Part shown: piece by piece, positions 1-64,000 of the stretch
Position numbering within the stretch: position 1 is the stretch's first letter
How the letters are laid out: each line of letters begins with the position of its first letter
Assembly (NCBI RefSeq): GCF_007994075.1
Contig: NZ_VIWU01000001.1
Location: 2,356,001-2,420,000 of the forward strand
From: Pseudonocardia hierapolitana
Lineage (GTDB): Bacteria > Actinomycetota > Actinomycetes > Mycobacteriales > Pseudonocardiaceae
Length of the DNA: 64,000 bases
Direction of reading: 5' to 3'
Position numbers and translations under genes: made by a program
Notes under the pieces: generated by a model
Database searches by the model: none
What the model was told of the DNA's origin: nothing
Seen by the model: the letters and a program-made list of their open reading frames with translations, nothing else

Positions 1-444
1 GTCGGCGAACACCTTCGAGCAGCCCTCTGCCGCGCAGCCGCCGTGGCGGCTGATGCCGTACTCGGAGACAAGCATCGCCAGCGCGAACGCGGTGGTGGCC
101 CGGATGCGGTCGACGAGGCCCACCTCGGGCGGCGTGTAGTGCAGGTGCCAGCCCTCGCCGTCGTGGTCGGTGAGGTGCGGCTCGATACGCACGTCGACGA
201 GCAGGGCGTTGACCGCGGCGGCGGCCTCGTCGTCGCTCGTGACGTCGAAGACGGTGCGCAGCCGGCGGCTCCAGGCACGCAGCGCGGGCTCGATGCTGTC
301 CGGGGCGTCGAGAGCGCGGTACGAGTGCGCGACCAGCACCCCCCGCAGCTGGCCGGGCACCCTGCCCTCCGGGTCCTCGATCACGGCGTTCACCAGATCG
401 ACGGCGGCGCCGAGCGCGTCGCTCCGGTAACCGATGAAGTCCAT
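1..444 (-). CDS. CGNR zinc finger / ABATE-domain protein, 3' end cut by window edge
   Basis: The reading frame starts at an ATG whose complement is at 442-444 (MDFIGYRSDALGAAVDL) and runs open off the left edge. It encodes an ABATE-type N-terminal domain with a run around VNAVIED and the start of a CGNR zinc finger, CAAEGCSKVF, at the truncated end. Proteins of this family are putative stress-responsive transcription regulators of actinobacteria. Only the N-terminal 148 residues are present, so the final zinc ligands and CGNR motif are not visible. It is divergent from the small gene at 518. The family assignment is fairly secure; the specific function is unknown. Confidence 0.75.
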   Translation of the reverse strand, partial: MDFIGYRSDALGAAVDLVNAVIEDPEGRVPGQLRGVLVAHSYRALDAPDSIEPALRAWSRRLRTVFDVTSDDEAAAAVNALLVDVRIEPHLTDHDGEGWHLHYTPPEVGLVDRIRATTAFALAMLVSEYGISRHGGCAAEGCSKVFAD

Positions 445-517
445 TGGCCTATTACTACCACAGCCGGACGTGTAAGATGCCAACTAGCTACGGATATTAC
501 CGAGGGGAGACGCGGCC

Positions 518-706
518 ATGCGGTGCGCGCGGTGTGGGTGGCCGATCGACGAGGCGGCGGTGCTCTCGACGCACCACACCTCGCAGGGGTGGGTGCGGTA
601 CCGCCGGTGCGTGTGCGGGGACGTCACGATCCAGCTCGTGACGCTGGGCCCGGCCGCGGGCACGCAGGTCGAGCCGGTGCGGGAACCGGCCGAGAGCGCC
701 CTGTGA
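518..706 (+). CDS. Small zinc-ribbon-like protein, 62 aa
   Basis: A 62-residue protein starts with MRCARCGWPIDE and carries a CxxC pair at residues 3 and 6 and a second CxC pair in RRCVCGD near residue 31, so it could fold as a small zinc ribbon. A good ribosome binding site (gaggggag) ends about 9 nt before the ATG, and a possible extended -10 element (TGTAAGAT) lies at 471-478. Codon use is strongly third-position GC as in its neighbours, which supports it being real. No specific function can be assigned. Confidence 0.6.
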   Translation: MRCARCGWPIDEAAVLSTHHTSQGWVRYRRCVCGDVTIQLVTLGPAAGTQVEPVREPAESAL

Positions 707-783
707 CACCAGCGGGAAAGACGAACGGCACCGGCGGACGGCACCTGCCGCCCGCCGGTGCCGTTCGGTACCGGTGTGTGCGC

Positions 784-951
784 TCAGCCGGAGGCGGCCT
801 TGAGAGCGTCGCCGAGGTCGCTGGCTTCCTCTGCGGACATCTCGACGACCAGGCGGCCGCCACCCTCGAGGGGGACGCGCATCACGATGCCCCGACCCTC
901 CTTGGTCACCTCCAGGGGACCATCGCCGGTCCGGGGCTTCATCGCCGCCAT
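784..951 (-). CDS. DUF3117 family protein, 55 aa
   Basis: Translation on the minus strand gives a 55-residue protein beginning MAAMKPRTGDGPLEVTKEGR and ending GDALKAASG, which I recognise as the highly conserved actinobacterial DUF3117 family. A strong Shine-Dalgarno (ggaggaggcagg) precedes the ATG. The M. tuberculosis homologue, as I recall, is Rv1211 next to the tag gene, and the same order is seen here (tag follows at 1689). The function is not established. Its short length and rigid conservation in the family argue for a structural or binding role rather than catalysis. Confidence 0.85.
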   Translation of the reverse strand: MAAMKPRTGDGPLEVTKEGRGIVMRVPLEGGGRLVVEMSAEEASDLGDALKAASG

Positions 952-1119
952 CTCCTGCCTCCTCCGTCGTCGTTAGTGGCCAGAGCCGTTGGCATCGCGG
1001 GGTTCGTTGCCGCTGCGCGGGCGTAGCGCGCGGCGAGGATGCTGGGAACATCTTTCCTCATCCGGCGGACAGGGGCGCAACCGGAGCGATCAACCACCCA
1101 GGTCGTTCACCGTCCGCAG

Positions 1120-1689
1120 TCAGGAAGTCGCTGCCCGCCAGCAGTCCGCGACGTGATCGTCCACCAGCCCGGCGGCCTGCATCAGCGCGTAGCACGTGGT
1201 CGGCCCGACGAAGCGCATCCCCTGTTGCTTGAGGGCGCGCGCCATCGCCACCGACTCCGGGCTGGTGGCCGGCACGTCGGCGAGCGTGGCGGGCCGGGGG
1301 TGCGTGGCCGGGTCGGGCGCGAACGACCAGAGCAGCTCGTCCAGCGGCTGGTCCATGCCCAGGACGCACCGCGCGTTCTGGATCGTCGCCTCGATCTTGG
1401 CCCGGTTGCGCACGATCCCGGCGTCGCCGAGCAGCCGCTGCACGTCGGTGTCGTCGAAGGCGGCCACCGCGGCCGGGTCGAACCCGGCGAACGCGGCGCG
1501 GAACGCCGGCCGCTTGCGCAGGATGACCAGCCAGGACAACCCGGACTGGAACCCTTCGAGGCTCAGCCGCTCGAACATCGCGCTGACACCCTGCAGCGGG
1601 CGACCCCACTCCTCGTCGTGGTAGGCGACGTACTCGGGCGCGGATCCGGCCCAGCCGCAGCGAGCGCGGCCGTCGGTTGACTCAGGCAC
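1120..1689 (-). CDS. tag: DNA-3-methyladenine glycosylase I
   Basis: This base-excision repair enzyme removes 3-methyladenine from alkylated DNA. Visible family features are the N-terminal zinc-site residues in RCGW and YHDEEWGRP, the catalytic-region motif LEGFQSGLSW, the R-N-R-A-K-I segment, and the C-terminal HVADC that supplies the other zinc ligands. I chose the GTG at 1689 because the protein then begins VPESTDGRARCGW, the usual position of the first cysteine, and the start overlaps the stop of the upstream SRPBCC gene (GTGCCTGA). The longer frame upstream shows no family similarity. Length (189 aa) is normal for Tag. Confidence 0.92.
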   Translation of the reverse strand: MPESTDGRARCGWAGSAPEYVAYHDEEWGRPLQGVSAMFERLSLEGFQSGLSWLVILRKRPAFRAAFAGFDPAAVAAFDDTDVQRLLGDAGIVRNRAKIEATIQNARCVLGMDQPLDELLWSFAPDPATHPRPATLADVPATSPESVAMARALKQQGMRFVGPTTCYALMQAAGLVDDHVADCWRAATS

Positions 1690-2146
1690 CGGACCGGTAT
1701 ACCGCCTCGCACCGACGCTCCAGGCGCCGGAGCGACAACGCCATCCCGGCCCGGAAGGCCGGCCGCACCAGCGGCCAACCCAGCGCCCCAAGCCGCCCGA
1801 GCGGGAGGTCGAGCAGCTCCGACCAGCGGAACCGGGCGCGCTCCGGGCCGAGCGGCAGCACCTCGAACACGCCCTCCCCGCGCACCACCCGTCCGAGGTG
1901 GCGCACCACGCAACGCCGCGGCGGGATCCACTCGACGATCTCCATGCGGTCGGTCACCCCCACCGGGCCGATTCCGGTGACCGCCTCCAGGACGGCTCCG
2001 AGCCGTCTGCCGTCGCCCCCGCCGGTCGGGCGGACCCGGGTGCCGAGCATCCACTCCCCCTGGCTCGCCCAGTCGGTCACCGTCTGCCAGACCACCTCGG
2101 CGGGCGCCGCGACGTCGACGGGTTCGCTGAGCTCGACCCGGGTCAC
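1682..2146 (-). CDS. SRPBCC (polyketide cyclase/START-like) family protein
   Basis: A 154-residue protein starting at GTG 2146 has the typical SRPBCC pattern: an N-terminal strand (VELSEPVDVAAPAEVVWQTVTD), a middle strand block (GPVGVTDRMEIVEW), and a C-terminal helix ending in RRLERRCEAVY. Such folds bind hydrophobic ligands in a deep cavity. The gene is translationally coupled at both ends: its GTG overlaps the stop of the DivIVA-like gene, and its stop overlaps tag. The ligand is unknown. It belongs to the gpgS-tag conserved neighbourhood. Confidence 0.8.
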   Translation of the reverse strand: MTRVELSEPVDVAAPAEVVWQTVTDWASQGEWMLGTRVRPTGGGDGRRLGAVLEAVTGIGPVGVTDRMEIVEWIPPRRCVVRHLGRVVRGEGVFEVLPLGPERARFRWSELLDLPLGRLGALGWPLVRPAFRAGMALSLRRLERRCEAVYRSGA

Positions 2147-2535
2147 TGCTCGCCCTCCACCCGCACCGCGGTGCCGGGCGACGCCGACCCGAGCACCGAC
2201 TCCAGCTCGGCGACCCTCGCCAGCAGGCCGTCCCGCTGAGCGCCCGTCCGGTCCAGCTGGTCGGCGAGCCGGTCGAGCACCCAGTCGACCTCGTCCATCC
2301 GGTATCCGCGCAACGCCTGCTGGAAGCGCAGCTCGCGCACGTCGTCGCCGTCGATCTCGCCCGCGGGCAACCGGGTGGGCGTTGCGCCCGGCGGCAGTGG
2401 CGCCAGCTCCTCGCCCCGCCCGAACACGAGCGCGGACAGCCCGAACAGCGCGGCCCCGACCGCCGCGACGACCAGAAGGTAGATCAGCGCGGTCCCCACC
2501 CCGCCGATCCCATCACGCGCGCGAGATCGACGCAT
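2143..2535 (-). CDS. Membrane-anchored DivIVA-domain protein
   Basis: The predicted 130-residue protein (start ATG 2535, MRRSRARDGIGG) has one transmembrane helix at about residues 12-37 (ALIYLLVVAAVGAALFGLSA), then a linker and a DivIVA-like segment, FQQALRGYRMDEVDWVLDRL, followed by a coiled coil. DivIVA domains recognise curved membrane or scaffold partners in cell division and polar growth. In M. tuberculosis the equivalent position between gpgS and tag is occupied by Rv1209, and I infer orthology. An upstream start at 2592 is possible but adds an arginine-rich, poorly conserved stretch. Confidence 0.78.
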   Translation of the reverse strand: MRRSRARDGIGGVGTALIYLLVVAAVGAALFGLSALVFGRGEELAPLPPGATPTRLPAGEIDGDDVRELRFQQALRGYRMDEVDWVLDRLADQLDRTGAQRDGLLARVAELESVLGSASPGTAVRVEGEQ

Positions 2536-2641
2536 AGTGCCCCCGGGAGTCCGTTGCGTATATCGGCGGATCCAGGTTTCCCCTGGGTGCACCGGCGGGC
2601 CGCCGCGCGTATCGGCATGCTCGGGCGGTCCGGCGGTGCGC

Positions 2642-3613
2642 TCAGCGGGGAGCTGGGCCGTCGAGATATGTGGCGGACTCCCGGCGGGGGGCGCATACCT
2701 GGCTCATAGGGGGGCGATCGGCGACGCCGATCGCCGTGGTCGACGGCAACCATTCCCCCTCCACCTGCACGAACTGGGTGAGCGCCGCACCCGCGTCGGG
2801 TACGTCGCAGCGGGCGAGCGCCGCGGAGAGGATCTGGCGCGCCATCACCCCCAGCTGCAGCAGCGACCGGTTGCGGTGCTTGCGCACGCCGAGGTTGACC
2901 TGGCCGAGCCCGTCCAGGCCGAGCCGGGCGTACGCGTCGAGCAGCAGCCCGATCTCCACCCCGTAACCGGGCGCGAAGGGCACCGACTCCAGCAGCTCCC
3001 GGGTGCCGGCGTACTCGCCGCCGAGCGGCTGCACGATCCCGGCGAGCTCGGGCCGCAGCGCGGCGAGCAACGGGCGCACGAGCAGCTCCGTGACGCGCCC
3101 GCCGCCGGTGTCGGCCACCGTGGTCTCCAGGCGCAGCGGCCGCCGGTAGAAGCCCTTCACCAGCGCCACGCCGCGTTCGGTGAGCAACGGGCCGAGCAGC
3201 GCCGGCACGAAACCGGGGTCGAAGTCGACGAGGTCGGAATCGAGGTAGCAGACCACGTCGCCGCTGGTGGCCGCGAGCGAGCGCCACAGCACCTCCCCCT
3301 TGCCCGGCACCGGGGGGAGCTCGGGCAGCACGTCCGTGCGCAGCACCACCCGCGCACCCGCCGCAGCGGCCACCTCCACCGTGCGGTCGGTCGAGCCGGA
3401 GTCCACGACCACCAGCTCGTCGACGAGCGGGGCGGGCCCGCTGGTCAGGGGCACGATCGCGGCCACGATCGCACCGACCGTGGCCTCCTCGTCCAGGGCC
3501 GGCAGCACCACCGAAACCCGCCGCCCCTGCTTCGCCGCGACCAGCTCCTCGACGCTCCAGCAGGGCTCCTGCCACGTCCGCCGGGCGAACCACTCCTCGA
3601 TGACGGGATCCAC
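2642..3613 (-). CDS. gpgS: Glucosyl-3-phosphoglycerate synthase
   Basis: GpgS is the GT81 glycosyltransferase that joins glucose from a nucleotide sugar to 3-phosphoglycerate, the first step toward methylglucose lipopolysaccharide or glucosylglycerate. The sequence shows the GT-A fold entry VSVVLPALDEEATVG, the metal-binding LDSDL motif, and GGRVTELLVRPLL in the acceptor region. I prefer GTG 3613 (MDPVIEEW) over GTG 3622 because the aaggag ribosome site is then 8 nt away. The 323-residue length matches the mycobacterial enzyme. It follows folP2 by 13 nt in a conserved operon. Confidence 0.9.
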   Translation of the reverse strand: MDPVIEEWFARRTWQEPCWSVEELVAAKQGRRVSVVLPALDEEATVGAIVAAIVPLTSGPAPLVDELVVVDSGSTDRTVEVAAAAGARVVLRTDVLPELPPVPGKGEVLWRSLAATSGDVVCYLDSDLVDFDPGFVPALLGPLLTERGVALVKGFYRRPLRLETTVADTGGGRVTELLVRPLLAALRPELAGIVQPLGGEYAGTRELLESVPFAPGYGVEIGLLLDAYARLGLDGLGQVNLGVRKHRNRSLLQLGVMARQILSAALARCDVPDAGAALTQFVQVEGEWLPSTTAIGVADRPPMSQVCAPRRESATYLDGPAPR

Positions 3614-3626
3614 GGGCCTCACTCCT

Positions 3627-4493
3627 TCACGGAAGGGTCCTCACAACGCGTGCGGGAGGGCGATCACCGATGATCGACGTCACCATGTCCACCGTCCGGC
3701 GCGCCTGCCGGACCTCGTGTACCCGGAAGATGCGCGCACCTTGCCACGCGCAGACGGCGACGGTGGCCATCGTGCCCTCGATGCGCTCGCCCACCGGCAG
3801 GTCCAGCGTCTCGCCGACGAAGTCCTTGTTGGAGGGTGCGACCAGCACCGGCCTGCCCAGCCGCACGAGCTCGTCGAGGCGCCGGGTGAGCTCGAGCGAG
3901 TGCCAGGTGTTCTTGTTGAAGTCGTGCCCGGGGTCCAGCACGACCCGATCGGGCGACACACCGGCGGCGATCGCCCGCTCGGCGAGCGACTCGAGGAACC
4001 GGGTGACGTCGCCGACGAGGTCCGGGTACCGAACCCGGCGGGTGTAGGTGCGCGGGGTGAGCCCGCCGGTGTGGGTGCACACCAGGCTCGCCCCGAACTC
4101 CGCGGCCACCTCGGCGAGCTGCGGGTCGTGGCTGCCCCACGCGTCGTTCACGAGGTCCGCCCCCGCGGGCAGCACGGCCCGGGCCACCTCGGCGCGCCAC
4201 GTGTCGACGCTGATCGCGACGTCCGGGTGCTTCTCCCGGACGCATCCCACGAGCGCCTCGACGCGGGCGATCTCCTCGACGGGGGTGACCTCGGGGCCGA
4301 GGCCGGCCTTCACCCCGCCGACGTCGATGACGTCCGCACCGTCGGCCACCATCTGCGCCACCTGCTCCAGCGCCGGCGCCAGTGCGTACGCACGCCCCCG
4401 GTCGTAGAACGAGTCGGGCGTGGCGTTGACGATGCCCATGACGAGCCGGGCCGAGTCGTCGTAGGTGCGGGCGCCGAGGCGCACCGGGGGCAT
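3627..4493 (-). CDS. folP2: FolP2-type dihydropteroate synthase homologue
   Basis: The TIM-barrel DHPS family is evident from GIVNATPDSF, VDTW, LDPGHDFNKN and VHEV. However, the loop that normally reads GGES(T)RPG is GGVKAGLGPEV, and the SxRK motif is SNKDF. This is the FolP2 pattern, and the mycobacterial FolP2 proteins are reported to lack classical DHPS activity, so the true substrate is uncertain. Its ATG (4493) overlaps the stop of the upstream LOG gene (TAATG), and gpgS follows, matching the Rv1207-Rv1208 order. It most likely works in the gpgS pathway or another pterin-like reaction rather than in folate synthesis. Confidence 0.85.
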   Translation of the reverse strand: MPPVRLGARTYDDSARLVMGIVNATPDSFYDRGRAYALAPALEQVAQMVADGADVIDVGGVKAGLGPEVTPVEEIARVEALVGCVREKHPDVAISVDTWRAEVARAVLPAGADLVNDAWGSHDPQLAEVAAEFGASLVCTHTGGLTPRTYTRRVRYPDLVGDVTRFLESLAERAIAAGVSPDRVVLDPGHDFNKNTWHSLELTRRLDELVRLGRPVLVAPSNKDFVGETLDLPVGERIEGTMATVAVCAWQGARIFRVHEVRQARRTVDMVTSIIGDRPPARVVRTLP

Positions 4494-5050
4494 TAGGAGT
4501 CCACGGGTTTCGCGCACGCGTCGAGGGCCGCGGACACGTCGGTGGCCACCACGAGCCGCTCGATCGCCTCCGGACGCACGAATCCGCGCTCGCCCAGCCC
4601 GCGCACCCACTCCAGCAGCCCGGCGTAGTGCCCGTCGGGGTCGAGCAGCACCACCGGCTTGCTGTGCATGCGCAGGTAGCCCGCCGTCCACACCTCGAAC
4701 AGCTCCTCGCACGTGCCCACGCCGCCGGGCAGCGCGATGAACGCGTCGGCGTGGGCCTCCATGAGCGCCTTGCGCTCGCGCATCGTCTCGACGATCAGCA
4801 GCTCGTCGGAGTCGTGGTCGGCCCACTCCAGGTCGACGAGAGCCTGTGGGATGACCCCGGTGGTGCGCGCGCCGCCCGCCCGGGCCGCCGCGCCGAGGAC
4901 ACCCATCATCGCCGCCTTGCCACCCCCGGACACGAGCTGCCAGCCGCGCGCCGCGATCTGGCTGCCGACGTCGGCGGCGAGGCGCAGGTAGCGCTCGGGG
5001 AGGCCCTCGATGGACCCGCAGTACACGCATACGGACAGCGGCCCGGTCAA
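4493..5050 (-). CDS. LOG-family (TIGR00730) Rossmann protein, first copy
   Basis: A 185-residue lysine-decarboxylase-like (LOG) protein has the nucleotide-binding start VCVYCGS, the GGGKAAMMG motif and the family signature PGGVGTCEE. Related proteins hydrolyse nucleoside 5'-monophosphates, including cytokinin ribotides. The start is probably TTG 5050, which overlaps the stop of the upstream LOG gene (TTGA), implying translational coupling. It lacks the longer N-terminus of its neighbour. The two adjacent LOG genes are probably paralogues with different substrates. Confidence 0.85.
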   Translation of the reverse strand: MTGPLSVCVYCGSIEGLPERYLRLAADVGSQIAARGWQLVSGGGKAAMMGVLGAAARAGGARTTGVIPQALVDLEWADHDSDELLIVETMRERKALMEAHADAFIALPGGVGTCEELFEVWTAGYLRMHSKPVVLLDPDGHYAGLLEWVRGLGERGFVRPEAIERLVVATDVSAALDACAKPVDS

Positions 5051-5811
5051 TGCGCCTCCTCCCAGGCCCGCCACGCCTCCTGCACGATCTTCACCGCGTC
5101 GTCCACGTCGTCGGTGAGGTGCAGGAGCGCGAGGTCCTTCTCGCCGATCTTGCCGGCGCCGAGCACCGTGTTCGCGATCCAGTCGTAGAGCCCGCCCCAG
5201 TACTCGGTGCCCAGGAGCACCACCGGGAACTTGGTGACCTTCTTCGTCTGCACCAGCGTGAGCGCCTCGAACAGCTCGTCGAGGGTGCCGAAACCGCCCG
5301 GCAGGCAGACGAAGGCCTGCGAGTACTTCACGAACATGGTCTTGCGGGCGAAGAAGTAGCGGAAGTTGATGCCCAGGTCGACCCAGTCGTTCAGTCCCTG
5401 CTCGAACGGCAGCTCGATGCCCAGGCCCACGGAGAAACCGCCGGCCTCCGAGCAGCCCTTGTTGGCGGCCTCCATCGCGCCCGGGCCACCACCGGTGATC
5501 ACCGCGAAGCCGGCCTCGGCGAGCGCGGTGCCCAGCGCCCGGCCCTGCGCGTACTCGATGTGGTCCCGGCCTGTGCGCGCCGAGCCGAACACGGTGACCG
5601 CGCGGGGCAGCTCCGCGAGCATGCCGAAGCCCTCGACGAACTCGGCCTGGATGCGCATCACGCGCCACGGGTCGGTGTGCACCCAGTCGCTGGGACCGCG
5701 CGAGTCGAGCAGCCGCTGGTCGGTGGTGGTGGGTTCGTTGCGCCGCTCGCGGCGCAGCACCACCGGGCCGCGTTGTTTCTCCTCGGGGCGTCGAACCCCG
5801 TCCGTGCTCAT
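5047..5811 (-). CDS. LOG-family (TIGR00730) Rossmann protein, second copy with N-terminal extension
   Basis: The 254-residue protein has about 65 extra N-terminal residues rich in charge (MSTDGVRRPEEKQRGP...) before the LOG fold. The fold shows VTVFGSART, GGGPGAMEAANKG and PGGFGTLDE, the phosphoribohydrolase signature. It corresponds in position to Rv1205 of M. tuberculosis, a cytokinin-activating phosphoribohydrolase by family knowledge. It is the first gene of the operon running down to tag. The gap of 26 nt to dapE upstream suggests possible cotranscription with dapE. Confidence 0.87.
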   Translation of the reverse strand: MSTDGVRRPEEKQRGPVVLRRERRNEPTTTDQRLLDSRGPSDWVHTDPWRVMRIQAEFVEGFGMLAELPRAVTVFGSARTGRDHIEYAQGRALGTALAEAGFAVITGGGPGAMEAANKGCSEAGGFSVGLGIELPFEQGLNDWVDLGINFRYFFARKTMFVKYSQAFVCLPGGFGTLDELFEALTLVQTKKVTKFPVVLLGTEYWGGLYDWIANTVLGAGKIGEKDLALLHLTDDVDDAVKIVQEAWRAWEEAH

Positions 5812-5837
5812 GCCGGCCAGGGTAATGAGCGCTTGTG

Positions 5838-6899
5838 TCAGGCGAGGAAACGACGGAGGACGTCCACGGCCTCGGTGATCTTGCGCGGTTCCACGTGCTC
5901 GTCGCGGGTGTGGGCGAGGTTCGGGTCGCCGGGGCCGTAGTTCAGCGCCGGGATGCCGAGGGCGGCGAAGCGCGCCACGTCCGTCCAGCCGAGCTTGGCG
6001 GTGGGCACGGCGCCGGTGGCGGCGAGGAACTCCTGCGCGGCCGGCTCGCCGAGGCCGGGCAGCGCGCCGGCCGAGAGATCGGTGAGGGTGACCTCGAAGC
6101 CGTCGAACACCTCGCGCACGTGCTTCTCGGCCGCCGCCGCATCGCGGTCGGGGGCGAACCGGAAGTTGACGGTGACCACGCACTCGTCGGGCACGACGTT
6201 GCCCGCCACCCCGCCCGCGATGCGCACCGCCTGCAGGCCTTCCCGGAACCGGCAGCCGTCGATGTCGACCTCGCGGGCGGGGTACGTGGCGAGCCGGTGC
6301 AGCACGGCCTCGGCCTTGTGCACGGCGTTGTCCCCCAGCCACGAGCGGGCCGAGTGGGCCCGCCGCCCGCGGACTGTGACGTCCACCCGCAACGTGCCCT
6401 GGCAGCCGGCCTCGACGGCGCCGTTCGTCGGCTCCCCGAGGATCGCGAGGTCGGCCGCGAGCCAGTCGCGGTGCTCGCGCTCGATGCGCCCCAACCCGTT
6501 GCGGACGGCCTCGACCTCCTCGCAGTCGTAGAAGACGAACGTGAGGTCGTGGCGCGGGTCCGGCAGCACGGCCGCGAGGTGGGCGAACACCGCGTCGCCC
6601 GCCTTCATGTCCGAGGTGCCGCAGCCGTGGAGCAGCCCAGCGTCGCGACGGCTGGGGACGTTGCCCGCGATCGGCACGGTGTCGATGTGCCCGGCGAGCA
6701 GCACCCGCTTCTCCCGGCCCAGCTCGGTGCGGGCCAGCACCGCGTGCCCGGACCGCAGCACCCGCAGGTGCGGGGCCTGCGCGCGCAGGGCGGCCTCGAG
6801 CGCGGAGGCGAGCTCCCCTTCGTCGCCCGAGACGCTGGGCACGTCCACGAGCGCGGCGCAGAGCTCGACGGGATCACCGGCCAGGTCGAGGGATCGCAC
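5838..6899 (-). CDS. dapE: Succinyl-diaminopimelate desuccinylase
   Basis: DapE removes succinate from N-succinyl-LL-diaminopimelate in lysine and peptidoglycan precursor synthesis. The 353-residue M20 metallopeptidase has the first zinc ligand in AGHIDTVP, the bridging aspartate in GTSDMKAG, the catalytic glutamates in DCEEVE, and GEPTNG, with the final histidine near the C-terminus (LAHTRDEHV). It is divergent from dapD, and a dyad-symmetric four-half-site element lies between them. With dapC at 8089-9171, three steps of the succinylase branch sit within 3.4 kb. Confidence 0.93.
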
Positions 6900-6918
6900 G
6901 CCACGACGCTACTGGGCG

Positions 6919-6990
6919 CACTTCACAGACCTGGTACTGACTTCACACAAGGCCGGCTCCGTGTGAAGTCGGGGCTGGATGTGTGAAGTC
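6919..6990. promoter_or_regulatory. Four half-site dyad between dapE and dapD
   Basis: The divergent intergenic region holds four 10-bp half-sites: CACTTCACAG (6919-6928), GACTTCACAC (6939-6948), GTGTGAAGTC (6961-6970) and GTGTGAAGTC (6981-6990). The inner pair are perfect inverted repeats. The outer pair lie exactly 20 bp (two helical turns) out on each side, so the whole array is symmetric about 6954.5. It looks like a double operator for a dimeric or tetrameric regulator controlling both dap genes. The regulator is unknown. Confidence 0.6.
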
Positions 6991-7026
6991 GCTCCGCCCC
7001 CGTCTACCGGCGGGGGCGGCGGCCGT

Positions 7027-7032
7027 TAGCGT
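7027..7032 (+). promoter_or_regulatory. Probable -10 box of a leaderless dapD transcript
   Basis: TAGCGT matches the actinobacterial TAnnnT -10 pattern and lies 6 nt before the GTG start of dapD. There is no ribosome binding site, so transcription probably starts at or next to the start codon. Confidence 0.4.
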
Positions 7033-7038
7033 GGGGCC

Positions 7039-7974
7039 GTGAGCAGCGCACTTCGCATCGAGGGTGCCTCCGGCACCGGGCTGGCCACCATCGCCGCCGA
7101 CGGCACCGTCCTGGACACCTGGTACCCCAGCCCGGCGCTGGGGCCCGACGCCCCGGATGTGACGGCCGACCTGGAGCCGCTCGTGGGCACCGACGACGCC
7201 CGCGGCGTGCGCACCGTCGTCGTGCGCACCGCGATCGCCTCGCTCGCCGACCCGCCCGCCGACGCCTCCGACGCCTACCTGCGGCTGCACCTGCTGAGCC
7301 ACCGGCTGGTCGCCCCGAGGGAGGCGAACATGGACGGGGTGTTCGGCGTGCTCGCCAACGTCGTGTGGACCAGCCGGGGTCCCTGCCCGGTGGCGGGCTT
7401 CGAGCTCACCCGCGCCCGGCTGCGGGCCCGGGGCCCGGTGGCCGTGTACGGGGTCGACAAGTTCCCCCGGATGGTCGACTACGTGCTGCCCGAGGGCGTC
7501 CGCATCGCCGACGCCGACCGCGTCCGGCTCGGCGCGCACCTGGCCTCGGGCACCACGGTGATGCACGAGGGCTTCGTGAACTACAACGCAGGCACGCTCG
7601 GCACGTCGATGGTCGAGGGGCGCATCTCCGCAGGTGTCGTCGTCGGGGACGGGTCCGACGTCGGCGGCGGCGCGTCGATCATGGGGACGCTCTCCGGCGG
7701 CGGCAAGGAGGTGATCTCGGTGGGCGAGCGGTGCCTGATCGGCGCCAACGCCGGGATCGGCATCTCCCTCGGCGACGACTGCGTGGTGGAGGCCGGCCTG
7801 TACGTCACCGCCGGCACCAAGGTCACGCTGCCGGACGGGAGCACGGCGGCCGCCCGCACCCTGTCCGGCCAGAACGGCGTCCTGCTGCGCCGCAACTCGG
7901 TCACCGGCGCGGTCGAGGCGCTTCCCCGCACGGGCGAGGGCATCGCCCTGAACGAGGCGCTGCACGCGAACTGA
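7039..7974 (+). CDS. dapD: 2,3,4,5-tetrahydropyridine-2,6-dicarboxylate N-succinyltransferase
   Basis: DapD transfers succinyl from succinyl-CoA to tetrahydrodipicolinate. The 311-residue protein is of the actinobacterial type: an N-terminal globular domain, then a left-handed beta-helix of hexapeptide repeats (about residues 150-270, such as [20 protein letters not shown] and [11 protein letters not shown]). It ends with a short C-terminal tail ([12 protein letters not shown]). The start is GTG 7039, with no Shine-Dalgarno and a TAnnnT box 6 nt upstream. A strong palindrome follows the stop, before the convergent dapC. Confidence 0.93.
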
Positions 7975-8005
7975 CGCGGAGGGCTGGGCCGCGGCCCGCC
8001 CCGAG

Positions 8006-8060
8006 GTTCAGGAAAGCCACATTCAGGGCTTCAGAGGCCCTGAATGTGGCTTTCCTGAAC
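8006..8060. terminator. Perfect 24-bp hairpin between convergent dapD and dapC
   Basis: Positions 8006-8029 and 8037-8060 are exact reverse complements of 24 nt, separated by the 7-nt loop TTCAGAG. It sits between two converging genes and would act as a bidirectional terminator, although no T-tract follows. A degenerate further copy of the right arm (GTGGCTCTCCTG) lies at about 8067-8078, which hints at a dispersed repeat family rather than a unique terminator. Confidence 0.7.
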
Positions 8061-8088
8061 TACCGGGTGGCTCTCCTGCCCGAGCCAC

Positions 8089-9171
8089 TCAGGCCTTCAG
8101 GCGCTCCACGGCGGCCTCGATCCGCTCGTCCGTGGCGGTGAGGCCCACGCGGACGTGTTGCGCGCCTGCGGGACCGTAGAAGTCACCGGGTGCCACGAGG
8201 ATCCCGGCCTCGGCGAGGCGCCGGACCGTCACGCGGCCGGGCTCGCCGGCCGTGGCCCACAGGTAGAGGCCCGCCTCGGAGTGGTCGATCCGGTAGCCGG
8301 CCGACTCCAGCGCGGCGCGCAGGCGCACCCGGCGCCTCGCGTAGAGCTGTGCCTGCTCGGTGACGTGCGTGTCGTCGGCGGCAGCGGCTTCCATCGCCGC
8401 CTGCACCGGCCGGGGCACCATCATCCCGGCGTGCTTGCGCACCTCCAGCAGGTCGGCGACGAGCCGCGGGTCGCCGGTGACGAACCCGGCGCGGTAGCCG
8501 GCGAGGTTGGAGGACTTCGACATCGAGTGGACGGCGAGCAGGCCCTCGTGGGAGCCGCCGCAGACGTCCGGGTGCAGCACCGAGAGGGCGCCGTCGGAAA
8601 GCGACAGGTAGCACTCGTCCGACGCGACCACGGCGCCCCGCTCGCGCGCCCAGTCGACGACCTTGCGCAGGTGCTCGGCCGGCAGCACGCGCCCCGTCGG
8701 GTTGGACGGCGAGTTCAGCCAGACCAGCGCCACGCGGCGCGGGCCGAGCGCGGTGGTGGAGTCGGACCGGACGCACTGCGCACCGGCGAGCCGGACCCCG
8801 ACCTCGTAGGTCGGGTAGGCCAGCTCGGGGATCACCACCGTGTGCTCGGCACCGAGCCCGAGCAGCGTGGGCAGCCAGGCCACGAGCTCCTTGGAGCCGA
8901 TGGTCGGCAGCACCGGGACCGGGTCGACGGTGATACCGAACCGCCGACGGAGCGATCCGGCGATCGCCTCGCGCAGCGACGAAGGCCCGTGGGTGGTCGG
9001 GTAGCCGGCCACGTCGGCCGCGTGGCCGGCGAGCGCAGCGCGGACGACGGCGGGGACGGGGTCGACCGGCGTGCCGACCGACAGGTCGACGATCCCGCCG
9101 GGATGCCCGGCGGCCAGCGCCTTGTCCTCGGCGATGCTGTCCCAGGGGAAGTCCGGGAGTGAGAACGTCAC
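8089..9171 (-). CDS. dapC: Succinyldiaminopimelate transaminase
   Basis: DapC is a PLP-dependent class I aminotransferase that converts N-succinyl-2-amino-6-ketopimelate to N-succinyl-LL-diaminopimelate. The sequence shows the fold type I landmarks: the NSPSNPTG loop, the SDECYLSL aspartate, and the PLP lysine in [14 protein letters not shown], with a C-terminal arginine in [11 protein letters not shown] 9171 overlaps the stop of fdxA (GTGA), so the two are coupled, as in the Rv1177-Rv1178 pair of M. tuberculosis. The 360-residue length is normal. Confidence 0.92.
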
Positions 9172-9494
9172 TCGTCGTGCTGCTGCGGCGGCAGGCTCAG
9201 AGCGGGCTCGACGTCGCGGTTGATCTTGCCGACCTTCGAGGCGCCACCGGGCGAGCCCAGCTCGTCGAAGAAGTCGACGTTGGCCTTCGTGTAGGCGGCC
9301 CACTGCTCGGGCACGTCGTCCTCGTAGTAGATCGCTTCGACGGGGCAGACCGGTTCGCACGCACCGCAGTCGACGCACTCGTCCGGGTGGATGTAGAGCA
9401 TCCGCCCGCCCTCGTAGATGCAGTCCACCGGGCATTCTTCGATGCACGCCTTGTCGAGCAGGTCGACGCAGGGCTCGGCGATCACATACGTCAC
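9168..9494 (-). CDS. fdxA: Seven-iron ferredoxin (3Fe-4S/4Fe-4S)
   Basis: The 108-residue protein begins [11 protein letters not shown] and carries one cluster motif with cysteines in [19 protein letters not shown] and a second in [15 protein letters not shown]. These are the patterns for a 3Fe-4S and a 4Fe-4S cluster. It would carry electrons to cytoplasmic oxidoreductases. The start is GTG 9494 rather than the longer upstream frame, because the family N-terminus is TYVI. It is cotranscribed with dapC. An inverted repeat lies in the divergent region toward the GNAT gene. Confidence 0.93.
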
Positions 9495-9525
9495 GGGTGG
9501 TCCTCCACGCGGGCGAACAGGGACT

Positions 9526-9561
9526 TCCCACAGTATGTATCGCGCTGTGGGTGCTGTGGGA
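9526..9561. promoter_or_regulatory. Inverted repeat in the fdxA/GNAT divergent region
   Basis: TCCCACAG at 9526-9533 is the exact reverse complement of CTGTGGGA at 9554-9561, and a further near copy, CTGTGGGT, lies between them at 9545-9552. It may be an operator for fdxA or its divergent neighbour. No regulator can be named. Confidence 0.35.
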
Positions 9562-9609
9562 GCCGGGGCGGGTGTGAGTCGCACCGTCGGACGAGCGCAC
9601 GATGGGGGC

Positions 9610-10578
9610 GTGGAGATCCCGGACGAGCTGGTCGGTGCCCGGGTGGCGCTGCGGCACCGCATCGGGGAGCGCGACGGCCGGCCGCTCTTCACCGACGCCG
9701 TGGGCGAGCTATCCGCAGAGGGCTCCCGCGCCGTGGTGGTCCGGACCCGGCGCGGGCCGGTGCGCGTCGAGCGCTCGGCCGTGGTCGCCGTGCGCGCCGT
9801 GCCGCCCGCGCCGCCGCGCCGTGCCCCGCTCGCCGCGATCGTGCGGCTGGAGGGGCTGTGCGCCGACGCATGGCCCGCGGAGGTCGAGCGGCCGCTGGGG
9901 GCGTGGCGGCTGCGCGCCGCCGGCGGCTACACCGGGCGGGCCAACGCCGCGCTGGCGCTCGGCGACCCCGGGCTGCCGATCGCCGCCGCCCTCGACGAGG
10001 TGCGCCGCTTCGCGCGCGAGCACCGCGTGCCGCCCCGCGTCCACGTGCCCGTCGGATCGCCCTGGGACCGCGCGGTGGCGGGCGAGGGCTGGGTGCTGAA
10101 CGTCGGCCACGCGAAGGGTGCCGAGGTGTCGGTGCTGGTGGCGCCGGTCCCCGACGTCGAACCCGACCGCGCTGCGCCGCCCGGCCTGCGCATCGAGCTG
10201 CCGACGCGGCCTCCGGCCGACTGGTGGCCGCTCGCCGTGGGTGGACCGCCGACCCCCGCGCAGGAACGGGTGCTCGCGGGCGCCCCGGGCACCGCCTTCG
10301 GCACGCTGCGCGACCCCGGCGGCGGGGTGCTCGGGCAGGTGCGCGCCACCGTCGTCGACGATCACGTGCACGTCTCGATGCTGGAGGTCGTGCCCGCCGC
10401 CCGTCGTCGCGGCCACGCCACCGCCCTGCTCGCCTCCGCCGCCGCATGGGGCCGCGAGCGGGGCGCCCGGTGGGCGGTGCTGCAGGTGGCGCTGCAGAAC
10501 GACGGCGCCCGGGCACTCTACGACCGCCTCGGCTACGTCGAGCACCACCGCTACCGCTACCTGGTGCCACCCACCTGA
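9610..10578 (+). CDS. GNAT N-acetyltransferase, cg3035/Rv0428c family
   Basis: The 322-residue protein has an N-terminal SH3-like region ([16 protein letters not shown]...[20 protein letters not shown], about residues 3-60), a middle domain, and a C-terminal GNAT domain. The GNAT domain has the acetyl-CoA loop [15 protein letters not shown] and the late motif [13 protein letters not shown]. This is the Rv0428c-type architecture. I start at GTG 9610 because the SH3-like domain begins immediately after it; the frame upstream is open but unlike the family. The acceptor substrate is unknown. Confidence 0.85.
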
Positions 10579-10705
10579 CCGGGCCCACGCACCCCGTCTC
10601 CGCCGGCGCGCACCGTCGCCGGGTGGCGTGGGCCGACAAGGGGTGCGCGACCGGAGAAAGGGTGCGTGCGGGCCACGGCCACACCAGCGGCCGCACGCCC
10701 TGGGG

Positions 10706-10905
10706 GCTTGATCAGCAGATCGGCGCGTTCCCGGCCGAATGCGGCCGTGCTCGCACCCAGCCGGTGATCATGCCGGGAACCCGGCTCCGGGGAAGGGTAC
10801 GTGCAGAGGCTTGATCAGCAGCTCGGCGCGCTCACGGCCACATGCCGCCGTTGTCGCACCAACGCACTGATCATGCCCGTGAAAGCCGCCTCCGGTGGCG
10901 CCGCG
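10706..10905. repeat. Two tandem copies of a ~95-bp structured element
   Basis: Copy 1 begins at 10706 and copy 2 at 10809 (period 103). Both start GCTTGATCAGCAG and align without gaps for about 85 nt. Each contains internal complementary arms: TTCCCGG (10728) with CCGGGAA (10773) in copy 1, and TCACGG with CCGTGA (10877) in copy 2. The arms changed together, which suggests selection on structure. The outer TGATCA words can also pair. No coding frame here looks real. This is part of a roughly 600-bp gene-free region, 10579-11182. Confidence 0.55.
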
Positions 10906-11060
10906 CGCCATGAGGGCAGGCCCCTGGCCTGCCCGCGCAGCCTGCCCGAGGGGCCGCAGAGGCTCGCCTGTCAAGGGTCGCGCAGCGATCGCGAAGCGAC
11001 GCCGAAGGCGCCCTTGACAGGTGAGGGGCGGCCCCGCACGATGCGCGGCGCCACCGGAGG
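10889..11060. repeat. Nested inverted repeats in non-coding region
   Basis: An 18-bp arm at 10889-10906 is the exact reverse complement of 11043-11060. Inside it, CCTGTCAAGGG (about 10969-10979) pairs with CCCTTGACAGG (about 11012-11022). The centre is a run of TCGCG/GCGA words. The overall shape is a 172-nt cruciform or RNA-like structure. The rest of 11061-11182 shows no feature I can support. Confidence 0.55.
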
Positions 11061-11182
11061 CCCTCAGACCTGCCTCAAGGGCGGGCGCATCCCGCGTCAG
11101 CCGACGCACCCCATCGACGGGTCGCGCCACCCTCGACGGGGCGCCTCACGCACAACCGGTGCGCCGGCAGAAGCGCAGAGCG

Positions 11183-11947
11183 TCACCGGCCGGGCTTCGT
11201 CAGCCGCTTCTCGGCCTCCCGGGCGGCCTTCTTCAAGCCGGACCACTCACCGAGGTACTTCCCGACGGCACCGACGACGGGGAGCATGCCGAGGCCCTCG
11301 TGCAGGAAGTTGCCGTGCGGGCGCTTGTCGAGCTCGTCCTCCACGGAGAAGAGCGCCCTGCCCAGCCGCCACACCGCCCGCGCCACCTTGGTGAGGGTGG
11401 GGGTGGCCGACGGCTTCCCCAGGTCCCCGGTGAGCTCGGCCGCGCGGGCGTCGGCAGCCGCGTTCTCCGTGCCGGTGGCCGCCGAGACGGCGAGCTCGCG
11501 GCGGAAGAGCACCGCCCCGAGCAGGTTGACGAGCTCGTCCTCGTCCCGGACGCCGTGCTCGCCCGCGATGGCCACCAGGAGCAGGCCCTGCCCGGCGGCC
11601 CCGACGGCCTTCGAGACGGGCAGCCGGTTGGCGAGCGCACCGCCGAGCCCGGGCACCGCGGCGATCAAGGTGGTGAACCGGCCGACCCGGCGCACCCACC
11701 AGCGCGTGCGCGCCGGCACGTCCATCGCCGCCCACGCGGACGTTCCCGGCACCTCGACGGCGGCGAGCGCGTCGAGCACCTTGTCGCGCAGCCCGCGCTC
11801 ATCGGTGGGCATGCCGTCGTGACTCGTGGCCCGGGAGCGCAGACCGAACGGGTCGGACTCGCGCAGCCCGTCGAGCACCGGGCGGGTGGCCCGGACGAAC
11901 GGCCGGAGGATCGCGACGATCGCCCGATCCGGGATGGTCTCAGCCAC
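11183..11947 (-). CDS. Conserved protein of unknown function, 254 aa
   Basis: I do not recognise the family. The protein (from GTG 11947, VAETIPDRAIVAIL) has two moderately hydrophobic stretches near residues 115-150 (FTTLIAAVPGLGGALANRLP and GAAGQGLLLVAIAGEHG), a helical middle, and a glycine-rich C-terminal part (GMLPVVGAVGKYLGEW). It may be membrane-associated. The start overlaps the stop of the upstream membrane gene by 8 nt, and that gene overlaps mshB, so the three are one operon. An earlier frame start at 12022 overlaps its neighbour heavily and is less likely. Confidence 0.75.
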   Translation of the reverse strand: MAETIPDRAIVAILRPFVRATRPVLDGLRESDPFGLRSRATSHDGMPTDERGLRDKVLDALAAVEVPGTSAWAAMDVPARTRWWVRRVGRFTTLIAAVPGLGGALANRLPVSKAVGAAGQGLLLVAIAGEHGVRDEDELVNLLGAVLFRRELAVSAATGTENAAADARAAELTGDLGKPSATPTLTKVARAVWRLGRALFSVEDELDKRPHGNFLHEGLGMLPVVGAVGKYLGEWSGLKKAAREAEKRLTKPGR

Positions 11948-12374
11948 CGTCGCTCCCCCCGTACTCCCGCTGCAACACCTTCTGCAGCCCCCAGAGGCCT
12001 GCGCCGATCCCGCCGACGGCAAGCAGCAGCGACTGCCAGTCGGCCAGCAGCATCATGTCGCCTCCCGGCCCGAAGAGCCCCAGCACGCCGACGGCCACCA
12101 CCCACGCGATGAGCGGCGCCCCGGCCACCGCGGGCCGGGCGTCGATCTCGCCGGCCTGGCGCACCAGCCACGGGAGCACCAGCACCGACAGCACGATGCC
12201 CATCGGCACGGGGATGCCGTTCGTGTAGAGCGGGGTGAACATCAGCCCGAACGCCCCGAGCAGCAGCCCGTCGGCGACGAGGAGCACGAGCAGCGCGCTG
12301 TCGGGCACCAGCGGGTCGTCGCCGTCCGGCGCCAGGATGTCATCGGTGGTCTCGTCCACGATCCTCTCAGGCAT
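11940..12374 (-). CDS. Four-helix membrane protein in the mshB operon
   Basis: The 144-residue protein has an acidic N-terminus (MPERIVDETTDDILAPDGDD) followed by four hydrophobic segments: about 28-47 (LLVLLVADGLLLGAFGL), 55-72, 85-102 and 112-132. Its position next to mshB matches Rv1171 of M. tuberculosis, and I infer orthology. The ATG at 12374 overlaps the mshB stop by 8 nt. The function is unknown; coupling to mshB suggests a conserved but undefined link to mycothiol or the membrane. Confidence 0.8.
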   Translation of the reverse strand: MPERIVDETTDDILAPDGDDPLVPDSALLVLLVADGLLLGAFGLMFTPLYTNGIPVPMGIVLSVLVLPWLVRQAGEIDARPAVAGAPLIAWVVAVGVLGLFGPGGDMMLLADWQSLLLAVGGIGAGLWGLQKVLQREYGGSDGG

Positions 12375-13239
12375 CCCCGGTCTCCCCGAACAGGTCGTCC
12401 GCGGTGGCGGCGGCGCCGTCGGCCGGCACGAACTCCTCGACGTCGAGCAGGGGCTGCGCGACGAGGTTGCTCACCGCGAACGCCGTGACCTCACCGTCCG
12501 ACCACACCGCCACCTGGGTGGCGTGCGCGCGCATGGCCGCGACCCGCGCCCCACGCTGTGCCGAGACGTCGACCCGCACGCGGATCGCCTCGTCCGGCAC
12601 GGTGGGCAGCTCGTCCGGCTCGGGCACCCGGAAGGGCAGGCCTTCCCGGCCGGCCAGCTTCGCGAGCCCGGCGTCGAGCGTCGACCGGCCGACCACCGTG
12701 CAGAGCATCCGAGCGGGTACCCGGCGCACGGCGGCGGCGGTGATCTCGTGCGCCCGGACGTGGTCGGGGTGCCCGTACCCGCCGTCGGGCCCGTAGGTGA
12801 CCACGACCTGCGGGCGGACCTCCTCCAGCACCGCAACCAGCTGGTCGACCTGCTCGTCGAACGCCTCCGGCCGGGCGAGGGCACGCGGGTGCAGCCGGTC
12901 CGGCATGGCCGCACGGACACCGTGCCCGGCGAGCGCCATCCCCGAGTCGCGCCAGCGGCCGATCCCGCCGAGGTAGCGGTGGTCGCGCACGCCCAGCGCG
13001 GCACACGCGCCCGCGAGCTCCCCCGCGCGGTAACCGCCGAGCTGGTCGCCGCGCTCGGGAGCGAGCTCGGCGAGCTCTGCGGGGATCACCTCTCCCTGCT
13101 CCCCGAGGGTGCAGGTGACGACCGTCACGGCCGTGTCGGGCTCGGCCGCGTAGCGCGCGATCGTGCCGCCCGTGGAGAGCGTCTCGTCGTCGGGGTGGGC
13201 GTGCACGAGGAGCAGCCTCCGCCGGGCCGGGGGTGGCAT
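12367..13239 (-). CDS. mshB: Mycothiol deacetylase (GlcNAc-Ins deacetylase)
   Basis: MshB deacetylates GlcNAc-inositol in mycothiol biosynthesis. The LmbE-type zinc fold is shown by AHPDDE (H15 and D18 from the ATG) near the N-terminus and by GGYGHPDHVRAHE in the middle, which supplies the third zinc ligand. Length (290 aa) fits. I use the ATG at 13239; a GTG one codon earlier is equally open. Mycothiol is restricted to actinobacteria, supporting the taxonomic placement. It heads a three-gene overlapping operon. Confidence 0.93.
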   Translation of the reverse strand: MPPPARRRLLLVHAHPDDETLSTGGTIARYAAEPDTAVTVVTCTLGEQGEVIPAELAELAPERGDQLGGYRAGELAGACAALGVRDHRYLGGIGRWRDSGMALAGHGVRAAMPDRLHPRALARPEAFDEQVDQLVAVLEEVRPQVVVTYGPDGGYGHPDHVRAHEITAAAVRRVPARMLCTVVGRSTLDAGLAKLAGREGLPFRVPEPDELPTVPDEAIRVRVDVSAQRGARVAAMRAHATQVAVWSDGEVTAFAVSNLVAQPLLDVEEFVPADGAAATADDLFGETGDA

Positions 13240-13281
13240 CACGCTCGCACTCTACGTGGGCGGATCTACGCAACCCATTTG

Positions 13282-13298
13282 TGACCTCGACGAGGTCA
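13282..13298. promoter_or_regulatory. Palindrome upstream of the first oligopeptide transporter
   Basis: TGACCTC-GAC-GAGGTCA is a perfect palindrome with 7-bp arms, placed about 100 bp before the lipoprotein start (13396) and 43 bp upstream of mshB on the other strand. It is a plausible operator for either gene. Confidence 0.4.
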
Positions 13299-13395
13299 GC
13301 AGAAACGATCCGGACGGATACTCTCCGGCTCCAACATCACCGGAAATGCGGCAGACGCGCCATCCGCGTCGCCCGTTCGGACGATATGGGGGGTC

Positions 13396-15042
13396 ATGCG
13401 CGCACGACGAGCAGCTGCCTGGACGGCGGTATCGCTGTCCATCGCCCTGGTCACCACCGCCTGCGGCGGAGGTGGAGGCGAGCCGGGTGGGGACGATGCG
13501 GCATCGAGTGGCGTCACCATCAGCGTGAACGGCACCGAGCCGGAGAACCCGCTCGTGCCCGGCAACACGAACGAGACCGGTGGCGGCAAGATCATCGACG
13601 CGCTGTTCAGCCCGCTCGTCGAGTACGACCCCCAGACCGCACAGCCCGCCAACATGGTGGCCGAGTCGATCGAGACCAGCGACTCCCGGGTCTACACGAT
13701 CCGGCTGAAGGAGGGCTGGACGTTCCACGACGGCTCCCCCGTCACCGCGCAGAGCTTCGTCCGGGCCTGGAACTACACCGCGTACTCCCCCAACGGCCAG
13801 CAGAACAGCTCCTTCTTCTCCCAGATCCAGGGCTTCGACCAGGTGCACACCGTGGACCCGGACGGCACCGCGGGCCCGCAGACGGCGCCGCAGCCGGCCG
13901 CGCAGGAGATGTCGGGCCTGCGGGTGGTGGACGACCGCACGTTCGAGGTCACCCTGTCCGCGCCGTTCGCGGTGTTCCCGACCATGCTGGGCTACCGGGC
14001 GTTCTCGCCCCTCCCGGACGTGTTCTTCGCCGACCAGGCCGCGTTCGAGGCCAACCCGATCGGCAACGGGCCGTTCCGCTTCATCTCCCGCCAGCCGGGC
14101 GTGAACGTCGTCGTCGAGCGCTACGAGCCGTGGCCCGGCGCGCCCAAGCCCAGCATCAGTGGCGTCGAGTTCCGCTTCTACGAGTCCGCCGAGGCGGCCT
14201 ACGCGGACGTGGTGGCGAACAACCTCGACTTCATCGAGGTCATCCCGCCGTCCGGTATCGCGGGCAACCTCTACCAGACCGACCTCGCGAACCGCAGCGT
14301 GTCGCGGACCTTCCTCGGGGTGCAGCGCCTCGGGTTCCCGCTCTACGACCCCCGCTTCCAGAACCCGCAGCTGCGGCAGGCCATCTCGATGGCCATCGAC
14401 CGGGAGGCGGTCAACCAGCAGATCTTCAACGGCACCCGGCCCCCGGCGGACGGACTCGTCGCGCCCGACGTGCCGGGCCGCGTCGCGAACCAGTGCGGCG
14501 AGCTGTGCACGTACCAACCGGAGCGCGCGCGGCAGATGTTCGAGGCCACCGGGTTCCAGGGCCCGATCGAGCTGACCTCGAACGCCGACTCCGGCAACGC
14601 CGAGTGGATCCAGGCGGCCTGCGTGTCCATCAGCAACGCCCTCGGCGTGCAGTGCACCTTCGTGCCGGTGCCCACGTTCGGCGAGATCCGCTCGGCGATC
14701 AACGCCCGGCAGATGAACGACATCTACCGCAGCAGCTGGGTCGCGGACTACCCGTCGATCGAGAACTTCCTGAACCCGCTGTACCGCACGGGAGGGGCGA
14801 CCAACGACGGCGAGTACTCCAACCCCGCGGTCGACGCGCTGCTCGCCCGCGCCGACGCGGCCCCGTCCGTGGAGGAGAGCAACGCCCTCTACCAGGAGGC
14901 GGAGCGCATGATCATCCAGGACATGCCCGCGATCCCGGTGTACTTCCAGTCGTTCCAGGCCGGCTGGTCCGAGCGGCTGCAGACCGTCACGGTCACACCG
15001 TTCCGCGAGCTCGACCTCGAGAGCGTCACGGTCTCGGAGTAG
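13396..15042 (+). CDS. Oligopeptide ABC transporter substrate-binding lipoprotein (system 1)
   Basis: The 548-residue family 5 binding protein has a lipoprotein signal (MRARRAAAWTAVSL..., lipobox LVTTAC with the lipid-modified Cys23), then the DppA/OppA pattern: YTIRLKEGWTFHDGSPVTAQ, a domain II block, and AISMAIDREAVNQQIFNG. The protein would be anchored outside the membrane and deliver peptides to the permeases encoded directly downstream at 15114-16974. A 71-bp gap separates it from the first permease. The peptide range cannot be read from sequence. Confidence 0.92.
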   Translation: MRARRAAAWTAVSLSIALVTTACGGGGGEPGGDDAASSGVTISVNGTEPENPLVPGNTNETGGGKIIDALFSPLVEYDPQTAQPANMVAESIETSDSRVYTIRLKEGWTFHDGSPVTAQSFVRAWNYTAYSPNGQQNSSFFSQIQGFDQVHTVDPDGTAGPQTAPQPAAQEMSGLRVVDDRTFEVTLSAPFAVFPTMLGYRAFSPLPDVFFADQAAFEANPIGNGPFRFISRQPGVNVVVERYEPWPGAPKPSISGVEFRFYESAEAAYADVVANNLDFIEVIPPSGIAGNLYQTDLANRSVSRTFLGVQRLGFPLYDPRFQNPQLRQAISMAIDREAVNQQIFNGTRPPADGLVAPDVPGRVANQCGELCTYQPERARQMFEATGFQGPIELTSNADSGNAEWIQAACVSISNALGVQCTFVPVPTFGEIRSAINARQMNDIYRSSWVADYPSIENFLNPLYRTGGATNDGEYSNPAVDALLARADAAPSVEESNALYQEAERMIIQDMPAIPVYFQSFQAGWSERLQTVTVTPFRELDLESVTVSE

Positions 15043-15113
15043 TACGGCGGACGTGCGGACGGCGACCGGCCACCCCGGTCGCCGTCCGCGCTCGCGACCG
15101 GAAGGCGGCATCC

Positions 15114-16040
15114 TTGGGGCGCTACATCCTTCGACGGCTCCTCCAGCTCGTCCCCGTGTTCCTCGGGACGACGTTCCTCATCTACCTGCTCGTGTGGGCG
15201 CTGCCCGGCGACCCGTTCGCGGGCAAGTGCGGCGAGCGGGCCTGCCCGGACGCGTACATCACGCGGATGCGCGAGGAGTTCCACCTCGACGAGAACGTGG
15301 TGGTCCAGTACCTGCGCTACCTCGGGAACCTGCTCCAGGGCGACTTCGGGCAGACGTTCTCCGGCACGTCGGTCGGCGAGCTGATCGCGGCCGCCTACCC
15401 CGTCACCCTGCGGCTGGCCATCGTCGCACTGCTGATCGAGGCCATCATCGGGGTGCTCGCGGGCGTCCTCACGGGCCTGCGCTCGGGCGGCTTCCTCGAC
15501 AACCTCGTGCTGGTCTCGACGCTCTTCCTGATCTCGGTGCCGGTGTTCGTCACCGGCTACGTGCTGCAGACCGTGCTCGGGCTGCGGCTCGGGATCATCT
15601 CACCGACGGTCTCGGCCGACGCCGGGTTCGGCGAGCTGATCGTGCCGGGCTTCGTGCTGGCCAGCCTGTCGATGGCCTACGTGGCCCGGCTCACCCGCAC
15701 CTCCATCGCGGAGAACCGGCGCTCCGACTACGTCCGCACCGCGGTCGCGAAGGGACTCGAGCCGCGCCGGGTGGTCGGCGTGCACCTGCTGCGCAACTCC
15801 ATGATCCCGGTCATCACCTTCCTCGGCGTCGACCTGGGCTCGCTCATGAGCGGCGCGATCGTCACCGAGGGCATCTTCAACATCCGCGGCATCGGCGGGT
15901 TGATCTTCCGGTCGATCGCTCTGCGGGAGGGCGCGACGGTCACCGGGGTGGTCGTCCTGCTCGTGATCGTCTACCTGCTGATGAACCTGTTGGTGGACGT
16001 GATCTACGCCGTTCTCGACCCGAGGATCCGCTATGTCTGA
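15114..16040 (+). CDS. Oligopeptide ABC transporter permease, DppB type (system 1)
   Basis: The 308-residue integral membrane protein has the N-terminal LGRYILRRLLQLVPVFLG segment typical of DppB/OppB, six predicted helices, and the ATPase-contact loop RTAVAKGLEPRRVVGVHLLR. The start is TTG 15114, supported by ggaagg 8 nt upstream. Longer upstream frames run through the binding-protein gene out of frame. It overlaps the following dppC-type gene by 8 nt. Confidence 0.9.
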   Translation: MGRYILRRLLQLVPVFLGTTFLIYLLVWALPGDPFAGKCGERACPDAYITRMREEFHLDENVVVQYLRYLGNLLQGDFGQTFSGTSVGELIAAAYPVTLRLAIVALLIEAIIGVLAGVLTGLRSGGFLDNLVLVSTLFLISVPVFVTGYVLQTVLGLRLGIISPTVSADAGFGELIVPGFVLASLSMAYVARLTRTSIAENRRSDYVRTAVAKGLEPRRVVGVHLLRNSMIPVITFLGVDLGSLMSGAIVTEGIFNIRGIGGLIFRSIALREGATVTGVVVLLVIVYLLMNLLVDVIYAVLDPRIRYV

Positions 16041-16974
16041 CCCCAGCGTGCTGGGCTCCGCGGTGGCGGACCCCGCCCCGACCCCCGCGAGCAGCGACGC
16101 CCCGGACCGGGCGCGCAGCCTCGCCTCCGACGCCTGGCACGACCTGCGCAGGCGCCCGTTGTTCCTGATCTCGGTGGCCCTGATCGCGTTCCTGCTGGTG
16201 CTCTCGGCCTTCCCGCAGCTGTTCACCTCCGTGGACCCGAGCGCGGGTGACCTCGCCCGCAGCCGGCAACCACCGTCGGCGCAGGCGTGGTTCGGTTACG
16301 ACCTGCTCGGCCGCGACGTGTACGCCCGCACGATCTACGGCACCCGGGTGTCGATCGTCGTCGGCGTGCTCGCCACGACGTTCACCGTGCTCCTCGGCGG
16401 CACGCTCGGCATGCTCGCGGGCTACCACGGGGGCTGGGTCGACAACCTGGTGTCCCGGCTCACCGACGTCGTGTTCGGCCTGCCGTTCGTGCTGGGCGCG
16501 ATCGTGATCCTCTCGTCCTTCCGCGAGTCCATCGGCGAGGGCGCGGTCGGGATCACCGCGCTCGTGGTGCTGACGATGGCCGCGCTGTCGTGGCCGGTGT
16601 CCATGCGGATCACGCGTTCGGCCGCGATCGCGGCCCGTGACCAGGACTACGTCCGCGCCGCCCGCGCGCTCGGCGCCGGCCCGGGCCGGGTCATCTGGCG
16701 GCACATGCTGCCGAACTGCCTCGCTCCCGTGCTGGTCTACGCCACGATCGCGCTCGGCGCCTTCATCGGCATCGAGGCCACCCTGTCGTTCCTCGGCATC
16801 GGGCTGCGCGAGCCCGTCGTGTCGTGGGGCGTGATGATCAGCGAGGCGCGTGACTACCTGCGCGTCGCGCCGTTCCTGCTGCTGTTCCCCGCCGCGTTCC
16901 TCGCCGTCACCGTGCTCGCCTTCGTGATGCTCGGCGACGCGGTGCGCGAGGCCTTCGACCCGAAGGGCCGCTGA
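16033..16974 (+). CDS. Oligopeptide ABC transporter permease, DppC type (system 1)
   Basis: The 313-residue permease has a long N-terminal tail, a first helix (LFLISVALIAFLLVLSAFP), the motif GYDLLGRDVYARTIYGTRVS characteristic of DppC/OppC, and the coupling loop RAARALGAGPGRVIWRHMLP. It ends MLGDAVREAFDPKGR, as in the family. The gene overlaps the DppB-type permease and touches the ATPase gene (TGATG), so the set is translated as one unit. Confidence 0.92.
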   Translation: MSDPSVLGSAVADPAPTPASSDAPDRARSLASDAWHDLRRRPLFLISVALIAFLLVLSAFPQLFTSVDPSAGDLARSRQPPSAQAWFGYDLLGRDVYARTIYGTRVSIVVGVLATTFTVLLGGTLGMLAGYHGGWVDNLVSRLTDVVFGLPFVLGAIVILSSFRESIGEGAVGITALVVLTMAALSWPVSMRITRSAAIAARDQDYVRAARALGAGPGRVIWRHMLPNCLAPVLVYATIALGAFIGIEATLSFLGIGLREPVVSWGVMISEARDYLRVAPFLLLFPAAFLAVTVLAFVMLGDAVREAFDPKGR

Positions 16975-17953
16975 TGACGACACCGTTGCTGGAGGTGGCC
17001 GGGCTGCGGGTGGAGTTCCGCACCCGCGACGGGGTGGCGCACGTGTTGAACGGCGTCGACTACCACGTGGACGCCGGGGAGACCCTGGCCGTGCTCGGCG
17101 AGTCCGGCTCGGGCAAGAGCGTCACGGCCAACACGGTCATGGGGATCCTGCCGACCCCGCAGGCGCTCGTCACCGGCGGCTCGGTGCGCTACCGCGGCGA
17201 GGAGCTGCTCACCGCCACCCCTCAGCGACGCCGGGAGCTGCGCGGCGAGCACATCGCGATGGTCTTCCAGGACGCGCTCTCGGCGCTGAACCCCGTGTTC
17301 ACGGTCGGGTTCCAGATCGCGGAGCAGCTGCGCACGCGGCGCGGCATGAGTCGGTGCGACGCCGAGAATCGGGCCGTCGAGCTGCTGGACATGGTCGGGA
17401 TCCCGCTCGCGCGGCGGCGGGTGCGCGACCACCCGCACCAGTTCTCCGGCGGCATGCGGCAGCGCGTCATGATCGCGATGTCGCTCGCCCTCGACCCCGA
17501 CGTCCTCATCGCTGACGAGCCCACCACCGCGCTCGACGTCACCGTGCAGGCCCAGATCATGGACCTGCTCGCCGAGATCCAGGCCGAGCGGCAGATGGGC
17601 CTGGTCCTGATCACGCACGACCTGGGCGTCGTCGCGGAGGTGTCCGACCGGATCGCTGTGATGTACGCGGGCCGGATCGTCGAGAACGCGGACGTGCACT
17701 CCCTCTATGCCAACCCCTGCCACCCGTACACGCGCGCATTGCTGGAGTCGATCCCGCGGGTCGACACCAAGGGCACGGCACTGCGGGCCATCCGCGGGCT
17801 GCCACCGAGCCTCACCCACATCCCGTCCGGCTGCCCGTTCCATCCGCGTTGTCCGATCGCGGTCGAGCGCTGCCACGAGGAGGTGCCTCCGCTGGAGGCG
17901 CTCCCGGCCGGCCGGTCGTCCGCATGCCTGTTCGCCGAGGAGCTGGTGGCGCG

Positions 17954-17957
<4 letters not shown>
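16974..17957 (+). CDS. Oligopeptide ABC transporter ATPase, DppD type (system 1)
   Basis: The 327-residue ATPase has Walker A GESGSGKS, the signature FSGGMRQRV and Walker [13 protein letters not shown]. It also has the oligopeptide-specific C-terminal region with [14 protein letters not shown], whose cysteines bind an iron-sulfur cluster in some relatives. It pairs with the DppF-type ATPase that follows. The stop overlaps the next ATG (ATGA). Confidence 0.93.
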
Positions 17958-18958
<1,001 letters not shown>

Positions 18959-19004
18959 AGGACCTCCCCGGAATGAGGAACCTGGACGGCAGGGACCACT
19001 AAGG

Positions 19005-19164
19005 ATGCGAGGCATGACCGCCGCAGCGAGCCCCGAACCGCGGCACGGCCACCCAGGGCGGTTGTTCGTCGACGCGTCACCCGCCGAGGTGCGCGCCGCG
19101 CTGATCCCCGAGGAAGCGGCAGGACAGCCCGATGCGGCACTGACGTTCGGTCCCCGCGGCGACC
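19005..19164 (+). pseudogene. Truncated DUF6247-like remnant between two transporter operons
   Basis: From ATG 19005 or 19014 the frame reads MTAAASPEPRHGHPGRLF and continues VDASPAEVRAALIPEEAAG, which resembles the N-terminal half of the small actinobacterial DUF6247 proteins. After about residue 40 the similarity stops and the frame runs antisense into the next operon. It looks like the 5' end of a gene whose 3' part was lost. The assignment is from memory of the family and is tentative. Confidence 0.4.
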
Positions 19165-20196
19165 TCAGAGGAGGGCCTTGCGCTCCGCGTAGTGGCACGC
19201 CGCGGGGTGACCCTGACCCCGGTCGATCAGCTCCGGGGGCTGCTCGATGCACACCGTCCGCTCGGCCTCGGTGAGCTCGTTCGCGAACTTCGGGCAGCGG
19301 GTGCGGAAGCGGCAGCCGCTGGGCGGGTCGGCCGGGCTGGGCACGTCGCCGACCACGGTGATCCGCTCGCGGGCGCGCTCCTTGCGCGGGTCCGGCAGCG
19401 GGATCGCGGAGATCAGGGCCTGGGTGTAGGGGTGGGCAGGGCCCTCGAACAGCTCCTGTGAGGTGCCGGTCTCGACGATCGTGCCGAGGTACATCACGGC
19501 GATGCGGTCGGCGATGTGGCGCACCACCGACAGGTCGTGCGAGACGAACAGGTAGGACAGGCCGAGCTCGGACTGCAGCTCGTCGAGCAGGTTGAGCACG
19601 CCCGCCTGGATGGAGACGTCCAGCGCGGACACCGGCTCGTCGAGCACCAGCACCTTGGGCCGCAGCGCGAGGGCTCGCGCCACGCCGATGCGCTGGCGCT
19701 GGCCGCCGGAGAACTCGTGCGGGAACCGGTTGCCGTGCTCGGGCTTGAGACCGACGGTGCGCAGCAGGTCGCGCACGACGGCGCGGCCCTCGTCGCCGTA
19801 GAGGCCGTGGATGCGCAGCGGCTCGGCGACGATCTCGTTGACCGGCAATCGCGGGTCGAGCGACGCGTACGGGTCCTGGAACACGATCTGCAGGTCGCGG
19901 CGCAGCGACCGCATCTGCGAGCGGGAGAGCGACGTGAGCTCGCGGCCCTGGTAGTACACCTCCCCCGAGGTCGCGGGCTGCAGGTTCAGCAGCACCCGCG
20001 CGGTGGTGCTCTTGCCGCACCCCGACTCGCCGACGAGGCCGAGGGTCTCACGCTCGGCGAGGTCGAACGAGACGCCGCAGACCGCGTGGATCTCCCCGAC
20101 CTGACGGCGAAGCAGCCCGCGGGAGCGCACGGGGAAGTGCTTGACGAGGTTGCGGACGCTCAGCACGGGCGGTGCGGCGACGGGGGCAGCGGTCAT
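19165..20196 (-). CDS. Oligopeptide ABC transporter ATPase, DppF type (system 2)
   Basis: The 343-residue ATPase has NLVKHFPVRSRGLLRRQ, Walker [20 protein letters not shown], signature FSGGQRQRI, Walker [13 protein letters not shown] and a cysteine pair in CRFRTRCPKF. It starts at ATG 20196, overlapping the stop of the DppD-type gene (ATGA). It is the last gene of the second operon, converging on system 1. It resembles the system 1 DppF closely enough to suggest an ancient duplication. Confidence 0.92.
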   Translation of the reverse strand: MTAAPVAAPPVLSVRNLVKHFPVRSRGLLRRQVGEIHAVCGVSFDLAERETLGLVGESGCGKSTTARVLLNLQPATSGEVYYQGRELTSLSRSQMRSLRRDLQIVFQDPYASLDPRLPVNEIVAEPLRIHGLYGDEGRAVVRDLLRTVGLKPEHGNRFPHEFSGGQRQRIGVARALALRPKVLVLDEPVSALDVSIQAGVLNLLDELQSELGLSYLFVSHDLSVVRHIADRIAVMYLGTIVETGTSQELFEGPAHPYTQALISAIPLPDPRKERARERITVVGDVPSPADPPSGCRFRTRCPKFANELTEAERTVCIEQPPELIDRGQGHPAACHYAERKALL

Positions 20197-21332
20197 GACG
20201 CGTCGTCCTGCGATTCGAGATCGGCGGTCTCGCGCACGAACTCCGCGAGCGCGGCCGTGTCGGCGACCTCGGTGCGGAACAGCTGCCCGGGCTCGGCGCC
20301 CGCCAGCTCGTCGGAGAAGTGGCACGCGGCCGTGTGGTCGGGGCTGGTGGTGGGCTCCAGTGACGGCTCGACCTCGTCGCAGATCTCGCGGGCCAGTGGG
20401 CACCGCGGGGTGAACGGGCACCCGGGCGGCATGTTGACCAGCGACGGTGGCGCGCCGGGGATCGGGGTGAGCCGCTCGGACGGCCGGTCGAGCCGCGGCA
20501 GGCTGCCCAGCAGGCCGAGTGAGTAGGGCATGCGCGGGGTGTAGAAGACGTCCTCGGCGCTGCCGCGCTCGACGAGCTTGCCCGCGTACATCACGAGGAC
20601 GCGGTCGGCCCGCCCGGCGATCACGCCGAGGTCGTGGGTGATCAGCACCATCGCGGCGCCGGTCTCCTCGCGGGCGGTGTCGAGCGCGTCGAGGATCTGT
20701 GCCTGCACGGTGACGTCGAGGGCTGTGGTCGGCTCGTCGGCGATGATCACGTCCGGGTCGTTGGCCATGGCGATCGCGATCACGACCCGCTGCCGCATGC
20801 CGCCCGAGAGCTCGTGCGGGTAGCTGGCGAGGCGCGCCTTCGCGTTGGGGATGCGCACGATCTCCAGCAGCTCGCCCGCCCGCTTCAGCGCGGCGTCCTT
20901 GCTGACGTCGTGGTGGGCGCGCACGGCCTCGGCGATCTGGTACCCCACGGTGTAGACGGGGTTCAGCGACGTCATCGGGTCCTGGAAGATCATCGCGATG
21001 CGCCGGCCGCGGATCTTCGCCAGCTCCGCGTCCGGGGCGCCGAGCAGCTCCTTGCCGCCGAACCGCACGGAACCCGACACCCGCGCCGAGCCGGGCAGGA
21101 GCCCCATCACGGCCATCGAGGTGACCGACTTCCCCGAACCGGACTCGCCGACGATGCCCAGCACCTCGCCCCGCTGCAGCTGGTAGCTCACGCCGCGGAC
21201 GGCCTGCACCAGGCCGTCGTCGGTGGGGAATCCGACGGTGAGCCCATCGACCTCCAGCACCACGTCGTGCGACGCGCGGGCCACCTCGCCCTCGGTCTGC
21301 GCCACCGCGAGCAAATCCTCGGGGCCGGTCAT
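20193..21332 (-). CDS. Oligopeptide ABC transporter ATPase, DppD type (system 2)
   Basis: The 379-residue ATPase has Walker A GESGSGKS, signature LSGGMRQRV, Walker [13 protein letters not shown] and the C-terminal [14 protein letters not shown]. It is about 50 residues longer than the system 1 copy: an N-terminal leader ([17 protein letters not shown]) and an acidic C-terminal tail after HFSDELAG that has no obvious domain. The start overlaps the upstream permease stop. Confidence 0.92.
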
Positions 21333-22249
21333 GCACGCACCTTCGTCTGCTGCGGGTCGAGCGCGTCCCGCAGGCCGTCACCGATGAAGTTGATGGTCAG
21401 GGCGATCAGGATGATGAACAGGCCCGGGAAGTAGAACAGCCACGGCCGGGTGGTGAGCGCCGTCTGCGCCTCGCTCACGAGGATGCCGAGCGAGGTGTCC
21501 GGCGGCCGGACGCCGAAGCCCAGGTAGGACAGCGACGTCTCCAGCAGGATCGCGATCGCCACGAGGACCGTGGCGTTCACGATGATCGACCCGAGCGCGT
21601 TGGGCACCAGGTGCCGGAAGATGATCCGCGCGTCACTCGCACCCAGCGCCTTCGCCGCCTCGACGAACTCCTTCTCCCGCAACGAGAGCACGACGCCGCG
21701 GGCGACCCGCGAGACGTACGCCCAGTACAGGCCGGCGATGACCACCGAGATGAGCCACCACGAGCCGCCGAAGTTGTGGGCGAGCATGGCGGCGACGGCC
21801 AGCAGCGGCAACGTGAGGACGAGGTCGGAGATCCGCATGAGGATCGTGTCGGTGGCCCCGCCGAAGTACCCGGCCACCGCGCCCCAGACCGTGCCGACGA
21901 CCGTGGAGAACAGCGCGACGAGCACCGCGATCTGCAGCGAGATCTGGGTGCCGCGCAGCACCTGCGCGAACTGGTCCTTGCCCGCTGCGTCCGTGCCGAA
22001 CGGGTGGGCGAGCGACGGCGCGTCCGACTTGTCCGGCGTGAACTCGCCGAAGTCGTACTGCCACAGCGCGCCGCCGACGTAGGCCAGCAGGACCAGCAGC
22101 ACGAGCACCACGAGGCTTCCCACCGCGAGGCGGTGCTGCATGAACCGGCGCAGCACGAGCTGGAACTGGCTGCGCTCGGCGACGGTGAACTCGCGGTCGC
22201 GCGCCCGGGTACCGGGTTCGGCCGGGGCCGTCACGGGCGTCTCAGGCAT
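21329..22249 (-). CDS. Oligopeptide ABC transporter permease, DppC type (system 2)
   Basis: The 306-residue permease has an N-terminal cytoplasmic tail, a first helix (LAVGSLVVLVLLVLLAYVGG), HPFGTDAAGKDQFAQVLRG in the typical DppC position, and the coupling loop EAAKALGASDARIIFRHLVP. It ends [17 protein letters not shown]. It overlaps the DppB gene by 8 nt and the ATPase gene by 4 nt. Confidence 0.92.
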   Translation of the reverse strand: MPETPVTAPAEPGTRARDREFTVAERSQFQLVLRRFMQHRLAVGSLVVLVLLVLLAYVGGALWQYDFGEFTPDKSDAPSLAHPFGTDAAGKDQFAQVLRGTQISLQIAVLVALFSTVVGTVWGAVAGYFGGATDTILMRISDLVLTLPLLAVAAMLAHNFGGSWWLISVVIAGLYWAYVSRVARGVVLSLREKEFVEAAKALGASDARIIFRHLVPNALGSIIVNATVLVAIAILLETSLSYLGFGVRPPDTSLGILVSEAQTALTTRPWLFYFPGLFIILIALTINFIGDGLRDALDPQQTKVRA

Positions 22250-23222
22250 AGCGGATCCTGGGGTCGAGGACGGCGTAGAGCAGATCGGCGAGCAGGTTGA
22301 ACACGATCACCACGGTGGCGGTGATCAGCAGCCATGCCATCACGACGTAGACGTCGTCGGTGCGTATCGCGTTGAGCAGCAGGTCCCCCATCCCCCGCCA
22401 CTGGAACACGGTCTCGGTGAGCACCGCGCCGCTGATGATGGACGCGAGGTCGAGTGCGGTGACCGTGGTGAGCGGGATCAGCGCGTTGCGCAGGGCGTGC
22501 TTGATCATGACCCGCCGCCGCGACAGGCCCTTCGCCCTCGCCAGCCGCACGTAGTCGGTGTTCATCACCTCGAGCATCGCCGAGCGCTGGTAGCGGCTCC
22601 ACGCGGCGTAGGAGATCAGCGCCAGCGAGATGGTCGGCAACACCATGTGCCCCGCGATGTCGGCCACCTGGGCCCCGAAGCCCTGCGGGAGCGGCACCGA
22701 GGAGTCGCCGATGGTGTAGATGATCTGTTCGTCGACCGCGTTGTTGAAGTCGATCCCGGCCTGCTTGAGCAGGATCGCGAGCCAGAACGCCGGCATCGCG
22801 AGGAACAGGAAGCCGAGGAACGTGGCCGCGTAGTCGGTCTTGGAGTACTGCTTCACCGCGCTGATCACGCCGATCACGACGGCGAGCACGAGCGCGAGGA
22901 TCATCGCGACCGCGATCAGGCGCATCGTGATCAGGAAGCGGCCCGCGACCTCGGCCCCGATGTCGAGGTTCGACTGGACCGAAGGGCCGAAGTCACCCCG
23001 GAAGAGGCCGGTGAGCCACATCCAGTACCGCTCGAGGACCGGGTGGTCCAGGCGCAGCCGCTGCGCCTCGAGGGCGATGGTCTCCGGCGGCGGTGGCGGG
23101 TTGCGCGTCAGCAGGCCGGACAGTGGATTGCCCGACAGTGACGCGAGCATGAAGACGATGAACGTCGAGATCAGCAGGATCGGGAGCGACACCGCGATCC
23201 GCCGCACGGCGAAGGCGAGCAT
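22242..23222 (-). CDS. Oligopeptide ABC transporter permease, DppB type (system 2)
   Basis: Starting at ATG 23222 (MLAFAVRRIAVSLPILLIST) the 326-residue protein matches DppB. It has six helices, a long periplasmic-side loop after helix 1 (SGLLTRNPPPPPETIALE...), and the coupling loop RLARAKGLSRRRVMIKHALR. Upstream codons read through a region without hydrophobic character, so they were excluded. A 95-nt gap separates it from the binding-protein gene. Confidence 0.9.
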   Translation of the reverse strand: MLAFAVRRIAVSLPILLISTFIVFMLASLSGNPLSGLLTRNPPPPPETIALEAQRLRLDHPVLERYWMWLTGLFRGDFGPSVQSNLDIGAEVAGRFLITMRLIAVAMILALVLAVVIGVISAVKQYSKTDYAATFLGFLFLAMPAFWLAILLKQAGIDFNNAVDEQIIYTIGDSSVPLPQGFGAQVADIAGHMVLPTISLALISYAAWSRYQRSAMLEVMNTDYVRLARAKGLSRRRVMIKHALRNALIPLTTVTALDLASIISGAVLTETVFQWRGMGDLLLNAIRTDDVYVVMAWLLITATVVIVFNLLADLLYAVLDPRIRYA

Positions 23223-23317
23223 GGGGGTCTTCCGGGTGGTGGGTACGGCGGGTGCTCGGGAGGCTACGCCGGTCCGGGGGCGGCCGCCTTCACAGCGACC
23301 GCCCCCTTCAGAGGCAC

Positions 23318-25069
23318 TCAGCCTGCCGCGCGCAGGCCCCACTCCTCGATGTTGTAGGTGGGGCCGTCGAGCGAGGAGTTGTTCCGGGCGTTCGCCACTT
23401 CGTCCTGCGCCGCGATGATCGTCGGCTTCTGGTACAGCGGCAGCACGTAGGAGTCCTCCGCGAGGATCCGGCCGGCCTCGTTGAGCTTGTCGCGGGCCGG
23501 GCCCAGGTCGGTGGAAGTGGCCGCTTCGTGCATGAGCCGGTCGACCTCGGGGTTGTTGTACTCGCCGTAGTTGCTGGACGACGTGCTGTTCCAGGTCTGC
23601 TCGGCGTTGCTGAACGACGCGGGCGTCTGCACCCAGGCGAAGACGATCAGGTCGTAGTCGCCGCTGTCGGTGGTGCCACCGAGGTCGTCGGTGGGCACGA
23701 TCTCCAGGTTGAGGCCGAGCGGCCGGACCTGGGACTGGATCAGCTCCACGGTGGTCTGCCGGATCGCGTTGCCGACCGTGTAGCGGATCCGCAGCGGCGG
23801 CACCGCGCGGCCGTCCGGCCTGGTCAGCTGCTGGCCCTCGGCGATGTTCGTGTAGCCGGCCTCGGTGAGGATCTGGCGCGCGAGCTCGACGTCGCCGCTG
23901 CCCTGCTCCGGCGGGAGGTAGTCCTCGTAGCCCTCGATGCCCGGCACGAACATGTGGCTCTTGAGCGGCGTGACTTCCTCGTTGAACTGTCCGACGGTGG
24001 AGTCGATGATCGATTGCACGTTCGTGGCCGCGAAGATCGCGTCACGGAGCGGCTCGTCGGCCAGGTACTCGTTGCGCAGGTTCAGGTCGAGGTGCTCCCA
24101 GGTGAGCCCGAGCCCCTGGTACTGCGACACGCCGGGGATGTTCTGCACCTGCTGCACGAGGTCGACCTGCGGCTGCGGGTAGATGACCTGCACCTCGTCG
24201 TTCTGCAGGGCGATCGGCTCCTGCGACGCCTCCGTGATCACGCGCAGGATCAGCTGCTGGAGCGTCGGCTTCGCCGCGCCGTACCACTTCTGGTTCGGGA
24301 CCAGGGTGAGCGCGACGTTGTCCTGCCAGTCGGACACCTGGTAGGGCCCGCCGCTGTAGGTCGGCACGGTGGCGCCGAACCAGTCCCACGCAGCCTTGAG
24401 GCCGGCAGGGGTGTTCAGGTCACCCTGCTGCGCGGCGAGGTGCGCCGGGTAGAGCGGGGTGCCCGAGGCGAAGAGGTTCTTCCAGTCGGCGTAGGGCGTG
24501 CCGAACACCACGGTGACGGTCTTGCCGCCGTCCGAGCCGGTGATCGACTCGACCTGGTTGTAACCCGCGTTCTGAGCCGCCGCGCACTCCGGGCAGTCCT
24601 TGCCGTTCATCGTCTTCCACTGGAAGACGAAGTCGTCGGCGGTGATCGGCGTGCCGTCGTTCCAGACCGCCTCGGGCCGGATCTTGTACACGATTGTCTG
24701 CGGGCTGGTGCTCGTCTGGTCGGCCGAGACCAGCACGTTCTCGTTGAGCACCTGCTTGAGGTCGGGCGTGGTGGTGAAGGTCCAGGGCAGGAACGTCTTG
24801 ACCGTCATGCCGGTCTCGAAGACGTTGCCCTCCGAGGAGTTCACGTTCCAGTTCGGGACGTTCTTCTCGATCGCGAACGTGAGAGTCCCGCCCTGCTGCA
24901 TCTGCGCGGCCGGCACCGCGTTGCAGGTGTTCGGGTTGGCCTTGCAGTCCTGGTAGATCCCGCCTTCCGAGGCGTCGCCGTCCTCGCCGCCGCCTCCGCC
25001 GCAGGCCGCGAGCACCAGTGTGGCAACCGCCCCGATGGCGGCGAGCGATGCCGCCCTCGATCTCCTCAT
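23318..25069 (-). CDS. Oligopeptide ABC transporter substrate-binding lipoprotein (system 2)
   Basis: The 583-residue family 5 binding protein has a lipobox (LVLAAC, Cys23) and then a glycine/acidic linker. The family blocks are YKIRPEAVWNDGTPITADDF and the later DLIVFAWVQTPASFSNAEQT. A cysteine-containing insert (YQDCKANPNTCN, and KDCPECAAA) is unusual and could form disulfides outside the cell. It is the first gene of operon 2, and a LacI-type operator-like site lies about 110 bp upstream. Confidence 0.92.
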   Translation of the reverse strand: MRRSRAASLAAIGAVATLVLAACGGGGGEDGDASEGGIYQDCKANPNTCNAVPAAQMQQGGTLTFAIEKNVPNWNVNSSEGNVFETGMTVKTFLPWTFTTTPDLKQVLNENVLVSADQTSTSPQTIVYKIRPEAVWNDGTPITADDFVFQWKTMNGKDCPECAAAQNAGYNQVESITGSDGGKTVTVVFGTPYADWKNLFASGTPLYPAHLAAQQGDLNTPAGLKAAWDWFGATVPTYSGGPYQVSDWQDNVALTLVPNQKWYGAAKPTLQQLILRVITEASQEPIALQNDEVQVIYPQPQVDLVQQVQNIPGVSQYQGLGLTWEHLDLNLRNEYLADEPLRDAIFAATNVQSIIDSTVGQFNEEVTPLKSHMFVPGIEGYEDYLPPEQGSGDVELARQILTEAGYTNIAEGQQLTRPDGRAVPPLRIRYTVGNAIRQTTVELIQSQVRPLGLNLEIVPTDDLGGTTDSGDYDLIVFAWVQTPASFSNAEQTWNSTSSSNYGEYNNPEVDRLMHEAATSTDLGPARDKLNEAGRILAEDSYVLPLYQKPTIIAAQDEVANARNNSSLDGPTYNIEEWGLRAAG

Positions 25070-25180
25070 CGGACTTCCTGACCTCTCTCTGCTGGACCAG
25101 CCCGGTCGGGCGTCCTCTCACCACGGCTCGGCGGAACCCGGCCCATGTGACTGACCGGCGCACCGACCCAGGGCACGGTA

Positions 25181-25192
25181 GGAAGCGCTTTC
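25181..25192. promoter_or_regulatory. LacI-type operator-like palindrome
   Basis: GGAAGCGCTTTC matches the usual LacI/GalR half-site pattern around a central CG-containing palindrome (one mismatch to perfect symmetry). It lies between the system 2 transporter operon and lpqW. The stretch 25070-25289 otherwise holds only AT-richer promoter-like sequence. No lacI-family gene is present in the window. Confidence 0.45.
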
Positions 25193-25289
25193 GCGCCCGT
25201 CATCCGCCGCCACTCGATCGTGACCAAAGGGTGACCGGAACCCTACTGAGCGACAACATCTCATTACCTCGCGGTAACTTACTCTTGGG

Positions 25290-27104
25290 TCACCCCGCCG
25301 GGGCCCGCCACGCCGTGGCGCCCGTGAGGGGCCCGGACACGAGCGGTCCTGGCCCGATGCCGGTCACCGCGTCGGCGGCGGGAGTGCTCACCACGAGGTT
25401 CACGGGCTGGAACAGCGGGAGGAACGGCAGCTGCGCCCAGAGCACCTGCTCGACGGCCCCCGCCGTCTCCGGGCGGGGGTTGGCCGACACGAGCTCGTCC
25501 AGTGCCGGCCGCAGTGCGGGGAAGCAGAATCCCGTGGGTGGGCGCGGCGGGTCGGGCACCACCGTGGTGGGGGCCGGGCAGCCGTAGTCGGAGGCGAGCT
25601 CGGTGCCGAGGTCACCGCCGACGGTGCGCGGCAGCACCATCAGGTCGACCTCCACCCCGCCGGGCGCGGCCGGCGGCGCGGACGTGGTGGGGGCCGGGGT
25701 GGTCGACGTCGTCACCGGCGCGTCCGGGGACGGGGTCGGCTGAGCCGGCGTGGTGGCCGCGCCCGCGGGCTGGGTGGGCGGCGACGGCGTGGGGCTCGGG
25801 CTGGGCGGGACCGCGGGCACCGCGGCCTGCCCGAACAGCTCCACGGCCGACGGCCCGACGAGCGTGACGTCGATACCGGCAGCGTCGAGCTGCTCCGCGA
25901 CGGCGCGCGCCACGTCGACGTCCTCCAGCCGCTGGTTCGCCGCGCCGACCACGAGCGACACCGGGCCTCCCGCGACCGCCCAGCGGCCGGTCGTCAGGTC
26001 CCGGCTCCAGCCCGCGCTCGCGAGCAGCTGGGCCGCGGCGGCCGGGTCGGGGCGCAGGGGTGCGTCCGCGGGCATGGTCGAGGCGTACCCCGGCTGGGAC
26101 GGCGCCAGGCCGAACGCGTCGACGGGCAGCGATTCGGGGGCCACCGAGGCGCGAATGGCCTCCCGGTCCAGCAGCATCGCGATCCCGCGGCGGACCCGGG
26201 CGTCGGCCAGCGGCCCGCCGTCGGCGCGCATCCCCAGCTGCGTCACGATCGGCTTGGGGGCCGGCTGCAGCTTCGGGGCCGGCTGCAGCCCACCGAGCGC
26301 GGTGCGGATGGCCGGATCGGCCTCCGGCAGGGCCACGTCGACGTCGCCCGCGGCCAGTGCGGGCGCCAGCTCCTGCGGGCCGAGCCTGCGGAGCAGGAGC
26401 TCGTCGAGCACGGTCGGGGTGTCCCAGTACAGGTCGTTGCGGGTGAGCAGCACCTCGCCGCGCGCCCGGTCGACCGAGGTGACCCGGAACGGCCCGCCGG
26501 ATGCCGGGATGCCGTCGGTGAGCGCGCCCGTCCACGAGCCGGGGGCGTCCTTGAGGATGTGCGCGGGCAGGAGGTCCGAGAACAGGTGCTGCCAGGCCGG
26601 GTAGGCGTGGGAGAACACCACGTCGACGGCCTTGCCACCGGCCCGCGACCGCACCTCGGTGATGAGCTGGTAGCCGGCGGCGTCGGCGACGCCCGGCTGG
26701 CTGCGCATCTGCTCCCACAGATAGACGAAGTCCTCGGCCGCGATCGGCGCGTTCGTCGACCAGGAGGCCTCCAGGTTGAGCTCGTAGCTCACGGTGAACG
26801 GCTCGGTGGCGGTGACCTCGGCGCTCGTGGCGATCGTCCGATCCAGGCGCATCACCCCGTCCGCGTCGGAGCGGAACACCGATGGGAGCACGAGCGTGGC
26901 GAGCGCGGTGGCCACCGACGACTGGTGGGCGAGCAGGTGCGGGTTGAAGCCCGCCCCCATGTCGTCCACACCGACCACGACCCGCGTGGGCTCGGGCTGC
27001 GGTGTCGGGATCGGGGCGGGCGGCGGGGCCACCGGCTCGTTGGAGCAGGCCGCCAGCGCCACGACGAGCGCCAGGACCAAGGCAGCACAGCCCGACACCC
27101 GCAT
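25290..27104 (-). CDS. lpqW: LpqW-like family 5 substrate-binding lipoprotein
   Basis: The lipoprotein (MRVSGCAALVLALVVALAAC, lipobox LAAC) has the family 5 fold: SYELNLEASWSTNAPIAAED and RGIAMLLDREAIRASV. It is adjacent to typA, as lpqW is in M. tuberculosis (Rv1165-Rv1166), where LpqW affects lipoarabinomannan and PIM synthesis rather than import. The C-terminal lobe is interrupted by a Pro/Thr/Ser-rich insert of about 55 residues near residues 425-485. ATG 27104 is chosen because ggagg is 8 nt before it, compared with 2 nt for ATG 27110. There are no permease genes beside it. Confidence 0.82.
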   Translation of the reverse strand: MRVSGCAALVLALVVALAACSNEPVAPPPAPIPTPQPEPTRVVVGVDDMGAGFNPHLLAHQSSVATALATLVLPSVFRSDADGVMRLDRTIATSAEVTATEPFTVSYELNLEASWSTNAPIAAEDFVYLWEQMRSQPGVADAAGYQLITEVRSRAGGKAVDVVFSHAYPAWQHLFSDLLPAHILKDAPGSWTGALTDGIPASGGPFRVTSVDRARGEVLLTRNDLYWDTPTVLDELLLRRLGPQELAPALAAGDVDVALPEADPAIRTALGGLQPAPKLQPAPKPIVTQLGMRADGGPLADARVRRGIAMLLDREAIRASVAPESLPVDAFGLAPSQPGYASTMPADAPLRPDPAAAAQLLASAGWSRDLTTGRWAVAGGPVSLVVGAANQRLEDVDVARAVAEQLDAAGIDVTLVGPSAVELFGQAAVPAVPPSPSPTPSPPTQPAGAATTPAQPTPSPDAPVTTSTTPAPTTSAPPAAPGGVEVDLMVLPRTVGGDLGTELASDYGCPAPTTVVPDPPRPPTGFCFPALRPALDELVSANPRPETAGAVEQVLWAQLPFLPLFQPVNLVVSTPAADAVTGIGPGPLVSGPLTGATAWRAPAG

Positions 27105-27144
27105 CCTCATGCCCTCCACCGTATGGAGGTGCCGCCGCCTGCGG

Positions 27145-29073
<1,929 letters not shown>

Positions 29074-29126
29074 ACTTCACGGTAGCCCGGGGCACGGCCG
29101 CACCTGCCGTGGGAGTGAGGACAGCC

Positions 29127-29756
29127 TCACCTCCGCTCCCCGGTGGAGGGCCCGAAACGGGCACCGAGGTGGTGGAGATCACGTCCACGGCGGGCGTGGT
29201 CGTCGCGAGCGCGCCCGGCGGCCGCCGCCAGGAGCGCCCTGCCGGCCAGTGTGGGGTTGCGCCGGTGCGCCGCGAGCACCTCGGCCCAGCCGATCTCGTG
29301 CAGGGCGCGGTGGAGCAGCCGTTCACCGGCCGCCCCACCGAGCTCGGCGGCGGCCTCCAGCACGGTGAGCCCGAGAGCGGTCACCGGCAGTCCCCGGTGC
29401 TCGGCGCGATCGGCGGCGCCGAGCTGCCGGGGCCACACGGCCACGCCCGTTCGGGCGGGCCGGCGCGCCGACGCGCTCACGCCGATCGTGCGCGGCGCGG
29501 CGCCCAGCAGCCCGTGCCACCACGCGGCCGCGGTTCCCGAGAGCACCGCACCCTTGCCGGCCCACAGCACGGCCGCCCACGCCAGTGCCTCGTCCCCCGC
29601 ACCGAAGCCGGGCACCAGGTAGACGCGCGGATGGAGTGGTCGCCACCGGCGCGTCCGCACCAGCCGGTCCACCGCCGCCGCGCTGAGACCGCCCCGAATC
29701 GCCTGCTCGCGGGAGATCACGCCCGCCTGGCGGGCGAGGAGGAGCTCCAGAGCCAT
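29127..29756 (-). CDS. AbiEi-like antitoxin-domain protein, C-terminally short
   Basis: The N-terminal part (LLARQAGVISREQAIRGGLS, then RWRPLHPRVYLVPG and LSGTAAAWWHGLLG) matches the winged-helix plus middle region of actinobacterial proteins annotated as type IV AbiEi-like antitoxins. These usually continue into a Vsr/DUF559-like domain to about 300 residues. Here the protein ends after 209 residues in a low-complexity RARDDHARRGRD tail, just before typA, so the C-terminal domain has been lost. No toxin partner is adjacent. It may be decaying. A start at 29780 is possible. Confidence 0.6.
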   Translation of the reverse strand: MALELLLARQAGVISREQAIRGGLSAAAVDRLVRTRRWRPLHPRVYLVPGFGAGDEALAWAAVLWAGKGAVLSGTAAAWWHGLLGAAPRTIGVSASARRPARTGVAVWPRQLGAADRAEHRGLPVTALGLTVLEAAAELGGAAGERLLHRALHEIGWAEVLAAHRRNPTLAGRALLAAAAGRARDDHARRGRDLHHLGARFGPSTGERR

Positions 29757-29907
29757 GCCGGCACGGACGGAGCCGAGCACGCATCGGTTCCGTCTCGTTC
29801 ACAGGTGCGAACGGCCTCGATGCCGTCGTTCCGCTCACGTGCCCCGTCTCGGCCGACGCGACCGGTCTCGCCGGGCGCGCCCCGTCGACGGGCGGGTGCG
29901 TCAGCCG

Positions 29908-30783
29908 TTACGGGGTGCAGGGGCCGGCCTGCGGGGCGGCCTCCGTCCCACTCCGGAGCAGGGTCACCAGGTCGGCGGCAACCGCGCGGTCGGCGGGCAC
30001 CCAGTCGAGGCCGGGGACGTCGGCGGCGTCGACCCAGCGCAGGGCCCCGTGCTCCAGCGGCTCCGGCTCGGGGCTGCCCGGTGCCAGCTCGGCGGTGTGC
30101 ACCCGCAGCAGCACGTCGGCGAGCGGCAGGTCGGTGCCGAGCCGTCCGGTCACGCGGACGTCGACGCCCAGCTCCTCCCGCAGCTCGCGCACGACCGCGT
30201 CGGGCTCCGCCTCACCCTGCTCCACGCGCCCGCCCGGCAGCTCCCAGCGCCCGGCGAGCTCGGCGGGCCGGGTGCGTCGGGCGGCGAGCACGGCGCCGTC
30301 CCGCACCACCGCGGTGGCGACGACGACCGGCCGGCCCGTGACCTCCGCCGCCCGCTCGACCAGCACCTCCGCGCGCGCGGCCAGCAGCCGCAGCACGAGC
30401 CGCCTGCCGAGCACCACGTCGCCGAGGCGTCCGAGCAGGCCCAGCGGCGACGTCCAGCCGACCTCGTCGAGCAGGAGAGTGCCCGCCGCGGTCTCGGTCA
30501 ACGTGGTCTGGTGGCTCAACGCGCGCAGCGGCCCGGCCACCAGCACCGACTCGAGGCCCGCCTGCGACACGGCCGTGATCCGGGTCCGCAGCGGCACCCG
30601 GACGCCGGGGGCCACGCGCACCCCGGACCGGACGGTCTCACCGAGGCACACCAGCCGGCCGGGCGCCGCGAACCGGTGGCCGCAGCGTCGCATCGCCTCC
30701 GCCGACACCTCGGCGTCACGCAGGAGACCCGCGACGGTGCGGCGCGGGGCGTCGATCAGCACGGTCGACCGCAGTACGGGCAC
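29908..30783 (-). CDS. mutT2: START/SRPBCC domain fused to MutT2-like Nudix hydrolase
   Basis: Residues 1-145 form an SRPBCC/START-like domain (MPVLRSTVLIDAPRRTVAGLL...). Residues about 150-285 are a MutT2-type Nudix domain with the Nudix box GGRVEQGEAEPDAVVRELREELGV split across two text lines here as GGRVEQGEAEPDAVV and RELREELGV. The flanking RPAELAGRWELPGG and DWVPADR are close to mycobacterial MutT2, which cleans 8-oxo-dGTP and related nucleotides. In mycobacteria MutT2 is a single-domain protein near phhB, and phhB is also nearby here. The fusion to a lipid-binding-type fold is the unusual feature. The start is GTG 30783. Confidence 0.85.
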   Translation of the reverse strand: MPVLRSTVLIDAPRRTVAGLLRDAEVSAEAMRRCGHRFAAPGRLVCLGETVRSGVRVAPGVRVPLRTRITAVSQAGLESVLVAGPLRALSHQTTLTETAAGTLLLDEVGWTSPLGLLGRLGDVVLGRRLVLRLLAARAEVLVERAAEVTGRPVVVATAVVRDGAVLAARRTRPAELAGRWELPGGRVEQGEAEPDAVVRELREELGVDVRVTGRLGTDLPLADVLLRVHTAELAPGSPEPEPLEHGALRWVDAADVPGLDWVPADRAVAADLVTLLRSGTEAAPQAGPCTP

Positions 30784-30900
30784 CGCCCGATGATGTCAGC
30801 GGCCCAGCACGAGCACAGATGGGGGCGCTGGGGCCACGACCAGGTGAAATAGCCGCAGGACCGGCGACCGCGGCCCCCTGTCGCTCGTACCGTGATCCAC

Positions 30901-32433
30901 ATGGCTCCAGCCGAGCAGGCGCCGATCGCCACTCCCGCATTCGCCGTCGTGCGTCGCGGGTACGACCCCGACCAGGTCGCGTACCACCTCAGCCGGGTCG
31001 ACGCCGAGATGACGATCCTCGCCGCAGACCGCACCGCAGCCGCAGACCAGGCCGCCCAGCTCGGCCAGCAGCTCGCGTCGTGCCGCAAGGAGCTGGACAC
31101 CGCGCACGCCGAGATCGAGCGGCTGCGCGGGGAGCTGCGGGCGCTGGCCGGTCCCCCGGACACGATCGACAGCATGAACGAGCGGCTGCAGGTGATGCTG
31201 CGGCTGGCCAAGGAGGAGTTCACCGGCCTGCGGGCCGACGTGTCCGCCCAGGCCGCCGCCCACGCAGCGGAGATCATCGCCTCCGTCGGCGCCGAGGGGG
31301 GCGACCTGGGGGGCTTCGGTTTCGACGAGGCGGAACTGCGCGGCCCGCGCGACGAGGAGGAGCTCGAGCGGATGCGCCGCGAGGCCGCCGCGGAGCGCGC
31401 CCGTCTCGACGACGAGGCCGCCGCCCGGCGGGCCGCCGCCGACGAGGAGTTCCGCCAGATCCTCGCGCTGCGCTGCCGCGAGGCGATGGCGCAGCTGGCG
31501 AAGCTGCAGACCGAGGCGATGCGCAGCGCCCGACACGTGATGGACGAGGCGGACGAGCAGGCCCGCACCGTCCTCGCGGACGCCAAGGAAGCGGTGCGGC
31601 AGACCGTCGAGGACGCCCAGCGCGAGGTCGACGACCTGCAGCAGCTGCGGCTCCACCTCGCTGCCCAGCTCGACACGAGCCGTCAGCTGCTCGACCGGGC
31701 CATCCCGGAGGGGCGGGCCGCAACCAACGGCGACGCGCGCTCCGCCAAGCCGGCCGAGGGGAGGTCGGCAGCGGCCGCCCCGAGCCTCCCGGACCAGGCA
31801 GCCGCCCAGCAGGCGACGCCGAGCGCGCCTGCCCCCGCCGACCAGCCGCCGCCCGGTGCGGGATCGGCGGCGACGCAGGCCGCGCCGCCCGAGGCGCCGG
31901 TCGCCCCCGCGGCACCGGTCGCCCCCGCGGCACCGGTCGCCCCCGCGGCATCGGTCGCCCCCGCGGCATCGGTCGCCCCCGCGGCACCGGTCAGCACCGA
32001 GGCACCGGTCACCACCGAGGCACCAGCCGCCGACCAGGGCCGCCAGCACCAGGCCGAGCACGCCCCGCCGGCGCAGGTCCCGCCGGCGCAGGTCCCGCCG
32101 GCGCAGGTCCCGCCGGCGCAGGTCCCGCAGGCGCACGTCCCGTCCCCGGCCGAGCAGCCGCTTCCCCCGCCCATGCTGCCTGCGCGCGCCGTGCCGCCCG
32201 GATGGCCGATCCAGCCCGGTGCGCTCGCGGTGCCGCAGGTGGGCGCCGCCGAGCCGCACGACCACACCCAGTCCGGGCTGGCCGACCTCGGGCTCGTCCC
32301 GGCCGACGGCCCCCGTGCCCAGCCGATGCGCATCCCCCCGCGCGACCCCGAGACCTCGGACGTGCCGGGCCCGTCCCGCATCCCGGTCGAGGAGCAGGAC
32401 CAGCAGGTCGCACCCCCGCGCCGCTACCCCTGA
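30901..32433 (+). CDS. DivIVA-domain coiled-coil protein with low-complexity tail
   Basis: The N-terminus (FAVVRRGYDPDQVAYHLSRVD, about residues 14-34) is a DivIVA/Wag31-type domain. Residues 40-270 are almost continuous coiled coil. The C-terminal half is Pro/Ala-rich with tandem VAPAAP and PPAQV repeats. Such proteins scaffold polar growth and the divisome. ATG 30901 is preferred because a TAnnnT box (TACCGT, 30888-30893) lies 7 nt upstream, fitting a leaderless transcript. An in-frame GTG at 30892 is the alternative. Length (510 aa) is much greater than Wag31, so I give no symbol. Confidence 0.82.
   Translation: MAPAEQAPIATPAFAVVRRGYDPDQVAYHLSRVDAEMTILAADRTAAADQAAQLGQQLASCRKELDTAHAEIERLRGELRALAGPPDTIDSMNERLQVMLRLAKEEFTGLRADVSAQAAAHAAEIIASVGAEGGDLGGFGFDEAELRGPRDEEELERMRREAAAERARLDDEAAARRAAADEEFRQILALRCREAMAQLAKLQTEAMRSARHVMDEADEQARTVLADAKEAVRQTVEDAQREVDDLQQLRLHLAAQLDTSRQLLDRAIPEGRAATNGDARSAKPAEGRSAAAAPSLPDQAAAQQATPSAPAPADQPPPGAGSAATQAAPPEAPVAPAAPVAPAAPVAPAASVAPAASVAPAAPVSTEAPVTTEAPAADQGRQHQAEHAPPAQVPPAQVPPAQVPPAQVPQAHVPSPAEQPLPPPMLPARAVPPGWPIQPGALAVPQVGAAEPHDHTQSGLADLGLVPADGPRAQPMRIPPRDPETSDVPGPSRIPVEEQDQQVAPPRRYP
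31894..32019 (+). repeat. Seven 18-bp in-frame tandem repeats
   Basis: Seven consecutive 18-bp units, related to gcaccggtcgcccccgcg, encode the hexapeptide VAPAAP/S series inside the DivIVA-like gene. Units 2 and 3 are identical, units 4 and 5 share one change, and the last two diverge (VSTEAP, VTTEAP). Copy number is likely to vary between strains without breaking the frame. Confidence 0.85.
32065..32139 (+). repeat. Five 15-bp in-frame tandem repeats
   Basis: Five units of ccgccggcgcaggtc (the last one diverged) encode PPAQV repeats in the tail of the DivIVA-like protein. The first four are identical, which indicates recent expansion. Confidence 0.85.
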
Positions 32434-32488
32434 CGTGCATCGGCGCGCGACTCGCGGCGGCGGAACGCCCGACTCACCGTGACGAGAT

Positions 32489-32520
32489 GTCGGACTCGCC
32501 CACACCTGCGCGAGTCCGAC
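32489..32520. terminator. Hairpin between convergent DivIVA-like and sensor-kinase genes
   Basis: GTCGGACTCG (32489-32498) and CGAGTCCGAC (32511-32520) form a perfect 10-bp stem with a 12-nt loop. It lies between two converging genes and probably terminates transcription from both sides. Confidence 0.55.
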
Positions 32521-32575
32521 GTTCGAGCACGGCGAGTCCGACGAACGCGCACGGCGAGTCGTGCGTTCGAGCGCG
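32511..32575. repeat. Three 22-bp tandem repeats
   Basis: Three adjacent 22-bp units begin CGAGTC: 32511-32532, 32533-32554 and 32555-32575. Units 1 and 2 share CGAGTCCGACG at the left and GCACGG at the right. The first unit is also the right arm of the hairpin upstream. The intergenic stretch 32434-32607 contains nothing else recognisable. Confidence 0.6.
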
Positions 32576-32607
32576 ATGAGCCGCGCGCGTTCCGACGGAG
32601 CGTGGGC

Positions 32608-33954
32608 TCAGGTCGTCCGGCTGTTCAGCGTGGGCCAGCGCACCTCGATGCGTCCGCCACCGGTGGGCGTCGCGCCGGCGGACACGACGCCACCGCGGCC
32701 GTGCACGAGGGCCGCGACCAGCGCCAGCCCGAGCCCGGCCCCGCCGCCCGCCTCCGGCGAGAGCCGCACGAACCGGTCGAAGATCCGCTCACGGTCGGCG
32801 GCGGGGATGCCCGGCCCGTCGTCCTCGACGAGCAGCCGGACCACCCGCCCCGCGGGCAGGATGCTGATCCGCACCAGGGACCGGGCGTAGCGCCGCGCGT
32901 TGGAGATGAGGTTGTCCAGCACCAGGGCCACCTCCGACGGGCTCGCCCCGACCTCGGCCGGGGTGGGCGCCACGAGCTGCAGCACCGGGTCGTCGAGGCG
33001 GCCGCAGCCGGGACCGCCGCCCGCCCGGACGATGGCGGCCTGTGCGGCGGCGACGAGGTCCACCGGCTGGGCGGGCGGGCGCTGCCCGGCGTCGGCACGG
33101 GCGAGGGCGAGCAGGTCGGAGAGCAACGTCGTGAGCCGCGTCGCCTCGTCGACGACGGCCCGCAGCGTCTCGTCCGTGAGCTCCGGGTCCGGGTGGGCGA
33201 CGGCGACCTCCGCCTGGGCCCGGATCGCGGCCACCGGGGAGCGCAGCTCGTGGGCGGCGTCGCCGGTGAACCGCTCGAGCCGGGTCACCGCCTCGTCCCG
33301 CCGGGCGAGCAGGGCGTTGAACTCCTCGGCGAGCGCGCGCAGCTCGTCCTGGGCACCCGGCACCGGCAGGCGCTCCCCCGGCGGGAGGGCCGCGGCGGCC
33401 ACGCGCATCCGGTCGACGGGACGCAGGGCGGCCCGGGTGGCGGCCCACGCCGCGAGCGCGACCACCGCGGCCACGATCAGCGCGCCGACGACGAACCCGA
33501 CAGCGGCGTTCGCCAGCAGGATGGCCCCGCCCACGAGGTCCGAGGTCACGACGACGAGCCGGGGCGAGCCGTCCGGCATCACGGCGGGCACGGCGAGCCA
33601 GCGGCGCAGCTCCCTGAAGTCGCCGACGACGAACGCGTCGCCGGACGCGAGCGCGCGGGTCTGGTCGGGTCGCAGCGGCAGCTCCGGGCCGCCGTCGACG
33701 GGCACGCCGGACATGTCGACGACGCGCAGCTCGAACCTGCGGACCTGGGCGGGCGGTGTGCCGGCAGCCAGCTGCTCGGCCACTACGCGGGCGTCTGTGC
33801 GCAGCTCGGCGTCGGCGGCACCGAGCATCGTCTCGTACAGCATGCTGACGCCGAGCCTGCTCAGCGCGAGCATGCCGATCAGCGCGACGCACCCGACCAC
33901 GAGCGTGATGCGCAGGCGCAGCGGGCGGGCCGACCACCACTGCCGGAGCTTCAC
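32608..33954 (-). CDS. Two-component sensor histidine kinase
   Basis: The 448-residue membrane kinase starts at GTG 33954 (MKLRQWWSARPLRLRITLVV). Two transmembrane helices (about 17-38 and 150-175) flank an extracytoplasmic sensor of about 110 residues. A HAMP region, the phospho-acceptor box FTGDAAHELRSPVAAIRAQ, the N-box DNLISNARRYA, DDGPGIP and GGGAGLGLAL follow in order. It overlaps its response regulator (GTGA). The signal is unknown; the linked lipid-carrier/exporter genes suggest an envelope signal. Confidence 0.9.
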   Translation of the reverse strand: MKLRQWWSARPLRLRITLVVGCVALIGMLALSRLGVSMLYETMLGAADAELRTDARVVAEQLAAGTPPAQVRRFELRVVDMSGVPVDGGPELPLRPDQTRALASGDAFVVGDFRELRRWLAVPAVMPDGSPRLVVVTSDLVGGAILLANAAVGFVVGALIVAAVVALAAWAATRAALRPVDRMRVAAAALPPGERLPVPGAQDELRALAEEFNALLARRDEAVTRLERFTGDAAHELRSPVAAIRAQAEVAVAHPDPELTDETLRAVVDEATRLTTLLSDLLALARADAGQRPPAQPVDLVAAAQAAIVRAGGGPGCGRLDDPVLQLVAPTPAEVGASPSEVALVLDNLISNARRYARSLVRISILPAGRVVRLLVEDDGPGIPAADRERIFDRFVRLSPEAGGGAGLGLALVAALVHGRGGVVSAGATPTGGGRIEVRWPTLNSRTT

Positions 33955-34634
33955 GGCGACTCGACGATGTACCCGTAGCCGCGGACGGTCTTGAGCACGT
34001 GCCCGGCACCCACGCCGTCGAGCTTGCGCCGCACGTACCCGACGTAGACCTCCACGACGTTGCGGCTGGCGGCCTGCTCGTCGCCCCACACGAGCCGCAG
34101 GAGCTCGTCCTTGGCGACCGCCGTGTCCGGCCGGCTGGCGAGGGCGTGCAGCAGGGCGAACTCGCGGGGCGACAGCTCCACGACGTCGCCGTGCCAGCTC
34201 ACGGAGCGCGCGACCGGGTCGACGAGCAGCGGACCGAGCCGCACGCGCTGGCCGGTGCGGCCGAGCGCCGCGTCGCGGCGGCGCAGCATGGCCCGCAGCT
34301 GGGCCACGAGCACCACGAACGCGAACGGCTTGACCAGGTAGCCGTCGGCGCCGAGGTCGAGGCCGTCGGCCTGGTCGAACTCGCCGTCCTTCGCCGACAG
34401 CAGCAGCACCGGGGTGTCCACGCCGGCCGCCCGCAGCTGTTCGAGCACCCGGTAACCGGAGAGCCCGGGGAGGATGATGTCGAGCACGACCGCGTCGAAG
34501 CTCCCGGTGAGGGCAGCTTGCAGCCCGGAGTGGCCGTCACCGACGGCGACGACCTCCATGCCCTCGGCCGTCAGGCCGCGCGCGACGGCCGTCCGAATGC
34601 CGGGCTCGTCGTCCACCACAAGCACGCGCGCCAC
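33951..34634 (-). CDS. OmpR-family response regulator
   Basis: The 227-residue regulator starts at GTG 34634 (VARVLVVDDEPG), with ggagg 9 nt upstream. The receiver has the acidic pair DDE, the phospho-aspartate in AVVLDIILPG, and the lysine in LVKPF. The C-terminal winged helix has RNVVEVYVGYVRRKLDG and TVRGYGYIVE. The earlier in-frame codons are not conserved in type. It is divergent from the LolA-like gene, and 11-bp spaced repeats lie in between. Confidence 0.9.
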   Translation of the reverse strand: MARVLVVDDEPGIRTAVARGLTAEGMEVVAVGDGHSGLQAALTGSFDAVVLDIILPGLSGYRVLEQLRAAGVDTPVLLLSAKDGEFDQADGLDLGADGYLVKPFAFVVLVAQLRAMLRRRDAALGRTGQRVRLGPLLVDPVARSVSWHGDVVELSPREFALLHALASRPDTAVAKDELLRLVWGDEQAASRNVVEVYVGYVRRKLDGVGAGHVLKTVRGYGYIVESP

Positions 34635-34733
34635 GTTCGATTGCCTCCGCTTCGCTCCGGCGGGCTCGCGGGCCTTCGAGGCGCAGTCCTGCCCGCTCGC
34701 GGCGGACGCTACCCGTATCCCGAATCCGCACAC

Positions 34734-34750
34734 CTCAGAACACTCTCAGC
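34734..34750. promoter_or_regulatory. 11-bp spaced direct repeats, possible response-regulator site
   Basis: CTCAG occurs at 34734-34738 and again at 34745-34749, within ACCTCAGAACA and CTCTCAGCGCG. Eleven-base spacing on one face of the helix is typical of OmpR-family sites. It lies 24-40 bp before the LolA-like start and upstream of the regulator gene. Confidence 0.35.
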
Positions 34751-34773
34751 GCGCGTCCGTCACGCTATGCCCC

Positions 34774-35789
34774 ATGGCCACCGCACGCAGCAACAGGTTG
34801 GGACGCACGGCCGCCGCCGGTATCGCGGTGGCGGGTGCGGTCGGGCTGGGCATGCTGGCGGTTCCGGCGGGGGCGGGCGCGCAGCCGGCGCTCCCGCCCG
34901 TCGAACCCGAGGAGCTGGTCCGGTCGGTGCTCGCCGCCGATCCGCAGCCGCTCGCCGGCGCGGTCGAGCTGGAGAACGGGCTCGGTCTGCCCGCGCTGCC
35001 GGGCGTGCCGCAGGCCGCGAACGGCACGAGCACGGCACGGATCTGGTCCGACGGCGACCGCCGTGGCCGCGTCCAACTTCCCACCGAGACGGGTGAGCGC
35101 ACGCTCGTGTCGGACGGCGAGACGTTCTGGTCGTGGAACTCGGAGGACCGCACGGTGCGGCGGATGCCGGAGGGTGAGCACGAGCGCGACACCGCGAACG
35201 CCGACCCGGGCGCCGCCGCGGCCGAGGCGATCGCCAAGCTGCGGCCCACGAGCGTGATCAGCGTCGACGGCACGTCGGAGGTCGCAGGCCGCCCGGCCTA
35301 CGACCTGGTGCTCGCGCCTGCGTCGACCGAGCGCACGCTCCTGCGGGAGGTCAGGGTGGCGGTGGACGCCGAGCACCGGATGCCGCTGCGGCTCACCGTG
35401 CTGGCCACGGGATCGGCTGATCCCGCCCTGCAGATCGGGTTCACCGACATCGGGTTCGGTCCCCAGGATCCGGAGCTGTTCCGGTTCACCCCACCGCCCG
35501 GGGCCACGGTCGAGGACGCGCGGCGACCCGATGGACACCGCGCCGGGGACGCCGAACCGACCACGGTGGGCGACGGCTGGGACACTGTGTTCGTGGCCAC
35601 CGCTCCGGGACCGGACGCCGAACGCCCTGAGGGCCTCCCCGAGCTCGGCGAGCTGGGCCGCCCGATCAACGGGCCATGGGGCAGCGGGCGCTTGATCACG
35701 AGCGCGGTGGCGAGCGTGGTCGTCACCGACGACGGCCGGATCGCCGCCGGGGCCGTTCCCGAGCAGGTACTCACCGAGGCGTTGACCCG

Positions 35790-35793
<4 letters not shown>
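34774..35793 (+). CDS. Secreted LolA/RseB-like lipid-binding protein
   Basis: The 339-residue protein has a signal peptide (MATARSNRLGRTAAAGIAVA..., cleavage near GAGAQP). It then has the LolA/MucB-like beta sheet pattern: ARIWSDGDRRGRVQLPTETGE, DGETFWSWNSEDRTVRRM, and AGRPAYDLVLAPAS followed by VRVAVDAEHRMPLRLTV. Such proteins bind lipid or sense envelope state outside the membrane. Its stop overlaps the GTG of the ABC ATPase, so the three genes form an export operon, divergent from the two-component system. Confidence 0.82.
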
Positions 35794-36775
<982 letters not shown>

Positions 36776-36779
<4 letters not shown>

Positions 36780-37630
36780 CGACTGCTGTACTCCCCCACG
36801 CCGACACCCCGCGCGGCGTCCCGGTGAGCCGCCTGCTCGGCTCCGAGCTGCGCTGGGTGCTGCGCCGCCCGCGGACGCTCGTGATGCTCGGCGTGTTCGC
36901 GCTCATCCCCGTGCTGATCTCGATCGGCGTGGCGGTGGCGGACGCGGGCGACGGCCCGGGTCGCGGCCTGATCGGCGCCGTCGCGGGCAACGGGCTCGTG
37001 CTGCCGGTCGTCGCGATCACGGTCTCCCTCGCGCTGCTGCTGCCGCTGGCCGTCGCGATGGTGGCGGCCGACGCTATCGCGGGCGAGGCCGCGCAGGGCA
37101 CGCTGCGCGGGCTGCTGCTCGCGCCGGTCGGGCGCCTGCGGCTGGTGGGCATGAAGGCGGTCGGCGTGCTCGTGGTCGCGACCCTCGCCGTGCTCGCGCT
37201 GGCCGTGGTGGGCGTCGTCGCGGGGATGGTGATCGTGGGCCGGCCCGAGGGGCAACTCGTCACGCTGTCCGGCACCACACTCGGGCTCGGCGACGCGCTC
37301 GGGCGGGTCGGGCTGGTCGTGGCCTGGACGATCGGGCAGCTGGCCGCGGTCGGCGCCGTGGCGCTGGCCGTCTCAGCGCTCACCGAACACCCGTCGGTGG
37401 TGGTCGCCTCCGTGCTGGGCGGGCTGATCGTGTTCGGGGTGCTGTCCGCCATCCCGGCGCTCGAGTGGCTGCAGCCCTACCTGCTCACCACCGGCTGGAC
37501 CGCGGGCGCCGATGTCCTGCGCGACCCGATGCCCCTCGACGGCCTGGTCACGAGCACCCTGCGAGCCCTCTGCTACCTGGCGGTGGGCGCCGGTCTCACC
37601 GTGTTCCGGATGCTTCGCCGCGACGCGTAG
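36776..37630 (+). CDS. ABC exporter permease
   Basis: The 284-residue membrane protein has six predicted helices starting after RRPRTLVMLG, with the ABC-2 type signature AGEAAQGTLRGLLLAPVGR between helices 2 and 3. GTG 36776 overlaps the ATPase stop. With the LolA-like protein it probably exports or extracts a lipid, peptide or drug-like compound; the substrate is unknown. Confidence 0.88.
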
Positions 37631-37648
37631 CACCCTCCCCGCCGTTCG

Positions 37649-38512
37649 TCAGGCGAGTCGCTCGGCGATCGCCCCCGCGAACGCGTCCGGCGCCTCCACG
37701 GGCGCGAAGTGACCCACGCCGTCCAGCGGGCGCAGCTCGACATCCGAGAAGAACCGTCCGAGCCGGTCGGACCACGACCGCGGGAAGAGCGGGTCGTGCT
37801 CGGGCCACAGCACGGTGGTGGGCACGGCGAGCCGGTCGGCGGGTGCCGGTGCGCGTTCCGCGAGCGACCGCGCGATCGCGCCGGACCCGGCCCGGTACCA
37901 GTTGATCGACGCGACGAACGCGCCCGGGCGCCCGTAAGCCGCCGCCAGGCGGTCGAGCTCGTCCGGGTCGGGCTCGAAGCCGGGCCCGGACCAGTGCGAC
38001 CAGAAGTGCGCGAGGTACGCACGCACCGCGGAGCGAGAACCGTCGAGCAGCTGCTCGGCGAGGTCGAGGCCGTGGAAGGCCTGGTACCAGAACTCCCGCT
38101 GGGCGTCCGGCGTCAGCACCCGCTCCCCGATGCCGGGCAGCGGAGGGGCGACGACGAGCGCCCGCACGAGATCGGGTCTCGCCGTGGCCGCGGCTTGGGC
38201 GATGCGCGACCCGATGTCGTACCCGGCGAGGACCGCGGGGCCGATCTCCAGCTCCTCGACGAGCGCCAACACGCTGCGGGCCTGGGCCTCGGCCGCGAAG
38301 TCGGCGGGAGCGGCGCCGGCCGGGCGCTGCGAGTCGCCGAACCCCCGCAGGTCCGGCACGACGACCCGGCAGCGGCCGGACAGCCGCGCCACCACCTCAC
38401 GGTGGTCCTTGCGGTCGCCGGGCCAGCCGTGCAGCAGGACGGCGGCGTCGCCCGCACCCGCGTGGTCGTCGTAGGCGAGTCGGAATCCCTCAACCGGGGA
38501 GCTGATCGGCAC
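37649..38512 (-). CDS. Alpha/beta hydrolase, epoxide-hydrolase-like
   Basis: The 287-residue enzyme has the oxyanion HGWPG motif. Its nucleophile elbow is AGYDIGSRIAQ, with aspartate as nucleophile as in epoxide hydrolases and haloalkane dehalogenases. The acid is in WPEHDPLFP and the catalytic histidine in GVGHFAP. The WxxxR-type context (VVPDLRGFGDSQRP) fits epoxide hydrolase or fluoroacetate dehalogenase relatives. It converges on the exporter permease and is divergent from phhB. Confidence 0.85.
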   Translation of the reverse strand: MPISSPVEGFRLAYDDHAGAGDAAVLLHGWPGDRKDHREVVARLSGRCRVVVPDLRGFGDSQRPAGAAPADFAAEAQARSVLALVEELEIGPAVLAGYDIGSRIAQAAATARPDLVRALVVAPPLPGIGERVLTPDAQREFWYQAFHGLDLAEQLLDGSRSAVRAYLAHFWSHWSGPGFEPDPDELDRLAAAYGRPGAFVASINWYRAGSGAIARSLAERAPAPADRLAVPTTVLWPEHDPLFPRSWSDRLGRFFSDVELRPLDGVGHFAPVEAPDAFAGAIAERLA

Positions 38513-38541
38513 GATGGCACCGTAAGCGGGAGAATGGGGCC

Positions 38542-38838
38542 ATGCCCAGGCTGTTGGACGACGACGAGATCGCTGCTGCTCTCGGGGGCCTCACCGGCTG
38601 GGAGCGTGACGGCGCCGCGCTGGTGCGCATCGCGGAGCTGCCGTCCTTCCCCGCCGCGATCGCGGTGGTGGACCGCGTCGCCGCCACCGCGGAGGAGCGC
38701 GACCACCACCCCGACATCGACATCCGCTGGCGCACGCTCACGTTCCGCTGCTCCACCCACTCCGTGGGCGGCATCACGGAGCTGGACGTGGCGTTGGCCG
38801 AGTCGATCTCGCAGGAGATCGACGCGGCCAACGCTTGA
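38542..38838 (+). CDS. phhB: Pterin-4a-carbinolamine dehydratase
   Basis: The 98-residue protein has the conserved EERDHHPDIDIRW and STHSVGGITELD motifs, with the histidines of the active site. It dehydrates 4a-hydroxytetrahydropterins. In M. tuberculosis phhB (Rv1159A) adjoins mutT2, and here the mutT2-type gene is 8 kb away in the same neighbourhood. A second pterin-type gene, folP2, is also in the window, but the link is only suggestive. Confidence 0.92.
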   Translation: MPRLLDDDEIAAALGGLTGWERDGAALVRIAELPSFPAAIAVVDRVAATAEERDHHPDIDIRWRTLTFRCSTHSVGGITELDVALAESISQEIDAANA

Positions 38839-38842
38839 GGGG

Positions 38843-40000
38843 TCAGTCCGCGAGGGCGGGGGCGCGGCGGGTGCTCGCCCGCAGGGAGAACATCAGGCCG
38901 ACGACCACCAGGCCGAGCGCTGCGCCGACCTCCGGCAGGGCGAGCACGCCCACGGTGCCGATCACGGCGCCGCCGAGCACGCCTGCGAGGCCCATGCCGA
39001 GGTAGATCGCCGATGCGTTCAGCGACAGGACCAGCCCGCCGGTCGGGGCCAGCTCCAGCAGCAGGCTCTGCACCGGCGGGTTGAACGACCAGGTGAACAC
39101 GCTCCAGACGAACAGGGCGAGCGCCGCGCCGACGGCCGTCGTCGCGGTCAGCGGCAGCGTCGCGATCATGATGATGAAGCCGGCGAGCGTGGCCAGTAGC
39201 GTCGGGATGCTGCCGAAGCGGTCGGTGGCGCGGCCGCCCCACGCGTTGCCGACGATCGCGCCGAGACCGTAGGCGAGCAGCAACCCGCCGATGGTGGAAC
39301 CGGCGAGCCCGGTGGTGGCGGTCAGCAGCGGCACGACGTAGATGTAGACGCTCATCGTCGCGACGACCCCGAGCACGGTGATCGCCAGCAGCGTGAGCAC
39401 GCGACGGTCGGCCGCGACGGCGAACCGCTCCCGCAGCGCGACGGCGGGTGACCCGGCCAGCAGCGGCAGCTGCGTCCGCACGGCCAGCGCCGTGACGAGG
39501 CTGACGGCCGCGACCACGGCGAACACTCCGCGGTACCCGATGCTGCCCGCGAGCAGGGAGCCGATCGGCACCCCGAGCGCGAGGGCGACGGTGAGGCCGC
39601 CGAACACGATGGCCACGGCGCGCCCCCGCTCGGCCGGCGGGCGAAGGGCGGTGGCGAAGAGCGTGGCGGCCGGCGTGTACGCGGCGGCGCCGAGCGCCGC
39701 GACGATGCGCCCGCCGAGCAGCAGCGGGTAGGTCGTGGCGACCGCGGAGATCGCGTTGCCCAGCGCCGCCACGAGCAGGGCGATCAGGAGCAGCCGCCTG
39801 CGCTCCCAGCGCGCGGTGATCGTCGCGAGCAGCGGGGCGCTCACCGCGTAGGCGAGCGCGAAGGCGGTGGTGAGCTGTCCGGCGGCGGTGACGGAGACGT
39901 CCAGCTCGGCGCTGACCGCGGGCAGCACGCCCGCGACCACGTAGGCGCTCGTGCCGACGGCGAACGCCCCGGCGGCGAGCAGGTAGGTGCGTGCGGACAT
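38843..40000 (-). CDS. MFS transporter (drug/arabinose efflux type)
   Basis: The 385-residue transporter starts at ATG 40000 (MSARTYLLAAGAFAVGTSAY) and has 12 predicted helices, with the loop motif ATITARWERRRLL after helix 2 and GRATDRFGSIPTLLA in the second half. This resembles AraJ/CmlA-like efflux proteins. It converges on phhB (4-nt gap) and is divergent from the small helix-turn-helix regulator at 40088. The shared 87-bp spacer contains several palindromes, so the regulator probably controls it. Confidence 0.88.
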   Translation of the reverse strand: MSARTYLLAAGAFAVGTSAYVVAGVLPAVSAELDVSVTAAGQLTTAFALAYAVSAPLLATITARWERRRLLLIALLVAALGNAISAVATTYPLLLGGRIVAALGAAAYTPAATLFATALRPPAERGRAVAIVFGGLTVALALGVPIGSLLAGSIGYRGVFAVVAAVSLVTALAVRTQLPLLAGSPAVALRERFAVAADRRVLTLLAITVLGVVATMSVYIYVVPLLTATTGLAGSTIGGLLLAYGLGAIVGNAWGGRATDRFGSIPTLLATLAGFIIMIATLPLTATTAVGAALALFVWSVFTWSFNPPVQSLLLELAPTGGLVLSLNASAIYLGMGLAGVLGGAVIGTVGVLALPEVGAALGLVVVGLMFSLRASTRRAPALAD

Positions 40001-40025
40001 CAATGGGCCTTCCCCCAGCGAAACA

Positions 40026-40079
40026 AGTACGACGGTCACCGTACTACGACAGTGGTCGAACTTCGATACCCGTCGTACT
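40026..40079. promoter_or_regulatory. Palindromic operators between MFS and regulator genes
   Basis: AGTACGACGGTCACCGTACT (40026-40045) has 6-bp inverted arms. AGTACGAC (40026-40033) is also repeated in inverse orientation as GTCGTACT at 40072-40079. Together they cover the divergent promoter region of the MFS gene and the regulator. Confidence 0.55.
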
Positions 40080-40087
40080 ATTTCTCC

Positions 40088-40414
40088 ATGCCCACCGTCG
40101 AGCAGCAGACCCAGCTGCCCCAGCCGGCCCGCGAGGAGATCCGGATCGAGCAGGTACTGGCCGCGCTCGGCGATCCGGTGCGCCTGCTGTACGTGCGGGA
40201 GCTCGCCAAGACGCCCACCGTCGGCGTGGCGTGCGGGACGATCCCGCTCCCGGTCACCAAGTCCACGCGCACCCACCACCTGCGGATCCTGCGCCAGGCC
40301 GGGGTGATCAGCATGCGCGCGGAAGGCACGCGCCGGATCGCCTGCCTGCGCCGCGACGACCTGGACGCCCTCTACCCGGGCTTGCTGGACGGGATCCTGG
40401 GCGCCCCCCACTGA
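40088..40414 (+). CDS. ArsR-like winged-helix regulator
   Basis: The 108-residue protein contains a winged helix: VLAALGDPVRLLYVRELAK, then VTKSTRTHHLRILRQAGVISMRAEGTRRIACLRR. The start is ATG 40088; the earlier codons overlap the operator region. Being divergent from the MFS gene, it is most likely that transporter's local repressor, releasing on binding a small molecule. No cysteine pair for metal sensing is evident, so the ligand is probably organic. Confidence 0.85.
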   Translation: MPTVEQQTQLPQPAREEIRIEQVLAALGDPVRLLYVRELAKTPTVGVACGTIPLPVTKSTRTHHLRILRQAGVISMRAEGTRRIACLRRDDLDALYPGLLDGILGAPH

Positions 40415-40429
40415 GGCCGGGAGGCCTCG

Positions 40430-41218
40430 TCAGAAGCGGCGGTTGGCCAGCACCGGCACCGTGGCGCGCGCCTTCTCGACGGCGTCCAGATCGAGGTCGG
40501 CCACCAGCAGGTCGGGCTCCGCACCGAGCTGGGCCTGGATGCTCCCCAGCGGGCCGACCACGGCGCTCGCGCCGATTCCGGTGGGGGCCTTGCCCGCCTC
40601 CCGGCCCGCGGTGGTGGGGTCGGCCTGGTCGCATGCGGCCACGAAGGCCGTGCTGTCCAGCGCCCTGGCGCGCACCAGCAGGTCCCACTGCTCGCGCTTG
40701 CCCGGTCCGGCCCCCCACGAGGCCGGCACCACCACGACCGTGGCACCGCTCCCGGCGAGCGTCTGGAACAGGCCTGGGAACCGCAGGTCGTAGCAGGTGG
40801 CGAGGCCGACTGTGACCCCGCGGACGACGATGGTCACGGGCTTGGTCCCGGCAGCCACGGTGCGCGACTCGGCGAACCCGAACGCGTCGAAGAGGTGGAT
40901 CTTGTCGTAGCTCGCCTCCACGCCCCCACCGGTGACGAGGAGCGTGTTGTGGACGCGCCCGTCGGTGGCGGGCGTGAACATCCCGGCGACGACCGGGATA
41001 TCCGCGTCGGCGGCGATCTCGCGCACGCGCTGCGCCCACGGCCCCGAGAGCGGCTCCGCGATCGGGCCGAGGGGGTGACCGAAGGCGCACATGGTGGCCT
41101 CGGGGAAGACGACGATGTCGGCCGCGGCCGCCGCGGCCCGCTGCACCCCGTCCGCGACGAGGCCGAGGTTCTCGGCCGGGTCGGCCGTTGCAGCGATCTG
41201 AGCGAGGGCGATCCGCAC
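40430..41218 (-). CDS. Carbon-nitrogen hydrolase (nitrilase superfamily)
   Basis: The 262-residue enzyme has the Glu-Lys-Cys triad in VVFPEATM, ASYDKIHLFD and LATCYDLRFP. The pattern is closest to the omega-amidase/Nit branch, which hydrolyses amides of dicarboxylates. It is divergent from the GntR regulator, and the shared spacer has an ATGTATAC operator that also occurs before the DUF2848 gene. The natural substrate is unknown. Confidence 0.88.
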   Translation of the reverse strand: MRIALAQIAATADPAENLGLVADGVQRAAAAAADIVVFPEATMCAFGHPLGPIAEPLSGPWAQRVREIAADADIPVVAGMFTPATDGRVHNTLLVTGGGVEASYDKIHLFDAFGFAESRTVAAGTKPVTIVVRGVTVGLATCYDLRFPGLFQTLAGSGATVVVVPASWGAGPGKREQWDLLVRARALDSTAFVAACDQADPTTAGREAGKAPTGIGASAVVGPLGSIQAQLGAEPDLLVADLDLDAVEKARATVPVLANRRF

Positions 41219-41232
41219 GAAACCTCCAGTTA

Positions 41233-41241
41233 ATGTATACC
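41233..41241. promoter_or_regulatory. GTATAC operator and -10 box before the GntR gene
   Basis: ATGTATAC (41233-41240) is a palindromic GntR-type core that overlaps the likely -10 element TATACC (41236-41241), 6 nt before the ATG at 41248. The same layout recurs at 43216 upstream of the DUF2848 gene. Confidence 0.6.
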
Positions 41242-41247
41242 TGTTGC

Positions 41248-41886
41248 ATGCAGCAGGTCTCCGGCCGTGAGCGCGCCTACCGCCACCTGCGGGAGACGGT
41301 CCTGGTCGATCCTGCGGTACAAGGAACCTTCCTCAACGAGGTCGACCTCGCCCAGGACATCGGCGTGTCCCGCACCCCCGTGCGGGAGGCCCTGCTCCTG
41401 CTCGTCGCCGAGGGCCTGGTCGAGATGGTGCCCAAGCGCGGAGCGTACGTGCCTCCGCTGTCCGGGCGGCAGATCCGCGAGCTGATGGAGCTGCGAACGC
41501 TGCTCGAACAGCACGCTGCGTCCGTGACCCTCGCGCAGAGGTCGGTCCCCCTCGAGGCCATGCGGGCCGCCCTCGCCGAGCAGGAGCACCTGTTGGCCGC
41601 CGAGCCCTGCGACCCGCACGTGTTCATCGAGTGGGACCGGAAGTTCCACCAGTCCCTCGTCGACGCGGCCGGCAACGAGCTGATCGCCCGCACCTACGCA
41701 GGCCTGCGCACGCGCCAGGTGCGCGTCGGGGTCGCCGCGCTGTTCCGGACGACCGACCGGCAACGGGCCGTCTGCGTGGAGCACGGCCGCATCGTCGACG
41801 CACTGCAGTCCGGCGACGAGGCGGCCGCGCACGCGGCGATCTCCGACCACCTGCGGATCACGCAGCGGCTGTTCCTCGAAGCGTGA
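41248..41886 (+). CDS. GntR-family (FCD) transcriptional regulator
   Basis: The 212-residue regulator has the GntR winged helix (LNEVDLAQDIGVSRTPVREAL) and an FCD ligand domain with metal-site residues around WDRKFHQSL, HGRIVDAL and ISDHLRITQRL. ATG 41248 sits inside GCATGC, exactly 15 nt after ATGTATAC, identical in spacing to the DUF2848 gene start. It probably represses itself, the nitrilase, and the MFS/DUF2848 pair. Its 3' end overlaps the convergent MFS gene by 29 bp. Confidence 0.9.
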   Translation: MQQVSGRERAYRHLRETVLVDPAVQGTFLNEVDLAQDIGVSRTPVREALLLLVAEGLVEMVPKRGAYVPPLSGRQIRELMELRTLLEQHAASVTLAQRSVPLEAMRAALAEQEHLLAAEPCDPHVFIEWDRKFHQSLVDAAGNELIARTYAGLRTRQVRVGVAALFRTTDRQRAVCVEHGRIVDALQSGDEAAAHAAISDHLRITQRLFLEA

Positions 41887-43177
41887 CGAGGTACTCCTCG
41901 TCCTCGGCCGGGTCGGGCGCGCGACCCAGCGCCAGCCCGCCGAGCGTGAGCAGCGACGCGACGAGCACGTAGATGGCCACCGGCACCCACGTCCCCCACG
42001 CGCCCAGGAGCGCGGTGAACGCCAGCGGGGCGATCGCCCCGCCGAACACGCCGGCGATCGTGTACGCGAGCGAGCTGCCCGTGTAGCGCAGGCGGGGGTT
42101 GAACTGCTCGGTGATGAAGGCCGCCTGGGGCCCGTACATGAACGAGTGCAGCGCGAGCCCCACCACGACACCGATGATCAGGACCGGCGTCGAGCCGCTC
42201 CCGATCGCCGGGAAGAACACGAACGGCCAGACCGCGGCTCCCGCGGCCGCGATCGCGTACACCGCCCGACGGTTCACCCGGTCGGACACGGCCCCGGCCA
42301 GGGGGATCAGCCCGAGCTGGCAGGCCGACCCGACGAGGATCGCGGTGAGCACCTGACCGCGCGACATGCCGGCCGCTGTGGTGGCGTACGTGATCACGAA
42401 GACCGTGAACAGCGCGTAGGTGACGTCGGGGCCGATCCGGCAGAGGACCCCGGCGAGCAGGCCGCGGCCCTGGGTGCGGAACACGTCGCCGATCGGGGCC
42501 GCGGGCTGCTCGCCGCGTTCCTGGATGGCGCGGAACACCGGCGTGTCCTCCAGCCGCAGCCGGATCCAGAGCCCGAACGCCACCAGCACCGCCGACAGCA
42601 GGAACGCCAGGCGCCAGCCCCAGCCGAGGAAGGCCTCGTCGGTCAGCACGGCGCTCAGCAGCGCCAGCACGCCGTTGGAGAGCAGGTTGCCTGCGGGCGG
42701 GCCGACCTGTGCCGCGGACGACCAGAAGCCGCGCTTGCGCGGGTCGCCGAACTCGCTCGACAGCAGTACTGCGCCGCCCCATTCGCCGCCGACGCCCACG
42801 CCCTGCGCGAAGCGCAGCAGCACCAGGATGATCGGCGCGGCCACACCGATCGTCCCGTAGGTGGGGAGCAGGCCGATCAGGAACGTCGCGACCCCGATCA
42901 GGAGCAGCGTCAGCACGAGCACCTGCTTGCGCCCGATCACATCGCCCAGGCGCCCGAACACGAACCCGCCCAGCGGGCGCGACACGTAGCCGACGGCGTA
43001 GGTCGAGAACGCCAGCAAAGCGCCGGTGAGCGGGTCGGAGTCGGGGAAGAACAGCTGCGGGAAGACCAACGCAGCGGCCGCGGAGTAGACCGCGAAGTCG
43101 TACCACTCGAGCGATGTGCCGGTCAGGCTCGCCGTGAAGGCCTTGACCAGCGAGCGCCGGTCGATCTCCGGGGGCAT
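41858..43177 (-). CDS. MFS transporter, metabolite:H+ symporter (MHS) type
   Basis: The 439-residue transporter has 12 helices, with the MHS signature SLEWYDFAVYSAAAALVFPQ in helix 1, RPLGGFVFGRLGDVIGRK between helices 2 and 3, and RFAQGVGVGGEWGGAVLLSS in helix 4. The family imports organic acids such as shikimate, citrate or betaine-like compounds. Its promoter region faces the DUF2848 gene across the second GTATAC operator, so I infer it imports the substrate of that pathway. Confidence 0.9.
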   Translation of the reverse strand: MPPEIDRRSLVKAFTASLTGTSLEWYDFAVYSAAAALVFPQLFFPDSDPLTGALLAFSTYAVGYVSRPLGGFVFGRLGDVIGRKQVLVLTLLLIGVATFLIGLLPTYGTIGVAAPIILVLLRFAQGVGVGGEWGGAVLLSSEFGDPRKRGFWSSAAQVGPPAGNLLSNGVLALLSAVLTDEAFLGWGWRLAFLLSAVLVAFGLWIRLRLEDTPVFRAIQERGEQPAAPIGDVFRTQGRGLLAGVLCRIGPDVTYALFTVFVITYATTAAGMSRGQVLTAILVGSACQLGLIPLAGAVSDRVNRRAVYAIAAAGAAVWPFVFFPAIGSGSTPVLIIGVVVGLALHSFMYGPQAAFITEQFNPRLRYTGSSLAYTIAGVFGGAIAPLAFTALLGAWGTWVPVAIYVLVASLLTLGGLALGRAPDPAEDEEYLVTLRGTAAA

Positions 43178-43215
43178 GCGCTCCTCCTGTCAGGTGGCGG
43201 ATCGCGTCATACTTC

Positions 43216-43224
43216 ATGTATACA
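43216..43224. promoter_or_regulatory. Second GTATAC operator, before the DUF2848 gene
   Basis: ATGTATAC at 43216-43223 lies within the palindrome TGTATACA and overlaps the -10 element. The flanks (TT-ATGTATAC-nnGnnGCATGC) match the GntR promoter, placing the ATG at 43231 at the same 15-nt distance. It separates the MFS gene from the DUF2848 gene. Confidence 0.65.
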
Positions 43225-43230
43225 AGCCGC

Positions 43231-43929
43231 ATGCGCAAGTCCTGGATGACCGAGCTCGCCTTCGACCTGCCCGACGGGACGTCCGTCCCCGTCGCCGTCA
43301 CACGCCTGCTCAACGCCGGGTACGCCGGGCGCGAGCAGGACGAGGTCGCCGCCCACGTGGCGGAGCTCGCCGAGCTGGGCGTGCCGGCTCCCTCCGTGAC
43401 ACCGGCCCTGTACCCGGTTGCGCCCTACCTCGCCGCCCAGGCCGACACCGTCCCGGTGCAGCACGGCCGCACCTCCGGCGAGGCCGAGTGGGCGCTCGTC
43501 GTGGCGGGCCCGGAGGACCTGCTGCTCACGGTCGCATGCGACCACACCGACCGCGCACTCGAGGTGCACGGGGTCGCGTGGAGCAAGAACGCGGGCCTCG
43601 ACGTGCTCGGTAGCGGTGCGTGGCGCCTCTCCGACGTCGAGGACCACCTCGACGAGCTGCGCCTGCGCGCGTGGGTCACGCACGACGACGGCGCCGAGCA
43701 GCTGATCCAGGACTCCCCGCTCGCCGCGCTGCTGCCCCCGCGGTACTGGCTCGACGAGATCCCCCAGCTGCTCGAACCGGGCACGGTGCTGCTGTCGGGG
43801 ACGGTCGCGATGCTGCCGGGAGTGGACCAGTTCGCCGACCGCTGGCGCGTCGAGCTCGCCGACCCCGTGACCGGGCACACGCTCGAACTGGGCTACGGCG
43901 TGGAGCGCATGCCCGAGCCGATCGGGTAG
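43231..43929 (+). CDS. DUF2848 family protein, fumarylacetoacetase-like fold
   Basis: The 232-residue protein (MRKSWMTELAFDLPDG) matches the DUF2848 family, recognisable by NAGYAGREQDEVAAHVAEL, the VQHGRTSGEAEWAL stretch and LLSGTVAMLPG. Family members have a fumarylacetoacetate hydrolase-like fold and are thought to act in sugar-acid or aromatic catabolism. The start at 43231 follows from the shared promoter layout with the GntR gene; an in-frame ATG at 43216 lies inside the operator. The regulon context suggests a role after the nitrilase step. Confidence 0.82.
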   Translation: MRKSWMTELAFDLPDGTSVPVAVTRLLNAGYAGREQDEVAAHVAELAELGVPAPSVTPALYPVAPYLAAQADTVPVQHGRTSGEAEWALVVAGPEDLLLTVACDHTDRALEVHGVAWSKNAGLDVLGSGAWRLSDVEDHLDELRLRAWVTHDDGAEQLIQDSPLAALLPPRYWLDEIPQLLEPGTVLLSGTVAMLPGVDQFADRWRVELADPVTGHTLELGYGVERMPEPIG

Positions 43930-43939
43930 GGTCGCGGCC

Positions 43940-44008
43940 GTGCAGCGCTGGAACTACTGGTTTATCCGACCGGCCCGGGAGGGGTCGGCGGGCGAACCGC
44001 TGCGCTGA
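43940..44008 (+). CDS. Aromatic leader peptide of aroF (22 aa)
   Basis: A short open frame from GTG 43940 to TGA 44008 encodes MQRWNYWFIRPAREGSAGEPLR. Trp, Tyr, Trp and Phe fall within five consecutive codons, as expected of a ribosome-mediated attenuator controlling aromatic amino acid synthesis. A TAnnnT box (TAGGGT, 43927-43932) lies 7 nt upstream, so the leader may be translated from a leaderless mRNA. It lies directly before a terminator-like hairpin and the DAHP synthase gene. Confidence 0.8.
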   Translation: MQRWNYWFIRPAREGSAGEPLR

Positions 44009-44016
44009 CCTTCAAC

Positions 44017-44053
44017 CCCGAGCCGGATCCCGAGCCGGCTCGGCGGGTTTCTC
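44017..44053 (+). promoter_or_regulatory. Transcription attenuator of aroF
   Basis: CCCGAGCCGG occurs twice (44017-44026 and 44029-44038). Either copy can pair with the single CCGGCTCGG at 44035-44043, which is followed by CGGGTTTCTC, a terminator-like end. A further GGCTCG at about 44063-44068 offers an alternative partner for the second copy. The mutually exclusive pairings and the leader peptide form a classic attenuator layout. Confidence 0.65.
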
Positions 44054-44089
44054 GACGGGCGCGGCTCGCCTGAACCAGAGAGCGCCGTC

Positions 44090-45151
44090 ATGAGCCTCAT
44101 CGCCGTCCCCGCGCTGGACGAGTACCGCACCACCCGGATCAGCCCGCTGCTGTCCCCGTCCCTGCTGCGCCACGAGCTCCCCGTCGACGAGACGGTCGCG
44201 GACACCGTCACGAGATCGAGGGCCGAGGTCGTCGACATCCTCGACGGGCGCGACGACCGGCTCGTGGTCGTCGTCGGGCCGTGCTCCATCCACGATCCCG
44301 AGGCCGCGATGGACTACGCGCGCCTGCTGGCCGCGCACACCGAGCGCGTGGCGGGCGAGCTGCGGGTCGTCATGCGCGCGTACTTCGAGAAGCCGCGCTC
44401 GACGGTGGGCTGGAAGGGCTTGATCAACGACCCCGGCCTCGACGGCACGTACGACGTCAACCGGGGCCTGCGCACCGCGCGCCGACTGCTCCTGGACGTC
44501 TCGGCGCTCGGCCTCCCGGTCGGCTGCGAGTTCCTCGACCCGATCACCCCGCAGTTCCTCGCCGACGTCGTGAGCTGGGGCGCGATCGGCGCCCGCACGG
44601 CCGCGAGCCAGGTGCACCGCCAGCTCTGCAGCGCTCTCTCGATGCCGGTCGGGATCAAGAACCCGACGGACGGTGACGTGCAGGTCGCGATCGACGGCGT
44701 CCGTGCCGCCGCGGCCAGCCACGTCTTCATGGGCATCAACCCGGACGGCCTGGCCGCCCTGATCACGACCACCGGCAATCCGGACTGCCACGTCATCCTC
44801 CGCGGCAGCACCAGCGGCCCCAACCACGACGCGGCGTCGGTGGCCGCCGCACTGGAGCGGCTGCGCGGCGGTGGGCTTCCCGCGCGGGTGATCGTGGACG
44901 CCAGCCACGGCAACAGCGGGAAGGACCACGTCCGGCAGGCGGGCGTCGTGCACGAGCTGGCCGAGCGGATCGGCGCAGGCGAGGAGGGCATCGCCGGGGT
45001 GATGATGGAGAGCTTCCTGGTGGCCGGCCGACAGGATCTGGGCCCGGAGATGACCCGGGGCCAGAGCATCACCGACGCGTGCATGGACTGGGACACGACG
45101 GCATCGCTCCTGGACGAGCTGGCGGCAGCGGTGGCGGCCCGGCGGGGCTGA
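44090..45151 (+). CDS. aroF: 3-deoxy-7-phosphoheptulonate synthase (type I DAHP synthase)
   Basis: This enzyme condenses phosphoenolpyruvate and erythrose-4-phosphate, the first step of the shikimate pathway. The 353-residue class I-alpha protein shows VVGPCSIHDPEAA, RAYFEKPRSTVGWKG, IGARTAASQVHR, GIKNPTDG and VDASHGNSGK, which include the metal ligands and PEP-binding residues. The leader peptide and attenuator upstream indicate control by aromatic aminoacyl-tRNA supply. Paralogous symbols (aroF, aroG, aroH) cannot be separated from sequence alone. Confidence 0.9.
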   Translation: MSLIAVPALDEYRTTRISPLLSPSLLRHELPVDETVADTVTRSRAEVVDILDGRDDRLVVVVGPCSIHDPEAAMDYARLLAAHTERVAGELRVVMRAYFEKPRSTVGWKGLINDPGLDGTYDVNRGLRTARRLLLDVSALGLPVGCEFLDPITPQFLADVVSWGAIGARTAASQVHRQLCSALSMPVGIKNPTDGDVQVAIDGVRAAAASHVFMGINPDGLAALITTTGNPDCHVILRGSTSGPNHDAASVAAALERLRGGGLPARVIVDASHGNSGKDHVRQAGVVHELAERIGAGEEGIAGVMMESFLVAGRQDLGPEMTRGQSITDACMDWDTTASLLDELAAAVAARRG

Positions 45152-45181
45152 GCGTTCCCGCCGAGCCAGCCGCCCCACTGG

Positions 45182-46408
45182 TCACCCGCCGACCTCCGCC
45201 AGGCGGCGAGTCAGGAAGCGGCGTTCCGCTTCGGACTCCGTCAGCGACAGGGCCTCCCGGTACGCCTCCGCCGCCTCGGCCCGACGGCCCAGGCGGCGCA
45301 GCAGGTCGGCGCGGGTGGCCTGGACGTGCCGGTAGCCGGTCAGTTCATCGCCCAGCTCGTCGACGAGCGCGAGGCCCGCTTCCGGACCGTGCGCCATCGC
45401 CACGGCGACGGCCCGGTTGAGCCGCACCACCGGTGACGGGGTGAGCTCGGCGAGCCGGCCGTAGAGCGCGGCGATCTGGAGCCAGTCGGTGTCGGCCGCG
45501 CGCTCGGCGCGCGCGTGGCAGGCGGCGATGGCCGCCTGCACCTGGTACGGACCCGGCTCACGACGGCGCAGCGCGGCGTCGAGCAACGCGAGCCCCTCGA
45601 CGATCTCGTCGCGGTTCCACCGGCTGCGGTCCTGGTCCTCGAGGGTCACCGGCTCGCCGTCGGCGTCGAGCCGCGCCGCTCGCCGCGAGTACTGCAGGAG
45701 CAGCAGGGCCGTCAGGCCGAGCACCTCGGGATCGTCGGGCATCAGCGCGGCGAGGATGCGGGCGAGACGGATGGCCTCGACGCAGAGGTCGTGCCGCACG
45801 AGGTCGGCTCCGGCCGCGGCCGAGTAGCCCTCGTTGAACAGCAGGTAGACGACGCCGAGCACGCCCACGAGCCGGTCGGGCAGGAGGTGGTCGGGCGGCA
45901 CCCGGTACGGGATCCCGGCCCCGCGGATCTTGCGCTTCGCCCGCACGATCCGCTGGGCCATCGTCGCCTCCGGCACGAGGAACGCCCGCGCGATCTCCGC
46001 CGTGGTCAGCCCCGTGAGCGTGCGCAGGGTCAGCGCCACCCGACCCTCCAGTGGGAGCGCGGGGTGGCAGCAGGTGAAGATCAGCCGCAGCCGATCGTCC
46101 TGCACGGCGCTCCCGTCGCCGTGGTCCTCGGACCCGACCGGCATCGCCGCCACCTCCCTGAGCTTCGCGGCCTCGATCTTGCTGCGCTTGATCCGGTTGA
46201 GCGCCACGTTGCGCGCGGTGGTGGTGAGCCACGCTCCCGGGTTGCGCGGGACGCCGTCGCGCGGCCACCGGGCCAGCGCCTGCGCGACGGCGTCCTGAGC
46301 GCACTCCTCAGCGAGGTCCCAGTCGCCGGTCATCCGGATCAGGGTGGCGACCACGCGGCCCCACTCGTCGCGGAACGCGGCGGTGACCGCGGCCTCGGCG
46401 TCCGTCAT
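45182..46408 (-). CDS. ECF sigma factor with long C-terminal extension (ECF42 type)
   Basis: The 408-residue protein has an ECF sigma region 2 ([19 protein letters not shown]) and region 4 ([30 protein letters not shown]), then about 230 residues of DUF6596/TPR-like sequence ([13 protein letters not shown]..., [22 protein letters not shown]). This is the ECF42 architecture. ECF42 genes sit next to YCII-domain genes, as here: ATG 46408 overlaps the stop of the YCII gene. Its C-terminal extension is thought to control activity in place of an anti-sigma factor. Confidence 0.9.
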
Positions 46409-46749
46409 TCCTGGTCGAGCGGCCAGACCGGCCGGATCTCCATCGTTCCCTGCCGGGCGTTCGGGTGCTTGGACGCCACCTCGATGGCCTCGTCGAGGTC
46501 GGCGCACTCCAGCAGGTCGAAGCCGTACATCTGCTCCTTGGTCTCGGCGAACGGCCCGTCGGAGATCAGCACCTCCCCGCCCCGCACGCGCACGGTCGTG
46601 CTGTCGGACTGGGGCCGCAGCCGGTTGCCCTGCAGCCGCACACCGCGGGCGTCCATCTCCGCCACCCACTGCTCGATGGTGTAGCCCCCGCGGTCCTCCG
46701 GCGCCACCTCGTCGCCGTCGACACCGCAGATCAGAAGCAGGTACTGCAT
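46405..46749 (-). CDS. YCII/DGPF-domain protein
   Basis: The 114-residue protein starts at ATG 46749 ([15 protein letters not shown]), with aggagg 8 nt upstream. It carries the [22 protein letters not shown] motif that gives DGPF proteins their name. It is translationally coupled to the ECF42-type sigma factor, its standard partner; DGPF proteins are usually members of that sigma factor's regulon. The biochemical role is unknown. Confidence 0.9.
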
Positions 46750-46816
46750 CTCGGATCCTCCTCGTTCTCGTCGGTCACCACTACGACAACCGGGATCGCC
46801 CGAAATCGACACCAGC

Positions 46817-46846
46817 TTGACATGCAAGTAGCCACTTGCCTATAAA
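46817..46846 (+). promoter_or_regulatory. Consensus promoter with operator in the spacer, ArsR-VOC operon
   Basis: TTGACA (46817-46822) and TATAAA (46841-46846) are separated by 18 bp. The spacer is almost filled by the palindrome GCAAGTAGCCACTTGC (46824-46839). The GTG start of the ArsR gene follows 5 nt after the -10 box, implying a leaderless transcript. A repressor bound to the palindrome would block polymerase directly. Confidence 0.75.
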
Positions 46847-46851
46847 GGCTC

Positions 46852-47124
46852 GTGTCCGATCCGCTCTTCAAGGCGCTCGCCGACCCGACGAGACGGGTGA
46901 TCCTCGACGAGCTCACCCAGAAGGACGGCCAGACGCTGTTCGAGATCTGCGGTCGCCTGACGATGAAGCACGGGCTCGGCTCGTCGCGGCAGGCGATCTC
47001 CCAGCACCTGGCCGTCCTCGAAGAGGCCGGGCTGGTCACCACACGGCGCGAGGGCCGCTACAAGTTCCACCACCTCGACACCACCCCACTGCGCTCGATC
47101 GTCGAGCGCTGGCCGATCCAGTAG
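46852..47124 (+). CDS. ArsR-family repressor
   Basis: The 90-residue regulator (MSDPLFKALADPTRRVILDEL) has the ArsR winged helix with SRQAISQHLAVLEEAGLVTTRREGRYKFHHLD. It lacks the ELCVCDL metal-binding cysteines, so the ligand is probably not a metal. It lies 10 nt before the VOC gene, with which it must be cotranscribed, and the palindrome in its own promoter points to autorepression. Confidence 0.88.
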   Translation: MSDPLFKALADPTRRVILDELTQKDGQTLFEICGRLTMKHGLGSSRQAISQHLAVLEEAGLVTTRREGRYKFHHLDTTPLRSIVERWPIQ

Positions 47125-47134
47125 AGGAGCCTCG

Positions 47135-47527
47135 ATGCTCACGATCAACGTCACGAGCGTTTTCGTCGACGACCAGGCGAAGGCGCTGGCCTTCTACACC
47201 GATGTGCTCGGCTTCGTGAAGAAGACCGACGTCCCGGCGGGCGGTGCGCGCTGGCTCACCGTCGTCTCCCCCGCGGCCCCCGACGGTGTCGAGCTACTGC
47301 TCGAACCGGACGGCCACCCGGCGGCGAAGCCCTTCAAGGAGGCGCTCGTCTCGGACGGCATCCCGTTCACGTCGTTCGCCGTCGAGGACGTGCAGGCCGA
47401 GTACGAGCGGCTGACGGCAGCGGGCGTGCGGTTCGTGCAGGAGCCGACGGATCTGGGACCGGTCGTCACGGCCGTCTTCGACGACACCTGCGGGAACCTC
47501 ATCCAGATCGCTTCCGAGAAGGGCTAG
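47135..47527 (+). CDS. VOC-family (glyoxalase/bleomycin-resistance-like) protein
   Basis: The 130-residue protein has two beta-alpha-beta-beta-beta units: VTSVFVDDQAKALAFYTDVLGF and, after a linker, FAVEDVQAEYERLTAAGVRF with VFDDTCGNLIQIA at the end. The ribosome site agaggagc precedes the ATG. In such ArsR-VOC pairs the VOC protein is usually a detoxification or resistance enzyme; the substrate is not evident. Predicted metal ligands are incomplete, so it could be a binding protein. Confidence 0.88.
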   Translation: MLTINVTSVFVDDQAKALAFYTDVLGFVKKTDVPAGGARWLTVVSPAAPDGVELLLEPDGHPAAKPFKEALVSDGIPFTSFAVEDVQAEYERLTAAGVRFVQEPTDLGPVVTAVFDDTCGNLIQIASEKG

Positions 47528-47605
47528 CCTGACCCCAGCACGCGGGACAGATTCGCGCTAGGTGGAAGGGTTGGCGCGTCTCCTCGATCTGCCCGGAGAC
47601 GCCCG

Positions 47606-48796
47606 GTGTCCTACCGCGAACTCGTACGTGCCGTTCCGCTGCCGTTCCTCCTCGTCGGCCTGATCGCCCGGCTGCACTACCCGATCATGCCGATCGGCAC
47701 GCTCACCCTCCTCCACACCGCGACGGGCAGCCACACGTTCGCCGGTGCCACAACCGCAGCGCAGAGCCTCGCCACCGCTGCCGGCGGGATCGCCGTGGGG
47801 GCGCTGGCCGACCGCCTCGGTCCCCGCACCGTCGGCCTGACCACCGCGATCGTCCATGCCGCCTGTGCGGCTGCCCTCGTCGCGGCGAGCACGGGCGACC
47901 GGCCTGCGATGGTCGCGGCGGCGATCGCGGTGGGCCTCTCGCAACCCGCGGTCGGCCCGATGGCGCGGGTGCACTGGGCCCGGCTCCTGAGGGCGCGGGG
48001 ACACGCCGGGCTGCTGCCGACCGCCCTGAGCTACGAGACGACCGCCGACGAGCTCGGGTTCGTCGTCGGGCCCGCCCTCGCGGGCCTGCTCACAGCCGCC
48101 CTCGGCCCCGCCGCGCCCCTCTCCGCGGTCGCGCTCGTCGCCGCCGCTGCGGCGGCGCCCTTCGCGCTGTTCTACGCGCGGACGGCGCAGCCTCGCGGAT
48201 CGGCGGCGTCGGAACGGCCGCGTGGCGGCCCGCTCGTCGCGATGGCGGTGTCGGCGGCCGCGCTGGGCGCCGTGTTCGGGGCCGTGCAGACCGGGGTGAC
48301 CAGCTACGCCGCCGAGCACGCCGAACCGGGCAGCGCAGGGCTGCTGTACGCGCTGCTCGCGATCGGGAGCGCGATCGCCGGCATCGCGTACGCGTGGCTG
48401 CCCCCGACCCTCGGCGACCACATCCGCTACCTCGCGGCCAGCACGGGCCTCCTGCTCGGGACGGCCGGGCTCGCCGCCGGGTACGCGCCCCTACCGATCG
48501 CCATCGCCGTCGCGGGCTTCACGATCGCCCCGTACATGATCTCGGCGTACGCCCTCGCGGAACGCCTCTGCGGCGCCCGCGGCACGGCCACCGCCCTGAT
48601 GGTCGTGGGCGCGGGTGGGCCTGTCGGCACTGCCATCGCGCAGGCGGTGGCCGGCCGCGCCGCCGACGCCGGCGGGAGCGCAGCGGCGCTCGGGGTGGCG
48701 CCTGCAGCCGCGCTGGTGGCGCTGCTGGTGGCCGTCGGGCTGCTCGTCGCCGAGCGCCGGGATCAGGCAGGCGTGCGCAGGACGGCGAACTGGTAG
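47606..48796 (+). CDS. MFS transporter, GTG start
   Basis: The 396-residue protein has 12 predicted helices and the loop ALADRLGPRTVGLT after helix 2. It resembles the uncharacterised actinobacterial MFS proteins that begin SYRELVRAVPLPFLLVGLIAR. The ribosome site cggag is upstream. Its 3' end overlaps the convergent methyltransferase gene by 34 bp. The substrate is unknown; an efflux role is the default guess. Confidence 0.83.
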   Translation: MSYRELVRAVPLPFLLVGLIARLHYPIMPIGTLTLLHTATGSHTFAGATTAAQSLATAAGGIAVGALADRLGPRTVGLTTAIVHAACAAALVAASTGDRPAMVAAAIAVGLSQPAVGPMARVHWARLLRARGHAGLLPTALSYETTADELGFVVGPALAGLLTAALGPAAPLSAVALVAAAAAAPFALFYARTAQPRGSAASERPRGGPLVAMAVSAAALGAVFGAVQTGVTSYAAEHAEPGSAGLLYALLAIGSAIAGIAYAWLPPTLGDHIRYLAASTGLLLGTAGLAAGYAPLPIAIAVAGFTIAPYMISAYALAERLCGARGTATALMVVGAGGPVGTAIAQAVAGRAADAGGSAAALGVAPAAALVALLVAVGLLVAERRDQAGVRRTANW

Positions 48797-49392
48797 TGCA
48801 GCTCTGAGGAGCCCTTCCACGTCTCCCAGCACTCGACCGTGCCGCGCCGGTCCAAGGCGGCGCACACCTTCTCGTCCGAGCGGAAGCTGAAGAACCGCGC
48901 CGGTCCGTGCGTGGGCTCGCCGTGCGGGCCTTCGGGAAGGTCGCGGCCGCCCCACAGCCCCACCGCGAGCGGCGCGGCCGGGCGCAGGACCCGCACGATC
49001 TCCGCGAGCGCGGCGTCGAGCTCGGCGTCCGCGACGTGCAGCAGGGTGCTCATCGTCCACCCGGCGTCGAACGTGCCGTCGGCGAACGGGAGGTCGAGAA
49101 CCGACGCGACCCGTGCGTCGAGGCCCAGCGCCCGGCAGGCGGCGACGCTCGCCGGTGCCAGGTCGACACCCGTGTAGTCCAGCCCCGCCTGTACGAGCGC
49201 GGTGCCGTCCCGCCCCGGTCCGGTGCCGACCTCGAGGACGGACCGCCGCTCCTCGGCCCGCAGCTGCTCGATGTACGCCCCGCGCCGGGCCACCCGGTCG
49301 GCCGGCAGCTCCCGGCCCGCCCGCTCCTGCACCTCGTCGTCGTAGTACGCGACGAGGTCGCGCTCCCGCTGCATCCGGTCGGCGTCGGTCAC
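48763..49392 (-). CDS. Class I SAM-dependent methyltransferase
   Basis: The 209-residue enzyme begins at GTG 49392 (VTDADRMQRERDLVAYYDDEV). It contains the SAM-binding motif I SVLEVGTGPGRDG, the acidic residue in YTGVDLAP, motif II VLDLPFADGTFD and a post-motif strand. The family acts on small molecules. The frame upstream of 49392 is open but unlike the family. Methyl acceptor and pathway are unknown. Confidence 0.85.
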   Translation of the reverse strand: MTDADRMQRERDLVAYYDDEVQERAGRELPADRVARRGAYIEQLRAEERRSVLEVGTGPGRDGTALVQAGLDYTGVDLAPASVAACRALGLDARVASVLDLPFADGTFDAGWTMSTLLHVADAELDAALAEIVRVLRPAAPLAVGLWGGRDLPEGPHGEPTHGPARFFSFRSDEKVCAALDRRGTVECWETWKGSSELHYQFAVLRTPA

Positions 49393-49423
49393 GCCCGCAG
49401 CGTGCCACGCCGGGGGACGGTCG

Positions 49424-49447
49424 ATCCCCCAATCCCTCATCCCCCAA
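49424..49447. promoter_or_regulatory. Direct repeats upstream of iniB and the methyltransferase
   Basis: ATCCCCCAA occurs at 49424-49432 and 49439-49447 (15-bp spacing). The reverse strand over 49435-49444 reads GGGGATGAGG, the E. coli MalT box pattern. A related CTTGGGGG...GGGGATC arrangement lies at 57575-57594 before the Hsp70-like gene. The remainder of 49393-49580 has a TTGACA (49530) but no clear -10 box. Confidence 0.35.
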
Positions 49448-49580
49448 GGGCCGTCCCACCCCACAAGACCGGCGGTCGGGTGCTCGCCCGATCCCGGATG
49501 TCCACGGGCCTGCGGACTCCTAGCTTTTGTTGACATCGCCGGAGCGCGAATCGGAAACACGGATCGAGGAGACGATCACA

Positions 49581-50618
49581 ATGACCTCTGTCACCAACGT
49601 CGCGGACCTGCTCGAGACACTGCGCCAGTGGCTGCTCGCCAACCCCAACGGGGACCTCCAGGACTTCGCCGAGCAGCACGACACCACGCCGCAGGAGCTG
49701 GCCGAGGGCTGGAACACCTACTTCGCCCAGGCCGACTTCAGCCGCAACTACAACCTGGACACGGCGCAGTCCGGCTCCCAGGGGGCCACCCAGGCCGCCG
49801 CGCAGGCCGCGCCCGCCTACACCCCGTCGTCCCCACCGCCGTACGACGCGAGCCCCGAGGAGTACGTGCAGTACCTCACGCAGGAAGTGAACAACTACCA
49901 GGAGTTCACGACGATCAACAACATCGAGGACAACTCGATCAACCAGAACATCCAGGCCGGTGGCGACGTCGTCCAGGACTTCGACATCGACAACAGCGAG
50001 CAGACCGCCACCGAGGGCGGCGTGATCATCGACGACAGCAACCTCGACGACGTCGACCTCAACACCGGCGACGTCGGTCCGGGCGGTGTGCTGCAGCAGG
50101 GTGACGACAACCAGGCCGCCACCGGCGACGAGAACGTGCTGCAGGACGGTGACGGCAACGTGGGCAACACGGGCGATCTCGACGCCACCGACGGCAGCGC
50201 GGTCAGCGTGGGTGGCAGCGCCTCGACCGTCGGCAGCGGCAACGACAACTTCGGCAGCGGCCAGAACGCCACCAACGCGGCCGTCGGCGACAACAACAAG
50301 CAGGCCAACCAGCAGCAGGACAACGACACCGACATCGACGTCGACGACGTGCGCGGCGGAGACGCCAGCGCCGACGGCGGTGACGGCGGCACGGGCGGCG
50401 CCGGGACCGGTGGCGCAGGGGGGGCCGGTGGTGCCGGTGGTGGCGTCGACACCGACGGTGGGTTCCCGACCGACATCGACGGCGGCGCTGGTGGCGCAGG
50501 CGGTGCGGGCGGTGCCGGGACCGGTGGCAGCGCGGACGGTGGCGACGGCGGCACCGCCGACGGCGGCGACGCGGACGTCGACATCGACGTGGACAACAAC
50601 CAGGACATCGACTTCTGA
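49581..50618 (+). CDS. iniB: IniB-type protein: helical N-domain plus Gly/Asp/Asn-rich repeat region
   Basis: The 345-residue protein has a short helical domain at residues 5-48 (NVADLLETLRQWLLANPNGD...), a Pro-rich linker, and a DASPEEYVQYL motif near 89-99. The remaining 230 residues are rich in Asn, Asp, Gly and Gln, in repeats such as NSINQNIQAGGD, GDDNQAATGDEN and GGAGGAGGAG. There is no signal peptide or transmembrane segment. The position before two dynamin-like GTPases matches iniB of the isoniazid-induced iniBAC operon. A Shine-Dalgarno (gaggag) precedes ATG 49581. Function in the family is poorly understood. Confidence 0.8.
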   Translation: MTSVTNVADLLETLRQWLLANPNGDLQDFAEQHDTTPQELAEGWNTYFAQADFSRNYNLDTAQSGSQGATQAAAQAAPAYTPSSPPPYDASPEEYVQYLTQEVNNYQEFTTINNIEDNSINQNIQAGGDVVQDFDIDNSEQTATEGGVIIDDSNLDDVDLNTGDVGPGGVLQQGDDNQAATGDENVLQDGDGNVGNTGDLDATDGSAVSVGGSASTVGSGNDNFGSGQNATNAAVGDNNKQANQQQDNDTDIDVDDVRGGDASADGGDGGTGGAGTGGAGGAGGAGGGVDTDGGFPTDIDGGAGGAGGAGGAGTGGSADGGDGGTADGGDADVDIDVDNNQDIDF

Positions 50619-50651
50619 TCGCGGCGATGGGGTAACACCCGGCACCCACCA

Positions 50652-50687
50652 GACCGACTCAGCACCCCTGAGGGTGCTGAGTCGGTC
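50652..50687 (+). terminator. Perfect 16-bp hairpin between iniB and iniA
   Basis: GACCGACTCAGCACCC (50652-50667) and GGGTGCTGAGTCGGTC (50672-50687) are exact complements around a 4-nt CTGA loop. It lies 33 nt after the iniB stop and 32 nt before iniA. It lacks a T-tract, so it may be a partial terminator or an mRNA stabiliser that sets iniB expression above iniAC. Confidence 0.65.
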
Positions 50688-50719
50688 GTCGTCGTGCCGG
50701 CTCTCCACGAGGGGGAAAC

Positions 50720-52525
50720 GTGGCGTTGTCCGATGCGATCCAGCTCGTCGATGTCGCCCGCAAGGCGACCGAGGCCTACGGGCGGCCGGACCTCACGGTG
50801 AAGCTGGCCCGCGCCCGGGAACGGCTGACCGACGCGAGCGTGCGGGTGCTCGTCGTCGGCGAGTTCAAGCAGGGCAAGAGCCTCCTCGTCAACTCGCTCG
50901 TGTCCGCGTCGGTGTGCCCGGTGGACGACGACGTCGCCACCGCGGTGCCCACGGTGGTGCGGCACGCCGCCGCGCCGACGGCGGCACTGGTCCGGGAGCC
51001 GTCGTCCGGTGGCGAGCCGGAGCGGACCGAGATCCCCGTCGGAGAGCTGGCCGAGCACGTCTCCGAGTCCGGGAACCCGGGCAACCGGCAGCGGATCTCG
51101 TACGCGGAGGTGGGCCTGCCGCGGTCGCTCCTCGCGGGCGGGCTGGTGCTCGTCGACACGCCGGGGGTCGGCGGTCTCGGCTCCGCGCACGGGGCCGCCA
51201 CCACGGCGGCGATCGCCGGGGCCGACGCGGTGGTGCTGGTATCGGACGCGTCGCAGGAGTACACGAGGCCGGAGCTCGACTTCCTGGCGACGGCGATGAA
51301 GGTGTGCCCGAACGTCGTCGCGGTGCTCACCAAGACCGACCTGTACCCGGCGTGGCGGCGGATCGCCGAGCTCGATCGCGGGCACCTCGCCGCCGCAGGC
51401 GTCGACGCCGAGCTGATCCCGATCTCCTCAGCGGTGCGCCAGCTCGCGCTGCGCACCAAGAACAAGGCGCTCAACGAGGAGTCCGGGTATCCCGTGCTGG
51501 TCGCGTACCTGCGCGATCAGGTGCTCGGTCAGTCCGAGCGGCTGGCCCGCCGCTCCACCGGCCTGGACATCCTGAGCGTCTGCGAGCAGCTGGCCACCAC
51601 GATGCAGGCCGAGCTCACCGCGCAGGAGACCCCGGAGAAGGCGCACGAGCTGGTGGCCCGGCTGGAGAAGGCGAGGAGTGCCGCCACCCGGCTCAAGGAG
51701 CGCACGGCGCGCTGGCAGGTCACCCTCAACGACGCCATCACCGATCTCTCCGCCGACATCGATCACGACCTGCGGGACCGGCTCAGGACGGTGACGCGGG
51801 AGGCCGAGGCGCTCGCCGAGGACGCCGACCCCGCCGACGTCTGGGACCAGCTCGCCAAATGGGTCCAGCACCAGGTCACCGTCGCCGCATCGGCGAACTT
51901 CGTCTGGGCGAACGAGCGTGCGGGTGCCCTCGCCCAGCGGGTGGCCGAGCTGTTCGCCGAGGACGGGCAGGTCGCCCTCCCCGAGCTGCCGGTGGCCGTC
52001 AGCGGGCCCGGCCCGCGAGTCGCCAGGCTCGAACGCCCCGACATCGAGAAGGTAGGTGCGGGCGAGAAGGCGCTGAGCGCGCTGCGTGGTGGGTACATGG
52101 GCGGGCTGATGTTCTTCATGCCGCTCAGCCTCATCCCCGGGCTGGCCATCGCCGCGCCGTTCGCCGCGGTGGGAGGCGCGCTCCTCCTGGGCCGCAAGCA
52201 GATCCGGGACGAGCGGAAACGGGCGCTCCAGCGCCGGCAGGCCGAGGCCAAGATGCTGGTCCGCAAGCACATCGACGAGGTGCAGTTCCAGGTCGGCAAG
52301 GACTCGAGGGACCTGCTGCGGCGCACCCACCGCACGCTGCGGGACCACTTCACGGCGCTCGCCGAGGAGATGCAGACGTCGTTGGCCGAGTCGGTCGCGG
52401 CGGCGCAGAGCGCGGTGAAGGCGACGCAGTCCGAACGCGGCACCCGGATCGGGGATCTCAAGGCGGAGCTCGACCGCGTCGCGAGTCTCGCCGACCGGGC
52501 CCGCGCGTTGATGGGAGCGTCGTGA
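50720..52525 (+). CDS. iniA: Dynamin-like GTPase IniA
   Basis: The 601-residue protein starts at GTG 50720, 4 nt after gaggggg. The G domain shows P-loop GEFKQGKS (47-54), DTPGVGG (about 146) and TKTD (about 203). A hydrophobic pair of helices at 458-490 (MGGLMFFMPLSLIPGLAIAA...) is followed by a basic region and a coiled-coil tail, matching the membrane-inserting paddle of bacterial dynamin-like IniA. These proteins remodel membranes and respond to cell-wall inhibitors in mycobacteria. The stop overlaps the iniC start (GTGA). Confidence 0.88.
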   Translation: MALSDAIQLVDVARKATEAYGRPDLTVKLARARERLTDASVRVLVVGEFKQGKSLLVNSLVSASVCPVDDDVATAVPTVVRHAAAPTAALVREPSSGGEPERTEIPVGELAEHVSESGNPGNRQRISYAEVGLPRSLLAGGLVLVDTPGVGGLGSAHGAATTAAIAGADAVVLVSDASQEYTRPELDFLATAMKVCPNVVAVLTKTDLYPAWRRIAELDRGHLAAAGVDAELIPISSAVRQLALRTKNKALNEESGYPVLVAYLRDQVLGQSERLARRSTGLDILSVCEQLATTMQAELTAQETPEKAHELVARLEKARSAATRLKERTARWQVTLNDAITDLSADIDHDLRDRLRTVTREAEALAEDADPADVWDQLAKWVQHQVTVAASANFVWANERAGALAQRVAELFAEDGQVALPELPVAVSGPGPRVARLERPDIEKVGAGEKALSALRGGYMGGLMFFMPLSLIPGLAIAAPFAAVGGALLLGRKQIRDERKRALQRRQAEAKMLVRKHIDEVQFQVGKDSRDLLRRTHRTLRDHFTALAEEMQTSLAESVAAAQSAVKATQSERGTRIGDLKAELDRVASLADRARALMGAS

Positions 52526-54003
52526 CGACGCCTGCCGGCGGCAGCCCCGTGTTGCGGGACGCGGTTCGCACGGTGCTGCGGCAGGCCGTCGAGACCTACC
52601 GGGACAGCCCGAACGCCCTCCGCTGGCTGCGCCACCACCTCGACCGCTACGACGAGCCGCTGCGCCTCGCCATCGCGGGAAAGGTGAAGGCCGGCAAGTC
52701 GACGCTGCTCAACGCGCTGGTCGGGGAGGAGATCGCACCGACCGACGCGGGCGAGTGCACCCGCGTGGTCACCTGGTACCAGGACGGCCACGCCCCGGCC
52801 GTGATGATGTATCCGCGCGCAGGTGCGCCCCGCCCGCTGCGGATCGCCCGCGACGACGGGGCACTGCAGATCGACATCGGTGCGCCCGCGGACACGGTGG
52901 ACCGGCTCGAGGTCACCTGGCCGTCGGCCAGCCTCAGAGCCACCACGCTCATCGACACCCCGGGCATCGCATCGCTGTCCCTGGACGTCTCGGCGCGCAG
53001 CGAGCGCTTCCTCGCCCCGGAGGACGCGCCGTCCGCCGCCGACGCCGTGCTGTACCTGATGCGCCACCTGCACTCGGCGGACGTGCGGTTCCTCGAGTCG
53101 TTCCACGACCAGGGCGTGGCGCGGGCCGCGCCGGTCAACACCATCGCGGTGCTGTCACGTGCCGACGAGATCGGCGTCGGGCGCGTCGACGCCCTGCGGT
53201 CGGCCCGCGTGATCGCCGCGCGCTACCGGGCCGACGAGACGCTGCGCGCGTTCTGCCAGACCGTCGTCCCCGTGGCGGGACTGCTCGCCGTCACCGGCCG
53301 CACGATGCGGCAGGACGAGTACGCGGCGCTCGCGAAGCTGGCGACCCTGGCGCCCGACCGGCTGGACGCGCTGCTGCTCACCGTCGACCGCTTCGTCACC
53401 TCCGACGAGGGCACCGACCTCCCCGCCGCCACCCGGGCGAAGCTGCTCGAACGGTTCGGCCTGTTCGGCCTGCGGCTGTCCACCACCCTCATCCGGCAGG
53501 GCGTCGGCGACGCGTCGGCGCTCGCGGCCGAGCTGGTGCAGCGCAGCGGGCTCGTCGAGCTGCGCGAGGTGCTGGCCAGCCAGTTCTCGCAGCGCCGCGA
53601 CGTGCTCAAGGCGCGCTCCGCGCTCATCGCACTCGACCTGGTGCTGCGCCGCGAACCGCGGCCCGCATCGGCGCCACTGGCCGTCGCGGTCGAGCGGATC
53701 CTCGCGGGCGCGCACGAGTTCGCCGAGCTGCGGCTGCTGTCGGACCTGCGCGGCCGGGTCCTGCGGCCCCCGAAGGACCAGGCCGAGGAGGCGGAACGGC
53801 TCATCGGCGGTGGCGGGAACGCGCCCAACCAGCGCCTCGGCCTCCCACCCGACGCCGGCCGCGACGAGCTGCGCGCCGCCGCGCTGGACCGGCTGACGGC
53901 ATGGCGACGGCGCGCGGAGAGCCCGCTGTCCAGCCGGCCCATGGCCAACGCCGCCCGGGTGGTGGTGCGCAGCTGCGAGGGAATCCTCGCCGGCCTCGGC
54001 TGA
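52522..54003 (+). CDS. iniC: Dynamin-like GTPase IniC
   Basis: The 493-residue protein starts at GTG 52522. Its G domain has P-loop GKVKAGKS (52-59), DTPGIAS (about 144), and SRADE as the base-recognition loop. A helical C-terminal region follows, without a strong transmembrane segment. The pairing with iniA in an overlapping operon is the same as in mycobacterial iniAC, where the proteins may form heteromeric complexes. The 3' end converges on the regulator gene with only a 6-nt gap. Confidence 0.86.
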   Translation: MTTPAGGSPVLRDAVRTVLRQAVETYRDSPNALRWLRHHLDRYDEPLRLAIAGKVKAGKSTLLNALVGEEIAPTDAGECTRVVTWYQDGHAPAVMMYPRAGAPRPLRIARDDGALQIDIGAPADTVDRLEVTWPSASLRATTLIDTPGIASLSLDVSARSERFLAPEDAPSAADAVLYLMRHLHSADVRFLESFHDQGVARAAPVNTIAVLSRADEIGVGRVDALRSARVIAARYRADETLRAFCQTVVPVAGLLAVTGRTMRQDEYAALAKLATLAPDRLDALLLTVDRFVTSDEGTDLPAATRAKLLERFGLFGLRLSTTLIRQGVGDASALAAELVQRSGLVELREVLASQFSQRRDVLKARSALIALDLVLRREPRPASAPLAVAVERILAGAHEFAELRLLSDLRGRVLRPPKDQAEEAERLIGGGGNAPNQRLGLPPDAGRDELRAAALDRLTAWRRRAESPLSSRPMANAARVVVRSCEGILAGLG

Positions 54004-54009
54004 TTCCGA

Positions 54010-56631
54010 CTACTTGCCCTCTCCGACGAGCATGCGGAGGTGGGCGAAGAGCTCACCGCGGCTGCCGGAGCCCAGCCGCTGGCGCATCCGGGCCACGTGG
54101 TTCTCCACGGTCTTGGCGGAGATGAACAGCTGCTCGCCGATCTGCTTGTAGGTCAGACCGGACAGGACGAGCTCGGCGACCTCCCGCTCCCGGCCGCTGA
54201 TCGCGCCCGCCGCGCTCTCCGTGGCCTGCTCCGGCACCTTCACCCGCCGCATCGGCTGGGCCCGGCCGGACGTGGCGTCGGCGGGCGCGGTGCCGGGGGC
54301 CTGCTCGGCTCCGCCCTGCAACGCCCGTGCGCAGCCGAGGAGGGCGTTCATGCTCTTGCGGTCCCGGCAACGGATCGCCGCCTGGCTGGCGAGCCGGCCG
54401 CCTTCCCAGCTGAGACCGGCCGCGTGCAGGCCGCGCGCCGCCGCTTCCACCGCTTCGGCGTCGACGTCGCCTGCGAGGCTGCGCAGCCATTCCCGGCCCG
54501 CCGCGGCGACGGCCGTGGCGTACCGGCTGGTGGGGGCCATGCTCTCCAGTGCGGCCGCATGCCGCTGCGCGGTGGTGCCTGCGTCGGAGCCGATGGCGGC
54601 CTGCAGCCCGGACCAGTGCAGCGCCACCGCCCACAGCGGCGGGTTGCCCAACCGGTCGAGCAATGCCTCTGCCTCGTCCAGGTACGGCTGCACCCAGCCC
54701 TGCTCGTTCAGCCGGGCGGCGCCGACCACGAGCTCGCCGAGCGGCTGGAGCGAGTACAGGTCGACCGGGTGGCGGACGATCGCCTCGCGGGCCCGGCGCC
54801 AGCCGGCGAGGAGCCCGGCGAGGTCACCCGCTCGGCGCGCGAGCCCGACCTCGAGTGCGGCGGCCAGCAGCTCGTCCCTCGGCTCGAGCCCGCCCGGACC
54901 CGATGCCGACTGCAGCAGCGCCCGCGCCTGGGCGCTCGCCCCGCGGTGCATCGCGACCAGCGCCTGCAGCAGCAGGTGGCGGGCCGCGACGACGCGCCCG
55001 CCGAGCTCCGCGGCGACGGCCTGGCCCAGCACGGACTGGGCGACGTCCAGCTCCCCGCAGTGGATCGCGACCAACGCGGCCAGCGCGGCGGGCGTGTCCG
55101 GCAGCAGCGCCGCCCGGCCGGACGACTCCAGCAGCACGGCCGCGCGCGTGAGCTGCGAGAGCGCGGCGGTGGGGGTGCCGGCGACGGTGTCGTGGATCCC
55201 ACGCGCGAGCAGCGCCTCCGCACCGGCCAGCACGGTGGGCGCCCCACCGGCGCTGCCCGGCGCCGCGTCCAGGACGGCCCTGGCCTCGTCGAGCGCCCCG
55301 ATGCCGACGAGCGCGGGCACCGCGAGCAGGCTGGCACCGCCGAACGGCTGCGCGGCGAGCCACCGGTACAGCTCTGCGCTGCGGCTCAGCATGCCGCGGT
55401 GGGCGAGCACCGCCGCTGCCACGGCCACCGCCCGCTGCGCCGCGTCGCCGTCCACCGCGGCCGGTTCGGCGAGCACCTGGTCGGCCCGTCGCAGCGCGGC
55501 GTCCAGGTCGCCGACGACCATCGCGGCCTCGGCCCGCCGGGCGGCGAGGGCCAGCGGGGGAGCTCCGGCCTCGACCGCGGCGTCGAACAGGTCCACTGCC
55601 ACGGGCAGGCACTCCCGCAACGCCTCGTCGCCCGCGCGCTCGAACGCATCCGCCACTCGCGTGCCGGTCGCCCCGCTGCCGATCAGACCGCGCGCCGCGA
55701 CGAGCACGCTGCCGCCGGCGTCGAGCTGGATCTCGGCCAGTCGGCGCTGCAGCACCAGCCGGTTAGCGGCCGGAACCCCGCGCACCATGGCGTGCCGAAC
55801 CAGCGGCACGACCTCGCCGCTGGGCGCCATCAGCCCGGTGGCGGCGGCCTGGTCGAGCAGCTCCCCCACGGCGCCGGGTGACACGTCGAGCAGCGCGGCG
55901 AGCACCTCCGGGTCGACAGGAGCGCCCACGGTGCGGCCCAGCAGCAGCTCGCGGACGCCGGCCGGCTGCGCGTCGATCTCGTATCCCAGCTGCCGGACGA
56001 CGGCGGCGGGCGGCTCGCCTGCCGAACCGAGCCGGTCGAGCGCCCGGTCGTCGCGCAGCCCCACGAGCAGCCGGTCGACGAGGTCCGGTGATCCGCCGGT
56101 CTGCTCGGACACCAGGTCCACCAGCTCGGCGGTGGGGCGCTCGCCCAGCAGCAGGTTCGCGCGTGCGGCGACGCCCTGGCGGTCCAGCGGCCCGAGGACG
56201 ACCGGTCCGCGGCCTGCGCCGAACGCGACGACGATCGAGGCGAGCACCCTGCCCCGCGGCCATGGCCGGTGGGCGAGCACGACCTGGGACCCGGGTTGGG
56301 CGGCCCACGTCCGCACCCGTTCCAGAGCAGCCTCGTCGAGCTCGTGGGCGTCGTCGACGAGCAGCACGACGTTCGGGTCGAACGACTCGTCGGGCCCGGG
56401 GACGTCGCGCCGGACCGTGACCCCTGCGACCCCGAAGAGCGCGCCCAGCACCCCGAGCAGCACGCTCTTGCCACTGCCACCGGGGCCGACCACCACCCTG
56501 CGACGCGGCGACGTGGGTGCCGAGGCGATCTCCCGGTACAGCCTGCGAGCGGCGGGCGCGCCTGCGAGCGCGCTGTCCGAGCCGTCGCTCTCGGCCTTGA
56601 CGGCGGTCATCACGGTCTGGCCACGTGTCAC
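54010..56631 (-). CDS. IniR-like P-loop ATPase with C-terminal LuxR helix-turn-helix
   Basis: The 873-residue protein has a P-loop GPGGSGKS (49-56) and Walker B VVLLVDDAHELD (88-99). A helical TPR-like body of about 550 residues follows, and then a LuxR DNA-binding domain (about 808-870) with SGREREVAELVLSGLTYKQI. This is a MalT-like signal-transduction ATPase. In mycobacteria the iniBAC operon is controlled by the adjacent MalT-like ATPase IniR in response to trehalose, so I infer the same role. GTG 56631 has gggagg upstream. Direct evidence for the ligand is lacking. Confidence 0.82.
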   Translation of the reverse strand: MTRGQTVMTAVKAESDGSDSALAGAPAARRLYREIASAPTSPRRRVVVGPGGSGKSVLLGVLGALFGVAGVTVRRDVPGPDESFDPNVVLLVDDAHELDEAALERVRTWAAQPGSQVVLAHRPWPRGRVLASIVVAFGAGRGPVVLGPLDRQGVAARANLLLGERPTAELVDLVSEQTGGSPDLVDRLLVGLRDDRALDRLGSAGEPPAAVVRQLGYEIDAQPAGVRELLLGRTVGAPVDPEVLAALLDVSPGAVGELLDQAAATGLMAPSGEVVPLVRHAMVRGVPAANRLVLQRRLAEIQLDAGGSVLVAARGLIGSGATGTRVADAFERAGDEALRECLPVAVDLFDAAVEAGAPPLALAARRAEAAMVVGDLDAALRRADQVLAEPAAVDGDAAQRAVAVAAAVLAHRGMLSRSAELYRWLAAQPFGGASLLAVPALVGIGALDEARAVLDAAPGSAGGAPTVLAGAEALLARGIHDTVAGTPTAALSQLTRAAVLLESSGRAALLPDTPAALAALVAIHCGELDVAQSVLGQAVAAELGGRVVAARHLLLQALVAMHRGASAQARALLQSASGPGGLEPRDELLAAALEVGLARRAGDLAGLLAGWRRAREAIVRHPVDLYSLQPLGELVVGAARLNEQGWVQPYLDEAEALLDRLGNPPLWAVALHWSGLQAAIGSDAGTTAQRHAAALESMAPTSRYATAVAAAGREWLRSLAGDVDAEAVEAAARGLHAAGLSWEGGRLASQAAIRCRDRKSMNALLGCARALQGGAEQAPGTAPADATSGRAQPMRRVKVPEQATESAAGAISGREREVAELVLSGLTYKQIGEQLFISAKTVENHVARMRQRLGSGSRGELFAHLRMLVGEGK

Positions 56632-56752
56632 CGCACCAGCCCTCCCGTGTCGATACCGTCGTCCGTCGCCGTACCTGACGCTGTCGCTGCGAGCCCGGGA
56701 GCCCGATCAGGTTAGCGACCCGACCCGGTACAGGAGAGGCCCGAACGGTCGC

Positions 56753-56778
56753 TGATACACACTGCGCGCCGTGTATCA
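56753..56778. promoter_or_regulatory. Inverted repeat upstream of the IniR-like gene
   Basis: TGATACAC (56753-56760) and GTGTATCA (56771-56778) are perfect inverted arms with a 10-bp spacer. The site is about 120 bp before the regulator start and 24 bp past the stop of the acidic gene. It may be an operator or a terminator. Confidence 0.5.
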
Positions 56779-56801
56779 ACTCGGTCGCCGGGGCCGCGGC
56801 G

Positions 56802-57485
56802 TTAGCTCACCGCGAACGGTTCGCCCGGGTCGTCCGCGCCGGCAGCGGCGCCGAGCCCGGTGACTCCGTCGTCGAAGGAGTCGTCGGATTCCGGGTGCGC
56901 CGACGCCGCGAACGGGTCGTCCTCGACGAGATCGACCTCGGGTGGATCCGCCTCCTGTCGCTCGACCGGGGCGGCGGCGTCGGCGGGCTCGACGACCTCG
57001 GCGGGCTCGACGGGCGGCGTCTCGTCCGGCACGTCCAGGAACGTCGCGTCCTGGTCGAGGTCGTCGATGTCGTCGAGGTCCGTGTCGGTGTCGATGTCGA
57101 TGTCGGTGTCGATGTCGATGTCGGTGTCGATGTCGGTGTCGATGTCGGTGTCGAGGTCGTCGCCGTCGAGGTCGTCACCGGTGGCAGCGAGCGTGTCGTA
57201 GCCGACGACGTCGAGGTGTCCGTCCTGGGCGAGCTCGCGCAGGTAGCGGTCGGCGTGCTCCTCGGGGGTCTCATCGGGCTGCGGCGCGGGCGGCACGAGT
57301 GCGGGTGCCGGCCCGTCCGCGGAGGAGAAGTCGGTGCGGAGGTTGTCGAGGAAGATGGGCAGGAGGTCGGCGACCTCGACGGCGCTGAACCCGTGCGCGT
57401 GCGCGATCACGGACGGACTGGTCCCCGGACTCTCCAGGATCATCCGCGTGACCTCCCAGATGGAGGCGCTCGGTTCAGCAGACAC
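56802..57485 (-). CDS. Acidic IniB-like protein with Asp-rich repeats
   Basis: The 227-residue protein starts at GTG 57485. A helical N-domain (IWEVTRMILESPGTSPSVIA...FLDNL, 9-49) is followed by a Pro-rich linker, a DETPEEHADRYL motif at 71-82, and a long Asp-rich tail with DIDTDIDID-type repeats. The order and the PEE...YL motif match the IniB protein at 49581, so I regard it as a second IniB-like member. It is predicted to be cytoplasmic and disordered. It is divergent from the Hsp70-like gene. The function is unknown. Confidence 0.65.
   Translation of the reverse strand: MSAEPSASIWEVTRMILESPGTSPSVIAHAHGFSAVEVADLLPIFLDNLRTDFSSADGPAPALVPPAPQPDETPEEHADRYLRELAQDGHLDVVGYDTLAATGDDLDGDDLDTDIDTDIDTDIDIDTDIDIDTDTDLDDIDDLDQDATFLDVPDETPPVEPAEVVEPADAAAPVERQEADPPEVDLVEDDPFAASAHPESDDSFDDGVTGLGAAAGADDPGEPFAVS
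57082..57153 (-). repeat. Twelve hexanucleotide units in the acidic IniB-like gene
   Basis: Twelve consecutive 6-bp units of gtgtcg or atgtcg, read on the minus strand as alternating Asp-Thr and Asp-Ile codons, form the D/T/I repeat of the protein. Gain or loss of a unit would change the length by two residues without a frameshift. Confidence 0.85.
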
Positions 57486-57676
57486 GACGCAACCCTACGA
57501 AGTCCGGGGCTCACCGCAATCAGGGATGCGACGGAGTCGTGACGCGCCCGGATCGGACCTCGGAGGCCGTCCGGCTTGGGGGGTTTAGGGGATCCGACGG
57601 CGACTTGTGCACCGGGGGATGACCGCGGGCCACCACGCCGTGGAGGCTCCGATCCGGAACGGGCGAGGGGGCACCC

Positions 57677-59437
57677 ATGAGTTACCAACTCGGGATCGAT
57701 CTCGGGACGACCTACACGGCGGCGTCGGTGTCCCGCGCGACGGAACAGCAGCACGCCGACCCGGAGATGGTGTCGCTCGGCGATCGCGCGGTTCAGGTGC
57801 CATCGGTGCTGTACCTCGCCCCCGACGGCTCGGTACTGGTCGGTGAGGCGGCCGAGCGGCGCGCGTCGACCGATCCGGACCGCGTGGTGCGCGAGTTCAA
57901 GCGGCAGATCGGCGACGAGATCCCCATGGTGGTCGGCGGGAGGCCGTACCCGGCCCACGAGCTGGCCGCGACGCTGGTGGCGTGGGTCGTGCAGCGGGTC
58001 GCCGAGCGCGAGGGCGGCCCGGCCCGCCGAATCGCGCTGACCCACCCCGCGTCGTGGGGGCCGCACAAGAAGGAGCTGCTGCACGGGGCGCTGGCCACCC
58101 GCGGGTTGAACGTGACGTTCCTGGCCGAGCCACAGGCCGCCGCCCTCAGCTACGCGGCGGCGGAGCGGATCGAGCGCGGGTCCACGATCGCCGTCTACGA
58201 CCTGGGTGGCGGCACGTTCGACGCCGCGGTCGTCCGCAAGAACGGCACGTTCACCTTGCTGGGGCGGCCGGAGGGCATCGACCGGCTCGGCGGCATCGAC
58301 TTCGACGACGCGGTGTTCACGCACGTCCGCGAGGCCGTCGGGAACGCGTTCGACCAGCTCGACCCCGCTGACGACACCGCGGTGGCGGCCGTGTCCCGGC
58401 TCCGGCGCGAGTGCAAGGAGGCGAAGGAGGCGCTGTCGGCCGACACCGAGGTGCGGATCGCCGTCCTGCTTCCGGGGCTGCAGACCGCGGTGCGCCTGAC
58501 CCGCGGCGAGTTCGAGGCGATGATCCGCCCGCAGCTCGAGGAGAGCGTCGACGCCCTGCACCGGGCGGTGGTCTCGGCCGAACTCTCGCCGCCGGACCTG
58601 ACCGCCGTGCTGCTCGTGGGCGGTTCCTCGCGGATCCCGCTGGTCGCCCAGCTGGTCTCGGCCGCGTTCGACCGTCCGGTGGCGGTGGACGCCGACCCGA
58701 AGAACGCGATCGCGCTCGGTGCCGCGCTGTCGATCTCGCCGCGCCCGGAGTCGTGGCCCGCGGCGAATATCCCGCCGGTCGCGCCGCCCGTCCATCCGGT
58801 GCCCACCCGGCCTGCGCCGCCCGCACCGGTGCCGTCCGCCCACGCGGCGCCGACGACGCCCGTGTCGCCGATCGCCGACCCGCTGCGGCCGCCGGTACCG
58901 TCCCTCACCCCGGACCTGCCGCTGTCCCCCGGCCTGACGGGGGCACGGCGGCCGATGGTGGTGTTCGGGGCGGGGGGCCTGCTCGTCGCCGCCGCGATCG
59001 CCGCAGCCCTGGTGTACGGCCCCGAGAACCCGGGCCCGGCCCCCACCGGCGGGACCACGACGTCCGTCGTGCAGGCCCCGGAGCTCACGGAAATCCCGGC
59101 TCCCGAGGACGCCGCCCCGGCCGCCGTCGAGGAGCAGGGCGGCAACGCGGCGCGCCCGCAGAACCAGGGTGGAGCGGCGCGACCGCAGAACCAGGGCGAT
59201 CGGCCGCAGTCCGGCAACGACGACACCGGCGACGACAACGACCCGCCGACCACCACCACGACGCCCCCGACCACCACGACGACCACCACGACGACGACCA
59301 CCACGAGCGCCCCACCACCCCCGATCGACCCGGGGAAGGGTGACGGCGCTCCGGTCGACGGCCAGGCGGGCAACGCGCCGCAGGTGCCGATCGAGGAGGC
59401 CTCGAACAGCGAGGCGGAGGATGCCGGCACGAGGTAG
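57677..59437 (+). CDS. Membrane-anchored Hsp70-family ATPase lacking the substrate-binding domain
   Basis: Residues 1-355 form an Hsp70 ATPase domain with GIDLGTTYT (6-14), DLGGGTFD (about 175) and VGGSSRIP (about 314). Instead of the usual beta-sandwich and lid there is a Pro-rich linker (360-420), one transmembrane helix (about 426-447, VVFGAGGLLVAAAIAAALVY), and an outside tail rich in Pro, Asn and Thr. It cannot bind unfolded peptide in the normal way. The gene borders the iniBAC-like set, so it may couple ATP-driven change to the envelope. ATG 57677 is the only suitable start. Confidence 0.88.
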   Translation: MSYQLGIDLGTTYTAASVSRATEQQHADPEMVSLGDRAVQVPSVLYLAPDGSVLVGEAAERRASTDPDRVVREFKRQIGDEIPMVVGGRPYPAHELAATLVAWVVQRVAEREGGPARRIALTHPASWGPHKKELLHGALATRGLNVTFLAEPQAAALSYAAAERIERGSTIAVYDLGGGTFDAAVVRKNGTFTLLGRPEGIDRLGGIDFDDAVFTHVREAVGNAFDQLDPADDTAVAAVSRLRRECKEAKEALSADTEVRIAVLLPGLQTAVRLTRGEFEAMIRPQLEESVDALHRAVVSAELSPPDLTAVLLVGGSSRIPLVAQLVSAAFDRPVAVDADPKNAIALGAALSISPRPESWPAANIPPVAPPVHPVPTRPAPPAPVPSAHAAPTTPVSPIADPLRPPVPSLTPDLPLSPGLTGARRPMVVFGAGGLLVAAAIAAALVYGPENPGPAPTGGTTTSVVQAPELTEIPAPEDAAPAAVEEQGGNAARPQNQGGAARPQNQGDRPQSGNDDTGDDNDPPTTTTTPPTTTTTTTTTTTTSAPPPPIDPGKGDGAPVDGQAGNAPQVPIEEASNSEAEDAGTR

Positions 59438-59458
59438 GGAGGACCGCGGAGCGCGGAC

Positions 59459-59656
59459 CTACCGGTTCTCGCGACGCTCTGCTGCGACCCGGCGCAGCTC
59501 CTCGCGGACCCGCTCGACGTTCCACCGCGCATGACCCCCGATGGACTCGAGGTCCGGGGTCAGGAGCCCGTCCTTGCGGTACTTCTGGATCGTCCGGGGC
59601 GCCAGCCCCAGTGCACGCGCCAGCTCCGCCGTGGTCACCAGCCGGGGCTCAGGCAC
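59459..59656 (-). CDS. BldC-like small MerR-type helix-turn-helix protein
   Basis: The 65-residue protein (MPEPRLVTTAELARALGLAP...IGGHARWNVERVREEL) has the winged MerR-type DNA-binding fold without a dimerisation or effector domain, as in BldC. BldC binds head-to-tail direct repeats. Between this gene and the divergent 59753 gene there are three GCGG-containing repeats at 9-bp spacing, consistent with autoregulation. A stop follows at 59459. No nearby target other than the divergent gene is evident. Confidence 0.75.
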   Translation of the reverse strand: MPEPRLVTTAELARALGLAPRTIQKYRKDGLLTPDLESIGGHARWNVERVREELRRVAAERRENR

Positions 59657-59716
59657 ATTCCGACCGTAAACGCAGGTAGATGCGGCTGCTGCTGACTGTG
59701 CGGCCTAGGTGCGTCA

Positions 59717-59740
59717 TTGCGGTACATGCGGTCTTTGCGG
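59717..59740. promoter_or_regulatory. Three 9-bp spaced repeats in the BldC-like promoter region
   Basis: TTGCGG (59717-59722), ATGCGG (59726-59731) and TTGCGG (59735-59740) repeat every 9 bp in the same orientation. They lie just before the start at 59753 and upstream of the BldC-like gene on the other strand. Confidence 0.45.
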
Positions 59741-59752
59741 CATTGTGTGCCT

Positions 59753-60046
59753 ATGGCGTTCTGGATGACCGAGCTACCGGGGGGCGGGTTCGCGATGGGT
59801 GAGGCACCGGACGAGGCGGAGGCGCGGCTGCAGATCACGCGTCAGCAGGGCCGGGCGTCGGTGACGTTCCACGAGCGCACCGGGCGGTACCGGTGGACGG
59901 TGGTGCTGGACGAGGGGAAGACCTCGCACGGCTGGGCGGAGACCGAGGACGAGGGCTGGTGGTTCGTGAAGGAGGCGGTGAACCGGCCGTTCCGCGGGAC
60001 GCACCACCGCAGACCCCGCGGTCTCTGGACCCTGCCTCCCGCTTAG
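59753..60046 (+). CDS. Small hypothetical protein, 97 aa
   Basis: The 97-residue protein (MAFWMTELPGGGFAMGEAPD...) has an acidic helix, two tryptophan-containing strands (HERTGRYRWTVVLDEG and TEDEGWWFVKEAVNRPF) and a basic C-terminus. Codon use matches neighbours, and the ATG at 59753 follows the repeats. I do not recognise the family. It could be a small DNA- or phosphate-binding protein, but nothing specific supports that. Confidence 0.55.
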   Translation: MAFWMTELPGGGFAMGEAPDEAEARLQITRQQGRASVTFHERTGRYRWTVVLDEGKTSHGWAETEDEGWWFVKEAVNRPFRGTHHRRPRGLWTLPPA

Positions 60047-60129
60047 CCACAAGGCGCCTCCGGTGTGGGCCGCGCGACCCCACCACGACGACGTGGAATG
60101 CCACTCGCCCCCCGGGAGTTCGTTGCAGC

Positions 60130-61149
60130 GTGAAGAAGATTGGGTTCCTGTCCTTCGGGCACTGGTCGGACTCGCCGCACTCGATGGTGCGGTCGGCGTC
60201 GGACGCCCTGCTGCAGTCGATCGAGCTCGCTGTGGCTGCCGAGGAGGCGGGTGCCGACGGCGCGTACTACCGGGTGCACCACTTCGCCCAGCAGCTCGCG
60301 TCCCCGTTCCCGCTGCTGGCCGCGGCCGGGGCGCGGACCAGCCGGATCGAGCTGGGCACAGCTGTGATCGACATGCGGTACGAGAACCCTCTCTACATGG
60401 CCGAGGACGCCGGTGCAGCCGATCTCATCTCCGGAGGCCGGCTGCAGCTGGGCATCAGCCGGGGATCACCGGAGCAGGTGATCGACGGCTTCCGCTACTT
60501 CGGGCACGTGCCGACCGACGGCATGAGCGATGCCGACATGGCCCGCGAGCACACCAAGGTCTTCCTCGAGACGCTCAAGGGAGAGGGCTTCGCCAGGCCG
60601 AACCCGCGCCCGATGTTCCCCAACCCGCCGGGCCTGCTGCGGGTCGAGCCGCACGCACCGGGTCTGCGCGACCGGATCTGGTGGGGCGCAGGAACCCGGG
60701 CGACCGCGGAATGGACGGCCGAGCAGGGCCTCAACCTGATGAGCTCGACGCTGCTCGCCGAGGACACCGGCGTGCCCTTCCACCAGCTGCAGGCCGAACA
60801 GATCCAGCGGTTCCGGGACGCCTGGAAGGCCGCCGGACACAGCCGCGAGCCGCGCGTCTCGGTCAGCCGCAGCATCTTCCCGATCGTCAGCGACATCGAC
60901 CGGGAGCTCTTCTGGCGGGAGCGGCACAGCACCGACCAGGTCGGCTGGCTGGACGGCGGCACCGCCCGGTTCGGCCGGACGTACGCGGGTGAGCCGGACA
61001 AGCTGGTCGCCGAGCTCGCCGAGGACGAGGCGATCGCCGCCGCGGACACGCTGCTGCTCACCGTGCCCAACCAGCTGGGCGTCGACTACAACGCCCACGT
61101 GATCGAGAGCGTGCTCACCCACGTCGCCCCCGAGTTGGGCTGGCGCTGA
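60130..61149 (+). CDS. LLM-class flavin-dependent oxidoreductase
   Basis: The 339-residue luciferase-like monooxygenase starts at GTG 60130 (VKKIGFLSFGHWSDSP). It shows EEAGADGAYYRVHHFAQQ, SRIELGTAVIDMRYENP and GGRLQLGISRGSPE, the TIM-barrel motifs that bind FMN or F420. It has an unusual insertion (PNPPGLLRVEPHAPGLRDRIWWGAG) in the middle. The substrate is unknown. It converges on the PIN toxin gene. Confidence 0.86.
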   Translation: MKKIGFLSFGHWSDSPHSMVRSASDALLQSIELAVAAEEAGADGAYYRVHHFAQQLASPFPLLAAAGARTSRIELGTAVIDMRYENPLYMAEDAGAADLISGGRLQLGISRGSPEQVIDGFRYFGHVPTDGMSDADMAREHTKVFLETLKGEGFARPNPRPMFPNPPGLLRVEPHAPGLRDRIWWGAGTRATAEWTAEQGLNLMSSTLLAEDTGVPFHQLQAEQIQRFRDAWKAAGHSREPRVSVSRSIFPIVSDIDRELFWRERHSTDQVGWLDGGTARFGRTYAGEPDKLVAELAEDEAIAAADTLLLTVPNQLGVDYNAHVIESVLTHVAPELGWR

Positions 61150-61151
61150 CT

Positions 61152-61562
61152 TCAGACCGCCGCACCGGGCGCCGCAACGGACAGCGAGCAGGAACGAGCC
61201 GCTTCGGCGAGCCGCTTGTCGTAGGTGACGAACGCGGAGACGTTCTTCCCCGAGGCGATGAGCTGGTCTGCGGTGGCCAAGTGGATGGCGTCGAGCGAAC
61301 GCAACAGCGGGTCGACGTAGGCAGCGGCGGTGGCCCGGATCGCCGCATCCAGCTCGATGCGGTCGATTCGGGCCAGTGTCGCCGCCACCGCTCCCAGCAC
61401 CCCGGGTTGACTGCGGCACAACGCGCGCGGCACCTCGACGTCCACGAGCACCGACGCGACCAGACGCTGGCCTTCGCGCTCGTTCAACCAGTCCACCAAG
61501 GCGCGGGTCTCGCGCTCCTCCCGGATCAGCTTGACCAACGCCGCCGAGTCGAGGTAGATCAC
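61152..61562 (-). CDS. PIN-domain ribonuclease toxin (VapC type)
   Basis: The 136-residue toxin starts at GTG 61562 (VIYLDSAALVKLIREE), which overlaps the antitoxin stop (GTGA). The PIN acidic residues are in YLDSAA, VDVEVPRAL, RSLDAIHLATA and TYDKRL. VapC toxins cleave tRNA or rRNA. It pairs with the Phd-type antitoxin encoded directly upstream. The TTG at 61565 is an alternative start. Confidence 0.9.
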   Translation of the reverse strand: MIYLDSAALVKLIREERETRALVDWLNEREGQRLVASVLVDVEVPRALCRSQPGVLGAVAATLARIDRIELDAAIRATAAAYVDPLLRSLDAIHLATADQLIASGKNVSAFVTYDKRLAEAARSCSLSVAAPGAAV

Positions 61563-61831
61563 CAACGCTCCTCGTCACGCAGGTCGCGCAGCAGCTGCCC
61601 GGCATCCGAACCCGGTTCGGCCCGGTGGACGGGTACGGGGATCGGGCCGGCGACCGTGGCCGGCACCACCCTGCCCTGGGCGACCCAGTCGTCGAGCTCG
61701 CCCACTCCTGCAGAAACGATGCGAGCGATCACGCGACCATGGCGGGTGATCTCCACGGTCTCGCCATTCTCGACGCGAGCCAGCACACCCGCGGTGTCCT
61801 GGTTCAACTCGCGCACCGGCACCTGACCCAT
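61559..61831 (-). CDS. Phd/YefM-type antitoxin (VapB role)
   Basis: The 90-residue protein starts at ATG 61831 (MGQVPVRELNQDTAGVLARV), the classic Phd/YefM N-terminus that binds DNA (ENGETVEITRHGRVIARIV). The C-terminal half is proline-rich and would wrap around the toxin. It overlaps the VapC gene by 4 nt. The near-perfect palindrome just upstream is its likely operator. Pairing of a Phd-type antitoxin with a PIN toxin is common in actinobacteria. Confidence 0.9.
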   Translation of the reverse strand: MGQVPVRELNQDTAGVLARVENGETVEITRHGRVIARIVSAGVGELDDWVAQGRVVPATVAGPIPVPVHRAEPGSDAGQLLRDLRDEERW

Positions 61832-61839
61832 GACACAAA

Positions 61840-61859
61840 TGTACTACACGTGTAGGACA
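61840..61859. promoter_or_regulatory. Toxin-antitoxin operator palindrome
   Basis: CTACACGTGTAG (61844-61855) is a perfect palindrome, extended to TGTA...GACA flanks (61840-61859) with one mismatched pair. It lies 9 nt upstream of the antitoxin ATG and is the expected site for autorepression. The remaining 61860-61971 shows no other clear element. Confidence 0.6.
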
Positions 61860-61971
61860 CGGACAGGACACCCGGGCCTGCGCGGGTCGCGGGCGTCCCA
61901 GACGATGTTCTCGAGGCGCACCGCCGCAGCGTCTCAGATCTTCGCACCCGTCGATCCCGGAGACTGTGTGC

Positions 61972-62670
61972 ATGGGCCTTCGGTTCACCACACGTGGGTC
62001 GGACTCGCCGTGGGTTGACGTGGTGTGGACGTGCACCAGCGACCACGTCAGCGAGATGACCTCGGTGGCGGCAACGCGTTGCGGGCTGGTCATCTGGGAG
62101 CAGGACGGGCGGCCGCACGCGGCGGTGACCGGCCCCGAGACCGCGACCGGCACCGCGCCGGTACCGGAGGGGGCGAGCTTCGTGGGCATCGAGTTCGCGA
62201 TCGGCACCAGCGTGCGGGGCGTACCGCTCTCCTCGCTCGTGAACGGTGGGGTGGAGCTCCCGGACACGACGCGCAGCTCGTTCCGGCTCGCCGGATCGCG
62301 CTGGGAGCGACCGGGCCCGGACGACGCCGAAGCCCTCGTCGAGCGTCTCGTCGGGGACGGCGCGGTCGTGCGCGACCCGCTCGTCGGTGAGGTGCTGGCG
62401 GGCGGGCGCCCTGAGGTGTCGGATCGCACTCTCGAGCGGAGGTTCCGGGCGGCGACCGGCCTCACCAGGGGCACCGTGCGTCAGATCGAAAGGGCACGCG
62501 AGGCCGCCCACCTGCTGGCCGCCGGGAAAGCGGCCGCCGACGTCGTCACCTCGCTCGGCTACTTCGACCAGGCGCACCTGGCGCGAGCGCTCCGACGCTA
62601 CGTCGGACGCACGGCCACGCAGCTGCGCGAAGGCAGCCGCGGCGCCATCGCGCTCGACCTCCCGCGGTGA
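61972..62670 (+). CDS. AraC-family transcriptional regulator
   Basis: The 232-residue protein has an N-terminal ligand-type domain (RFTTRGSDSPWVDVVWTC..., WEQDGRPHAAVTGPETATG) and a C-terminal AraC helix-turn-helix pair (SDRTLERRFRAATGLTRGTVRQI and AAADVVTSLGYFDQAHLARAL). ATG 61972 has ggag 9 nt upstream; GTG 61966 is possible. It is divergent from the toxin-antitoxin genes and converges on the RibD-C gene by 6 nt. Such regulators are often linked to dihydrofolate-reductase-like genes, which is the case here. Confidence 0.88.
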   Translation: MGLRFTTRGSDSPWVDVVWTCTSDHVSEMTSVAATRCGLVIWEQDGRPHAAVTGPETATGTAPVPEGASFVGIEFAIGTSVRGVPLSSLVNGGVELPDTTRSSFRLAGSRWERPGPDDAEALVERLVGDGAVVRDPLVGEVLAGGRPEVSDRTLERRFRAATGLTRGTVRQIERAREAAHLLAAGKAAADVVTSLGYFDQAHLARALRRYVGRTATQLREGSRGAIALDLPR

Positions 62671-62676
62671 CCGAGC

Positions 62677-63255
62677 TCAGCGGACCACGTCGTAGAGCAT
62701 CTTCACGACGCCGTTCGGGTAGCCCTGCGACTCCCGCAGCCTCAGCTTCTGCCTGTCCCGGTCCGCCTTGCTGAACAGGCTCTTGCCCGCACCGAGCAGC
62801 AGCGGGAAGACCAGCAGGTTGTAGCGGTCGATCAGGCCGGCGTCCGACAGCGTGCGAGCCAGCTCGGCGCTGCCGTGGATGAAGATCGCCCCGCCCTCGC
62901 CCTCCTTGACCTTCGCGACGTCGTCGCTGGAGCGCAGGATCGTGGTCTCGCCCCAGCCGTCGACGAGGGCGTCCTCGGAGACCGTCGAGGAGACCACGTA
63001 CTTCGGCAGGTCCTTGTACGCCGCGTGGTCCTCCGAATCGCGCCACACCGGGGCGAAGGCCTCGTAGCTGCGCCTGCCGAACATCAACGCCGTGGTCTCG
63101 GCGAGCTCCTCGCCCTTGAGCGCGAACGCCTCGGGCAGGAACTCGACGTCCTTGAACACCCACCCACCGCTGCGGTGCTCCTCACCCGGCCCGCCGCCGG
63201 GGGAATCGACGACGCCGTCGAGCGACATGAACGCGGTGTAGACGATGTCGCGCAT
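62677..63255 (-). CDS. RibD C-terminal domain (dihydrofolate-reductase-like) protein
   Basis: The 192-residue protein has the RibD-C/DHFR-like fold: VYTAFMSLDGVVDSPGGG, TALMFGRRSYEAFAPVW, IFIHGSAELARTLSDAGLIDRY and LLVFPLLLGAGKSLF. Family members reduce small carbonyls with NADPH and are often under AraC or TetR control. The AraC gene converges on it. The substrate is unknown. Confidence 0.88.
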   Translation of the reverse strand: MRDIVYTAFMSLDGVVDSPGGGPGEEHRSGGWVFKDVEFLPEAFALKGEELAETTALMFGRRSYEAFAPVWRDSEDHAAYKDLPKYVVSSTVSEDALVDGWGETTILRSSDDVAKVKEGEGGAIFIHGSAELARTLSDAGLIDRYNLLVFPLLLGAGKSLFSKADRDRQKLRLRESQGYPNGVVKMLYDVVR

Positions 63256-63438
63256 GCTGCGATTCTCCTTCCGGTCCGACGGCGCGCGGCCGTCGACGTC
63301 CTCGATCCGCGTACGTTATGCGGCAGATGTCCCCGAGTCTTGGACAGAACCGACACGCGTCGCCGGACCACAGCTGGCGTGGCCGACATCCACCCGGCAG
63401 ACCGATGAGTCCGGGCCGCTCGCCTGGTCTGATCACGC

Positions 63439-64000
63439 ATGGCAACCGCGACCACCGCCCGCCGCATGTTCGAGCTCCTCGAGCCGATCTGCCTGGTCAC
63501 CTACTTCGCCGACGAGGCCAACGAGGAGCTGGCCGCGCTCGGCCACCGCACCTACTGGGACGGCTACTTCGCCGGCCGCGCCGCGCCGCTGGGACGGGTG
63601 CCGGCACAGGTCGTGCACGCGGCCTTCTACAGCTTTGCCGAGGGGGAGGCTGCCCGGCACATCCCGAGCGCGTGGGAGACGGTCCCGCCGGAGGCCTCCT
63701 TCGCCGCGTGGCGACGAGGTAGCGCGGCCTCCGTGCGACGGATCCTCGGTGACGAGCTGGCCGGCTCCCCCGGCCTGGTGCGCGCCGCCGATCTGACCAC
63801 CAAGGCCGCGACGAGCGCGCCCACGGAAGGCCGCGTGATGTACGCGGGGTGGCGCACCCTCCAGGTGCCGACCGACCCGGTCACGCGGCTGTGGCACTCC
63901 GCGACCATGCTGCGCGAGCACCGCGGCGACGGGCACGTCGCCGCCCTCGTCGCCGAGCGCATCGGCGGCACGGAGGCCCACGTGCTGTCCGCACTGGACA
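63439..64000 (+). CDS. SCO6745-family protein, 3' end cut by window edge
   Basis: From ATG 63439 the frame is open to the end of the window (187 residues). The sequence (ARRMFELLEPICLVTYFADEAN, YWDGYFAGRAAPLGRVPA, AFYSFAEGEAARHIPSAWE, ATKAATSAPTEGRVMYAG) matches the SCO6745 family, predicted all-helical proteins of unknown function common in actinobacteria. About 100 residues are probably missing. The intergenic region 63256-63438 contains no clear element. Confidence 0.8.
   Translation, partial: MATATTARRMFELLEPICLVTYFADEANEELAALGHRTYWDGYFAGRAAPLGRVPAQVVHAAFYSFAEGEAARHIPSAWETVPPEASFAAWRRGSAASVRRILGDELAGSPGLVRAADLTTKAATSAPTEGRVMYAGWRTLQVPTDPVTRLWHSATMLREHRGDGHVAALVAERIGGTEAHVLSALD

Follow-up and report, generated by a model that had tools for sequence, protein, structure and literature searches.

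An iniBAC-iniR-type locus of Pseudonocardia hierapolitana and its linked Hsp70 gene

The window analyzed here, a 64,000-nucleotide stretch of the Pseudonocardia hierapolitana genome, holds six contiguous genes of an ini-type locus, and no unrelated gene is seen between them. On the forward strand, an iniB-type gene (49581..50618, 345 aa; assigned by ORF reading, AlphaFold2, and hhalign) is followed by iniA (50720..52525, 601 aa) and iniC (52522..54003, 493 aa), which encode two dynamin-like GTPases, the start of iniC overlapping the stop of iniA; this is the iniB-iniA-iniC order of iniBAC, all on one strand. The reverse strand then carries the gene for an IniR-type regulator (54010..56631, 873 aa) and an iniB*-like gene (56802..57485, 227 aa; AlphaFold2 and hhalign), and an Hsp70 gene (57677..59437) lies back on the forward strand. 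At the other end, position 49393 is the first base past a neighboring methyltransferase gene, if the start of that gene is the GTG at 49392. Two more ini loci are present in the same genome, as is an orphan Hsp70 paralogue, L157 (67% identical, 5.04 Mb). The content, order, and contiguity of the six genes are as claimed in the initial annotation, and its assignment of an iniBAC-iniR-type locus outside Mycobacterium is borne out by the homology of the parts described below.

Both GTPases match Dynamin_N in a Pfam profile search (IniA, 72.3 bits; IniC, 45.3 bits), and IniA aligns over its full length to the solved M. smegmatis IniA structure 6j72 (592 residues, query 7-598, 406.8 bits). The regulator combines an N-terminal ATPase with a C-terminal LuxR-type helix-turn-helix (GerE, 51.9 bits), and its match to the NCBIfam IniR profile NF038181 spans the ATPase, the middle region, and the LuxR-type end (profile 3-825 of 827) in a gene adjoining the iniA-iniC pair, with a score of 450 bits that lies below the equivalog cut-off of 750, a cut-off passed in 8 of the 150 genomes of our order sample.

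Neither IniB-like protein is matched by a Pfam or NCBIfam profile at E 0.1, a direct profile search for the IniB domain misses the diverged window IniB, and a fold search with the window IniB model returned no match at E 0.001. Profile-profile comparison nonetheless places a conserved, if diverged, IniB N-terminal domain in the window IniB: hhalign gave 72% against the general IniB domain family, vs at most 0.85% for 20 column-shuffled controls, and the iniB*-like protein gave 76% against the window IniB family. In AlphaFold2 models, both proteins are laid out alike at the N terminus, as three helices and then a fourth (7-20, 26-32, 37-50, and 92-115 in IniB; 9-18, 24-30, 35-53, and 74-87 in the iniB*-like protein), followed by low-confidence acidic tails, that of IniB being rich in Asn, Asp, and Gly.

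In the window Hsp70, the nucleotide-binding domain is followed by a hydrophobic stretch of 19 residues and then by a tail rich in Pro and Thr. Its PF00012 match (176.2 bits) covers profile positions 2-370 of 599 and stops there, with no substrate-binding domain in the protein, and the predicted transmembrane stretch, VVFGAGGLLVAAAIAAALV (58958..59014, forward strand), has a Kyte-Doolittle mean of 2.47; the earlier description of a membrane Hsp70 lacking a substrate-binding domain therefore holds for this protein. The phosphate and adenosine motifs are intact, with GIDLGTT, the catalytic K, DLGGGTFD, and VGGSSRIP all retained.

To place the locus among its relatives, we counted two locus sets separately, because they partially overlap (L034 and L163, for example, denote one contig) and the second includes more than one locus for some genomes. 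An Hsp70 gene occurs in all 57 second-set iniA loci having 8 kb on both sides, where about 1.6% would be expected per 20 kb, and 53 of these 57 contain all five gene types. Linkage is also found in 24 of 24 same-genus loci and in 26 of 27 IniR-anchored loci of the order sample, and hsp70 directly adjoins iniR in many loci. In Paenarthrobacter loci L222, L230, and L236, the genes run hsp70-iniR-iniB-iniA-iniC, all in one direction. IniB-type domains were detected in 66 of the 77 locus records searched, at one to three per locus. Together with the promoter boxes described below, this linkage upholds the proposal that Hsp70 and the second IniB-like gene belong to the locus. The further claim that both additions were undescribed did not survive: the relevant sections of PMC5760070 already give a small iniB* in the Mycobacterium iniR-iniB*-iniBAC locus and a dnaK-like gene adjoining iniR in M. 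smegmatis. According to that source, the dnaK-like gene sets M. smegmatis apart from other mycobacteria, so Hsp70 is dispensable somewhere; our literature search found no account of how general Hsp70 linkage to iniA is. Exceptions occur in both directions, as Hsp70 adjoins dynamin pairs lacking full-length IniR in L140, L144, L145, L147, and L148 (with the LuxR-type end of another protein nearby in L145 and L147), and is absent beside the IniA genes without IniC of L070 and L143. One locus, L153, has three dynamin-like matches.

Among the linked Hsp70s, 34 of 66 in the first set and 11 of 71 in the second have degenerate catalytic residues. This decay is recurrent: mapped onto an IniA FastTree, it takes eight changes, of which the starred branches force at least seven. 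The Hsp70 is a regular neighbor of membrane-remodeling genes in many actinobacteria, with its ATP-handling parts often decayed, and the repeated loss of catalytic residues makes ATP-driven chaperoning unlikely as a general role. Most linked Hsp70s (51/65 and 58/67 in the two sets) combine a long tail with a transmembrane-like stretch; a clear membrane stretch is absent from 14 of the 65 first-set tails, some of which are cut by contig ends. Given these fractions, the picture of a chaperone-type ATPase that is anchored in the membrane and works with the dynamins finds no support as a general statement. Two other ideas about this protein were not substantiated. A conserved docking motif in the tail, RPPVxITPL, occurs in 21 of 132 tails (shuffled mean 3.6, maximum 9), mainly in f15 and part of f1, and was dropped because the window match is not common to the sister loci L033 and L034. 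Nor did the linked Hsp70s emerge as a single clade separate from other Hsp70s: in a quick 62-row tree, whose deep forks are weak, the label needs seven changes, and the labels themselves are impure (L111 is classed as 'other' yet identical to linked L148).

The upstream regions of iniB-type and hsp70 genes have in common TTAGGGGAT-type boxes, which the upstreams of iniR, iniA, and iniC lack. A model built from 33 same-genus loci and applied to other loci at a threshold of 14 bits predicted boxes in 29 of 44 iniB-type and 24 of 37 hsp70 upstreams, counts that are not independent because most loci have one common intergenic region for both. The corresponding counts were 0/34 for iniR, 1/36 for iniA, and 0/24 for iniC upstreams, and 6/2162 for control pieces. 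When the window was held out of training, the three best sites in its 64 kb were those at iniB and in the iniB*/hsp70 gap: 57580..57600 (forward strand, 18.1 bits) in the gap, and 49417..49437 (16.7 bits) and 49432..49452 (15.9 bits, with GGGGATGAGG), both on the reverse strand upstream of iniB. Three sites this good occurred together in none of 100 first-order Markov windows. Only these top ranks carry weight, as the window's 22 sites at 8 bits do not exceed what its shuffles yield (17 to 36); a weak second box upstream of hsp70 (57607..57627, forward strand, 8.3 bits) has a score no rarer in shuffled sequence, and exact GGGGATGAGG occurs twice in the window, once inside iniA.

Beyond the genus, the boxes follow IniR loosely. 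In the second set, the 14-bit threshold is reached by 30 of the 69 loci that have an IniR-type match and by 3 of the 8 that have none; broken down by group, it is reached in 26/47 Pseudonocardiales-like and 7/28 Micrococcales rows. In the first set 8 of 63 full-IniR loci, as well as L137, where IniR is present, fall short. These counts do not support the idea that boxes occur wherever IniR does and nowhere else. No box reaches 14 bits in 18 kb around the orphan paralogue L157. Variant boxes appear elsewhere: TTAGGG forms in f15 loci, and CCCCTAAC upstream of iniB in 19 of 29 Micrococcales loci, with none in background iniC stretches. Among g8 genomes, TAGGGGATTAGGG is found in 8 of 8 with IniR above the cut-off and 0 of 5 others, a distribution that is weak evidence for binding because a search at E 1e-20 finds no iniA in G078, which is among those five; the reversed TAGGGGATTAGGG control gave eight occurrences in seven of the matching g8 genomes and is a poor control, since even in reverse the word is compatible with tandem boxes. 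A paired box pattern was found 11 times, vs 2 for the control. Overall, the common promoter boxes point to common regulation of iniB-type genes and hsp70, and we regard common regulation of the locus as likely.

A further candidate regulatory element lies in the iniB/iniA gap, where a perfect 16-bp inverted repeat (50652..50687, forward strand) could form an RNA hairpin and is followed by no T-run. Of 72 loci, 23 have a perfect stem of at least 11 bp ahead of iniA, whereas none of 59 has one ahead of iniC. In M. tuberculosis, IniR is reported to bind the region upstream of iniBAC, and RNA-seq suggests that IniB is more abundant than IniA and IniC (PMC5760070, in the sections consulted), and IniA is reported to cut membranes (PMC6715688, likewise in part).

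From gene content, conserved linkage, box distribution, and motif decay, all observed directly, we infer the following binding and activity steps, and on balance we lean toward the locus being an envelope-stress module akin to mycobacterial iniBAC, under IniR control and with the Hsp70 docking the dynamin pair. Upon envelope damage, the IniR-type regulator would bind the TTAGGGGAT/GGGGATGA boxes upstream of iniB and at the divergent iniB*-hsp70 promoter and switch on all effectors together, and iniR, behind iniB*, may be boosted along with it. The hairpin may hold IniB in excess over the GTPases, while the small helical N-terminal domain of the acidic IniB and IniB* would bind a partner. IniA and IniC would assemble at the plasma membrane, then remodel or cut it. 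Seated in the membrane with a cytosolic nucleotide-binding domain, the Hsp70 would dock or assemble the IniB/IniA/IniC complex, and in lineages with a decayed ATPase it would still dock but no longer turn over ATP. In our judgment, the Hsp70 most likely serves the two dynamins as a docking partner.

An alternative we think unlikely is that the membrane Hsp70, with its tail outside, holds and releases IniR and so reports the state of the envelope, much as MalK restrains MalT in E. coli. The frequent adjacency of hsp70 and iniR and the membrane stretches and tails of most linked Hsp70s are in keeping with this, and Boot et al. inferred the sensing step to be periplasmic (PMC5760070, in the part considered here). 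Against it stand the Hsp70s beside dynamin pairs without full-length IniR and those of f15 and part of f1, which lack the membrane stretch even though IniR is present. It is also rather improbable that hsp70 and iniB* are co-regulated passengers acting apart from IniA and IniC. Common boxes do not require physical interaction, and L105 is an iniR-iniB locus without iniA, iniC, and hsp70, but Hsp70 accompanies the dynamin pairs of L144, L145, L147, and L148, whose 20-kb loci have neither a full IniR nor a box at 14 bits, so that co-regulation by IniR is not the sole tie. Finally, an ordinary chaperone, cycling ATP together with DnaJ and GrpE to refold clients from the envelope or IniB itself, would suit the intact nucleotide motifs of the window Hsp70, but its missing substrate-binding domain and the recurrent catalytic decay among its relatives make this very improbable.

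Extending the docking reading, we tentatively raise the possibility that IniA/IniC-type dynamin pairs across Actinomycetota have a dedicated Hsp70-fold partner, a membrane switch for docking and assembling the dynamin-IniB complex that was once an ATPase and repeatedly became a pseudo-Hsp70 in situ.

The mycobacterial iniBAC operon is widely used as a reporter for cell-wall drug action. The window resembles the Mycobacterium iniR-iniB*-iniBAC locus, as given in the excerpted text of PMC5760070, in its unidirectional iniB, iniA, and iniC, adjacent IniR-type regulator, and small iniB*, and resembles the M. smegmatis locus in also having an Hsp70 gene. Unlike in Mycobacterium, the window iniB* sits not between iniR and iniBAC but between iniR and hsp70, on the far side of iniR and divergent from hsp70; in sister locus L035, iniB* precedes iniB. 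The regulator differs from the equivalog IniR in its below-cut-off score, and the window Hsp70 keeps ATPase motifs that the Hsp70s of first-set g8 loci with a cut-off-passing IniR do not. In the cyanobacterial dynamin-like 'chaperone group', a DnaK-domain gene likewise adjoins a dynamin-like gene, a likeness of described gene neighborhoods in excerpts that do not mention IniR or IniB (PMC5827413); if the proposed partnership is true, this parallel would mean that bacteria have long coupled Hsp70 to dynamins. Campylobacter DLP1 and DLP2 are also neighboring dynamin-like proteins of one operon, but that operon is described as including an HcpA-like beta-lactamase, and Hsp70 appears in the excerpted text only in a reference title (PMC6104087). 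As in the E. coli MalT regulon, a signal-transduction ATPase with a LuxR-type DNA-binding end is the regulator, though its target genes differ. The predicted window box resembles the MalT box, GGGGAKGAGG. Taken together, the comparison identifies the parts that usually occur as a set: a dynamin pair, its Hsp70-fold partner, and IniB-type proteins, in most cases accompanied by an IniR-type regulator. It also predicts an operator and shows that the ATPase of the Hsp70 partner is expendable in several lineages.

The six genes of the window locus follow one another in consecutive order in an 8.86-Mb genome assembled as one contig: iniB (49581-50618), iniA (50720-52525) and iniC (52522-54003) on the plus strand, an IniR-type regulator (54010-56631) and a small acidic iniB*-like gene (56802-57485) on the minus strand, and an Hsp70 gene (57677-59437) on the plus strand. 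No further gene was seen among them, in agreement with the contiguity claimed in the initial annotation; a methyltransferase gene is the upstream neighbour, and a small open frame (59459-59656) lies downstream. Among named entries, the closest proteins and loci belong to Pseudonocardia, taken here as the genus. The window IniA scores 406.8 bits against the M. smegmatis IniA of solved structure, IniC is a Dynamin_N protein (45.3 bits), and the regulator aligns with positions 3-825 of the 827 in the NCBIfam IniR model at 450 bits, under the cut-off of 750. Kinship of this locus with iniBAC-iniR is very likely. Two further ini loci were found in the same genome, L031 (G000:C1:3670000-3689000) and L032 (G000:C1:5621000-5640900), one with a complete gene set and three IniB domains, the other with a regulator that matches IniR positions 363-868 only and lacks the ATPase part.

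That the Hsp70 gene belongs with iniBAC, as initially proposed, is borne out across other genomes in three sets of iniA or IniR neighbourhoods. In the same-genus set, L031-L068, to which the window's own genome contributes two loci, an Hsp70 is present at 33/38 loci, and at 24/24 where 8 kb is available on each side of iniA. A sample of the order, anchored on 36 IniR matches with E of 1e-90 or better and leaving out the window's genome, has an Hsp70 in 33/36 loci and in 26/27 of those with flanks; among the latter only L105 lacks it, a locus that carries IniR plus an IniB domain and no iniA. The named set, the best 80 of 588 from one scan, spans Pseudonocardia, Lentzea and Kutzneria to Arthrobacter, Georgenia, Cellulomonas and Microbacteriaceae, with an Hsp70 in 71/80 loci and 57/57 with flanks. 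These 57 flanked loci from the best 80 of 588 also hold iniC (57), an IniB domain (54) and iniR (56, at 250 bits, which admits regulators with a partial match only), and 53 have all five types. Among the nine loci of the best 80 that lack the Hsp70, eight have iniA at most 3.4 kb from a contig end; L164, a named locus without it, has 9.1 kb on one side of iniA and 3.3 kb on the other. The background rate is about 1.6% per 20 kb (69 Hsp70-type matches in ~89 Mb of 12 chosen genomes, ini-linked ones included).

Outside the order, five of five IniA loci (L137-L141) have an Hsp70, as do four of four distant dynamin pairs (L144, L145, L147, L148), which were chosen partly for a known Hsp70 neighbour and so illustrate rather than sample. 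In these pairs, which are without a full-length IniR (L145 lies at G000:C1:5929600-5949500), the Hsp70 adjoins, and at L145 and L147 the LuxR-type end of another protein is nearby. The iniC-less IniA genes at L070 and L143 have no Hsp70 (just an 18-bit piece at the edge of L143). L149-L156, eight further dynamin-like loci that are distant and have no iniC match, likewise lack it; L149 is cut short by its contig, and one of the eight holds three dynamin-like matches. Some family f8 genomes have a gene grouping with dnaK no more than ~10 kb from the ini locus (L142; also G069:C1, with a dnaK-type gene at 723623 and iniC at 730.6 kb). Most of the loci L214-L242, mostly from Micrococcales, have a co-directional hsp70-iniR-iniB-iniA-iniC order.

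The linked Hsp70s vary in membrane anchor and ATPase. By Pfam the window Hsp70, the one protein so examined, has no substrate-binding domain; the others were judged from the length and composition of their tails. At a Kyte-Doolittle threshold of 1.7, a transmembrane-like stretch is present in 51/65 tails of the unnamed set and 58/67 of the named set (53/65 and 66/67 at 1.4). At L078-L085, L090-L094 and L103 the Hsp70 shows no clear membrane stretch, and most of these proteins end in an RPPVxITPL-like motif. All nucleotide motifs examined are kept in the window Hsp70. Scoring as degenerate those that had lost the catalytic lysine and kept no more than three of the five key residues, we found 30 intact, 34 degenerate and 2 mixed Hsp70s in the unnamed set (n=66), and 56 intact, 11 degenerate, 3 mixed and 1 unscored in the named set (n=71, from the best 80 of 588). 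At L096-L098, L100-L102 and L104 the nucleotide-binding domain of the Hsp70 is missing ~85 residues, those matching query 203-289. On a FastTree phylogeny of 137 IniA rows, which takes in both sets and some genomes twice, the intact/degenerate label requires 8 changes, at least 7 of them forced by starred branches; the motifs are far more likely to have been lost than regained, the unrooted IniA tree itself being silent on direction. An effector-side docking role would be our best single guess for the Hsp70, tentatively held at a little under an even chance. L157 (G000:C1:5040702-5041775) holds a paralogue with 67% identity to the window Hsp70; it has no box at 14 bits within 18 kb, and an iniA search of the genome listed no match there.

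Neither the window IniB nor the IniB*-like protein matches Pfam or NCBIfam. With the same-genus locus L047 as seed, an IniB N-terminal domain profile finds domains of ~50 residues in 66/77 records, one to three per locus, and misses both window proteins, which are too diverged. Two domains per locus are present in the g8 loci with IniR above the NCBIfam cut-off (L069, L071-L077), and going solely by that IniR score we infer that g8 is mycobacteria-like. Profile-profile comparison gave 76% for IniB* with the window IniB, 72% for the window IniB with the general family (at most 0.85% in 20 column-shuffled controls, run for this comparison only) and only 29% for IniB* with the general family. AlphaFold2 predicts an identical layout for the two, with helices at 7-20, 26-32, 37-50 and 92-115 in IniB (mean pLDDT 53.8) and 9-18, 24-30, 35-53 and 74-87 in IniB* (63.6), and low-confidence tails in both. 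The profile match and common predicted layout together mark the second acidic gene as equivalent, in type and in its gene neighbours, to mycobacterial iniB*, and not necessarily its strict orthologue.

The density of GGGGAT is 4.92 per kb in the regions ahead of iniB-type and hsp70 genes, compared with 0.40 per kb in the remainder of these loci. We scanned the 64-kb window with a matrix whose training set left out the window and its three sister loci but retained the other ini loci of its genome. The predicted operator between iniB* and hsp70 (57580-57600) had the top score, followed by two sites ahead of iniB (49417-49437, 49432-49452); next in rank are 61629 (14.8 bits) and 19097 (13.9), elsewhere in the window. 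Three sites at the level of the top three arose in 0/100 first-order Markov windows built from the window's dinucleotide counts (mean 0.2). A matrix trained on 33 same-genus loci and scored on the remaining loci at 14 bits gave upstream sites for 29/44 iniB-type and 24/37 hsp70 genes, vs 0/34 for iniR, 1/36 for iniA, 0/24 for iniC and 6/2162 control pieces. In the named set (best 80 of 588), the window-scan matrix scores 14 bits or more ahead of iniB or hsp70 in 26/47 Pseudonocardiales-like and 7/28 Micrococcales loci, and ahead of iniC in 0/48 and 1/29; no clear difference shows between loci that have an IniR-type match (30/69) and loci that have none (3/8). Across 150 genomes of the order, TAGGGGATTAGGG was counted 18 times, and 12 of these occurrences fall within the ini loci compared. 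The window's genome contains a paired pattern 11 times (control, 2), with four copies in the 3.68-Mb ini locus and none in the window. CCCCTAAC is upstream of iniB in 19/29 of loci L214-L242, mostly Micrococcales. Overall, the IniR-type protein probably regulates the locus promoters in common. The gap from iniB to iniA holds a perfect 16-bp stem (50652-50687). In 23/72 loci iniA is preceded by a perfect stem of 11 bp or longer, of differing sequence, and iniC is so preceded in 0/59. A predicted hairpin ahead of iniA would fit with the suggestion, made in PMC5760070, that IniB is produced in excess.

The initial annotation knew of no description of the second acidic gene and the Hsp70 as part of iniBAC; both are in print, with Boot et al. 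2017 (PMC5760070) reporting iniB* as well as, next to iniR in M. smegmatis, an Hsp70-type gene. Word searches of that article and the titles and abstract openings of others yielded no IniR motif; Alland et al. 2000, a study of this promoter, may describe the box repeats predicted here. Dynamin-DnaK gene neighbours are likewise reported for cyanobacteria in PMC5827413. No title or abstract opening in the literature searched, which leaves most subscription journals outside, describes a general linkage of Hsp70 with IniA or dynamins, so within that literature three things look new: this linkage, the predicted operator, and the decay that the Hsp70 ATPase has undergone repeatedly. The window locus is of a type already known, here in a genus new for it, and its partner is conserved and has drawn little notice.
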